A stretch of 64,000 bases of DNA from Cinnamomum chago (Eukaryota > Streptophyta > Magnoliopsida > Laurales > Lauraceae): contig CP142457.1 of assembly GCA_038049695.1 (NCBI GenBank), forward strand, positions 59,702,501-59,766,500. The letters are read 5' to 3'. Below, in pieces: positions 1-64,000 of the stretch (position 1 is the stretch's first letter; every line of letters starts with the position of its first letter). The notes beneath the pieces are model-generated. The model worked only from the letters and a program-made list of their open reading frames with translations. It was not told where the DNA came from and made no database searches. The translations under genes and the position numbers were made by a program.

Positions 1-1189
1 GCATATAGAGCAGGAGAAAATCGTCCTTTCACAAGAGGTAATCGATCAGGCTTTGTGGAAACATATGACATTCACTTCAGATGCCACCAGTGAGCAGATC
101 AGTCATCAGACTGACCAGTCCAAAAAAAAAAAGGGCACATCAATGGTGGGTCCATTTTGGAATTGCGTCCAAGACATTGGTTCCAGATGCCCCTTTGACA
201 CGCAGGCTGACGGGGTCAAGAAGGCAGATGGCTAATCCCATTCCAGTCCGGTCAAACTAAATGGAACCTGTAACTTCTCACAAATGGGAGGGAGACGTGC
301 TTTATTAAAGAAGTTGTGGGGTATACAGTATACACCACTACCACCAAGTGCCACATGGCATCATTTTCAATCAGTCAGTCATGCTATCAATACAATAAAG
401 TACTCTAAGTAGGATGTGATTTATCATTGCTGATCATTTTATATATTCTTTTGGGACGAGGTATCCCTGTAGCATTTGAGACTAAAGTCTTCCGGGTTCC
501 CACACTGCCCTGCAACATACGTGCATCAGGGAAATTTGAGGGTTATTCAACATATAATGTGAAAATAAACCCACGAAATATGCCAACGAGCCAACACCCA
601 AGGCGGCTTGCCTCTATGTGTATAAGTGTACGGGGTTACCATGAAATTTATCCGACTTCCCTCTAGTTTCGGAAGAATTAATTTAGTTCAAAAGATTGTA
701 AACCTTCTAGTTTCGGAAGAATTAATTTAGTTCAAAAGATTGTAAACCTTCGATAGCAAAATATATATATATATATATGGGAGGGGCGGGGTGGGGGTGT
801 TTTAGTTCAATACTACTGAAAAAGCTTACTACCTACAACGAATCAACATGCATGCATTAACAAAATTTACAACATCAAAAAAGGGAAGCGAGAGAGAAAA
901 GAGAGCGGGTCAGAAGTGCAGACGACCTGGCCTGCACATGATCGTTTACTTGGAAATATTAATTAACCTACGCATTATCTTGATATTTAAATCACTACTA
1001 CAGTTTGCCTATCCGGAGACCAGTATTGCATATACACAAGTTAGTTGGGCCTTTTTCTTAATTAAATATATATATATAAGCGAGATGTTGCACATTTTCA
1101 ATCAACCTTAATTTGTTGCATGCCACCGTGACCCAGAGTGATTTGGGGCACAAAGGGCCGCTTATTTGAACGGTTTGGATTCGACTATG
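1..1189. other. Intergenic, no gene recognised
   Basis: No open frame here has recognisable protein features. The stretch is AT-rich and holds a 44-bp tandem duplication (663-750), an AT dinucleotide run near 762-778 and a G-rich tract near 779-799. The left flank of the copia insertion ends at 1189. Confidence 0.6.
663..750 (+). repeat. 44-bp perfect tandem duplication resembling a SINE tail
   Basis: Two adjacent identical 44-bp units (663-706, 707-750) begin ctagtttcggaagaattaat. The second runs into cgatagcaaaa. The order (cggaggaattag ... ggtt.gaaccttcgatagcaaaa) resembles the 3' tail of the tRNA-derived SINEs at 29158 and 44932, so this may be a doubled relic tail. The duplication is seen directly; the SINE origin is inferred. 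Confidence 0.7.
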
Positions 1190-1670
1190 TGTTAGACATG
1201 AGTGGTCTTCATGACCACATGTGCAACACTGTTGGGACCCACGTTTTAAGTCCACTAATTTAAGTTACTTTTCCCTTTTGATTTTTGGTTTTACTAAGTT
1301 TATCTAGGATTCAATTTTAGTAAGCCCAAGTCATATAGGACTCTTGTTGGCTAATTTGAGGGAATTAAGGAAACTTACTTTTAATAGATTTCTTTGATGC
1401 GAAGAAATCTCTTTAGGGCTTATCTATACATATGGTTTTCCGGTCCCCTCTCTTAACCTACGGGATCTGAAAAGTAACCATCAACTTCACGCATATTGGA
1501 GTGGGTGATAAGGGAGATAGCAAAAAACCCTATTTGAGAAAAGAGTTCCGTTCGTCATCATCAAGATCATGACGTAAGGTACGCTTTTAATCTTTTATAT
1601 CATTCATTATTAATGCATAGATCAAGATTCATAAGTTTGATTTATTTTGCAAACCATATCATTTTTGTTT
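1190..1670 (+). repeat. 5' LTR of the copia element
   Basis: It aligns over about 470 bp with 9437-9917, with scattered substitutions and a few changed bases in the last ten positions. The shared start includes gagtggtcttcatgaccac, and a shared gatcaagat..ataagtttga block lies near the end. The right edge is uncertain by a few bases because the two LTRs diverge there. The many differences between LTRs suggest an old insertion. Confidence 0.88.
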
Positions 1671-1887
1671 TATTTTATTTTGAGGAAATCAACATGTTTA
1701 AAGTAAACTTTCTAGAAGGTTTCCCTTTGACTGGGATGTCCAGATGAATCTGGAAATTTCTGTCTACGGGCCCTAATAGCCCACCCATGGGCAACCGAGG
1801 CGATGTTAGACCCATTTGGGTTCAGGCTCAAATAAGCCCACAAATTAAGGCCCCAAAACCCAGTCACGTATTGTCTAGTTCTGACTC

Positions 1888-3832
1888 CATCCAGCATCAC
1901 ACAGGATTGGCCTTTGATCTATTCCAAAAACTGAACTCAAAGATCGCTAAGGGCTCCTTTTGTCTTAAGTTAGACATCTCCAAAGCATTTGACAAGCTGA
2001 ATTGGACTTTCCTCTTCTCTGCCCTCAAGTTCTTTAAGTTCTCTGAGGAATGGATTTCCCTGATAAAAGAGTGTGTTTGCACTTCAAAGTGCTCAGTGCT
2101 CATCAACAGCAGGCCCCAAGGATTTTTCAGCTCCTCTAGTGGCATCAGACAGGGAGACCCCTTGTCTCCATACCTTTTCATTCTAGCTGAGGAAATTTTG
2201 AGCCTCCACCTCAACAACCTTCAGCTCCAAGGCCTCATCCTTCCACTCTCCAAGGTTCCAAACACCCCCTGCCATCTGCTATATGCGGATGATATCCTAA
2301 TATTTATGAAAGGGGCAGCCACAAGTGTTTCAATCCTCCAAGACCTCCTGGAGACTTATCAATTGGCTTCAGGTCAATTCTTTAATTTGCAGAAGAGTCA
2401 CCTGATCATTGGCAAATGCAGTTCAAGAAGGAAGAGAAGTATCAGCTCCACCCTCGGAATTCAAGAAGCCTCAACCAGTCTCAAGTACTTGGGCACCCCA
2501 ATCTGTTTTGGCACTCCTAAAAGAAGACATTTCCTTCCTTTGTTAGATGCAGTCCAGGCAAAACTCTCAGCTTGGAAAGCTAAAGTGCTGTCGTTTGCTG
2601 GCAGACTAACCCTCATCAAGTTCGTTATCTCTAGTCTTCCAATCCACTTGGCAGCAATAATTCCTCTGCCTGTCTCAGTTAGCAAAGAGATAGAGCGCCT
2701 GATGAGGCAGTTCCTCTGGTCTGGGAATGCTACCAACCAAAAGGTTAACTACATCAGCTGGTCTACAGTCACCCTCCCTAAGGCTGAAGGTGGTTTGGGT
2801 ATCAGGAAAATAGCAGAGGTGAATACTGCATCTTTTCTCAAGCTTGGATGGCAAGCTTCTACCTCAAATTCTCTCTGGCCTCAATGGTTCAAGAATTGTT
2901 ACTTTAAATTTCGTCCCATATGGAGCTCAGAAAACACTGGCTATGGCTCAAGTATCTGGAAGAAAATCCGAAGATCAGCTCATATTATCCATCAGGGAAG
3001 CTCCTGGATCCTAGGCAATGGCCAGAGCATCAACGCCTGGCATGATTCCTGGACAGACAGTGACCCAATCTCAACAAGCTTCCCAGGTCATCCTTTTCCA
3101 AAAGATCAGCGTCTCTCTTCTCTGTATCAATCAGGGACGTGGGTTCCTCCAGAGCACATGTCTCCTTCCATCCAGCAGCACCTTCTTCTTCTCCTCAAGG
3201 ATCAATCTTTAATTCCAGGCTCTAGTGATACTCTTAGATGGAGAGACACTTCAGATGGGAAGCTTTCTCTAAGTTCTGCTTGGCAAAAAATCAGACACAG
3301 AGCCCCTCGTCTTCCATGGCCAAAGTTGGTTTGGAATTCCCTTTCCCCTCCAAGAGTCAACTGCTTTGGGTGGCGACTGATGCACAACAGACTTCCTTCA
3401 GACACTTGGCTCAAGCGGCTAGGAATTTCCCTTGCCTCAAGATGCATCCTCTGTAGAGCTGAAGAAGACACTGTCGGTCACCTCTTCTTCAAATGTGAAG
3501 TAGCTAAAACTATCTGGTCCTGGATGCTCCAAGCGGCTGAGGTTCCCCCCCCTTCCATTTTTTCAGCTTCCACCCTGTGGACGTCCTTCTCCTCAGCTTC
3601 AGATGCCAATGGTTACAAGCTCATGGCTGCTATTTTCATCAATGTAATATACAACATATGGAAAGCTCGGAATGAAGCAATCTTTGAAGCTCGCAGACCC
3701 TCCTTCCACTCCATTCAGGCCAACCTAATTGAAGCAATTTCCTTCTCTCTCAAGCATATGAAATCACCTTTTGTCAGTCCCCACCTCAACGCTATGGTTG
3801 CTTCCTTGAGAGTTAATTCAGATCACTGCTAG
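1888..3832 (+). pseudogene. LINE ORF2 fragment: reverse transcriptase and zf-RVT region
   Basis: This is non-LTR reverse transcriptase, which copies LINE RNA into DNA at the target site. Visible motifs are KLDISKAFD (motif A), SSGIRQGDPLSPYLFIL (motif B) and YADD (catalytic motif C), followed by KYLGTPI. The C-terminal zf-RVT segment has PRVNCFGWRL, then a CxxC and HLFFKC zinc-ligand pattern. The frame is unbroken to the stop at 3832, which is long for a dead copy. It is open upstream to an ATG at 1787, but 1787-1887 is copia leader, so that start is accidental. Without the endonuclease domain and 5' end it cannot mobilise itself. Confidence 0.9.
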
Positions 3833-4051
3833 ATGAGTCCACTCTCTGGTAGTCTGGAGTGCTCTGCATTTCTCTGATGGCCTCTCCTTTAGTGAGCCAG
3901 CTCCACAGTGCCTTCTTCGCCTCTGTTTTGTTTCTTTTTCAGCTACTGCTCCTTGTATTTTGGAGGTCTCCTTTGAGACCTTGTATTCTTTTTTCTCCTT
4001 TTCCCCCCCTTCTTTTTAAATACAATTTACCCTTACAGCAAAAAAAAAAAA
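1888..4051 (+). mobile_element. 5'-truncated L1-type LINE inserted in the copia leader
   Basis: An 18-bp direct repeat, attgtctagttctgactc, lies at 1870-1887 and 4052-4069 on either side of the segment, and a poly(A) tract (4040-4051) ends it. Both are hallmarks of target-primed reverse transcription. The body encodes the C-terminal part of a LINE ORF2. The endonuclease domain is missing, so the copy was truncated on insertion. The copia leader resumes right after the second repeat. Confidence 0.95.
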
Positions 4052-4798
4052 ATTGTCTAGTTCTGACTCTATTTAACCCTTTTTGACTTATTAATAATGT
4101 GATTCTTATGTTTGTTTGCTATTGTGCATTTATTATTCCAATTTCTTTTTAGTGGGTTTAATTATTTATTGTTTAGATTGGTCTTATTATGTCACTTTTA
4201 TTAGGTTTGCCTACTTTGGTAGATGTTTGATAACTACAACATGCTATAAATTAAGCGTAACCTAAATTTTTAGAGGCACCACTTGTGACATCATAACCAA
4301 TCTTAATTAGACCCCTTCTTATAAATGCTATTAATTCAATTGAAACCCATAGTTTTAAATAGTGTGGTAGTCACCAAAGTGGCCCAATTATGAAGAACTT
4401 ATAGATATCAATTGAAATTTAAGACCCTTAACACTATTTCTTGTGTAAAGATAATAGCATTAGACTTGCGATCTTAAATTATGAGAGTGAGGATCGGCCC
4501 AAAAGTTCGATCGCGACTCAAATAATTATAAGATTGAACTAGGGTAATTAGATATATGTACCAAATTGCTTTTGTTTCCTATACCTAAAGGTATAAAACC
4601 TAACGAATTGCGTTCATACTATCTCATTAGCCCTATGGATGGATAGGATTCCTTCACGAGTGATCCTATTGCATGTTGTAGTCTTGACCCAAAGGAGGGA
4701 CTATGATGATGAACTGGATCACTCACCATATATGCTTCATTTATGCACCAAATCATTCTGGATTAATGTTTTAGCGTGAACTCAAAGCATTATAGTAA

Positions 4799-5629
4799 TT
4801 GAGCATTTTTTCCCTTTATATTCCAGCATTGACTCCCGCTGCCTTGAATGGACATCTCTCGAGCATTCCAATGTTAAATGGATCAAATTTCACTGATTGG
4901 AAAGATGAACTTTTATTAACCTTGGGCTGCTTAAACTTGGACGCTGCAATTATGGAACCCAAACTTGCTGATCTTATTGAAAATAGCTCTCAAGTTGCGA
5001 GAGCATATTATGAAAAATGGACCAACCGTCTAAGTCTTATTATAATCAAAAGATCCATAGCTAAAAATATCCGTGGTTTTATCCCGGATAATGAAAATGC
5101 AAAGGCCTACCTCAAATCTGTGAAGCAGCAATTTCAAGCATCTAATAAGGCTTTAACAGCTACTTCAATTGCCAAATTATCTTCAATGAAATATGATAGA
5201 TCTAGCGGTATCAAGGAACATATCATGGAAATGAGGGATATAGCGGCCCAACTCAACTCTCTAGAAATGACAATTTCTGAAAATTACATAGTCCAATTTA
5301 TTTTGAACTCCTTGTCCCCTCAATTTGGCCCTTTCAAAATTTCATATAATACTCATAAGGAGAGATGGACTACAAATGAGTTGGTCTCAATGTGTGTCCA
5401 AGAAGAAGGTAGACTTAGGCAGGAAGGGCAGTTATACAAAATGAATTTCATCTCCAACATCCTTTCAAACAAGAAAACATATCCCACGGGTAAGAAAGGT
5501 CAAAAAAAAAAGAAAGGCAAGAAACCTACTTGGACTGACCAAGTCGGGAAGAAAGGTAGTGAACCAAGGTGCTTCTTCTGCAGCAAAAAGGGACATCTGA
5601 GGAAAGACTGCTTGAAGAGACAGAAATGA
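4799..5629 (+). pseudogene. Copia gag region with CCHC zinc knuckle
   Basis: Encodes a copia capsid-like (gag) polypeptide that would package element RNA. The N-terminal part includes PMLNGSNFTDWKDELLLTLG, typical of plant copia gag. A lysine-rich stretch follows, then a C-x2-C-x4-H-x4-C zinc knuckle (CFFCSKKGHLRKDC) near residues 258-271. No ATG precedes the conserved start in frame; the open frame begins with TTG at 4799, so the original start is lost or lies upstream. It ends at a stop where the gag-pol frame would continue, so it counts as a broken part of the element. Confidence 0.85.
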
Positions 5630-5639
5630 TTTGAATCTA

Positions 5640-8600
5640 GAGGTATAAATAATTCTTTTGTTTGTTATGAAAGAAATCTTTTAAATGTTCCTTCAAATAC
5701 TTGGTGGATTGATTCTGGCGCCATTGTTCATGTGGCAAATTCCATGCAGGGTTTTCACTCAAGTCGGAGACCAACCAATGATCAAAGAAACATTTTTATG
5801 GGAAACCGGCTGGAGGCTGAACTGAAAGCGGTGGGGACTTGCAGATTGATTCTTGATTATGGATTCTAGTTGGACCTTAATACCACTTTTTATGTTCCTA
5901 CGATTAATAGAAATTTAATTAATTTCTTTATCTAGACTTGATTTAGAAGGTTGTACCTTCTCTTTTGGACATAGTACATTGAGTATTTATAAGAATCAAG
6001 TTTTAATTAGTTGTGGTATTTTATGTGATGGTCTTTATAAATTGAAGCTGGATCCATATTTTGCTAGTTCCTTACTTATCTTGCATGAGAATAATATTAT
6101 GAATGTTGGTATTAAGAGAGGAATCTTGAATGAAAACTCCACAATTTTGTGGCATAAAATGTTAGGACACATCTCTCAAGAGAGATTAAAGAGATTAGTA
6201 AATCACGGGGTGTTGAGAGCCATAGATTTTACTGATTTTGGTGTTTGTATAGACTGTATAAAAGGTAAGCAGACCAAAAACACCAATAAACATAAGGCCA
6301 CAAGACGTTTAGAACCACTTGAATTAATCCACACAGATATTTGTAGTTATTTTCCTACACCATGTTATAGTGGTCAAAAATACTTTATCACCTTTATTGA
6401 TGATTTCATTAGATATGGATATGTCTACCTGTTATATGAGAAATCATAATATTTAAAAACCTTTGAAATCTACAAGGCTGAAGTTGAAAAACAGTTAGAC
6501 GGAAAAATAAAGGTTGTGAGATTTGATAGGGGTGGAGAGTATTATGAGAGATATGATGAATCGGGTCAAAATCCTGACCCATTTGTAAAATTCCTGGAAA
6601 GTCATGGCATTCGTGCTGAATATACATTGCCTGGCTCCCCATATCAAAATGGTGTGGCTGAAAGACGTAATAGAACGCTTATGGAAATGGTACGGAGTAT
6701 GTTAAGTAATTCTAAATTACCTGACTCTATGTGGGGAGAAGGCCTAAAAATAGCTGCATATATCCTAAACCGTGTACCCACTAAGGCTGTTCCTAAAACT
6801 CCTTACGAGTTATGGACAGGTAAGAAGCCAAGTTTAGGACATCTGCATGTTTGGAGTTGTCCAGCTAAAACTAAAATTTATAACCCTCAAGAGAGAAAAT
6901 TGGACCCTAAGACTATCAGTGAGTATTTTATTGGATATCCTGAAAGGTCCAAAGGTTTTAGATTTTACTGTCCTACTCATACCACTAGAATTGTTAAAAC
7001 CAGAAATGCCAGATTCATAGAAAATGATGACATTAGTGGGAGCAATGCACCACAAAATGTGGTATTTGAAGAACATCGGTTACCTATTCATGTACCGATT
7101 GAAACGACTAGAGTTGGTATTCCAACTAACTTCGTTCAGAATGATACGATGGAAATACAACCTACCATACCAGATGCACCACTAGATGAGAATGTCACTC
7201 ATAATAATATAATTGAAGATATTATTCATCCGAATCAAAATTTAGCTGAACCAGAAGCTTTAAGAAGATCTCAAATATCTAAGAGATCTGCTATATCTGA
7301 TGACTATATTGTTTATCTCCAAGAATCTGATTTTGACATAGGTGTTAAAGAAGATTCAGTAACAATTTTCACAGGCCATTAAAGAAGATGATTCGAATAA
7401 ATGGATTGATGCCATGCAAGAAGAGTTAAAATCCATGTCATTAAATAAAGTTTGGGATCTCGTCGAATTGCCTCAAGGGTCTGCAACTATAGGATGTAAA
7501 TGGATCTTTAAGACCGAGCGAGACTTAAAGGGCAAAATCGAACGATTTAAGGTCAGACTTGTAGCTAAGGGATTTACTCAAAGGCAAAATATTGATTATA
7601 AAGAGACATTTTCACCAGTTTCTTCGAAGGACTCTTTTTGAATCATAATGGCATTAGTAGCTCATTTTAATTTAGAGTTACATCAAATGGATGTGAAAAC
7701 AACGTTCTTCAATGAGAATTTATCTGAAGAGGTATATATGAAACAACCAAAAGGATTTGAGGAAAAGAGCAAATAAAAACTAGTTTGTAAATTAAAGAAA
7801 TCTATATATGAACTTAAACAAGCTTCAATGCAATGGTATATTAAGTTCCATCATACCATTACCTCCTTCAGGTTTAAAGAAAACATTGTTGATCAATGTA
7901 TATACCTGAAGATCAGTGAGAGCAAGTTCATTATTTTAGTCCTATATGTAGATGACATTCTACTTGCTAGTAGTGATCTTGGCCTACTACATGCAACAAA
8001 AGAGTACCTCACAGAGAATTTTGAAATGAAAGATATGGGTGAAGCATCGTTTGTGCTTGGAATTGAGATTAATAGAAACAGATCTCGATGACTACTAGGA
8101 CTTTCACAGAAAGCCTATATTAATAGAGTTCTTGAAAGATTCAATATGCAGAATTGTTCTGGAGGAAAAGCACCTATATCAAGAGGTGATCTATTCTAAA
8201 AAAATCAACGTCCAAGAAATGACATCGAGAGAAAACAGATGCAAGATATTTCATATGCTTCCGTTGTAGGAAATCTTTTATATGCTCAGACTTGTACTCG
8301 TCTAGACATCAGTTTTACTGTTAGTATGTTGAGAAGGTATCAGTCTAACCTCGGCATGGTACATTGGAAAGCAACAAAGAAGGTCATGTGATATTTACAA
8401 GGGACTAAAGAATATTTGCTCACTTATAGAAAATTATATCACTTGGAAGTGATTGAATATTCAGACTCAGATTTTGCTGGGTGTCTCGACACAAGGAGAT
8501 CTACATCATGATACATTTTTCTCCTTGCTGGTGGGGTTGTTTCGTGGAAAAGTGTTAAATAGACTACAACTGCTTCTTCCACATTTCAAGCAGAATTTGT

Positions 8601-8925
8601 GGCATGCTTTGAGGCCACTAATCAAGCTATATGGTTGCGAAGCTTTATTTCAGGGCTTCAAATCATGGATTCCATTTCCAAGCCACTGAAAATTTATTGT
8701 GATAACACCTCATCTGTTTGCTTCTCTAACAACGACAAGAGTTTTAGCGCTGCAAAACACTTTCAGATAAAATATCTTGCCGTTAAAGAGAAGGTTCATG
8801 ATGGTTTAGTGTCTATAAAACAAATTAGTACAAAGCTCATGATTGCAGATCCTATGACCAAAGCATTACCGGCAGAGGCCTATAATGATCATGTTAAAGC
8901 GATGAGTCTCATTGTGTTACCTTAA
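5640..8925 (+). pseudogene. Copia pol remnant: protease, integrase, RT, RNase H
   Basis: Domains are in copia order. Protease has WWIDSG near 5700-5717. Integrase has an HHCC finger (LWHKMLGHIS ... CIDCIKGK), the core acids in HTDIC and FIDDF, and GSPYQNGVAERRNRTLMEM (6516-7382). Reverse transcriptase has [19 protein letters not shown] and the catalytic YVDD (about 7950). RNase H ends with IYCDNTSSVCFS and a C-terminal tail (8599-8925). Breaks: stops within the protease and near 6449, 7641, 7774 and 8091, a frame break near 7380, and further stops between 8200 and 8570. The element is inactive; the breaks are left as they stand. Confidence 0.9.
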
Positions 8926-9436
8926 TGTATGTGGTTAAAAGGATTTATGCTATTTACTTAGACATTTTTGTTGATCAGTTTTCATTAATAATGATTATGT
9001 TCTCTTGCTTAATTTTTGTGTGCACAATTAATTCATTATTGAAAGGAAATATAAATTTCGGTTGGACCAATAAATAGGAATTTTTAGTTCACTCCTATTA
9101 TTTTCCACGATTTATGACTTGACTAACTAGAATCACTAATGTTGTGGAACATGGAAGGAATTATGTCGCAAAATTGCTGTTTGATCGCCATGACTCGCAT
9201 TATTGGTTTCATTTAGTTACAGTATATAAGAATTAGTATAAACAAGAATGATTGGGCTGTTTTACAAATGAGCGGCCACTCGTTTGGATTTTAAAATTTA
9301 TTGAATCCAAGTTGAGTCATTTTATAAAACATAGTTTTAAAAATAAAAATAAAAAAGGAGGTGGATTGAATATTGGTGGTTATCATGACCAAGTGGGAGA
9401 TCACATATGTGTGGTCATTCAGACCAAGTGAGAGAT

Positions 9437-9917
9437 TATTAAACATGAGTGGTCTTCATGACCACATGTGCAACACCGTTGGGACCCACGGTTTGAGCCC
9501 ACTAATTTAAGTTGCTTTCTGCTTTTGGTTTTTGGTTTTACTAAGTTTATTTTGGATTCAGTTTTAGTAAGCCCAAGTTATATATGACTCTTGTTGGCTA
9601 ATTTGAGGGAATTAAGGAAACTTACTTTTAATAGATTTCTTTGATGGGAATAAATCTCTTTAGGGCTTATCTATATATATGGTTTTTCGGTCTTCTCTCT
9701 TAACCTACGAGATCTAAAAAGTAACTGTCAACTTTACGCATATTGGAGTTGGTGATAAGGGAGATATGAGAAAATCCTATTTGAGAAAAGAGTTCCACTC
9801 ATCATCATCAAGATCATGGTGCAATGTACGCTTTTAATCTTTTAGATTATTCATTGTTAATGCATAGATCAAGATCTATAAGTTTGATTTATTTTGCAAA
9901 CCATATCAGTTTTTACA
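9437..9917 (+). repeat. 3' LTR of the copia element
   Basis: Partner of the repeat at 1190. It begins TATTAAACATGAG (the TG end has mutated to TA) and ends ttttTACA directly before the target duplication ctatg (9918-9922). Length is 481 bp. Confidence 0.9.
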
Positions 9918-9922
9918 CTATG

Positions 9923-11022
9923 GGCTCTTCTCTGAGTACAGACCACTGCTATAAATTCATTAGTGAATCCCACCTTAATTTCAGCTTGTAGAAAGCCAAT
10001 ATATCATCTATATCTTTCCGTTCTATCTTTCATCTTTCATATAATTCTTTATTGGAACCCATTTCACTATGAATTTTTATGTATTCTATTTTCATGTAAA
10101 ATAGGCCCTTAATCCAAAATAAGAAATAGATAAATAAATAAAAATCGACATAGAATTAATTTATATTTAGGATAATTGTGAATTGTGATCTGGCAATCAC
10201 ATTCCCATCTTCTTAAGCCTTTTGACTCTTAAACTCCATGCATGTGAGGCCCATGTGAATTCTTGTTTTAGTCATGGATGGTTATTTTGTTCTTAACTGG
10301 AACTGGGGCCCTCACTGTTGGAGGGTCGGTTTCCATATCATTCTGTCAACCGGCCCCAGTGCTTTAATTAAACAATAGTAACAAATAAAGTTGTCAGTTG
10401 TCACTGATGGCTTCATTCATGTACAAGATTATTGATCGATGGCCTTTTATTTATTTTTGGATAAAAGGCTTTAGGATGGTAAGATAAAGGGTAAACGGGC
10501 CCATGCCGGAGTTTAGATATAAGAAATGGGCCCAGAGTTTATATCCAGCCCAGCCCGAGTACTAAAAGCTAAGGCTCATGTGTGGCCCGTGCCGGGCTGG
10601 CCCGATCCATGGGTACCATTCAAAATGTGGTCCAAGTGGGCCCCATAGACCAGTCAGGTCTCAAGAGTCAAGAGAGAAAACTCTGCTCACTTTGTGTGGG
10701 TTTTCGCTTGTTTGTTGACAACTGTAGAGAGGAGATACCCCCTACGAAGAAATCAGATATGGTATGATACGATGATATGATCAGAAAACAAAACTGTCTT
10801 TATGCATTTTTGTCCCTTCCCGTTGCTGTTGCACATCGACCGTCTACTTTTAAGCAGACTCAACAATGACTGATCCAATTGCAGGTAAAGTTTTAATGGA
10901 CGTCCCACTTGGGTTCTTGCCACATTTAATGCCCCAGATCACCGACTGGTGTGGCCCACATAAAAGAACCAAGGACCATGTATTTTACAGATCCTGAGGC
11001 TCAGGACCTCTCAACTCCTCCC
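9923..11022. other. Intergenic region upstream of ADH-like copy A
   Basis: No gene is recognised. A GC-richer patch near 10492-10620, with several gcccgg / gggccc words, resembles the ends of local hAT elements but has no clear matching partner or target duplication. The proximal promoter of the ADH-like gene lies at its right edge. Confidence 0.5.
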
Positions 11023-11030
11023 TATTAAAA
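11023..11030 (+). promoter_or_regulatory. TATA-like box of ADH-like copy A
   Basis: TATTAAAA lies about 73 bp before the ATG, followed by a GA-rich leader (gagagactttatagagagag). The paralogous promoter at 27461-27470 aligns (ctcaggacct ... aaaagagtg) but reads CCATACAAAA. The motif is seen in the sequence; its use is inferred. Confidence 0.45.
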
Positions 11031-11102
11031 GAGTGTATGTAATAGCCATAAGCCACAACACGAGAGACTTTATAGAGAGAGACAGCTTGAGAGAGGGAGA
11101 GA

Positions 11103-16633
<5,531 letters not shown>

Positions 16634-16760
16634 TGTTTGGCTGACGGCTGACCCCATCTATTATCAAAACCTTATGTAGGTTGTATGCATCATGGGGAAA
16701 GTCTATTGAAAAATAGCAATTAGGCCTTGTATTCAATGTAATGGGCCCTCTTAAGTTCAT

Positions 16761-16766
16761 AATAAA
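16761..16766 (+). terminator. Candidate polyadenylation signal of ADH copy A
   Basis: AATAAA lies 128 bp after the stop codon, in a 3' region that is conserved in the paralogue (gggccctct.aagtt.ataa at 40448 onward). The paralogue has lost the hexamer. Position and motif support the call; transcript ends are not known. Confidence 0.45.
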
Positions 16767-17375
16767 TGACATATTCCATTTCTAGATGTAGTGGTGACGA
16801 CCTCTTTTCATTCTTCGAGCTTTCACATAGAAAGAGGGGAAATGATCTACCTGCTTCGATTAGGGGTGTAACGGTTCGGTTAACCGTTCATATTGGAAAA
16901 ACCGTTAACCGAACCGTAATCGCGGTTTTCTATTTTTCAAAACCGTAACCGTAACCACAAAAACCATGGAAAACCGAACCGTGGTTAACCGTATGAAACG
17001 GTTCGGTTACGGTTAATAACCGTGGAAAAAAATCTTCATTGCTATTCCTTAGCCACTTTTTTTGTGCTTTAAAGTAGGCTCACTTGGGCGACATTGGGAT
17101 GAGATGGGTTCAAAGATGGCCTAATTTATTACATTCAATCAAGTAGAGCCATCCAAATGGGTCAATCTCAGGCCTGGATTTTGAACCGATAGGAATAAAC
17201 TTCGTGGCCATGGGCATAATGTGGCGTTTGAGACTTTGACCATAATCCTAGGCATGAGCCTCCCTCATATTTGTCAGGCTTGAAAGTAAAGACTAGTCTT
17301 GCATCAAGCTTAAATTGATGTGTAAGACCCTATTCAGTAGATTTATCCTCAAAAGGCCAGTGACAACACACACAC

Positions 17376-17378
<3 letters not shown>

Positions 17379-17410
<32 letters not shown>
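17379..17410. repeat. (GA)n microsatellite
   Basis: An uninterrupted GA dinucleotide run of about 32 bp inside the hAT element. It directly adjoins the end of the captured exon, in what would be its downstream intron. Confidence 0.95.
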
Positions 17411-17412
<2 letters not shown>

Positions 17413-17413
<1 letters not shown>

Positions 17414-17543
17414 CTCCGCAGAAGTCCCAAAGAAATGGAAGCCCTGTTGTATTGGCATGAAGAGCCTTTTGCACTTGAGGCTTGTTGAGGTACGCAGATA
17501 TCCTCCCAGGAAGGCATGGATCACCATTGGTTCTCCGAGCAAG
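17413..17543 (-). pseudogene. Captured serine carboxypeptidase-like exon inside hAT element
   Basis: On the minus strand an AG acceptor (ttaacag) precedes a 131-nt open exon that ends at a GT donor. It encodes DPCLPGRISAYLNKPQVQKA and then LHANTTGLPFLWDFC. Serine carboxypeptidase-like (SCPL) proteins share the pattern DPC....I..YLN.P.VQKALHAN...LP..W..C in the region between two core blocks. The exon has no stop but stands alone: no catalytic Ser, Asp or His segments were found nearby. A transposon that picked up a host exon (Pack-type) is the likely explanation. The pattern is clear; the capture history is inferred. Confidence 0.75.
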
Positions 17544-18227
17544 CTGTTAACATCAAGAACCTCTTTACCAGCTGGGAAAAAAAATCCCAAAGTCCTACAC
17601 AAAATCAGTAAATTTCATGCACAAAAACTATACTAACTTTGTATCATTCTACAGGAACTATGTAGTATGAAACAAACCCTTTATGGCTTCAGTGATTACA
17701 CAAAAAATGATTTCATCACGTGCACTGAAGCTGTTATAAGCTCCCAACTAGCATCTTCATCAGGCTAACCTTCACTTCTAGGTAACTCTATGAAAGACTG
17801 TACAGGCTTCTTCGAGTGGCCCAATTTTCATAATGTGTATGAAAATATTAATCTTGATTACCTTTAAAGATTAATGACAAAATATATCTATTAGGATGAT
17901 CCCATAAAAGAAAAAACAAATAACTGTCTATTTGGCTTAAGTGCTTCACATAACTTCAGAATTACATCTAGGCCCTTTAATTTTTCTTATATTAGTATAA
18001 CGGTACGGTTAATCATATGCGGTTAATCGAACCGTATGTTACGGTTCGGTTCGGTTAATAACCGTGAATTAATACAGAAAACCGTAATCGAACCGTAGGG
18101 TGCGGTTTTTGGAGTTCAATAACCGTAACCGTAACCGAATCGTGAACCACGGTTATTAACCGCGGTTCGGTTCGGTTCGGTTCGGTTAGACGGTTATTCG
18201 GTTTTTTTTTACACCCCTAGCTTAGAT

Positions 18228-21170
18228 CATGGATCTCCTTATATGGTGAAAGTTTTCCTCAGGTTTGAATTTAGATTGTCAAATTCTTTTCTCCTGTTTC
18301 TCTCATCAGCAGGTTCCAAAAACACCCACTGATTTAAATAACTAGTTGTTTGTAGAAAATGGTTGAAGTTTATCTATGTGAAATTTATGTGCCTATATAT
18401 GAACAATTTATGAATTTGAGATTTATATATGCAAATCTCATGTGCCTATCTGATACCTCATACATAAAAAAATGAACCATCTATGATGCATTATTTAAAA
18501 CCAATAAATCATTGGGATTTTGACCATGTAGATGCCTTGAGACCTGAATTTCAGCTTGTAAAAACTCCCAACAGAACAACTTATTTAAAAAAGAATTATG
18601 TCAAAATGAAAAATTTCCACTTATATTGTACATCATCCTAGTTATAGGTTATAAAATTTGCTTCTAATGAAGAAGATTTCTGGAGTTGGGAAAAAGGGTA
18701 AATGTGCATGGTATCTTACGAACGTAGAAATATAATATTACATTATAAGGATAAAATTATCATTTTTATATATTTATATTTTTTTATTGCACGAATCATT
18801 CAAAAGTATGTTTTAGAATTTGCATGGTCTATTCCATGCCTTAATTATTATATGAAAACGTTATCAATCAGGCATAATTTATTGTTTTCGTGCAAGTTCA
18901 ATGGATGCTTGTAACGTGAGATGTAGCGTACTCCCAATTATGTGTCATTGTCACTAAAGTTTGTCAATGGCCTATTATATCCAATCTTTCATGTAGAGAA
19001 ATAAGTCGGAGAGATATTTTAACTCAAGGTGAGGTAAGGTGCCTCCCCGGGCTTCAACCCAAAATAGACTGGTAAGAAATGACACCTCTTAGGCTCTTAC
19101 CACTATGGTAAAAGGCCGTTTTTAACTATTGTTAATGTTATCGTAACATTTTACCAAAAAAGAAAAAAAAATTGTTATCATAACATTAAAACAGATACAA
19201 ATCCAGCTGTCTAGAATGGGAGTACTCATGGGCTGGGCCCAGCCCACATTGGCTGGTTTTGGACCTTATGTTCTATTATTCAAGCCAGACTAGGTATAAA
19301 ACTTGGGCTCGTTTAATATTTAGCCAAGTTTGGATTCAGTGATAGAAAGCCTGATGCTTGGCTTGAACAAATTTTAATTTCAGTTTCGTAGAGATTTATT
19401 TTTATAGACTTTATTAGGTTAGTACTAGTTTTATAATAGGATAAATTAAAATTTAATTACAAATCCAAATTAAAAATTACAATCCCAAATAAGAATCCTA
19501 ATTTAAAGACTGCAAAAACATAAAAACATCAAACCACCAATTGCATAAAAGCAAATAAATCATGCATTAAAAATAAAAATTCATTAATAACATCATTTAG
19601 GAATAAGGATAAAAAAAATTTCTAAATATTCTTATTATGGGAAATCACAACATTATATTGGCAAAATTTAATAAAAAGACTGCAAAAACACTGCACCAAG
19701 TGCGTATTGTTACTACCCACAAACACGCGATGCCGATCTAAGGCGGGACACCTTGACTTCACTAATTGAGTATTTTAGATTAAAATAAACCAATAAACTA
19801 GTAATTTCCCAACAATAATAAAAAATAAAACAGAATCTTTCCTTACCCTAGATCGAACACATGAAGAAAATAGGACTTGCGCATAATCCCATATTCAAGT
19901 CTTCAATCATTCACCAAGCGAGGTATAGATGGCTGGTTCATGATGGAGCGATGGTAGCAACGGAGGCGGCGTAGAAATCCAAGTGGTGGTGTGCCTTAGA
20001 AAAAGCGTTGGATGAAGTAGTGATGGAAGGATGAGAGATGGAGAAAAATTAATGAAAAAGGATGGGAAAGAAGTTGCTGGTTGTCCAAGAGGGATGGGGA
20101 GAGATTGATTCACCTTTTGCCCCTTTTGTGGTCTTTTCATATTCTTTTGATGGCTTGTGGTCCATATGGGATGGGCACAATTTGGATAAAGCATGACTTG
20201 GATAAAACCAAGCAATGGGCGTGCATGTTCATTGGCTTGAGTTATCTTCATACTTTGGAAGATTTCAATTTTGAAGTCTTTTCTTGATTGGAATCCAAAG
20301 TGTTAGAGATCTTTTAGGAAACCTGGTCTCTTTTGAAGTTATCCCCAACTTAAAATTGCTTAGTACATCCACCTATTAGGCATCTTCTTATCTCTTGCAA
20401 TTCTCCACATGGGCACACATGTCAACTAAAAAATTTAAATTCTGAATTTCAGAATTTAGCCTTCAACTGGGCCCCACTTGGATTTTGAGACTTTTGGTGA
20501 GAGGTCTTAGACGTCCATGCCTTGTTGCATGTTTCTCTTTGATTTGGAAGTTTTCAAATCTTGGAAACTTGTTTGATTGAGATCTAGTTGTGGTGACATC
20601 TTGAAAAAAATTTGGACTCTTCATAGGTTGAAATCACCTTGCATGGGCCCACTTTGATTTGAGAAAATATCCAAATATGAAATCCCAAAGTTTGCAGACA
20701 TAGGGCGTGCATCCTTGGAGTCTCCTGTGCTTTAAAAATCCACTCCCACGGGGTGGGTCCCATGGGTGACTTCTTCTTGAATTTTTTTCTTCCTTCTTTT
20801 CTCTTCAACGCGGGTCTCAAAATTCTGTTTTTTTTTTTCCTACAAAAATAAAAACAATTGTCAAAGAATAATCTATTCATATAGGGAAGGAATGATGTAA
20901 GATGCGGATCCAATTCACATTAAATAAATGCATAAAATATCACCATTTTATCAAATTCTCTTATATTAAATCAATGGTGCAAAAAAAAAAAAAATCATCA
21001 TTTCGTGTGTAAATTAAAAGTAATGAGAAATTTGTGACTTTCAATGCCAAAATAGAGAAATTCATGATTTTATGTGAAAATGCAATTTTTGGATGAATTT
21101 TGGCTCGAATTCCAACTTTGATGCCCATAAATATAAAATCATGATTTTTTTACCAAAATAGTCCATGATT
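18228..21170. other. AT-rich intergenic stretch, no gene recognised
   Basis: Open frames here are short and lack family features. There is a tract of ggg/ccc words near 19225-19260 and poly(A)-like runs near 19150 and 20985. It probably consists of old transposon debris; no ends or target duplications could be matched. Confidence 0.45.
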
Positions 21171-21173
21171 TGA

Positions 21174-21234
21174 TGATAAGTCCTTAATTAATTCTAAAAT
21201 GATGAGGAAATTATACATTTTTAAGGACTTATCA
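21174..21234. repeat. 14-bp perfect inverted repeat (hairpin)
   Basis: TGATAAGTCCTTAA (21174-21187) and TTAAGGACTTATCA (21221-21234) are exact complements separated by 33 bp. They start TG and end CA like LTR termini. It could be a hairpin or an eroded junction; no other support was found. Confidence 0.6.
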
Positions 21235-21430
21235 ATGAGTAATGGAAGGGGGATAGGTGGGGAGTGAGTAATAAATGACATTTTATTGAATTTGATTGCA
21301 TTAAATAAGATTAAAAGAGAATTGGGTATTAAAATTGAGGATGGTCCTTAGGTTAAAATTGTGGGGGACGGTCAAAATCAATTATAGCAGATTTCAAATT
21401 GAATTCAGTTTGCCTCATATATAATATAAT

Positions 21431-22185
21431 AGAGGAATTTATGGGAAAAGTCCCCGTGGGACCCCATACGTCTTATCAGGTCCCGTATCATGTTGGACAA
21501 GGGAGGAGTACTCCTCGTGTGGCCCTTTTAATTTTTTTTTATCGTTTTGCGATATGGTTGATATTGACCATTCTGCCGATCAGATTTTCTTCAACATATA
21601 ACTGCCTTATTTGCTTAACACAATAGAATAGTTGATATCGACGATATTGCGAAATAACAAGAAAAAAAGACAAATCTGCAGGTCTACCTGCAGATCCTCT
21701 GCCCTCGCCTCATCTCACTCCCCTTAGTTTGCAGGTCCTTGGCCCTCATCCCCTCCTTATCCCACTACCTGCAATCCTAGCACTTTTCCTCATCTCCGCC
21801 TATGACCTTACATTTGTCTTCCCTCCCCTCTTCTCCCTCCTCCTCCCTCCTCCTCTGCCTCCATGGTGATCCTCACTCCTCCTCCGACGAAGATGACCCC
21901 ATGCTCACCGTCCTCCATTTCTTCGTATCCACCCTCTCCCTGCCTCCCCTAGCTCCATCCATCGCTCTGGAGCAGCACCGGCAACCAAGAGAGAAAAACC
22001 CAATTTCTATTTGGGTTCTGCAAATCGAGAGCAACTAACACAGCATAATCGATATCGACAATATCACTAAATGACAAAAAAAAGGGATAAAAACACATCA
22101 AGAGGACTCATCCCGTCTATACAGTGCTAATGAGACTTCATCAGTGGTATGAGGTCCTATTAGGCTTTTACCCATAAAATCCTCT
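21431..22185. mobile_element. Candidate non-autonomous TIR element
   Basis: AGAGGAATTTATGGGAAAAG at 21431 and, in complement, AGAGGATTTTATGGGTAAAA ending at 22185 form imperfect inverted repeats. They continue with related gggac/cctcatac words over about 39 bp. Subterminal direct words (gttgatatcgacgatatt, cgatatcgacaatatc) recur at both ends. It has no coding potential. The superfamily is unclear (MULE-like is possible) and no target duplication was established. Confidence 0.5.
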
Positions 22186-22622
22186 ACATAATATAATAGT
22201 TATATGGTACATGTATGGTATTATATGCATGATTGTATTATACATATACTTACAGAAGTTGAAGGGAGCCAAGATCAGGCGGAGCCAAACCCTACAAGCT
22301 CTAGCTTGTGTTTCGTGCAGCCAAGCCCGGTCGAGATCTGCTCGGTTCGTTGACATCTCTACATGGACTTGAGCACAGTGGCCCTTGCAGTTTTAGATGC
22401 AAGTGACAAACTAAATGTGTTTGATTTTTAGGAACAAGGATACGCTACATCAACAAAAGAAGTCATATGCTTAGATCACCATGAATCCAGGCTATGCAAC
22501 TAATGGCAAATTACAATATAAAAATGAAAAATTATACATCATTTAGGTGTCATCCTTTTGGTCGCGATTCATTTAGTTATAAAATAATACATTGGATCTA
22601 AGTATGCCATTCTAGAGAAATG

Positions 22623-25600
22623 TAGAGATGTCAAATGGGCCAGGCCGGCCCGAACCAATCAACGGGCCGTGCTAGGCAGAGGAGGTTGGGCCCGTTGGCT
22701 CGGGCCCGCCAGTCCCGCCTGGCATGTGGGCTGGTCCTCCAGCCTGCTGGGATAGGCCTGCTAGCCCGCCAGGCAGCCCGCTCCACCCGCCAACCAGCTA
22801 GCCCAATGGTCTATATCCCTTTTTTTTTGAAAAAAAGTCCATTTTACCTCCCACAACAGCTATGAAACGGTCATATAAGGGGTATTTTGTGTCATTTTTC
22901 ATTTTTCAAAGTCTATAAATACCCTAACCATCCCATTCTCGTTCCTCACCAATTTACACAACTCTCTCATTCTTTATACATTTTTTAGTTTTTTCTCTCA
23001 AAGCATTCAACTCTTTCACTCTCTCTAAGAAGTTTTTGGAGGGCCAAAGATCAAGTCATCAAGAGACAAGATTAAAGGGGCATTAAAAGATTTAGAGGTA
23101 TTTATATTATTTAAATTTGAGATTCCATATATATATATATAAGTTTATATTATATTATATTAACTCTTATTTTCTCCCATTTCTTATATTAATTATCACA
23201 AAAGAAGGCTATTAGAGCCTATTACTGTTATTATTTATAAATTTTATTTTTTGAAATATGGCTAGAAGATTTCTCACAGAATCTTCTTCAGTTAATTTAA
23301 CGGAAGAAGAAATTTTTATTGAATTACAAGATGAAGTAGGTGAATTACCACACCTCTTTCCTCAGAGTTCCCGTGGCCGTAAACCAGCCAAGAGGAATAA
23401 AACTTCAGTAGTTTGGGATGTATTTACAAGGTTTGGGGTTATTGAAAATGGAAAAACAATTGAAAAGGCAAAATGCAAATTTTGTAGTAAGATTTATGGT
23501 GCCGTGTCAAAAATGGGTACCGGCCATTTGATAAGACATAGGCAAAAATGTTTAGCTTTATATAAGCCGGCGGATGCAGGGACAAAGAGGTCTGGTTCAC
23601 ATACCCAAATTTATAGTTTTGGTGGTGGTAGTAGTAGTAGCAGTTTGTGTCTTTTTTCTTTTAATGCACAAAGTGCTAAACAAAATCTTATTAAAATGAT
23701 TGTGTTATCCGAATTACCATTTTGTTTTTGTTGAAAATGATTTTTTTTTGAAGAATGAGTCCAAAAATACTGTCAACCACAATTTCACAGTATTTCAAGA
23801 AATATAGACATGAATGATGCTATTAGACTCTGGCAGGAAGAGAAACAAATATAAAAAATTACATTGTAGAAATTCCTGGTAGAATAGCCATAACTACAGA
23901 TATGTAGACATCTTAAGGGGGTGATAGTTTTCTATGTATTACTGCACATAACATAGATGAAAAATGGATTATTGATAAACGTATAATTAGTTTTAGCTGT
24001 CTTGAATGGCCATACAATGGCACTAGAATAAGTACATTTATTTTAAAAAAAACTAGAGGAATATAATATTAAAGAAATTTTTTTATCTGTAACTTTAGAT
24101 AATGCTAGTAATAATACAGCGGCTATTGAATTAATGAGAATGCAGATGCCACTTGTAACTTTGATAGATAGCTCTATCTTTCAAAATAGATGTGTATATT
24201 ACATCTTAAATCTCATTGTAAAGGTTGATTTAAAGCATATTGGTAAGTTACACAGATGCTATTAAAGACATTGCTAGATTTATTTTCTCCTTCGCACAAA
24301 GAAGACGATTGTATGCCCAAATATGTGCGAGGCAAGGCGTATTCGCTATTAAAATGCCTAAGGAGGCTGAACATAGATGAAATTCTATGTATGATTTGTT
24401 AAGCAAGGCGCTTGACCGGAAAACTGTTTTGAATGAATTTTGTGCTTTTCATGCACAAGATTTGATGATTAGTGATGAACATTGGGAGTTATGTGCCCAT
24501 ATAAGATATTTATTAGAAGCTTTTTATGCTTCAACATTATTTCTTTTTCGGGATATATTATCCCACATCTAATGAAGTTTTAATGAAGCTTTTTAAAATT
24601 ACTTTACAATTCAATAGATTTAGAGATCATGTTTTACTCAGTAGCACTATTAAAAACATTGAAGAAAAAATTAATAAATATTGGAAAGAGGCTTAAATGA
24701 CATTTTCTTTAGCTGTTGTATTTGATCTTAGGTTAAAATCAAGTGGTGTACAATTGTTTTATTGATGAAATAAAAAATATGGATTATATAGATTTAAATA
24801 TTTTTTCAAATATAAAGGCAAATTTACAAGCACTTTTTCAATTTTATTGTGAGCAAAGGGGTACAACTGGGCTTAGTATTGGACATTCAGAAGTCCAGCA
24901 AACAGGTGTTGGTAAGTAGGATGTGTGGTATTCTTTCCGGTCTACGGGCATGGTATCCAGCTCAAGCTCAAGTAACACTGTGACAGAGTTATCATCGTAT
25001 CTTGATGTCGGTGTAATACGGGTACTGGATGCATCTAGTTTTGACCTTTTAGCCTGGTGGAAGCAACAAGAAAGCGTTTATCCGGTGTTGGCCGCCATGG
25101 CTCGTGATCTATTGACTATTCCATTGTCTTCTATAGCATTAGAACATGCTTTTAATGCAGGTGAACGCGTGGTAGATGACAGAAGAATAAATCTAACTGA
25201 AGAAACGGTTGAGTGTTGTGTTTGTCTACGAGACTGATATTTGGCAGATAAGAAGAAGCAAGAGTTGACATCAATGGAAGATTATGATCCAGCAGAATAC
25301 ATTAGTGGATTACGCATCTGATTTTTTTATTTTTTCCTTCATTGTAATTTTTAAATTTATAAGTTTTTCAATCTTTTTTTATTTTTATTTTCTAAAAAGA
25401 TTGTAAGGTTTTGAAGGTAATCCTATTTAGAAACCTTCAAGAAGTTAAGATCCAAATGGTTCTCTCTTCTCAGTGGAGTAGGTCGAGTTTGACTGAACCA
25501 CTTAAATATCTTTGTCATTCTTCGTGCTTGTATTTTATTTTTTTTAAATACTGATAAAAAAAGGAAAAAATATGAACAGGCCTGCTGGCCCGGCCCGCTC

Positions 25601-25674
25601 CAGCCGGCCCACGGCGGGCCGTGCCGGGGTATTTCCCTGGTGGGTCACGGGCGTCGGCCCGTTTGACATGCCTA
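22623..25674 (+). mobile_element. hAT (Ac-like) transposon, degenerate transposase
   Basis: The perfect 8-bp duplication gagaaatg lies at 22615-22622 and 25675-25682. Terminal inverted repeats are TAGAGATGTCAAATGGGCC and TAGGCATGTCAAACGGGCC. Both subterminal regions are rich in GCCCGSC words. Length is 3052 bp. It encodes one hAT transposase in the + direction, now broken. All hAT hallmarks are seen directly. Confidence 0.96.
23258..25321 (+). pseudogene. hAT transposase, broken (BED finger and hATC domain)
   Basis: hAT transposase binds element ends and cuts and pastes DNA. The first open part (23258-23734) has a BED zinc finger near residues 45-100: VWDVFTRFGV, CKFCSK and HLIRHRQKC. The middle is split by stops and frame breaks (for example after 23734, near 23907 and near 24380). 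The 24923-25237 part carries the C-terminal dimerisation domain, with SSFDLLAWWKQQESVYPVLA and DLLTIPLSSIALEHAFNAGE; the usual hAT motif has SSxxxER..S near there and is partly altered. After one stop the frame continues to a terminal stop at 25321. It is inactive as it stands. Confidence 0.9.
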
Positions 25675-26009
25675 GAGAAATGTTCTCCTATAAGAAACAA
25701 TATGCTCAGTCAATCTCTAGGTGCTAACTTGATCCCACCTTTGATCAGGCTGTTTCACACTTTCATTTCCCCTCATTTTCCAATGGTCTAGCAACGGGCC
25801 TGATTTTACTCTCATTAAATCTTTACTCACCATTGGATTAATTATCAACAAAATCTATATTAAAATACAGCTAAACTTTAATGCTTATAAATCAAGGGCT
25901 AAGATCCAATAGGGCTGATATTTTTTTCTTGAACCTTATCCATAAGCGGTTGCATCCTTTTTTTTTCCTTTGCTTGAAAAGAGATTCCATTGATATATAC
26001 TTAGAAGTG

Positions 26010-26834
26010 GGGCTCACAACCAAGTGGTTGCAGCAATAAACATCTTCTAACTTCCCCATTGAGAATGGTTCCTTACCATGTAGGACCGCCCAGGGTTCAA
26101 ACCCTTGTTATGCCTGGGCATGAAAATCCGGGCCATATGAGTTCGAGCCCAGCCGTGCCGTGCCTAGGTAGCTTGGGCTCAACCCAGCAAGGACCAAGGC
26201 ACGGGTTTATCCGTGCCATGTCGCCCAAGGGCTGGCGCATATGCCTCTTTTATTTTATTTGTAATTTTTTTTATATAAATTGAAAGAGATTTTTTGGACT
26301 TTTAGGGGTTTTTAGCTTGAAATAAAGTTGAGACTATGAAAATAAAAGCACAAACATTGTGTTAAATTACAAATGAATAATAAATATTTAATTATTCTAA
26401 GTTTTATATTTTATTTATACAAAAAAATTAAAAATTATATATGGGCCGTGCCGTGCCTTGCCTCGGCCCAGGCTCCCTGGCTAGCACGTGACACGGATAT
26501 TTTCCACGCTGTGCCGTGTCGTGCCAAGGCCCAGGGACTCCGGGCTCAGTATGGCCCATGGTAATAACTAGGCCGTGTCGTGTCGGCACATTAACTTGAT
26601 CAACGGCCCATGCACAGTTTTTTTCATGCTGGGTTGTGCTGAGCTTGGATGGCCCACCTAAATTTTCATGCCTAGGTATCCCACCTCTTCCTGCTTGTGC
26701 GGGGCCTTTTCCCACTTGAGTGAGCTTTCTTCACGCTTGTGCAGACTCCTTTCCCACTTGAGTGGGCTCGCTTCCCTTGTGTGTGCGGGTTCTCTTTTGA
26801 GTCCCAACCCCTTGGCCGGGGAAAAAAAAAAAAG
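26010..26834 (+). repeat. Candidate SINE interrupted by a small hAT element
   Basis: A tRNA-like head ends with a box B-like gggttcaaaccc (about 26092-26103). A polyA-tailed body (ccccttggccgggg then A-run, 26822-26834) resumes after the hAT insertion at 26115-26674. The tail resembles other retroposed repeats. No target duplication was found for the outer element. Confidence 0.45.
26115..26674. mobile_element. Small non-autonomous hAT element
   Basis: The ends are TGGGCATGAAAATCCGGGCC and, in complement, TAGGCATGAAAATTTAGG followed by TGGGCC. The flanking octamers gttatgcc (26107-26114) and ggtatccc (26675-26682) match at 6 of 8. The interior holds gccgtgccgtgcc-type subterminal repeats at both ends and an AT-rich centre without coding. 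It sits inside a SINE-like repeat. Confidence 0.75.
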
Positions 26835-27460
26835 GTCTTCGCCACTACTATTGTCAATATTAAGCTATGGATAGGCCAGATTCTTTTGTTGATGAGTAGT
26901 GGCAGAGGCACCTCAGCGCATCAAACTAACAACCAGGATTGATTCCCCTCCCCAATATCTATTATTGAAATATACAGGTATAGGAAAATTTTAATTTTCA
27001 CACGTGATATTCTGTGGAAAAATCCGTTCGTGTGGACTAATTCTCATGCGGGCATATATCACGCTTTGAGATGGTTGTTATCTCTGGCTCGGGGCGTGAC
27101 AGGTCTCCTACCGGGTTAAGGACAGGTGGCATCAGCAGGACTTATGCACCATTGCATATCTAGTCTCTTTTTTTCGCGCATTCTCTCTAGGGGGCTACTC
27201 GCCAAACCAAATACCCTTCAGGGCCCTCAGACCTGATAATAAATGTCAGTTTATTAATGAGAAGATTGGTATCAGATAAGATTGTTATAGTGATTAGTAT
27301 CATCAGATAAGATTGGGATATAATCTTAGAAATTAATTTTCTAAACATAGTGAACAAACACAACAAACCTAGTCTGTATTCTCTATCCACATGACAGAAG
27401 TCACAGAACCAAAGATCATGAATAAGACAGATTTAGCATCCTCAGGACCTCATGCTTTCT
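26835..27460. other. Intergenic region upstream of ADH copy B, with LTR debris
   Basis: ctcggggcgtgacag near 27090 resembles the ...GGTCGTGACA terminus of the solo LTR ending at 32625, suggesting an eroded LTR end. The region next to 27430-27530 aligns with the promoter of ADH copy A. Confidence 0.45.
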
Positions 27461-27679
27461 CCATACAAAAGAGTGAGTAACAGGCAAAACCCACAACGCA
27501 AACAAGAGTTAATCAATTAGAGAGAGAGAGATGGCTAGCCTCATTGAAGAATCTGAAGATGGTTTACATGCCAATGGCTTCAATCCAAGTAATACTGCTG
27601 GGAAAGTCATCACTTGCAGAGGTATAAGAAGCAAATCTGTCCATCTCTTCCTCTACTTAATAGCATTATGTATCTACGG

Positions 27680-28134
27680 TTTTTGTAACGACACCCCACC
27701 CTGGACCCCTGGTATGACATTGTCCGCTTTGGGCCTTGGCCTGCACGGTTTTGTCCTTGGTAGCTGTCCTCAAAGCTGGCCCCAAAACGCGTCATACCAG
27801 TTCAAGGGGGATTCGCACATTTAAGCCCAGTCTCTGGGCGGTCTCTTGGCGATGTGGGATTTTACAATCCCCACCACCTAGAGGAGAGCCGCCCTCGGTT
27901 GGGTTGGTATATGGTTTCTTACATGGTATCAGAGCGGGTTTCGATTCAGGTGTTCTTGTGTAGCCCATGTGACAGGCCCGTCCATGAAATCTATTGGGCC
28001 TGCACGTGAGGGGGAGTGTTGGGAAATCCCACATCCTACAGCGCCTAAGTAATAGGCTTGACATATCTTAATATACCTGTATTAGCCTTCCACCTATCAG
28101 CTTAAGCTTTTGGGTTGATATATGGTTTCTTACA
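27680..28134 (+). mobile_element. TRIM-like mini LTR element in ADH copy B intron 1, mismatched LTRs
   Basis: tacgg flanks the segment (27675-27679, 28135-28139). It has the plant copia/TRIM primer-binding site TGGTATCAGAGC at 27924-27935, a purine tract ending gagggggag, and then a 118-bp 3' LTR (28017-28134: TGTTGGGAAATCCCACATCC ... TTCTTACA). The 5' part (27680-27923) shares only its last about 27 bp with the 3' LTR; the rest starts tgtaacgacacccc and is different. It contains no coding sequence. Confidence 0.75.
27924..27935 (+). promoter_or_regulatory. Primer-binding site of TRIM-like element
   Basis: TGGTATCAGAGC is the common plant primer-binding site, complementary to the 3' end of initiator methionine tRNA. 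It directly follows the 5' LTR-like segment ending TTACA. Confidence 0.85.
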
Positions 28135-29023
28135 TACGGATCATCAGTTCAGATGTGCCAACCTTCTTTCGTTCGATTTCTCTAAGCATAATTTGAAGCT
28201 TCTTTTCATGTGTAACTGCTGTTGCATGGGGTCCTAAAGAACCCATTGTGATAGAGGAGGTGCTTGTCGATCCTCCCCAGAAAATGGAAGTCCGAATCAA
28301 GGTCGTTTTCACTTCCATCTGCCATACCGATCTCAGTGCTTGGATGGGCGAGGTATAAATCATCAAACACTTCAAATTAAAATGAAAAAAGAGAGTCCCA
28401 TGCATACATATGACAGATTCTCTTTTCTTCCAGAACGAGATGCAACGAGTTTTCCCTCCAATACTAGGCCATGAGGCAGCCGGGAATAACAACGGCCATA
28501 ACAACTCTGTCCTTCATCTTCCCACCATCTCAATCAATCTCAGCCAAATAATTACTTTCATTGATATTTGTATTCTATGTTTTACAGCATCGTGGAAAGC
28601 GTGGGAGAAGGAGTCGAGGACATTATACCAGGAGATCAAGTGGTTCCCCTCTTCAACGGTGAGTGTGGAAACTGCAACAATTGCAAATCGAACAAGACAA
28701 ACCTCTGCAATAAATTCCGAGTTAATCCCTTCAAAAGCGTAATGGTCAGTGATGGAAAATCGAGATTTTCGACAAGAGATGGAAAACCCATCTATCATTT
28801 CCTCAACACATCGACCTTCACTGAGTCTACGGCCCTTGACTCGGCCTGTGTCGTTAAGATGAACCCAAATGCTCCCTTATCAAAGAAGATGAGCCTGCTA
28901 AGCTGTGGGCTTTCTACAGGTAATGCTTACCCAGGCATTACATCTAATTCTAATCATCTAATACCTTGGTTATTCATATAAATTCAATTTCGTACTGTTA
29001 AAAACCATCATCATCTCTGTTAA

Positions 29024-29137
<114 letters not shown>

Positions 29138-29157
29138 TAGTCATGATGATTAATTTT

Positions 29158-29368
29158 TAATCCCAAGGGGTTGACTAAGTGTTTAGGACCACGGTTTCTC
29201 TCTCTTCCAGAGTTAGAGATCTTCGTATCGACTCCCGGTTTCCCCTTCTTTAGGAATCGAAGCTTGAGTCCATTAGTGCTACTACCTTGGGGCCACATGA
29301 GTGTTTACTTGGCTTCCCTCTGGGTTCGGAGGGATTAGTCAAGCCCAAAAGGTTGGGAACCCTTCGAT

Positions 29369-29400
<32 letters not shown>
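29158..29400 (+). repeat. SINE with 13-bp target duplication, ADH copy B intron 5
   Basis: gatgattaatttt lies at 29145-29157 and 29401-29413. The element head is aggggttgactaagtgttta. The body includes the family tail (cggagggattagtcaag ... cccttcgatagc) and a poly(A) of about 30. It is closely related to the SINE at 15630 and is absent from intron 5 of ADH copy A. Confidence 0.92.
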
Positions 29401-29402
<2 letters not shown>

Positions 29403-30794
29403 TGATTAATTTTCACTTTTTATTGTAACTGTTTTAAGTAATTTTATTTTTGTGATTGATTCATGTTAGGTTGCCGAAGGTGCTCGAGTTAGAGGAGCTT
29501 CAAGGATTATAGGGATTGATATTAACCCAGGGAAATTTACAAAAGGTATATTTCTACAAAGGGTATTAATTGAAATTAAACAGTGGGAACGTACCTAGTA
29601 CGACTACAAAAAATGATATTAAAAATTTAACATAAATTATTTAGTTAATAGAATATCAAAAATTTAAAATCATGTATCCAATCTAATTTAACTCCTAAAC
29701 TAGTTGTTTAATTATCCTCAAAAATGTTAAAATAGTGAACTTGAATTGCTCCACATCCAACAATGTTCAATAATGGGCTTAATAGACTACAGGAGAATTG
29801 AAAAGTGTATGATTTTAACAAATTCACTTGTGAGCAAATTATTATAAATACAAGAAAATCAAGTTAAATAATTTTCTTAAATGTCATATTATGGGTTTTA
29901 TAATCGCATTATTCAGTAATTTAATTGTGAATTATAAATCCTATATTAATGCATATCCGGTAAGAATCCATATATGATAGGTATATTAAGACATGCATGT
30001 CAAGCCTATTGTTAGGCCCCGTCCCGAGTTAATTGAGATTAACTCTAATTGATTAAGAATTAAGCTAATTAACTATATTTAATTAAGCTAATGGTGGTTT
30101 ATAGCCAAATGGAATTGAATTACCCTAAAATGAATGATTTAGGCTTAATAAAATGATAATGAAATGTTAATGAAAGAGAATGAAGGAATTAAATGAGTTT
30201 TAAGTTCAAACAAGGAAATTGAGGAGCTTTTCGGCAATATGGATTTATATGTATTTTGTCGAATAAGGAAACTCTTGATACCAACACGTGTATCTCGACG
30301 AGCATGTTAACTTTCATAGAAGACTTGAAGTTGTTCGACGAGAAACGAATCAAATGGACCTTCAATTGACTCGAATTGTGATTAAAAGGAATTAATGGAC
30401 TTAGATGCAATTTGAAAGCTTATATAAGCTTAAATGAACTCAAAATGAGTTCATTCTCTCATCCCAGGAAACCCTAGGCACCTCTCCTTCTCCTTTTCTT
30501 CTATTTCTATCTCACACAAGCGTCAAGGTTGAAGTTTGGAGTGATTCAAGTGAAGAGATTCGTCCACTTCACCTTCATCTTCTTCTTCTTGAATTTTCTT
30601 GGAGGAAAGCCCCAAGTTGAGAAGTTTCCACTCAAATCCAAGCTAAACAAAGGGGTTTTTGTGGATTAATCTTCATTAGAGGCAAGTATATACATTTTCT
30701 ATTGATTTATGATGTTATAGGACTTATAAGAACTCAAGATCAGTTCAAATTCCAGGATTTTTCTTTAGAAATTCTGAAGCTCTGTATTGAAGTT

Positions 30795-31160
30795 CTGGGA
30801 GCAGTTCGGTCGGCCGACACCTGACCGAATTGCTGACCGAACCTATCTATGTTCATTTCTCAGTGTGGTTTAGCTTCTTGAAAGTTGACCGACACTTGAC
30901 CGACACCTGATCAAACCCACCTGATTGAAGTGTACAAAAGATTCAGCTGCTGGAAAGCTGACCGAGTGAGTTCGGCTAACCGACATTGTGATTTCGATCA
31001 GCCGAGGGCCGACCGACAGGTTGATCGAGTACTCCATGAGTTTCTGAACTGTAAGTTGGGGTCGACCGAGGAGTTAACTGGCCAAGTTCGGTCGACCGAG
31101 AGTTAACCGAGTGTAAATGTCGATCAACCGACAACGGACCGACAAGGTAACCGAACCTGA
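30795..31160. repeat. Degenerate CCGAC/TCGACCGA word cluster in solo LTR
   Basis: Words such as ggtcggccgacac, gaccgacac, cggtcgaccgag and accgacaagg recur irregularly on both strands over about 370 bp within the LTR. No fixed period is seen. Confidence 0.6.
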
Positions 31161-31732
31161 TCAAATTATTTGTAGTGGTGGGTTTTGGATTATTGCATGG
31201 ACTAAGGTCATTTATAGATACTCCTCATTTAGTTAAGACAAGTCAAGAGGCAAATTGAGACTAATCTGAATTGAAAGCCTAATCATTGAGGCTAGTATTA
31301 GTGATATCTAAACATTTATAAGTGTTAGCTAAGGTTATCTAATGCACAATTTAATTAAAGTAATGTCAACCACAGTAACACGTGCATTGATAGTGAGTGT
31401 TTCACTCATCTGTTTGATTTAAATGATTGTTTTAGAATTGGAATAAGATTGGTTATAGTGGCTAATTTGATTGAGTCATGAGTCTGGCACTACATAGTGG
31501 TTTCCCAAGCTCATAATTGAGCTATACTGAATTGACATTGAAATCACATTGAAATAATGGACGATCACTAAATGTGACACTGAATAAGGAATAGTTACTA
31601 AAGGTAACAACGAATGAATAATGCTACTGCAGTAGATGGATTTGGGGGCGTTCCGGAGCTCCGTGGTGATGCTAGTGGTCCTTGGCTCGGACAATGGTAA
31701 GTCCCACATTTTCCGATCATATCTGTAGGTAT

Positions 31733-31886
31733 TGATTGATGCCTTCCATTTGGAAGATGAATCATTCATTTGAGGGAAGATGGTGATTGATGCCTTATAT
31801 TTGGAAGATGAATCCTGCATTTGAGGAAAGATGGTGATTGATGCCTTCCATTTAAAAGATGAATCCTTCCTTTGAGGGAAGATGGT
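31733..31886 (+). repeat. Three tandem copies of a 51-bp unit in solo LTR
   Basis: Units start at 31733, 31784 and 31835. Each begins tgattgatgcctt and includes ggaagatgaatc...tttgagg.aagatgg, with few differences. Confidence 0.9.
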
Positions 31887-34356
31887 AAATTAAATTAAAT
31901 GAAATAATTCCTTTCTGAGGCTTGGGTCATAAATGGTGCGCCCTTCCGCCCTGTGCTAAAGAGGACATTGATTCCTTTCTCTTTAGGAAGATGTGAAACG
32001 AATGAATATGAACTAACTGACTGCTTCCTTTGGGAAGATACTAGATTGGTACGAAACCAAATGCTATTGTAGTTGCCAATTCAATTATTGTATTCACTTG
32101 TTTCTACTGTACAAGACACTGTTATAGAACTGATTGTCTAGAACTGTTAAATCAAATGATTGATAGATATGACATGTACTATCATAGATCTGTATATACA
32201 TTGTTGAACCGTCGTGTTCACGGTATTATCGATGATATTACAGGCCAGTTGCCCGTACTGGTCACGCAGAGACTGTACCACTAGTGGAGGAGACCCGTCC
32301 AATTCCTCTAGGAGGATTGATCGAATGAGCATGATTCAGAGTGCGAAATTGAATAGAATATTTGAAAAAGCTTTGATAAGCATTTTGTGTATTCGTTTTG
32401 AATGGTAGATAGATGTCACCTGCATTGTATTTAAATATGCAGTGGTTGACTTTGTATACATATATATGTTTCCGCACAATTGTACATTGACAGGTACGTA
32501 TGCAAGATCCCTTGTGGACTTCGTCTTAACTTCGGTTAATTCTTGGTTTATGGGAATAAGTATGATTGTCTTCGCGATCCGAGGTTTAGCCCTAATTGCT
32601 CTGATCTCGGGCTCGGGTCGTGACATCTATTATTTAGGCGATGTGGGATTTCTCAACACTCTCCCTCACATGCAAGCTCAACACAAGAATACCATGTAAG
32701 AATACATATACCAGCCCAAAAGCTTAGGCTAATAGTTGAAAGGCCCATATATGTATATTAAGACATGTCAAGCATATTACTTAGGCGATGTGGGATGTGA
32801 GCCTTCCCAACATATCCAGATGGGATTAATATATTTAGTATAGATTTTATAATGCATAAAATTGTGTCAATTAAAATCTAAGAAAATCCCATTGATAGGG
32901 CATGAAATCTATTTTGAGTGGATCGGATTTTCATTAAGTGAGTTGCATTGCGGGTTTTACTCCTTGATTTTACTTGAAGGAGGAGTAGATCACATATTGC
33001 ATATAGGTTCTTGTGTAAGTACATAGGAAGAGATAGAAGGAGAAAGAATTGAAATCCTATACTTCAAATGAAAATTATAATTAAATAACTTTGTTGACTT
33101 GTCTTTTGGATAAAAATAAATGAAGTAATCGGGTGGGGGTTTGGAAGCACCCGTTTAGTCTGCTTATAAAAATTCTAACTCAACTTTATAAATTTACATA
33201 AAAATCACCGGATGCCCCAAAAACCTATATGAAAATTTTGGATTTGTTCTAAATACCCAACTGCCCGTTTGGGCCCGCAACCCTTAAACAAAAATCCTAG
33301 ACCCGCCACCGGATAAAACGATATGGGTGTCGTTTGTCTACTATTTATTTGAGTTTTAATGTGTGTTCATTTTATGAATAGGAAAGGAGATGGGAGTCAC
33401 AGATTTCTTGAATCCGAACGAGTGTAAGAAACCAGTTCACGAGGTAACTGAATAACTTTGTCCTACCTTTGGAGTAAACATGCAAGGGAAGGTTTTAATC
33501 AAGACAGTAGTCACTGATGTCTTGCTAATGGTGCAGGAAATTTTGGAAATGACGAGTGGAGGTGTAGATTATAGCTTTGAGTGTGCAGGGAACCTGGACG
33601 TGCTTCGCGAGGCTTTCTTGTGCACCCATGACGTATGTACACTTTTTTATACCAATTCTTCCTTGACAAAGAATAGCACAAAAGAGAGAAAAATGACACT
33701 ACTCTTAATTTTATTTTTATGGTAAGTACTAGTTCATACACCACACATACTCTCTAAAGTCTCTCACTGCTACGGATTCATTCCTAATTATTTCTATGAA
33801 AGGGAGATGCCGCTGATCATAAAACCATGTAGTTAGGCGGCATATTGAGGGATTGGAAGTTGTTATTTTTAGTTTGTTTTCTCTATTTCTTTAGAAGACC
33901 ACGACTGATGATGGAACTTTAGAAGGCATGGCGTCGGCATAGATATTTTCTTCCACTTTCCATTCTGTAATATTTTTTCTGCAGAAAAAAGTTTCACAAA
34001 TCGTGAATGATTATGAATTTGTAGACTAAGATCAGTTCCCAATCCTCCCATGGGAAGAGATCAATCTTTATTCTATGTAATTAAACAGACTTCTAGATAT
34101 TGTTCTATGTAAAACTGTAATAGAAACTGGCTGTTGGCTAGGTGGTAAACATGGCATTAATACCATAATTAAAAAAATCTGGCGACGAATTGAATTTATC
34201 ATGATAATAATGGGATAAGGATTTTCAAGAAGATATGGGAGATTAGAAAATTAGCAGCGAGGGTTGTGACTGAGTTGTGACAACCATTTAAGTTTAGATC
34301 TAGCACAGCCACCCTCATACGCAAAACAAAACCACTTATGAACAGAGGTTCACTGT

Positions 34357-34450
34357 TGCCAATCTCAGCCTTGTCAAGATGGTTGGAACCTATGGTTTAG
34401 ACCATTCGGTCATGGGTTCGAGACATGGCACCGACAAACCAAAAAAAAAA
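34357..34450 (+). repeat. 94-bp mini-SINE with perfect 16-bp target duplication
   Basis: aacagaggttcactgt lies at 34341-34356 and 34451-34466. Between them is a short body with a box B-like catgggttcgagac and a 12-base A tail. It is within ADH copy B intron 8. Confidence 0.9.
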
Positions 34451-35938
34451 AACAGAGGTTCACTGTCCCAATCAGATTGGACCTTAGGTTGTTCAAGCCC
34501 AGCTTGTTAATTACGGTTTCTCTAACCAGATTCAGTCCATGAGCCAGCATGTTAGGCCTTAGCCCTGCATATTTGTACAATACGTTGTTACTGTCAGTGC
34601 CTGTTTGAATAAATGCATATGCTCTGTTTCCTCTGTATGCAGGGTCGGGGTGGGCCTTTAAACACTCGAAGCCCTTTTAGGTTCTAGTGGATGGAATTTA
34701 GAGAGCTGCCCTTACATACTTGGGTTTAGACCATATCATTAAATGGTATGCTTACATAATCGTTACATGTATATAGTGAGATGGGTATATGACATACATA
34801 TGGAAAAATGATCAGATCCACTGTACCTCAGAAAAAACCACAAGTCATGATCATATTGTAATCCAACGTAGGTACTGGCCTAGGCACTGGGTAATAGAGT
34901 ATTCGATGAGAAAGTTATCTTTTGTAATGGAGTCAAGATATTTCATTTCCAGAAATCACCATAAATTTGGTGATGCTAGCTCTTTAGTGGGGGCGAACTT
35001 AATAAAACGCGAACATTCAAAATGAATATCCCATTATGAATGGGCTTGTGTCACATTTTTTTTCTCAAATATGTGCTGGCCAACCATCCATATCCAGGCG
35101 CTCATACGCTCACATGCAAAAATGCGTGTGAGGGCCCACCTGGAACCCTTGCCCCACCTACTTGTATTGTGATGGAGGCTCGAATGATTATCTTAACCAC
35201 CTAATTAATGATTGATAAGTTTTTCTGTCTAAAATGAGTGTACCGTTGATTGAATAGTCAAATCCATTTGAATGAATGCCAAATCCCAGGATAAGTGACT
35301 GTCATGGTGGGTGTCCTTGCTTTATGGTCCACTCCGATGGATCATTATGTGGGCCCCATTATCTTATCTTATGGGCAAGTCGAGATGATGAGTGCATGAG
35401 TCGAGGAGGGTTTTCTCCTTACATATAATACAAATACTTCACATGGACCCAACTTAATTTGAGCGAACATTGGTAAGAGCCTGAACTAAAGTAATTTGAG
35501 AGGAAGGTGGGGAGAAGTAAATGTAGTTATTCAGGTTGAATGTGATAACTTGAGAGATGACAAAAGTGAAATTAAAGTAACTGCCAGCTAGGCAAATATA
35601 TTTTATTTACCCATCCCGTGCAATCTCCCCCAAACACCTCTTTCAGTAAAATATCCAACTGTGGGGCCCATTGCAACTCTACTTTATTTCACTCCACGAG
35701 AAACAAACAGGCCTGTTTGTTCCAGAAGGTAATGTGGGTGATTTTTTACACCATGTCACTTAGTTGTTTCCTGGTATTTAGTTATCCCTGTTTTATTCCA
35801 GAACTTTTGGAATTCCTATCCTCAGCGTTTAAATGCTCCTTGTTAAGTTGGGCTTCACTGAAAAGCATATATAGCCAAATTTTGTGTGATTTCGATAGCT
35901 AAAAGATCCGGACTTGGAACCATGTATGGCTTCACTTA

Positions 35939-37554
35939 GGGCTCGTTTGGCATCATTCCTATTCTGGAAATAGTTTCATGCTGAGCATGAGTTGTTCTAG
36001 AACATTCCCATTCTTAGAATGAATTTAGTAAAACTTGTTTGGTAACATTCTCTCAAAATTTGTTCTAAAGGAATAAAATTTGAGAACGTGTTTGGCAACG
36101 TTCTTGAAATATATTGTACTAATAATGGACAATACACTCATTCAAGATACATAAATTAAAAATAATAAATTAATTCCTAAAAAAAATATTCAATAATATA
36201 TATTTCACCCATTAACTTTGGACTAATTTAAATATAATCATTCAACTGAACATAAATCAGTCTCCTCATGCACAATAATGTGCAAATTAATTATTCTCTA
36301 CTCTTGCTGATGTTAGCATTCGAAGTGAGCTGGGAAAGACAAACACTGCTCTTTGTCTATTACCCTTATATTTAAAGTTGACAAGTGTCATGCCAGCATT
36401 ATCTACTGACGATTTCTCTACACTCAATTTCTCTACACCTAGTAAAGACTTGCAAAATAGTTAACTCACCCAAGCAATACAAAATATCTTCCCAATAAAT
36501 TAGTGTTTGTAGTGAAAGCTAGCTGTCAATAATGCCAATGAAGATCTATTTATGGAGGTGAAGTTAACTGGCCTCCATACGTCACGCATGCATGACAGCA
36601 ATGTCTGCCATTAAATTGTTGTGTCATAGAAGTTGCAATTTACACTTCTGAGGGAAGGGCTACATAGTATGGTCCGGCCCACCACACTACAATGCATTGA
36701 ACAACAGTCATTCAACATGGTTAGATTAATCATGACAGTCCACATTTTGGGTACGGTTCTAGTAATGAAAGAAGTGAAGGCAAGTGCTAGTCACATGACT
36801 ATTTACCCCTGGGCATTACATTTACCCTACAGGTGGGGGTGTGGAGAGTTGATAGTACACTGTTTGACACCCAACAACTAATATAAAAATTAGAGTATTG
36901 TACACTAATAAATGAAGAGCACATGTTGAGAAAGAGACATTCATTAAAAAAACACTAAAGAAAGTCTCCTATTTCAAGAGAAATTATTAAAAAAAATAAA
37001 AATGGAGGCATGCTTTTGCAACGTCAGTCATTGTGAAAGAAATAAAATAATATAAAAATGAATTCCATCACATCCATTGAAGAGAGTAATATTAAAAAAA
37101 TAGATGGTGAAACTCGTCATACAAGGAGCACAAAGACGGACGAGGGGAGGGGGGCTGCAGAGAAGCTGAAACGTGAGTTGCAGAGAAGGAAACTCGTCAA
37201 ACCGAGAAGGAGAAAAAAAAAAAAGAAGAAAACTACGCACCCGGTCAAAGCTACACTGAGAAGAAGTATTGCAGAGAAGAAGTGCAGATGCGTCGACGTT
37301 TTGGAGCAAGAGGATTTATATTACGATTGCTTGAAGTAGCGGGAGCGTTATGGGCGGCTTTCTGTTTCGCGCCCCATCATTCCGGAACAAAAAAAAACGA
37401 AATCCGATCGTTCCGATTTTTTTGTGCTAATGGCGCATATTTCTGCGAGAACTTTTCGGGGAAATAGGTCTTCCGTTGCAGCCAAACACTGTTCCGGCGG
37501 TTATTTTCTATGAGAATGCAGAAATAATCTCAGAGACTGATGCCAAACGAGCCC
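35939..37554. mobile_element. Non-autonomous PIF/Harbinger element, ADH copy B intron 8
   Basis: The ends are GGGCTCGTTTGGCATCA, 17 bp and perfectly inverted at both termini. They are flanked by TTA (35936-35938, 37555-37557), the Harbinger target preference. Length is 1616 bp. Open frames inside lack transposase motifs. The flanks align to intron 8 of ADH copy A (tcaaggtgatgag), where the insert is absent. Confidence 0.88.
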
Positions 37555-38140
37555 TTAGTAGCCATCTTTCAAGGTGATGAGATGGACAGCTGAAATTTAT
37601 ATCAGAAGTACTCCAACTGGCTAAGCTACTCTAAATGTTTTTCCCCTTTGAGACATCCAATCTGTGTTTTTAAACATGAAACTCGGATGTAACCCTTCTA
37701 GACGCTTCTGATTATACTATTTGTTGACAGGGCTGGGGTTTGACTGTAATTCTGGGAATCCATCCTTCCCCACGCATGCTTCCTTTCCATCCTATGGAGC
37801 TTTTTAATGGGAGGAGACTCGTGGGTTGCGTGTTTGGAGACTTCAAAGGGAAGACCCAATTGCCTGATTTTGCAGACAAATGCATTCATGGGGTCTGTAC
37901 TCTTTAGACTGCCTACCAGACCTGACCACACAATCTCTTTCCTTTCGCCAAATCCATTCTCTCTTTTATCACTTGCTTCTCTATTTCACCGAACTGAACT
38001 AATCCTATCTTTATGCTTCATTTATGGGTTTTGCAGGGTTTGAATTTGGATGGGTTCATCACACATGAGCTCCCATTCTCTGAGATTAACGAAGGGTTTC
38101 AGCTGCTGATCGATGGGAAATCGTTAAGATGTCTCTTGCA

Positions 38141-40344
38141 CAGAGACCCAGGATTCTCGTTTAGGTGGGGCTAAACTTTTACTAGAACTTTTCATATCAA
38201 CAATAACAAAAGAAAAAAATGCATTCCATGTAAATAGACGCAAAATATTTAACTATACCAACTTAATATATTTCTTGTTTGAAATGAAGACTATTCATTT
38301 CTCCAAAATTTACAGTATAAGAGAAGTACACTGAAAACAAAAAAGTCTCCCAAAAAATGAGGGCAAACCAATTATCCCCAAAAAGAAAGGGTTCACAACC
38401 TCCAAAAAATTCAATAAAAAAGCTCATTCCATTTCTACATACATTGCCAGTTTTTGTATGTCATTTTCATTCACTCCGTAGATGCAAAGAAAGTTTCAAC
38501 TTGTGTGTTGAATATTTCTATTGATCTGTCTCCATGTTTTCACTATACCGTCATCATTCTATATTTAATTTCAGCACCTCCGTTTGAATGCTTCCTGTGA
38601 TTCATTGAATTTTGTAGTTTATGTTGGCTGGTAGTTCAACTGACTCATTTAAGATAACCATAAAGCAAAACCTTAAAAAGGTTCATAGAGAGTGGTTAGA
38701 GACACACAGAGAAGGAATTCAAGAGCTCTGTTTCCATGGATCCAAGGCTCTTTGTTTGTGTTTGTGTCTTTATGCATTCCATCTCCCAATTTAACAGCTT
38801 TGCAGGTACTGCTATTCTTCTGTTACTAGCATCATGAGCCCATCATAATTCCATAATTATGAATAAATGAGGGTAATGAGTATTTGAGATAATGGGCTTG
38901 TTACAGTAGGAAGAAAATTCTTAAATTTCACTAGTTGGGCCATTTTTGGATGAGTTGAGATTAGCTAAGTGAGTCCAGTAGCTCAGTTGACTGGGCCGCA
39001 CGTTCGACTCGACAAACCTGTTAGTTGCCTATACAGACTTTTGGAAGGACTGATATGGGTTCCAATACCCATATATGACCCACTCCCATGAGGACCCTGG
39101 AACAGCTGCAGTCTTTTGTAAACCAAGGGAGTCTTTGAAATCCAGCTCAATGTTTCTCTGAGGTGGATAAGTATATTAAGTGTATGTAAATACATTACAG
39201 ATAGTTGTAACAAATGAGATAAAGATGGAAACAACCCAACAGAGTTGGTAATCAACTAGGTTGAGGTTGTTAGGGAAAGAATACAAAGTCAAACTTTTAC
39301 AATATTTGGGCCTAAATGTGGATGGGCCAGAGTGTTAGCTATCAATTTTCAAGGCAGTGGGCATCAAATCTCAGTGTGGCATTTTGTCAAACACCATATA
39401 CATATGCAGAGAAAAGTACATAAAAAATAAAAGGAAGAAAACAATAACAACAAACAACAAAGAAAAGCTAAAGGAGATATGGTAAATAGAGGAAGGATGC
39501 ATTAACTGAGAAGGAGATCAAAAGATGGGGGCCATGGGGCAGTGCCTATTTTCAAGCTGTCCCAAATGGGGAGCAGAAGAGATAACCTTAACCACTCATT
39601 GTCTCATTATCACATTATGACATACGTTTCAAATTGGCAAATAGCTATCTGGGTTCTACATTTAGACAATGGCTCCAAGTTATAGAAATTGGTTAGAAAC
39701 AGTCAAACAGAAACAAAAAGCTTCATTGGTTAACAGTTAACTAGCAAAAAAAAACCCTACATTTGTTGAGCCGGTTGAGGTCTATGAAATGAAAAGGTGA
39801 GAGAATATCAGAATAATACCCAACCTCATGCCATTAACCATACCAAAAAAAAAAAAATGCTCCATGAACGGACCCAACCCTTCCAATCAGAGAGAGAAGA
39901 TATTCTTCTCAAATGTCAATCAATCTTTTTTCATTTTTAATAGAAAAGAGGGCATTGAGAATCTGAGATCATCACTTCAAATGAAAAAAAGAAAACAGAA
40001 AACTAAAACATAAACTCAAACCCTAGCCAGAGAAGAAACTGCACAAACCCTAGCCAGAGAGGGAGAGGGAGAGAGAAGCTACAGAGAGAGGGAGAGAGAT
40101 TTACCTGAACCGTGGAGCCTCAGAGGAAGAGGGTTGGCCGGAAGAGCGAAAGCGGAAGAGGGAAGACCAGAAGAGGGAAGCAACTGCAAAGAGGATTCTG
40201 AGTTTTTTTCTTTTTTCATTCGTTTTCCCTTCATGACCTGGGGCGTGGATCTGTTTGATGTGGGGCGTGGGCCAAGGCCCAATACTATTTCAAAGAGAAA
40301 ATGGATTTTGACCTGGGGCGCCTTATACAGTGGGTCCGCCTCTG
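38141..40344. mobile_element. Non-autonomous hAT element in the last exon of ADH copy B
   Basis: A perfect 8-bp duplication ctcttgca lies at 38133-38140 and 40345-40352. The left end is CAGAGACCCAGGATTCTC and the right end in complement is CAGAGGCGGACCCACTGTAT. The left terminus appears to lack GCGG after CAGAG compared with the right, which may hinder excision. No transposase is recognised. A GA/purine-rich region (40030-40160) and gacctggggcg direct words near the right end are visible. The copy A locus has the uninterrupted site (tctcttacatctttaatg). Confidence 0.94.
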
Positions 40345-40359
40345 CTCTTGCATCTTTAA

Positions 40360-41223
40360 TGTAGGCTGAGACCATCCATTTATTATCATTGCCTTGTATA
40401 TCCCTGGGAAGAGTGCACTGTATAGTTGGTCAGTTAGGCTCTGTAATGGGCCCTCTAAGTTTATAAAAAAGACTCTGGATCTGTCGGATTTGTGATCTCT
40501 TGATGCTTAATTTATTATTTTTATTATTTGTTTTATTACAAGCCCAGGGTGTTGGACTTTGGACCCATTACAAACCCACCAACAGCGAGAGTAGACCCAA
40601 CACACTCCAAAGAAGGAACAACTGCACGCGCAGGGGGTGAAACAATCTTTTTTTGAAGCTTTCACATTTAAAAGAGGGAGAGTAAATTAGGGGGATACTT
40701 GCTTAAATCATTGGTTCAGTGTGCGGTGGAGAAGAAAATTCTTTTGATTTTCCATGCAATCCATTTTTTTTTATTGTTTGGCTTGACAATTTTCCATGTA
40801 CGAAGGGGCAAAATGCACTGTTTTTTTAGATAGATATAGGATTTCTCAAGGATTTCTCCTTTTAGCGGAAATGAGAATTTGCAGAGAGGGGAACCCTCTC
40901 TCTTGTACAAAAGCACCTCTATTAATGATGGTTAATCTTCTTCAAGCAAAGGTGCATCGACGACCAGATTTTATTTATTTTTTATTTTTTTATATTGGCC
41001 TACTGGCCCACTTCAAGGCCCAGAGATCGATTCTTGAACATGAGTATGATAACAATGTGTCAACATCACTCAACCATGAGTGTGTTGGTCATCAACCATG
41101 AGATTGGATGGAGACAATTATCAATATTAAATAGCTCCAAACTTTTATTTAAAAAGTAGAAAAACCACAAAGAAAATATAGAAAACATAAAGGATAATAG
41201 GCCTTATTAATATAATTTGCATA
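40360..41223. other. 3' region of ADH copy B and downstream spacer
   Basis: 40360-40720 aligns with the region after ADH copy A (gggccctctaagtt..., then ctttcacatttaaaagaggg), so the tandem duplication extends at least 350 bp past the stop. The single gcttaaat at 40701-40708 is the empty counterpart of the hAT target next to copy A. No gene is recognised after that. Confidence 0.6.
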
Positions 41224-41231
41224 GAAGCTAC

Positions 41232-41371
41232 CAGGGGCAGAACTAGGGGGCACTCGTAGGGGCATGGCCTCCCTAAATTGTAAAAAGTCCCTTTCGATAA
41301 ATTAGAATTTCAAGATTTTTTTTTTCAACAACCCTCCCATCCCACAATACCCATAACCTGGTTCACCCCTG
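41232..41371. mobile_element. hAT-type MITE, 140 bp
   Basis: The ends are CAGGGGCAGAACTAGG and, in complement, CAGGGGTGAACCAGG. The flanking octamers gaagctac (41224-41231) and acagctac (41372-41379) match at 6 of 8. It is non-coding. Confidence 0.7.
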
Positions 41372-41844
41372 ACAGCTACCCAAATACCTATATCCTGATT
41401 CCACTCCTAGAAGCTACAGTTTCATTTTTTCTTAAATGAAAAAGAATAAAAATCTTAAAATTGGGCTAAAAATCTCCTCCTATTTCACTCATTAGCTTGT
41501 TCTTTTTAATAACCTAGAGTTTCTCAAGGCCAGCTAAGTCCAAGAACTTTGGCTCTGAATTTGAAAGACACTTAATTATGGACAGTCGATAACTAATCTC
41601 CAGGAAATATATATGAAAACCTTCTTGTCCACCACATGCAGCGCGTAAAATTAATGATTTAAATATTTAATATCTGTAGCAAATGGTTCCCATAAGTTCA
41701 ATGCTTGCGTGCAACATCATATGCAGCGTACTACCATTAATTGTCGTTGTGTCCCACGTTTTGACTAAATGTTCTTCGACAGCAAATTATTAAATGAAAT
41801 GTGATCCAAATCTACCAAACGGAGAAACGCGTCCACAATGAAAT

Positions 41845-42009
41845 AACTCACACTTAAAGTGTTCGTGTGGTTAGGATGTCCAGTTTTAACCTAGAGGTCC
41901 TGCCTTTCAATCCTTAAGGCCTTATCCGGTACAAAGGGCTTGTGGGTGGTTCTATGTATCCGTGGATTTACCAATGATCTTCTAAAGGGGGGTCGGTGGG
42001 TTCCCATGT

Positions 42010-42057
<48 letters not shown>
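41845..42057 (+). repeat. SINE with 42-base poly(A) tail and 10-bp target duplication
   Basis: acaatgaaat lies at 41835-41844 and 42058-42067. The head has gtgtggttaggatgtcc and a box B-like gcctttcaatcc. The long uninterrupted A tail (about 42014-42055) suggests a relatively recent insertion. Confidence 0.85.
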
Positions 42058-42067
42058 ACAATGAAAT

Positions 42068-43400
42068 GTTCAACTATAATTAAAGTTAGAAAATTTTGGC
42101 AAGAAAATTTTCTTCTGCAAAAGGATCTTTCAAGTCCTTCAGGCCACAGCCTCAATTTCCACATTTTCTAGTCCATATCGAGTATAAGTTGAAATCCAGG
42201 AGCAGGCCTGAGTCCTATTGGTAATTAAGGACCCTCTGAACTATAGAGCGGCATGCAGCTGATGGCTCGTAATAACTGCTTGTGCTACAACTTGCACTAG
42301 ATATAAAATACTATTTATGCTATATTTCGAGTTTTTGATAGGATTAGTTGGTTAAAGAAAATTTAATATGATATCAACGCCGACAAAAAAAACAACTTGA
42401 CACGAAGAAAGGCTTACAGACAAATGGACGACCATTGAATCTAACATTATTTGTATAGTTATATAGTACACATATATGTATTGTATTTTTAATTATATTA
42501 ACATATATAATATAGAAGTCAAACGAGTTGAGCCCTTACCGAGCCACATTAAGCCAAGCCAAACCTCAGCGGATCTAGCTTGAGTTTGGCCTAGCCAAAC
42601 CTCACTGCCTAACACTTTCATAACTCTTTAATCATAGGGTTGTTGCTGTGGTTAGTGGGCCTCTTCCCGCAACTCCCTCCAAGGATGCTCCGTCTAGCGA
42701 TTGATCCCCGGAAGGGTAACTTTCCTTCGGGTCTCTTGGACACTAGGCCAAACCAAGCTAAAAAAAAAAAAAAATCTCTAATTAAAGAGTTAGGATCTCA
42801 ATCAAAACTACTGAGACTCACACTGAGAGATAACCTTGGCCTTGGCTAGATTAGGTAAAAGGTCTCCAACCCCAGATATTAATAATTGTGGCATTAATAA
42901 ACATCTCTTAATTAGGAGGGTTTACTTGCATCTGCCACTAAATATTAGTTCTTGTTGTCTAGAATCGAGTGTCCCTCGGGAGGGCCAAAAGCTTCTGGAT
43001 TGGACTGGGCAGAAAATACTCTGGGTTATTAAAAAAAAAAAAAAAAAACTACTCCACTGCTTTTGTAAAAAATAAACCGTGTGAGTTCACAGGCCAAATC
43101 CTTTCTGAAGCGATAATCACACTAACATAGCAAGAGATTGCAAACTTCTTTTTAAGGAATAAGAAAATCTTTTTTTTAATATAATCTCAATAAAATATGA
43201 AGAGTACTGATAATAAAAAGTAAATCTGATAATACGCTGGGTATATATATAAACTATTTATCAGTTTAAAGATTGTAAAAGCTCGGTTGATTCCTCTGCA
43301 TGATCCATTTAGACAACCAACACAACCTTGGTAATCTTTATCATAACTTACTAATCTATCTATATTACAGAGTAAAAAACATACATATCATAAGAAGATC
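42068..43400. other. Intergenic, with two further A-tailed repeat candidates
   Basis: Segments ending in A-runs at about 42761-42774 and 43031-43048 look retroposed but no target duplications were found. No gene is recognised. Confidence 0.4.
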
Positions 43401-43412
43401 ATCATGAGGGTC

Positions 43413-43727
43413 TCAAATTTCTTTGATGGTCTCCAAACGCTTCACGACGTCTCTGGGAAAGTCCTGTCGTCCGTCATCAGCAATGGCCGCGTGACACTTC
43501 CCCCTCAAACACTGTTGCATGATGAGATGACCGATCTCAGCCTCGCCACCCTTTTTGACATCTGCCTGAGAGATCAACTCCCTGAGTTCTTCCATTCTCA
43601 TTCGAACTTTTATTCGAACAACGCTTGATTGTTGGTTCGTCCTCTCCCTGGGGTCATGCGTTGGCTGATGCTGATGAGTTTCATTGGCTTGGATCCGATT
43701 GTTCTTCTTGGTAATGCAATTGCCCAT
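43413..43727 (-). CDS. Small MGNC-type plant protein, 104 aa
   Basis: The start codon chosen is the internal ATG giving MGNCITKKN, because Met-Gly-Asn-Cys is a classic N-myristoylation/palmitoylation signal; an upstream in-frame ATG (43754) would add only a lysine-rich MQRKKKKKK. The middle and end read SSVVRIKVRMRMEELRELIS, then a polar block ending in RLETIKEI. The order MGNC, a variable polar linker, VRIKV.M....L.EL and a short conserved tail resembles a family of small plant MGNC proteins of unknown function. It is probably membrane-associated by lipid anchor. The + strand frame 43404-43628 overlaps it and lacks such features. Expression is not shown; it could also be a fragment. Confidence 0.55.
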   Translation of the reverse strand: MGNCITKKNNRIQANETHQHQPTHDPRERTNQQSSVVRIKVRMRMEELRELISQADVKKGGEAEIGHLIMQQCLRGKCHAAIADDGRQDFPRDVVKRLETIKEI

Positions 43728-43759
43728 CTTCTTCTTCTTCTTTTTTCTTTGCAAAATAT

Positions 43760-44930
43760 GCCTGTTATTGTTTTCTTGGGTGAGTATTGAGTACCATAGT
43801 CATCAAGAAAAATGGGGAGAGCATTAAGAGGATGTACGGTGTAACAGGTATACCCAACGGTTCAGTTGAAGTTGGGTCAGTTCTTAAATGCCATTGTAAA
43901 TATGAAGACAGACATGGTGCATGTTATTGGACGACTATGACAACGGTTTCTGCAACACGGTTCTATTAGCTGTTGGACAACTAACACTCTCATGTGGTGT
44001 CGGGAGATGCTTGTGAGATTATTTCACCTTATTTAGAGATAAGGTGTGGCCTCTCAAATCTATATCTATTATTTAATGCCAACAATTTAAATGTGAGGAT
44101 CTCATCCATGTTTCTCATAAGATAAGATATATCTCTCATATGAATATTTCTCCATATATGTATTTATTTATTTGTTTCACCACGGGATAAGGAGCATGCT
44201 CCCACGCCCGCAAGAAGAAAAACCCTAAACTGCGAGGTGAAAAATGCATGGTAGCCAACCAAATGGCTCTCAAGCTATATTTCCTCTGTTTTTTTCGATG
44301 AATAAAAGTTGGGTTTTGGTTAGGTACCAATGGGTCTAGTTGGGGTCATGTATGGTCACATTAAAGGCACTGGTACTCACAGTTAGAGGTTAAATCAAAA
44401 CCTCAGCTAATTAATACTTCAAAATGTCTGTTTTAACCGAATTTAAAGTTAGAGGTGTCAACCTTAATTATTCATGAATAGCTTCCAACCACAAAACAAA
44501 AACTCTGAATGAATAGGATCCTGTTTCTGTTCCACTTAATAACGTACACTAGTACAAATTAGTCATGCCTTCTCGATGCATCTATGACTAGGTCTTCCAT
44601 GGTGGCCGCCCTTTGAGTTACAATGGGAAAAGAAAAAAACAATATCACAAAATGAACCTATCGGGCGGGTCTATATATCAAATTTTAGATTAAAAAACCA
44701 CATTGTTGCTTTTCTATTTCAGTTTCCTGTTTTCAGGGAAAGGAGCTTATTTGGATGGCTAGCGACATTAATTGGGTCTGATATTTGATAGATGATTCAT
44801 CTGCCCAGATTCCTTTAATCTAGCTGTATCGGACCCCACCAACCTCCTGCATGTATCGTTTTCCACAGGTAAGCTCTACTAAATAAATTGCTATTTTGTA
44901 TGACAGAAGATTTGCCGGATCTTGTGATGA
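43760..44930. other. Intergenic, upstream of the small antisense gene
   Basis: No coding region is recognised. It may hold the promoter of the MGNC-type gene on the minus strand; no clear TATA motif was assigned. Confidence 0.4.
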
Positions 44931-44931
44931 A

Positions 44932-45114
44932 ACCCCAAGGGGTAGCTCAGTAGGCTTAGGACTACAGTCTTCACCCGGAGGTTGTGGGTTTGAAACTGTA
45001 CTACCACACTTGGGGCTACAGGGGAGTTTATCAAGCTTCCCTTTGGCCCAGAGGAATTAGTCTAACCCAACGGGTTAGGAACCCTCCGATAGCCTTAGAA
45101 AAAAAAAAAAAAAA
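44932..45114 (+). repeat. tRNA-derived SINE, best preserved head
   Basis: Box A ggtagctcagtaggcttagg and box B ggttgtgggtttgaaac are clear RNA polymerase III promoter elements in tRNA-like spacing. The family body and tail follow (cccagaggaattagtctaac ... cctccgatagcc), then poly(A) (45099-45114). It serves as the reference copy for the other SINEs in this window. Confidence 0.85.
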
Positions 45115-46324
45115 CTCCCAGTAATACAACCTTACCTATTACTGCATTGGAAGGATAAAAAATGGTATAATAGGGCTGAGTTATGAGAGTCCGGTTCCTT
45201 CGAGGCTTTAACTTCAAGAATTCCTTAGATTTGAATGGAGTGAAACTCCATAGTGAAGCCTGGTACTGGAAACCGAGATCTTTCAAAATAAAATCCTTCC
45301 CACTGTAAGGGGTGTTATATTAGCCTAATAGGACTTCATCCAGGGGCGTTCATGACTGGGCTGGGTTCAGGCATTTTTCACAAAATCCAAACCTGGCCCA
45401 AATATTAATCGGGCCTCCAGGCCTGGCCCGAGGGCCCAACTGGGGCCAAAGCAGGCTGGGCAGGCCTTGAGAACCCATTAATTGATCCTACCATAAGATT
45501 GGTCTATGATAGAAAAACATGATAATGAATAATGCATAAGATTGTGCTAATCATGTTTTTCTCTTTTTATATCATACTGTCAATCTAAGGGCGGGACTAA
45601 TGTCCATTGGGGTAAAACTTGGTGATACCTCGTAACTGGAACATTCACAATCCATGTGCACATTTAGTGTGACAAAGCCATAGATAACTTGAACTTAACT
45701 TATACTTGGCCGTTCAAGTGGGCTGAAGTGTGGGTAGTGGTTTTTTGACCCCAAGTCAAACTCAAGTCTAAGATTGGCCCTTGGACCATAGTTGAAGTCT
45801 CCTCATAATAATTATAAAAGGTTGGAGTCTTGTAGCCCAGTGGGTGTTAGAGAAAATAAATAAATACGGCTTATAGTTGAAATGGATCGCATGAGTCACG
45901 GGTCGTTCTTTTCTTAAGCCAATAATTAATGCCCGGCCCACACTAGATTGGTCTTTGTAACTGGATTACCGGCAAGTCTGCCTCAAAGACAAAATGGGCC
46001 TAGATCATCTACATGTTGGACTAGGTTTGTAGGCCTTATAACCAACCTTAAACACCAATGGTCTTGCCCACCAAGAACACTATGTGATTGCAGGAAGTGA
46101 TGAGTAGAGTCTTGATTAAAGACAATGACTACCATGCCAACTTCCAAGCCCGCAATGGCTACCCTGCCCATTATTCCTACTTCCCCCAGAAGCAAGCCGA
46201 CCCAAGCCAATTAGGAACAGGGTCAACCCAACTTAGGCCCAAACCAACTCAACTAAAATATAGACCGGGTTATCCCAAATCAGCCCTAATAAATGGTAAA
46301 ATATAAGGCTCCCTCAATGAGTCC
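45115..46324. other. Intergenic, possible hAT end near 45352
   Basis: caggggcgttcatgactggg near 45351 and the gcc-rich words after it resemble an hAT terminus, but no matching right end was seen. No gene is recognised. Confidence 0.35.
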
Positions 46325-46367
46325 CTACACTACTAGAGGATTGAGTATTGGCGACACCACTGGGCGG

Positions 46368-46389
46368 GCGACCGCCACTGGGCGGTCGC
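46368..46389. repeat. Left subterminal CACTA motifs
   Basis: gcgaccgcc (46368-46376) and ggcggtcgc (46381-46389) form an inverted pair 40 bp inside the left end. They match the many copies at the right end and are candidate transposase-binding sites, by analogy with the short subterminal repeats bound by TNPA in En/Spm. Confidence 0.7.
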
Positions 46390-46545
46390 AAATGCATACT
46401 TTTTTTTTTTTTCGTTCTTTTCCTTCCCTCCTTCTTTTCCTTTCGCTATTTCCGTTTCCCCTTTTCCTCTTTCCCTCCCGCGCTCCAGCATTTTCCTTCT
46501 CCCGCGCTCTCTCCCTCCTCGTCGTCGTCGATCGTCGTCGTCGGA

Positions 46546-46578
<33 letters not shown>

Positions 46579-46995
46579 GTCTCTCTGTTTCTCTCTGCAG
46601 TGAAGGAACTCGATCCTCTGTTTCTCTCCGCACCGACGGAACTCCGATCCCCTCCTGCCGCACCAGCACCAGCACGCCACCGCCGCAGCAGCACGACACG
46701 CCCTCTCTCTCTCTCCCTCCCCCTCTCGTTGCTCTATTTCTCTCTCTCTCACTCCCCGCCCTTCCTCTCCCTCTCGCTCTGGACTGTGCCCTACCGCCAC
46801 CAGTTCTCTTTGTTTCTCCTCCCTCCCTGCGCCGAAGCCGGATCTCTCTCTCTCCCTCTCCCTCTCTCCCTCTCTCTCTCTGTTTCTCTCTGCAGTGAAG
46901 GAACGGAGATCCCCTCCTGCCGCGCCAGCACCAGCACGCCAACGCCGCACCAGCACCAGCACGCCCTCTCTCTCTCCCTCCCCCTCTCGTTGCTC

Positions 46996-47038
<43 letters not shown>

Positions 47039-47117
47039 TCCTCTCCCTCTCGCTCTGCACTGTGCCCTACCGCCACCAGTTCTCTGTTTCTCCCTCCCTG
47101 CGCCGAATCCGCCACAG
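46390..47117 (+). promoter_or_regulatory. CT-rich duplicated leader of the CACTA element
   Basis: A polypyrimidine tract with CT runs holds two related segments of about 270-300 bp (about 46545-46840 and 46841-47110). Each carries ctgcagtgaaggaac, a caccagcaccagcacgcc-type block and ctgtgccctaccgccaccag. It ends cgccacag|gtactc, a good splice donor, so it is probably a 5' untranslated exon. Long open frames on both strands here are by-products of the CT repeats. Confidence 0.6.
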
Positions 47118-50100
47118 GTACTCATTCTCTCCCTCCTTCTCCCTCTCCCACTCACTTTATTTATGGTTGTCTTTGTTACATTACTTGATTATTGGTTTTT
47201 TGTGTTGTTTGATCTGTGAATGGGTGAGTGGATTATCGATGAATGAATGGGACTTTGTTTTTATATAAATGTTTTGTTGATGGCAGGGAAATTGATGGGT
47301 TTTTTGGTTTGTGATTTGGTTGATGTGTTTGAGATCTGTTTTCATGGGCTGATATAACCTCTAATTAGGGTTTAGAGGAAATGTTATAGTCCATCAGATC
47401 AGTACTAAGTGCCAATAGAACTGCACCCAAAACAAAAGGCCTGTAGCAAAAGTGATTGTTGGCCCAGAACTACAAAAATCCTCCAAGTGCTTGGTGGCAG
47501 GAGTGACTGTTGGAGGGGTTGCATTATTGCAATTTGAAGGAAGGGTTTCATCCAATGAAGATTTTCAGACAAAGAAGAATAAAATCACAACCACATAATG
47601 TATGGTTCTTCTTGGGAGAAATTGTGGTTGCTTCATTAAATAATTATCATTCAACAAAATCCATAATAGAAGAATGCGCAGTAGAGGAGAATCATCCTTA
47701 CAGTCCCTTTCTACAAGAACAAAGATACTTCAAAATGTTCAAGCAACCAAGTTTTCAAACTTAATTTTTATTGAACCCAAGTAAAATAGATGAACTCTTA
47801 GAACAAGAAAAACTTTATTTTTATGAAAAAAAAACAAGAATGTTACAAAGTCATTTTACTACTTTGACCTAACAAAAATATAGATAGAATAGGAATCATT
47901 ATAGATATAAATTTTATTAATTTAGAGAAGACTTGCAATAAAACATCAAGACAAATTATTTGGGAAATGCTTTCAAGAATATATTTACATGTGGGCACTC
48001 AGATTTGGCTGAAGCTAGGCCTACAATGAGGGATGTGATGAAGTTCTTGGATGGGGATTGTCCTCTGCCAGAAATTTCATCGAGCGGATGGAGCTCTCTA
48101 GTTGCATCTACAGTGAAAGCAGAGTTGGACTCTTCTAGTCCTTTCAGTAGTGCTAGTATGATGGAGAGGTCATTTTTTGACTCTTCATCCACTGTTGTTG
48201 CTGATTCACTCCTATCTGGAGGCCGTTGATGGTATTTAGGTTTTTTTAAGGGATAATGCTGTCTGTGTAAGATAATTAGCATAATGTTGACTTGTAATAC
48301 ATATGAGATGTGAAGAACTGCCAATAATTTGTACATGTTTTTGTACTAGCACTAAATCCTTCTCTCTCTGTTTTTTTATTTTTTTTATTTTATAGAATGC
48401 ATAAATATGAATTGAGTTCTTACAAACTCAAAGTCAAATGAGCTTAACAAAAGATTATTAAAAAGGTGAGAGTAAATGACATAAGGCAGGCTGAGATGTA
48501 GATGAAACTTCGACTTTCCTCTTATTTGAATCTTTGTATTGATGGCTGGCTGGCTTAGGCTTTTTTTTTATGTTCTTCAATCTTCATTTGATTCAATTTC
48601 CATTAAAGAGAAGGTTCTTTCATAGTCTTTTTTTTTTTATATATATTCACCTTTGATTTTTTGTTTTTAACCATTTAATAAAAAAAATATAAAGACAAAA
48701 TTCTTATGAATTTAATTACATGAAACAAAGAACCCCAAGTGCAATTTACACCAGCACCTAAAAATATTGGGAGACTGTAAGAGCTCCTTTACCAACCCAC
48801 CTTCAAATTCTTTCTTCTACAACAACTCCACAAAGTTATCACCAACCATCACCTAATACCAAAGTCATTCGCATAACTAACATTGGGTGTAGGAAGATGT
48901 TTTATTTAATTTACAAAGACCTTCAATACCAGAACCTGCACTACAAGATTTATGAGTATTTCAGAGAGATACTCAGATTTGTATTTTTGTTCTGTAAAAT
49001 TGAATTCCATCCAAGAAAACCCAGAATTCTCACACTTGTGGAACTCAATATTAAATGGTAAGATATTATAAAGAGAAGGCCCTTTTTGGCATTCTAGCTC
49101 GTACCTGCACCTTTGATGGTCATCCATTAAAGGGTGACCCTCAAAAGACTTCATACACCCATTGTCACCAGAAAAAACTACTCCATAATTAGAGTGTAGA
49201 TTCTCAAAGTTCTAGTTTGTAGTGTTATATTCTTCTAAAGAGTACAAAACAAACAGATGCATCCAATTCAAACCATGCAAAAAAAAAAAAAAAAAACCTC
49301 CACTTGTGTTTCCCTTATCTTCTTACCATAAAGTTTTTATGAACTGGGCACCTGTTACAAAGTTACAATTCGTCTTATGTAGCTTGTTTGTTTGGGTCAG
49401 TCCATTCCAAGGCAGTTTGTGATTTGGACAGCTTGGACTTTTTCGCCTGGTATGTCCCATATGTAAGTTGACAATAACACAAACCTTAACTTTGTGCAAA
49501 ACTAGCATGGAAGGGCTGCCCTTCTGGGCTTTTGGGGTTTATGTCCTTTGATCTCCACCTAGAGTTATCAAAAGGGTTGGGAAAAACATACTGATTCATT
49601 ACCTATCAGAATTCACCCAATAACTGGACGGGTTAGCTGGGAGAATGTTTTCCTAAGGTTGAACTCTAGAGCCAACATATGAATATTAGGCCCTTGGGTT
49701 AAAAATGGATCAGCAGTTGCCCTATAGGTAAACAGTTTGAGCTTGGACAAGCTTTAGACTAATGCTACCTGACTCCTGTCCAATCAAACTTGAAAAGCTT
49801 CTTCAAGTACTCATAGAGAAGGACAAGATCTTGCACACTATATATATATATCCGGAATAAATGGAAAGCTTTACTCTTTACCCCCTGTCCATTTATTGAT
49901 ACTATACTACTATGTAGGGGTTTTGGAATGCAATAAATTAGGACAAAACATAGGGACCATTTTCAGATTTTCCCAACAGTACTGTTACACACATACATGT
50001 ATAATTACATTCAATCACTTTCCTATTTCATCTTAAATTAAATCCCCATTTTGAGTTTTTTTAGAACAAAAGAACAATACCCAGACTTTCCTTACTTCCA

Positions 50101-50869
50101 GCAGTATGCTGCATGAAAACCAAACTGCCCTTACAAATTAGGAGAAAACATGAACAGTTGGGAATTTGTGTGAGAGAATAGCAATTTCATTAGATGCCAA
50201 ACATTGAGGGTTTTTACTCTCCAATTCATGCAATTTTACTTAAATTATAGGAGGGTGTTCTTGACTCTCCAATTCAAGATTTACTTATAGAAAATTTTAT
50301 ATTTGAAGATTTCATTGGTTGTGAACCTTTCATTATCAACTTATTCTATTCATTTGTATGCATTAGTGAAACTTAGACCCGTTCGAGAATTGTGTACGAC
50401 ATAAGTTCGGTAATCCTTGACGCGACGGATTGGGTCTTCGACTAGATTCGTTGTTCTTGTGATGTACATTCGAACTTTGTCGTATACAATTCTTGAATTG
50501 TCCAGTTCGGACAGTTTGAGAATGCAATTATACATCTTATACTCAATAGCTCATGCAAGTCTGATGTTAGACAGAGTTTCGGTTGATGTCCCATTGTTCT
50601 CTGGGTACATACATAGGTACGACTGATGTTGTACCTGTGTCGTGTACTTGGAGAACCACGCGGACATGCTGCCGAAATTTTGTTTGACTAGGGGACGAAG
50701 CATTCGAGTTGTTGAGTGCAAGTTGGATCGTGCATTCTCGAATGGGATAGGACCAACCACCTTGTAGTAAGTAGTTTGCAGTTTATGGATAGGTGACTTG
50801 CATGATGACACGGTACATTGGGTTAATTGTACTTGTTCATTTTAGACTTCCACAGAAGCACTTACGGAG
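47118..50869 (+). other. CACTA leader intron/spacer before the TNPD-like ATG
   Basis: A 3.7-kb AT-rich stretch without transposase coding. It contains a receptor-kinase-like fragment (47950-48229) and an unrecognised minus-strand open frame of 82 codons (48906-49154; HPLMDDHQRCRYELECQKG). Small AT runs occur near 49840. Confidence 0.5.
47950..48229 (+). pseudogene. Captured C-terminal tail of a lectin-type receptor kinase-like gene
   Basis: The frame reads CGHSDLAEARPTMRDVMKFL, then DGDCPLPEISSSGW, and continues through a Ser-rich tail to a stop at 48229. L-type lectin receptor kinases end subdomain XI with C.HP....RP.MR.V...LDGD.PLPE followed by a Ser-rich tail, so the match is in the right order and includes the natural C-terminus. 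No kinase catalytic core (HRD, DFG) lies upstream in the element. It is likely host sequence acquired by the CACTA element, in the same orientation as the transposase. The domain match is recognised by eye; acquisition is inferred. Confidence 0.65.
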
Positions 50870-53800
50870 ATGGACAAGAGTTGGATTGATTTACCGAATA
50901 GGATGTCTCGGGAATACATGGAGGGGATTAACCAGTTCATGGAATTTACCAATGGGTTTGACAATGAGTTCATCAGTTGTCCATGTAGAAAATGTGGGAA
51001 TCGGTATTATTACAGAAGAGAGATTGTCCGAGAGCATCTGATTCTGAACGGATTCTTGAAGGACTACAAGAACTGGATAAAACATGGAGAAGAGTATGTT
51101 TCCTGTCGCAGAGTGGAAATAGATGAAATTGAGGTGGATGATATGTCAGAGGCTGATCCGATGAACGTGATGTTAAATGATATCGCGTGCGGATTGGCAC
51201 CCGAATACTTCAGCGATGCGACTGAGGGGGCGGGTGGGAGTAATCCTCGCTCTGGTGCCGATGAAGAAGCCCTGAGATATTTTGAAATTTTAGACGATGC
51301 ACAGACAGAATTGTATCCTGGATGCAATGACTTCAGTAAATTGTCCTTTATTGTTGAGTTGTTACATTTGAAGGCATTGAACCTATGGTCTGACAAGTCT
51401 TTTGATATGCTCCTCCAGTTGTTGCATCGAGCGCTCCCATCCGGTGCAAAACTTGCTGAGTCCTACTATCAGGCTCGCAAGTTAACTGAAAATTTAGGCT
51501 TCACATATGAGACTCTGGATGCATGTCCGAACAATTGCATGTTGTTTAGGAATGAGAATGCCCATCTTGATAAGTGCATTGTGTGTCAGACTTCGAGATG
51601 GAAGGAGGACGGGGTTGGTTCCAATCGTCAGAATAGTTCTACAAATGTTATCAACCATGGCAAACTTGTGGCAGTAAAACAATTGAGATATTTCCCACTT
51701 AAGCCAAGGCTGAAGAGGCTTTTTATGTCATCAAATATTTCTAAACTGATGAGATGGCATGCCGAGAATAGCAGGGACGATGGTAAGTTGACCCATCCAG
51801 CAGATTCCCCAGCATGGAAAGACTTCGATCGGAGGAATCCAGACTTTGCCTTGGATTGTCGCAATGTGCGGCTTGGTTTGGCTGCAGATGGTTTCAGTCC
51901 GTTCAGATCCATGACTGGGGCAAATCACAGTACGTGGCCAGTTGTTTTGATACCTTATAATCTTCCGCCATGGATGTGTATGAAGCAACCTTTTCTTATC
52001 CTATCCACACTTATTGATGGACCAAGAGGACCAGGGGACAAGATTGATGTATATATGCAACCTCTGATAGATGAATTGAATGAATTATGGGCTGATGGTC
52101 TGATGACATTTGATGCCGAAGGCAATGAAATGTTTAAACTCCGCGCCGCATTATTATGGACAATCAACGACTTCCCTGCGTACGCCAACTTGTCGGGTTG
52201 GAGCACAAAGGGAGAGTTTGCATGTCCTTGCTGCAATAAGGAGAAGAAGTCAACTTGGTTGAAGCACGGCAGAAAATGGGCATACACGGGTCATAGGCGC
52301 TTTCTACCTCCATTGCATAGGTTCAGGAGGGACAAAGTGTCATTTGATGGGAGTCGAGAATATGGTCCAGCACCTCGAACAATGACGGGAGTTGACTTGT
52401 TGTCACAGCTCGAGCATGAGCAAATACGTACTGTGTATGATTTTCAAGATTTACTGGCCCCGGTGCTGCCTTCTATTCCCGGTGCAAGTAGAAGGCGAGG
52501 TCATAATTGGAAGAAAAAAAGTATTTTCTACGATTTACCATACTGGAAAGATAACTTACTCAGGCATAACTTAGATGTTATGCACATCGAGAAGAACGTT
52601 TGTGATAATATACTGTGGACCATTCTCGGTGCTCAGGGGAAGTCGAAGGATGGTGTCAATGCACGCCGTGACTTGGAAGAAATGGGCTTGAGAAAGCCGT
52701 TGCACTTGCAGTTGAGAGAGTCTAACAAGGCATACATGCCTCCTGCGCAGTACACGATGAGTAAAGATGAGAAAGATGTCTTCCTCTCAGTTCTGAAGGG
52801 TGTCAAGGTTCCTGACGGGTACTGTTCGAATATCGCAAAGCGTGTGAACATGAGAGAGAGAACATTACAGGGTTTGAAGAGTCATGACAATCATATTCTT
52901 ATTCAACAATTACTGCCTATCTCCATACGGAATTGTCTGCCTAAGAATGTTGTAGCGCCGTTGATTGAATTTAGTAACTTCTTCAGACAACTTTGTTCTA
53001 GAGTTCATCGAATTGATGAGTTGAATGGTTTGCAAGAGAGGATTGCTGTGACGTTGTGTCATTTAGAAAAAATTTTCCCACCTGCATTTTTCGATGTCAT
53101 GGTTCACTTGACCATACACTTAACCAGTGAAGCCCTGCTTGGTGGCCCCGTCCAATTCAGATGGATGTATCCGATCGAGAGGTATATGAACACATTGAAG
53201 AGATATGTTCGCAATAGAGCTCGTCCGGAGGCATCGATAGCAAAGGGGTATCTGATGGATGAGTGCACAAATTTCTGCGCAGCATATCTTAAAGAGAATA
53301 TTGAAACAAAGTTAACTAGGCCCTCGCGGATTAATGATGGTCCAGTTGGGGATGGCACGCCATTTGATCTTAACAATATTGAGTGGATTCAAGCTCACCG
53401 GTGGGTGTTGTTCAACACCCCATCTGTTGTGGCTTTCACTCGGTAAGTGATCACTCATTTATGCGTGTAACTTGTCAGTTTTTTGCCTAAAACATCACAC
53501 TTGTCGTTAACACGTATTATGCATCGCAGGACACACATTGATGAGCTGAAACGGGACATGCCTCATGCTACAGAGAATGAAATTCATCAGTCTCATTATC
53601 AGTCATTTCATGAATGGTTCAAGAATCACGTATGTACTCAATCATTAGGAGTAGTTTCACTTGTTCTTGTCATATTACTTTCATGTAGTGATATTCACTG
53701 ATTACATGCATTGCGTAGGTATGTAGCTTACGAAGAACGGGCGATTCTTATTTGACTGATGAAATGAACCAGTTAGCTGATGGCCCATTTATAACGGCCC

Positions 53801-54330
53801 GACGTTACACAACTTGTGATGTCAACGGCTTTCGATTTCGCATCAAGGATGTAGATGAGAAACGAGCGACGCAAAATAGTGGGCTCGGTTGTCCATCCGT
53901 CGATGCTGGTTACTATTATGGCCGGTTGAAAGATATTGTTGAAGTTGTGTATAATCACGGGCTAAAGTTTCTATTGTTTAAGTGTGATTGGGTGGATCCC
54001 ATCCGAGGGGTGAAAACAGATAATTACCAGTTTACACTGGTAAATTTTAACAATTTGTTATACCGTGATGATCGAATAAGTGCCGAACCGTACATTCTGT
54101 CTTCAATGGCTGAGCAAGTCTACTATGTTAGAGATCCAAAAGATCCTAACTGGCAGGTTGCAGTTAAAATGTCAAGGAGGGGAGTGTATCAGATTGAATG
54201 TGATGAGCCAGATATTGATGCATTCGCCCAACAAGAACTTGACCAGAATACAGTTGTTCAACATGATGAAGATATTAATTGGGTTCGGGAAACCATTGAT
54301 GGAGATACAGTTGACTTACATGACCAATAA
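50870..54330 (+). CDS. TNPD-like CACTA transposase (Transposase_21), 3 exons
   Basis: The CACTA transposase cuts element ends. Exons 50870-53442, 53530-53629 and 53719-54330 have GT/AG borders and give an open frame of 1094 codons. The N-terminus MDKSWIDLPNRMSREYMEGI with CPCRKCGNRYY is the Transpos_assoc finger domain. The centre has the Transposase_21 core (FSPFRSMTGANHSTWPVVLI, GPRGPGDKIDVYMQPLIDEL, CPCCNK). SNFFRQLCSRVHRIDELNGL through RWMYPIERYMNTLKRYVRN is DUF4218. The last exon holds DUF4216 (FLLFKCDWVDPIRGVK, YVRDPKDPNWQV). Length and domain order are as in full plant TNPD proteins. No stops or frameshifts were found. The TNPA-like gene follows 110 bp downstream. Confidence 0.93.
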
Positions 54331-54439
54331 ACGGTTGGGAACTTTTTCAGTAATGTTAAATTTTAGTGTAAATACTTTTTAAATGTTAATTTCAATTATC
54401 TTGTTTAATGAAATTTATCTTACAAACATTTGAACAGAT

Positions 54440-57400
54440 ATGTCAGGACGAAAGAGGAGTTTGGCATCCGCATCTGAGCCGAGCCCATCCACTCCAGTGG
54501 ATGCTTCAGCGTCGTCCAGTGCGGCATCTCCACCATCTTCAGCACCACCATCAGGAGATACACTGACTGGTATAAGTTGATTTAATTAAAACATTTTAAT
54601 TCTAGCAAATTATTTTATTTCAATTTAATTAGATTATCTCGAATTTAAACAGGTTCTACGAGCACGGGCCCATCTTCCAGCAGGGGGAGAGGCCCTGCTA
54701 GAGGGATCCGGACATGGAATTCCGAGCATCCCATTGACGTAGAGTTTGATGAGTCATATCATCCGGTGGGCCCTCATGCTCGCCAGCTCATCAGCCAGTT
54801 AGGACATATGGTCCGGGATCCATATGTATTTCCTTTGACCACACATGATTGGGACACATTCCCGGTGGCGACGCTAGATCGGACCTGGCAGCAGGTCAAG
54901 GTAATAATTTAACATTTTCTCCTCAGGATGTGTCAATTTAAACCATAACTTAATGAAATATATTTTGTCAATGAAAAATTATTTGTCCTTTTCAGGACAA
55001 TGTGAGAGCATGTCCTGAGCTCTTCCGGCCAGTTTGCATGTCTAAGTGCCGGAAGATGTGGAAGGATCATAAAAATAAAATAAAGACGCAGCACTGGAAG
55101 CCTCATCAGGGTGCGCCTGACATACTTCAGCGAGTTCCGACTGGCGTTCTCCCTGATCAGTGGACTCAGCTCGTCGGGTACTGGGCGAGCGAGGAGGCTC
55201 AGGTGAGAAACTTGTACTTTTTTATTTTATTTTTAACATTTTACTAATAACTAATGTAACTAACAAAAATCCCTACTAATAAATATTGAAAACAGAGAGT
55301 GTCTGCTACGAATGCGCAGAACCGCGCATTGCAGGGTCCTGCACATAGGTTGGGGACTCGACACATCACCCAGGTCCGCCACGAGGTAAAAGGTTATATA
55401 GTACATTTAATTTATGTTCTTGTCATTCTGTATGATATTATACTATTAATACATTCCTCCACCAACCAGTTGCGTACCGAGGGTGTTCCGGTTGATAGGA
55501 TGTCCGTCTGGATGCGTTCTCGAGATCCTCGCCATCCAGAGGTTGCAGCTATCTTCGTAAGTTTTTATATTGAACTGTTTAAATTATGTTTCTATTTGTA
55601 TGTCTTGTTATGCATAATAATATACTAAATGAATGAACTACGCAGGCCCAGTATCAGTCACGCTTGGAGGAGTTACCCGAGGAGGAGCGCAGATTGCCAT
55701 CACGGAGGGATGCGATATTCCACTCCGTCGTTGGCCGGGATGGGCATGGATACACTCTGACGTATGGGACGGGCATTCCACGCTCGCACATCACGCGATC
55801 GGAGTCATCCGGTGCTAGCTCCTCCCAGGGCATACACTTCCGTACGGATGAGGAGATTCAGGCGATGCTGCAGTCCATGAGGGCATCGATCAGAGAGGAG
55901 CTCAGGGCAGAGGTCAGGGCAGAGGTCAGTGCAGAGATTAGTGCAGCGATGAGGGCCGAGTGGAGAGCGGAGATAGCAGAGCTTGAGAGTCGTCTATCAC
56001 AGAGTCGCGCCCCGCTTGCTTCAGACCCACCACCCACTACTCAGGTTAGTAAGAAAAAAATTTCGTACATATAAATTCTCAATTATGTAATTGATGCATC
56101 AATACTTATGTCTTTTTTTTTATGTTTTTTACTGTATAATAAATAATTACAGGCACCAGACGCTGGCAGCGGCCACAGGGCTAGACATGACTTCGGTGGA
56201 GAGGGCAGTCATGATTTAGCAGGCTCGACTGATCCTGACCAGGTAAAATTATTTTTTATAATTCAAGATTTCAACATTTAAGTTAAAAGCTTAACATAAA
56301 ACTTAGAAAACGAGCCTCCGGGCGCCCAAAACGAGCAAACGGGCTCCGTTGCCCGTGAAACTTGACGGGCACGGGCACCTAAACATTCATGACTTGCAGG
56401 AACTGACGGAACGAGAATCCGACTTCCGGATTGCTCGTAATGTTGAAAAGTAGGTTTAAGTTAGAACGTTATGTTAAAACTTAGAAAACGAGCTTCCGGG
56501 CGCTCAAAACGAGCAAACGGACTCCGTTGCCTGTAAAACTTGACGGGCACGTGCCCGTAGTTATTCATGACTTGCAGGAACTGACGGAACGAGAATCCGA
56601 CTCCCGGATTGCTCGTAATGTTGAAAAGTAGGTTTAAGTTAGAACGTTAAGTTAAAACTTAGAAAACGAGCCTCCGGGCGCTCAAAACGAGCAAACGGAC
56701 TCCGTTGCCCGTAAAACTTGGCGGGCACGTGCCCTTAGTCTTTCATGACTTGCAAGAACTGACGGAACGAGAATCCGACTCCCGGATTGCTCGTAATGTT
56801 GAAAAGTAGGTTTAAGTTAGAACGTTAAGTTAAAACTTAGAAAACGAGTCTCCGGGCGCTCAAAACGAGCAAACGGACTCCGTTGCCTGTAAAACTTGAC
56901 GGGCACGTGCCCGTAGTTATTCATGACTTGCAGGAACTGACGGAACGAGAATCCGACTCCCGGATTGCTCGTAATGTTGAAAAGTAGGTTTAAGTTAGAA
57001 CGTTAAGTTAAAACTTAGAAAACGAGTCTCCGGGCGCTCAAAACGAGCAAACGGACTCCGTTGCCTGTAAAACTTGACGGGCACGTGCCCGTAGTTATTC
57101 ATGACTTGCAGGAACTGACGGAACGAGAATCCGACTCCCGGATTGCTCGTAATGTTGAAAAGTAGGTTTAAGTTAGAACGTTAAGTTAAAACTTAGAAAA
57201 CGAGTCTCCGGGCGCTCAAAACGAGCAAACGGACTCCGTTGCCTGTAAAACTTGACGGGCACGTGCCCGTAGTTATTCATGACTTGCAGGAACTGACGGA
57301 ACGAGAATCCGACTCCCGGATTGCTCGTAATGTTGAAAAGTAGGTTTAAGTTAGAACGTTAAGTTAAAACTTAGAAAACGAGCCTCCGGGCGCTCAAAAC

Positions 57401-60400
57401 GAGCAAACGGACTCCGTTGCCCGTAAAACTTGGCGGGCACGTGCCCTTAGTCTTTCATGACTTGCATGAACTGACGGAACGAGAATCCGACTCCCGGATT
57501 GCTCGTAATGTTGAAAAGTAGGTTTAAGTTAGAACGTTAAGTTAAAACTTAGAAAACGAGCCTCCGGGCGACCAAACTGAGCAAACGGTGTCCGTTGCTC
57601 GTGAAACTTGACGGGCACGGGCCCCTATTCATTCCTGACTTGCAGGAACTGACGGAACGAGATTCCGACTCCCGCATCGATCGTAATGTTGAAACGTAGG
57701 TTTGAGTTAGAACGATAAGTTAAAACTTAGAAAACGAGCCTCCGGGCGACCAAACTGAGCAAACGGTGTGTGTTGCTCGTGAAACTTGACGGGCACGGGC
57801 CCCTAGTCATTCCTGACTTGCAGGAACTGACGGAACGAGATTCCGACTCCCGGATTGATCGTACAGTTGAAACGTAGGATTCAGTTAGAACGTTAACATA
57901 AAACTTAGAAAACGAGCCTCCGGGCGACCAAACTGAGCAAACGGTGTCCGTTGCTCGTGAAACTTGACGGGCACGGGTCCCTAGTCATTCATGACTTGCA
58001 GGAACTGACGGAACGAGATTCCGACTCCCGGTTTGATCGTACAGTTGAAACGTAGGTTTAAATTAGAACGTTAACTTAAAACTTAGAAAACGAGCCTCCG
58101 GGCGACCAAACTGAGCAAACGGTGTCCGTTGCTCGTGAAACTTGACGGGCACGGGCCCCTATTCATTCCTGACTTACAGGAACTGACGGAACGAGATTCC
58201 GACTTCTGGATTGATCGTAATGTTGAAACGTAGGTTTGAGTTAGAACGATAAGTTAAAACTTAGAAAACGAGCCTTCGGGCGACCAAACTGAGCAAACGG
58301 TGTCCGTTGCACGTGAAACTTGACGGGCACGGGCCCCTAGTCATTCCTGACTTGCAGGAACTGACGGAACGAGATTCCGACTCCCGGTTCTATCGTACAG
58401 TTGAAACGTAGGTTTGAGTTAGAACGTTAACTTAAAACTTAGAAAACGAGCCTCCGGGCGACCAAACTGAGCAAACGGTGTCCGTTGCTCGTGAAACTTG
58501 ACGGGCACGGGCCCCTAGTCATTCCTGACTTGCAGGAACTGACGGAACGAGATTCCGACTCCCGGATTGATCGTACAGTTGAAACGTAGGATTGAGTTAG
58601 AACGTTAACTTAAAACTTAGAAAACGAGCCTCCGGGCGACCAAACTGAGCAAACGGTGTCCGTTGCTCGTGAAACTTGACGGGCACGGGCCCCTATTCAT
58701 TCCTGACTTGCAGGAACTGACGGAACGAGATTCCGACTCCCGCATCGATCGTAATGTTGAAACGTAGGTTTGAGTTAGAACGATAAGTTAAAACTTAGAA
58801 AACGAGCCTCCGGGCGACCAAACTGAGCAAACGGTGTGTGTTGCTCGTGAAACTTGACGGGCACGGGCCCCTAGTCATTCCTGACTTGCAGGAACTGACG
58901 GAACGAGATTCCGACTCCCGGATTGATCGTACAGTTGAAACGTAGGATTCAGTTAGAACGTTAACATAAAACTTAGAAAACGAGCCTCCGGGCGACCAAA
59001 CTGAGCAAACGGTGTCCGTTGCTCGTGAAACTTGACGGGCACGGGTCCCTAGTCATTCATGACTTGCAGGAACTGACGGAACGAGATTCCGACTCCCGGT
59101 TTGATCGTACAGTTGAAACGTAGGTTTAAATTAGAACGTTAACTTAAAACTTAGAAAACGAGCCTCCGGGCGACCAAACTGAGCAAACGGTGTCCGTTGC
59201 TCGTGAAACTTGACGGGCACGGGCCCCTATTCATTCCTGACTTGCAGGAACTGACGGAACGAGATTCCGACTTCTGGATTGATCGTAATGTTGAAACGTA
59301 GGTTTGAGTTAGAACGATAAGTTAAAACTTAGAAAACGAGCCTCCGGGCGACCAAACTGAGCAAACGGTGTGTGTTGCTCGTGAAACTTGACGGGCACGG
59401 GCCCCTAGTCATTCCTGACTTGCAGGAACTGACGGAACGAGATTCCGACTCCCGGATTGATCGTACAGTTGAAACGTAGGATTCAGTTAGAACGTTAACA
59501 TAAAACTTAGAAAACGAGCCTCCGGGCGACCAAACTGAGCAAACGGTGTCCGTTGCTCGTGAAACTTGACGGGCACGGGTCCCTAGTCATTCATGACTTG
59601 CAGGAACTGACGGAACGAGATTCCGACTCCCGGTTTGATCGTACAGTTGAAACGTAGGTTTAAATTAGAACGTTAACTTAAAACTTAGAAAACGAGCCTC
59701 CGGGCGACCAAACTGAGCAAACGGTGTCCGTTGCTCGTGAAACTTGACGGGCACGGGCCCCTATTCATTCCTGACTTGCAGGAACTGACGGAACGAGATT
59801 CCGACTTCTGGATTGATCGTAATGTTGAAACGTAGGTTTGAGTTAGAACGATAAGTTAAAACTTAGAAAACGAGCCTTCGGGCGACCAAACTGAGCAAAC
59901 GGTGTCCGTTGCACGTGAAACTTGACGGGCACGGGCCCCTAGTCATTCCTGACTTGCAGGAACTGACGGAACGAGATTCCGACTCCCGGTTCTATCGTAC
60001 AGTTGAAACGTAGGTTTGAGTTAGAACGTTAACTTAAAACTTAGAAAACGAGCCTCCGGGCGACCAAACTGAGCAAACGGTGTCCGTTGCTCGTGAAACT
60101 TGACGGGCACGGGCCCCTAGTCATTCCTGACTTGCAGGAACTGACGGAACGAGATTCCGACTCCCGGATTGATCGTACAGTTGAAACGTAGGATTGAGTT
60201 AGAACGTTAACTTAAAACTTAGAAAACGAGCCTCCGGGCGACCAAACTGAGCAAACGGTGTCCGTTGCTCGTGAAACTTGACGGGCACGGGCCCCTATTC
60301 ATTCCTGACTTGCAGGAACTGACGGAACGAGATTCCGACTCCCGCATCGATCGTAATGTTGAAACGTAGGTTTGAGTTAGAACGATAAGTTAAAACTTAG

Positions 60401-61443
60401 AAAACGAGCCTCCGGGCGACCAAACTGAGCAAACGGTGTGTGTTGCTCGTGAAACTTGACGGGCACGGGCCCCTAGTCATTCCTGACTTGCAGGAACTGA
60501 CGGAACGAGATTCCGACTCCCGGATTGATCGTACAGTTGAAACGTAGGATTCAGTTAGAACGTTAACATAAAACTTAGAAAACGAGCCTCCGGGCGACCA
60601 AACTGAGCAAACGGTGTCCGTTGCTCGTGAAACTTGACGGGCACGGGTCCCTAGTCATTCATGACTTGCAGGAACTGACGGAACGAGATTCCGACTCCCG
60701 GTTTGATCGTACAGTTGAAACGTAGGTTTAAATTAGAACGTTAATTTAAAACTTAGAAAACGAGCCTCCGGGCGACCAAATTGAGCAAACGGTGTCTGTT
60801 GCTCGTGAAACTTGACGGGCACGGGCTCCTAGTCATTCCTGACTTGCAGGAACTGACGGAACGAGATTCCGACTTCTGGATTGATCGTAATGTTGAAACG
60901 TAGGTTTAAATTAGAACGTTAACTTAAAACTTAGAAAACGAGCCTCCGGACGACCAAACTGAGCAAACGGTGTCTGTTGCTCGTGAAACTTGACAGGCAC
61001 GGGCCCCTAGTCATTCATGACTTGCAGGAACTGACAGAACGAGATTCCGACTCCCGGTTCTATCGTACAGTTGAAACGTAGGTTTGAGTTAGAACGTTAA
61101 TTTAAAACTTAGAAAACGAGCCTCCGGGCGACAAAATTGAGCAAACGGTGTCCGTTAGTCGTGAAACTTGACGGGCACGGGTCCCTAGTTATTCCTGACT
61201 TGCAGGAACTGACGGAACGAGATTCCGACTCCTGGATTGATCGTAATGTTGAAACGTACGTTAAAATTTTAATTTTAATTCTTAATTTTTTTATATTTAG
61301 TATAAATTGCCAATTTTTATACTTATCTTTTAATATTTATTTTTCTTTTTCTGTTCAGGTTTGAGAGCATCGGATATATACCACGGCATCCGGCACGGAA
61401 AATTTTTCTTTTTGTTGTAATTGTAATGGATATATTTTACTGA
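54440..61443 (+). CDS. TNPA/Transposase_24-like gene containing a 28-unit mini-exon array
   Basis: The second CACTA gene. Exons: 54440-54569, 54653-54900, 54996-55202, 55296-55385, 55470-55556, 55646-56044, 56153-56242, one 50-nt mini-exon (last copy 61206-61255) and 61359-61443, all GT/AG. With one mini-exon the frame is open for 461 codons. The N-terminus is Ser/Pro-rich. The core CRKMWKDHKNKIKTQHW, DQWTQLVGYWASEEAQ, then NAQNRA and HITQVRHE matches the Transposase_24 plant En/Spm family. A charged heptad-like stretch (SIREELRAEVRAEVSAEISA) suggests a coiled coil for dimerisation. The ATG lies 2 nt after an AG acceptor (tgaacag), so it may be spliced from the same pre-mRNA as TNPD, as in En/Spm. 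The choice of mini-exon and the C-terminal exon are inferred from frame and splice consensus. Confidence 0.75.
56284..61255 (+). repeat. 28 tandem copies of a 178-bp exon-intron unit
   Basis: The constant word acttagaaaacgag recurs every 178 bp from 56301 to 61109. Each unit holds a cttgcag acceptor, a 50-nt exon (GAACTGACGGAACGAGA...) and a gtaggt or gtacgt donor; first exon end 56449, last exon end 61255. Units 1-7 are one subfamily (exon ending ...GTTGAAAA). Units 8-28 are another (ending ...GTTGAAAC) with six recognisable variants in order. Two copies have altered acceptors: unit 3 (tgcaagaact, 56751) and unit 7 (tgcatgaact, 57463). Confidence 0.97.
61206..61255 (+). other. Last mini-exon of the array
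   Basis: The 50-nt exon reads ELTERDSDSWIDRNVE plus two bases and ends at donor gtacgt rather than the gtaggt of other units. Its downstream intron (61256-61358) is AT-rich and unlike the array introns. This makes it the default partner of the final exon at 61359. Confidence 0.7.
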
Positions 61444-61576
61444 AACTTTTGTAATATTTGAATGCAATTAATATAAGACTTTCTTTTTTTATTTGTAATT
61501 TTAATTGATGGTACTAGTTGTATATATTTAGTCTTTGTCATCAGTAATTTTAATTGATGGCCGTAGATATATAGCT

Positions 61577-61600
61577 ACAGGTACAGGTACAGGTACAGGT
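61577..61600. repeat. ACAGGT hexamer repeat, four copies
   Basis: acaggt is repeated four times in a row downstream of the TNPA-like stop, inside the CACTA right end. Confidence 0.85.
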
Positions 61601-61659
61601 ATAAAAAAATGAAAAAAATTGATAAAATACGGGAATTTAATTTTAAAAAAAAAGGGGGG

Positions 61660-62125
61660 CTTTAGCGGCCGCCAGTGGCGGTCGCTAATAGTGCTATTAG
61701 CGGTCGCTAATAGTTCCAAAAAAAAAAAAAAAAAAAAATTTCAAAAATAAAAAAGCATTAGCGACCGCCATATGAGTATTAGCGACCGCCATGGCGGTCG
61801 CTAATACTAAAAAAAATAAAAAAAATAAAAAAAAATTTGAAAAAAATAAGCCATTAGCGACCGCTAATATAGTATTAGCGACCGCCATGGCGGTCGCTAA
61901 AAGTCCAAAAAATTTTTTTTAAATTTATTCGCGACCGCCACAAAAATTATTAGCGACCGCCATCTGGCGGTCGCTAAAACTATTAGCGACCGCCAGTGGC
62001 GGTCGCTAATACCTTTAGCGACGCCGTTTTCGCGGCCGCTGCTTGGCGGTCGCTAGGCGGTCGCTAATACTCTTTAGCGACCGCCAGTTGACTTTTAGCG
62101 ACGGCAACTGGCGGCCGCTAAAAGT
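61660..62125. repeat. Right subterminal CACTA repeats
   Basis: Roughly 15-19 full or partial copies of TTAGCGACCGCC in both orientations, often as inverted pairs joined by at, ag or atct, separated by poly(A) spacers. They are strongly denser than at the left end and can form hairpins. They are candidate transposase-binding sites. Confidence 0.9.
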
Positions 62126-62144
62126 CAAGTTTCTACTAGTGCTA

Positions 62145-63280
62145 CTACCCGTCCATACTAACTAAATAGAGTTACTAAAAAAACCTTATACAAATCCCAT
62201 TTATTTCCAACCATATCATATGTGGAGTTATAGCAAGGAAGCCTAAAGGGTTCATTGCTATTTTGAAAATTCCCAAAAATGGGGCCCCAAGTTATCAAGG
62301 CACCAATCCACTGAAATATGACGATATGGATTTGGCTCATAGTCTGAATCGGGAAAGCAAAAATCGATAAAAAGAGAAATAAGAAAAAAGAGCCTTTTGT
62401 GCACATATACCTCCCTAAGGTTCATAGAGTATGTAAATAGACGTATGTGATTTCAATATTTATATATACCCATGCGTTTTCATTTTAGTATCTTCTATAT
62501 CCTCAAAATCTATAGTCCTAATGAGAATGGGCAATCACCACGAGGTTTGTCTTGAATTTGTATAAACAAAGACAGCTTTGCCCTTAAATCTATTAAGCAA
62601 AAATGATTATGACTTTCAACAAAAGAGGGGGAAAAAAAAACAAACAAACAATATTTTCATTATTTACATAATTAAAGTCCCAATGGCCTCTCTCTCGATA
62701 ACTCTCTCAGCACATGAAGCCTAATAATGTATCTTGAAACTTTCATCAATCAAATAGTGGATTGTGCATGGTTTAAGTCAATTATAACCAATAGTAAGTA
62801 TAGGTGTTGAATGAAATAGGCTTCGTATTAATAAAAATAAATTTATGCACGATTACGATATCTCACAAAATGTACAATAGTAGCTGTTAATGTTACAAGC
62901 TTTAGTGCTTGTTTGTGCAAAGCCTAGTTCCAAAATATGAGCAGAAACAAAAATTTGATTATGGGGTTTTATCAAACTAGGATTCCTAAGCTTATGAAGA
63001 ATAATCATTAAAAAAAAAAAACATTGTTTTCTACTACATTTGTGTTGCCTCGAATAAATCGGCATTACATCGTGTGGAAAGAGACCTTATGCTTCCACGG
63101 AAAAACCGTTGCACATACATGATAGAGGAATGGGCTAAAGTGTCATTTTACTCAATAAAAACTATTATAATAGTTGTAAGGCTATGGATAATGGGATAAG
63201 AAAGTATTAAAATTGAAAAGATAGGAAGGGTGAATATGTGAATACTCAAACCATGTGCGCGTATTTACACATCTTAAGGG
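62145..63280. other. Intergenic right of the CACTA element
   Basis: AT-rich, with no recognisable gene; short frames only, poly(A)-like run near 63010. Confidence 0.5.
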
Positions 63281-64000
63281 CCTGTTTGTTTATGAGAATT
63301 CCTGACAGGAATTCAGGCTGTCGGGCATTTCTTAAATTCCTGTCAGGAATTCAGCGTTTGAGAAAGGGGATCGCTGGGATTTCACATAACCCTGGATATC
63401 TGAATTCCAGTAAAGCTCGATTTATGAATGCTTGGAGGCATCCCAGCATTTGTAAATCTGGATTTCCGAGAGGTGCCTTTTGCTTTCCGACAAGTCTCTG
63501 TAAGTCTCCGTCCATCTCCCCAGTCATCTAAGAATTCAGATTTCAACCGACGACAACATGTAAAATCCATTTCCCATCCTCCTACATCTCCTCCAACTTA
63601 TTTATAGATCCATTTTTTTATGTCCTGGCGGTTTCTGTGAGGAGCTAGAAAGGGTGTATATAGTTTTTTTGTTTGATTGATGAGAAATAGATATGATTTT
63701 GTTAGAGAGTGAGAAGAGGTCTACGAGATGGTTTTGGTGGGTTTTGATGTTCTCGTGGTATTGAGGGTTTTGAATGAAAGATGTTTATTTGTAAAGATGA
63801 TCTTTGCACCATCAGAGCTCCATGGAAGAAGTGCAATGGGCGACGACTGTAATAGGCAAAAAGACCCCAAAAAATTAGGGATTCTATGAGAAGAAGATGA
63901 GTGTAGGGATTCTATGAGAAGAAGATGAGTGTTGGAGTCAATTGTTCAAATTGATCATTGTAGCTATAGATGGAAAGTAAGAGAGATGGATTGAAGGACA
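63281..64000. other. Possible left end of a Harbinger/Tourist-like element, running off the window
   Basis: ttaAGGGCCTGTTTGTTTATG (63274 onward) resembles plant Tourist-type termini next to TTA. It is followed by two attcctgncaggaattc palindromes (63298-63352). No matching right end lies before 64000, so the call is tentative. Confidence 0.35.

Follow-up and report, generated by a model that had tools for sequence, protein, structure and literature searches.

A 178-bp tandem array with an exon-like unit, probably grown from part of a gene inside a CACTA element

The stretch of DNA analysed here (the window, 64 kb) is plant-like, to judge from its genes and elements. It carries on the forward strand a complete-looking CACTA (En/Spm) element of 15,814 bp (46328..62141), whose ends and target-site duplication were read directly: the 5' end reads CACTACTAG... 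at 46328 on the forward strand, the 3' end at 62141 reads CACTAGTAG... on the reverse strand, and CTA stands on each side as a 3-bp target-site duplication. Membership of the CACTA group follows from these CACTA-type terminal inverted repeats with their duplication, and from a TNP2-type transposase accompanied by a Transposase_24-type second gene (PF02992, PF13960, PF13963 and PF13952; PF03004). The TNP2-type gene (50870..54330 as a whole, forward strand) was identified by Pfam on two open pieces, with matches to Transpos_assoc (7e-23), Transposase_21 (5.8e-94), DUF4218 (2e-47) and DUF4216 (1.9e-20). Subterminal repeats of the TTAGCGACCGCC type were read in both orientations at the 3' end (61661..62141, forward-strand coordinates). 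Near the 5' end, a TC-rich direct duplication (46542-47156) has 76% identity over a 360-column alignment. Elsewhere in the window, Pfam was applied to eight open frames, three of which had no match. A LINE-like reverse transcriptase with zf-RVT lies at 1748-3829, and pieces of a copia-type retrotransposon (Retrotran_gag_2 and SH3_retrovirus) occupy separate open frames at 4799-7379. Two open frames with ADH_N matches (alcohol dehydrogenase; 11606-12040 and 28565-28978) look alike by eye and may be copies of a single gene separated by 17 kb.

The second gene of the element opens with seven exons on the forward strand (54440..56242; 54440-54569, 54653-54900, 54996-55202, 55296-55385, 55470-55556, 55646-56044 and 56153-56242), which form an open frame of 1251 nt, match Transposase_24 (PF03004) with an E value of 2.3e-18 and end in phase 0. 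The six GT-AG introns between them measure 83-108 nt and are 73-83% AT, against 40-46% AT in the exons. Beyond exon 7, near the 3' end of the element, follows a tandem array of 28 units of 178 bp (56277..61262, forward strand). A preliminary description of this locus, which had placed the array inside a transposase gene, holds in its essentials. The exact period and the unit number that it gave were reproduced: Tandem Repeats Finder (TRF) reports period 178, 28.0 copies, 94% matches and 0% indels, 50-nt segments begin at 56400+178k with all 27 spacings exactly 178, and the array matches itself at 0.941 when shifted by 178 but at no more than 0.301 when shifted by 170-177 or 179-186, which is far from chance.

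Despite the exact period the units are not identical: there are 16 different unit sequences, with 9 versions of the 50-nt segment and 8 different peptides. They fall into two sequence groups, units 1-7 and units 8-28, with higher-order blocks; if the same letter marks units with at most three differences, their order is A BCBBBC DEFGHI DEFG EFGHI DEFJKL. Such a long, head-to-tail, homogenised array of one monomer with block structure has the make-up of a satellite. The longest exact repeat inside it is 966 bp. The unit was found nowhere else in the 64-kb window, a scan of the entire window against Rfam (gathering thresholds) gave no match, and no match to a 29-nt pattern from the array turned up in viral and prokaryotic DNA collections. 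The transposase protein gave 4 and 12 pattern matches in the viral and prokaryotic contig collections and no relative by tblastn; these absences say little, since the collections hold viral and prokaryotic DNA. Three of the 28 units were folded (units 1, 4 and 13; 56272-56449, 56806-56983 and 58408-58585), and these are more stable than mononucleotide shuffles (z -3.4, -3.8 and -2.7) and carry short palindromes in their GC-rich part.

Each unit had been described as a splice-like acceptor, a 50-nt open segment and a GT donor. The open segment and the GT directly 3' of it are present in all 28 units (GTAGG in 27, GTACG in one), but the AG directly 5' of it in only 26 (TGCAG in 25, TACAG in one), being replaced by CAA and CAT in units 3 and 7. 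On a scoring matrix for splice sites, the AG acceptors reach 4.5 in 25 units and 3.9 in the remaining one; the value of 4.5 lies above every acceptor of exons 2-7 (six sites, -1.8 to 3.9) and above that of the last exon (3.5). The array donors score 0.4-2.8 on the same matrix, and six of the seven donors of the gene are stronger. As stretches of sequence, the splice-like sites in the units are real matches; as sites of splicing they are putative.

The 50 nt may not be the whole exon. The frame stays open for another 93 nt on the 5' side, so that 143 nt run without internal stop in 28 of 28 units, and CTTAG directly precedes this longer stretch in every unit. We do not regard the exon as certainly 143 nt, however: AT content and open frame speak for it, the score of CTTAG and the codon usage against it. 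The 93-nt stretch is about 46% AT and in this exon-like, as a mean taken with units 3 and 7 mis-set. As compared to 4.5 for TGCAG/G, CTTAG/A scores -1.0, which lies within the acceptor range of exons 2-7, and the 93 nt taken by themselves show a codon usage no better than chance (z 0.7-1.1, five units scored). In dinucleotide shuffles of units 1, 4 and 13, the stretch is open by chance in a given frame in 31-57% of cases. For the 50-nt segment, codon usage in frame 0 is 0.03-0.14 (five units) versus 0.12 for exon 7 and 0.04 for exon 4, two exons that themselves belong to the codon-usage table used for scoring; expressed as z, the segment has 1.2-1.5, exons 4 and 7 have 2.0, and one intron in six goes as high as 1.3. 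The coding signal of the 50-nt part is weak in this sense, an exon-like score from a test of little power. The 128-nt intervals, taken as introns in the preliminary description, average 51% AT and 23% T versus 73-83% AT in the six other modelled introns. If the exon is 143 nt long, neighbouring units cannot be spliced to each other, because the remaining spacer of 35 nt is too short for a plant intron. A mere intron repeat was also considered for the array and rejected, since the open frame runs on from exon 7.

In unit 1 (open segment 56307..56453, forward strand) the 93 + 50 nt continue the frame of exon 7, with the core at 56400-56449, and end in AAG TAG, the stop lying at 56451-56453. In 27 of the 28 units the donor shares bases with such an in-frame TAG. 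Only unit 28 (61113..61255, forward strand) lacks it, reading GTACGT instead of GTAGGT or GTAGGA, and it borders a candidate last intron (intron 8; 61256..61358, forward strand) of 103 nt, 85% AT and with a pyrimidine-rich 3' end. Unit 28 is, on the letters, a candidate for the ancestral exon 8. Under the 50-nt parse, splicing in exactly one unit would carry the frame through the candidate last exon (61359..61443, forward strand) to a TGA at 61441-61443; without any unit the product gains a V and stops, and every pair, every triple and all 28 units together lead to a stop just within the second copy. Under the 143-nt parse, the one pair and the one triple that were tried both stop early. The claim that the unit is in frame with the surrounding gene accordingly holds for a single unit and fails for none, two, three or 28. 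This rule is no evidence of design, because the unit length leaves a remainder of two on division by three.

The substitutions in the open segments fit a neutral model, with neither purifying nor clear diversifying selection. Over the 143 nt of the 15 distinct units among units 2-28, 46 minority alleles comprise 14 synonymous and 32 nonsynonymous changes and no stop, where random placement gives 14.2, 30.2 and 1.6 and yields zero stops in 19% of trials; variable columns are spread over codon positions 1, 2 and 3 as 15, 13 and 14. None of seven chosen unit pairs departs from the null. The lowest one-sided P is 0.07, for units 1 and 13, which show no synonymous change in 12 codons and thereby stay within the null. 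Six columns are fixed between units 1-7 and 8-28, all of them amino-acid changing. That selection keeps the frame was considered and rejected, as the neutral null fits. Units 2-28 have the same diversity, 0.079, in their 128-nt and 50-nt parts; the two values are 0.035 and 0 in units 2-7, and 0.047 and 0.064 in units 8-28.

For 22 of the 28 units, another unit exists that differs at no more than one position, whereas the distance to the nearest unit is 21 for unit 1, 10 for units 27 and 28, 5 for unit 26, and 3 for units 2 and 8. A homogenised interior, diverged edges and block duplications are the picture of satellite homogenisation. There are 52 variable columns over 172, yet no indel occurs among the 28 units, in spacer and open segment alike, and since the spacer is equally free of indels, the coding frame does not explain their absence. 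Freely drifting DNA is expected to show less length conservation than this array. A length of 178 bp is close to that of nucleosome-repeat satellites, and a preferred monomer length near the nucleosome repeat could explain the indel-free array.

We propose that a satellite-type array has grown inside the CACTA element by local duplication of a 178-bp stretch of its second gene, and give this reading a probability of roughly 0.65. The seed would have consisted of the last 30 bp or so of intron 7, the coding-looking segment (50 to 143 nt) and a few bases of the intron that follows; duplication of blocks or unequal exchange would then have raised the array to 28 units. The units would share splice-like sites and frame as copies of one piece, not through selected exon choice. 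Both edges of the array bear on this origin. The tail of intron 7 from 56277 can be aligned without indel to spacers farther along the array (against unit 4, 5 of 30 bases mismatch, as counted by eye), and unit 28 runs into the 103-nt, 85% AT stretch with its pyrimidine-rich acceptor at 61359. Duplication of the end of intron 7 together with exon 8 and the first bases of intron 8 is accordingly the simplest history. Of the two readings offered by the preliminary description, the evidence favours a satellite that took in an exon, given the blocks, the homogenised interior and the diverged edges, and because "exon" and "intron" are similarly variable and the synonymous to nonsynonymous pattern is neutral.

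Several observations count against local duplication with satellite-type growth. The AG is strong and kept in 26 of 28 units, and GT and open frame in all; the 50-nt part is invariant in units 2-7 while the 128-nt part varies, and the reverse holds in units 8-28. No indel separates the units, the coding signal is weak, and the exon ancestry of the segment is a candidate one. As to expression, transcripts most likely enter unit 1 and stop at the TAG at 56451, leaving the rest of the array as a 3' untranslated repeat. This is the plainest predicted product, with 48 residues after exon 7 under the 143-nt parse. Some transcripts may instead pass over the earlier units and use unit 28 with the last exon, which would restore the presumed older end. 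With seed, two junctions, block duplications and surrounding gene all still in place, the locus shows in readable form how a satellite was apparently born from part of a gene inside a mobile element, and if transcripts use internal units, it is a natural test of a splicing machine that faces 28 near-identical exons.

A 178-bp family from elsewhere in the genome might instead have inserted here as a captured satellite, its exon likeness and right phase being due to chance. The array of Chenopodium quinoa is taken as such a capture by its authors, in the available part of their paper (PMC8978399), and both the chance openness of the 93-nt stretch in the shuffles and the modest codon-usage z of the segments (0.7-1.8) are compatible with it. 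We nevertheless consider capture unlikely: the left edge grades into intron 7 in register, the right edge passes through GTACGT into AT-rich sequence with a good acceptor, as local duplication of an exon would leave it, and the unit has no second location in the window.

The array could also act as a splice trap, in which numerous strong acceptors combined with weaker donors destabilise the second gene's transcripts or render them heterogeneous, and the array brakes the element; the second protein or its C-terminus would then be lowered. Acceptors at 3.9-4.5 against donors at only 0.4-2.8 would suit such a role, as would the early stop after all pairs and triples of units, and a soybean CACTA gene with erratic splicing is on record in the part of the source available (PMC2613891). 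There is no sign of selection for a trap, and we hold this explanation to be very unlikely.

The other reading of the preliminary description likened the layout to Dscam: a cluster of mutually exclusive exons, one of 28 copies being spliced in to give up to eight different 17-residue segments near the C-terminus. According to the title of one study (PMC3228551), mutually exclusive exons are reportedly recognised by equal length, homology and one open frame, and these the array has (28 of 28 units, frame 0, 143 nt). The copies encode eight different peptides, the acceptors are strong in 26 units, and a single unit alone keeps the frame to the last exon, whereas zero, two, three or 28 bring an early stop. 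The frame rule, however, would hold for every exon with a length not divisible by three. Two further marks of such clusters, intact splice sites in every copy and coding selection on the copies, are both wanting, since units 3 and 7 have lost the AG (with GT in 28 of 28) and 14 synonymous to 32 nonsynonymous changes match the null of 14.2 to 30.2. Identical copies in blocks contribute no diversity, the intervals are U-poor at 51% AT, and 27 donors carry an in-frame TAG. In a simple test against mononucleotide shuffles, pairing of the flanking introns with the units shows no excess larger than about one standard deviation, with a mean of -14.6 kcal/mol versus -12.4 (sd 3.1) for intron 7 and -17.4 versus -18.1 kcal/mol (sd 3.7) for intron 8. 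The Dscam-like reading is unsupported, and an exon cluster is highly improbable. So, to the same degree, is a transposon that generates diversity in the manner of Dscam from a 28-copy cassette of an accessory-gene exon, with single copies spliced and expansion of the satellite type. If true, such a cassette array would vary the C-terminal end of a protein with a possible role in binding the element's termini. An assembly error, in which the repeat is real and the number or order of units wrong, can hardly be credited: exact repeats of up to 966 bp do exceed short-read length, but long reads resolve a repeat of 0.97 kb, and both unit groups can be told apart, as can the edges.

Known systems resemble the array in part. 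In C. quinoa, a 16.5-kb CACTA-like element carries 32.5 copies of a 171-bp monomer (5.5 kb) near its 3' end, beyond the coding part (PMC8978399), similar in size and position to the 28 copies of 178 bp (5.0 kb) near the 3' end of the 15.8-kb element described here. Unlike here, the quinoa array is a captured satellite in its authors' view, and the available portion of their text does not mention an exon in the unit (PMC8978399). The printed quinoa monomer and our array share short matches only, with E values of 0.74 or worse among the matches listed. The CficCl-61-40 satellite of Chenopodium was seeded by a CACTA tnp2 fragment of about 40 bp (PMC7320549), and a review table places it among transposon-derived satellites (PMC9659126, table entry). 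As in our array, CACTA coding sequence has become a tandem monomer, and higher-order units are mentioned in the accessible part of that report (PMC7320549). There the tnp2 seed lies in deletion derivatives and forms a major genome-wide family (PMC7320549), whereas here the candidate seed is an exon of the second gene, and element ends and transposase look intact. With clusters of the Dscam1 type (PMC9013439, as far as its available text describes them) the array shares tandem, equal-length, exon-like copies in one gene and single inclusion as the only way to keep the frame; it differs from them in that its substitutions are neutral, copies in blocks are identical, two acceptors are gone, a stop lies on the donor and the simple test showed no excess pairing larger than about one standard deviation. 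No title or abstract opening among those listed reported an array of exons in a plant CACTA gene, a search that covered few subscription papers and is no proof of absence. We file the array as transposon-borne satellite DNA, in a variant with an exon-like unit.
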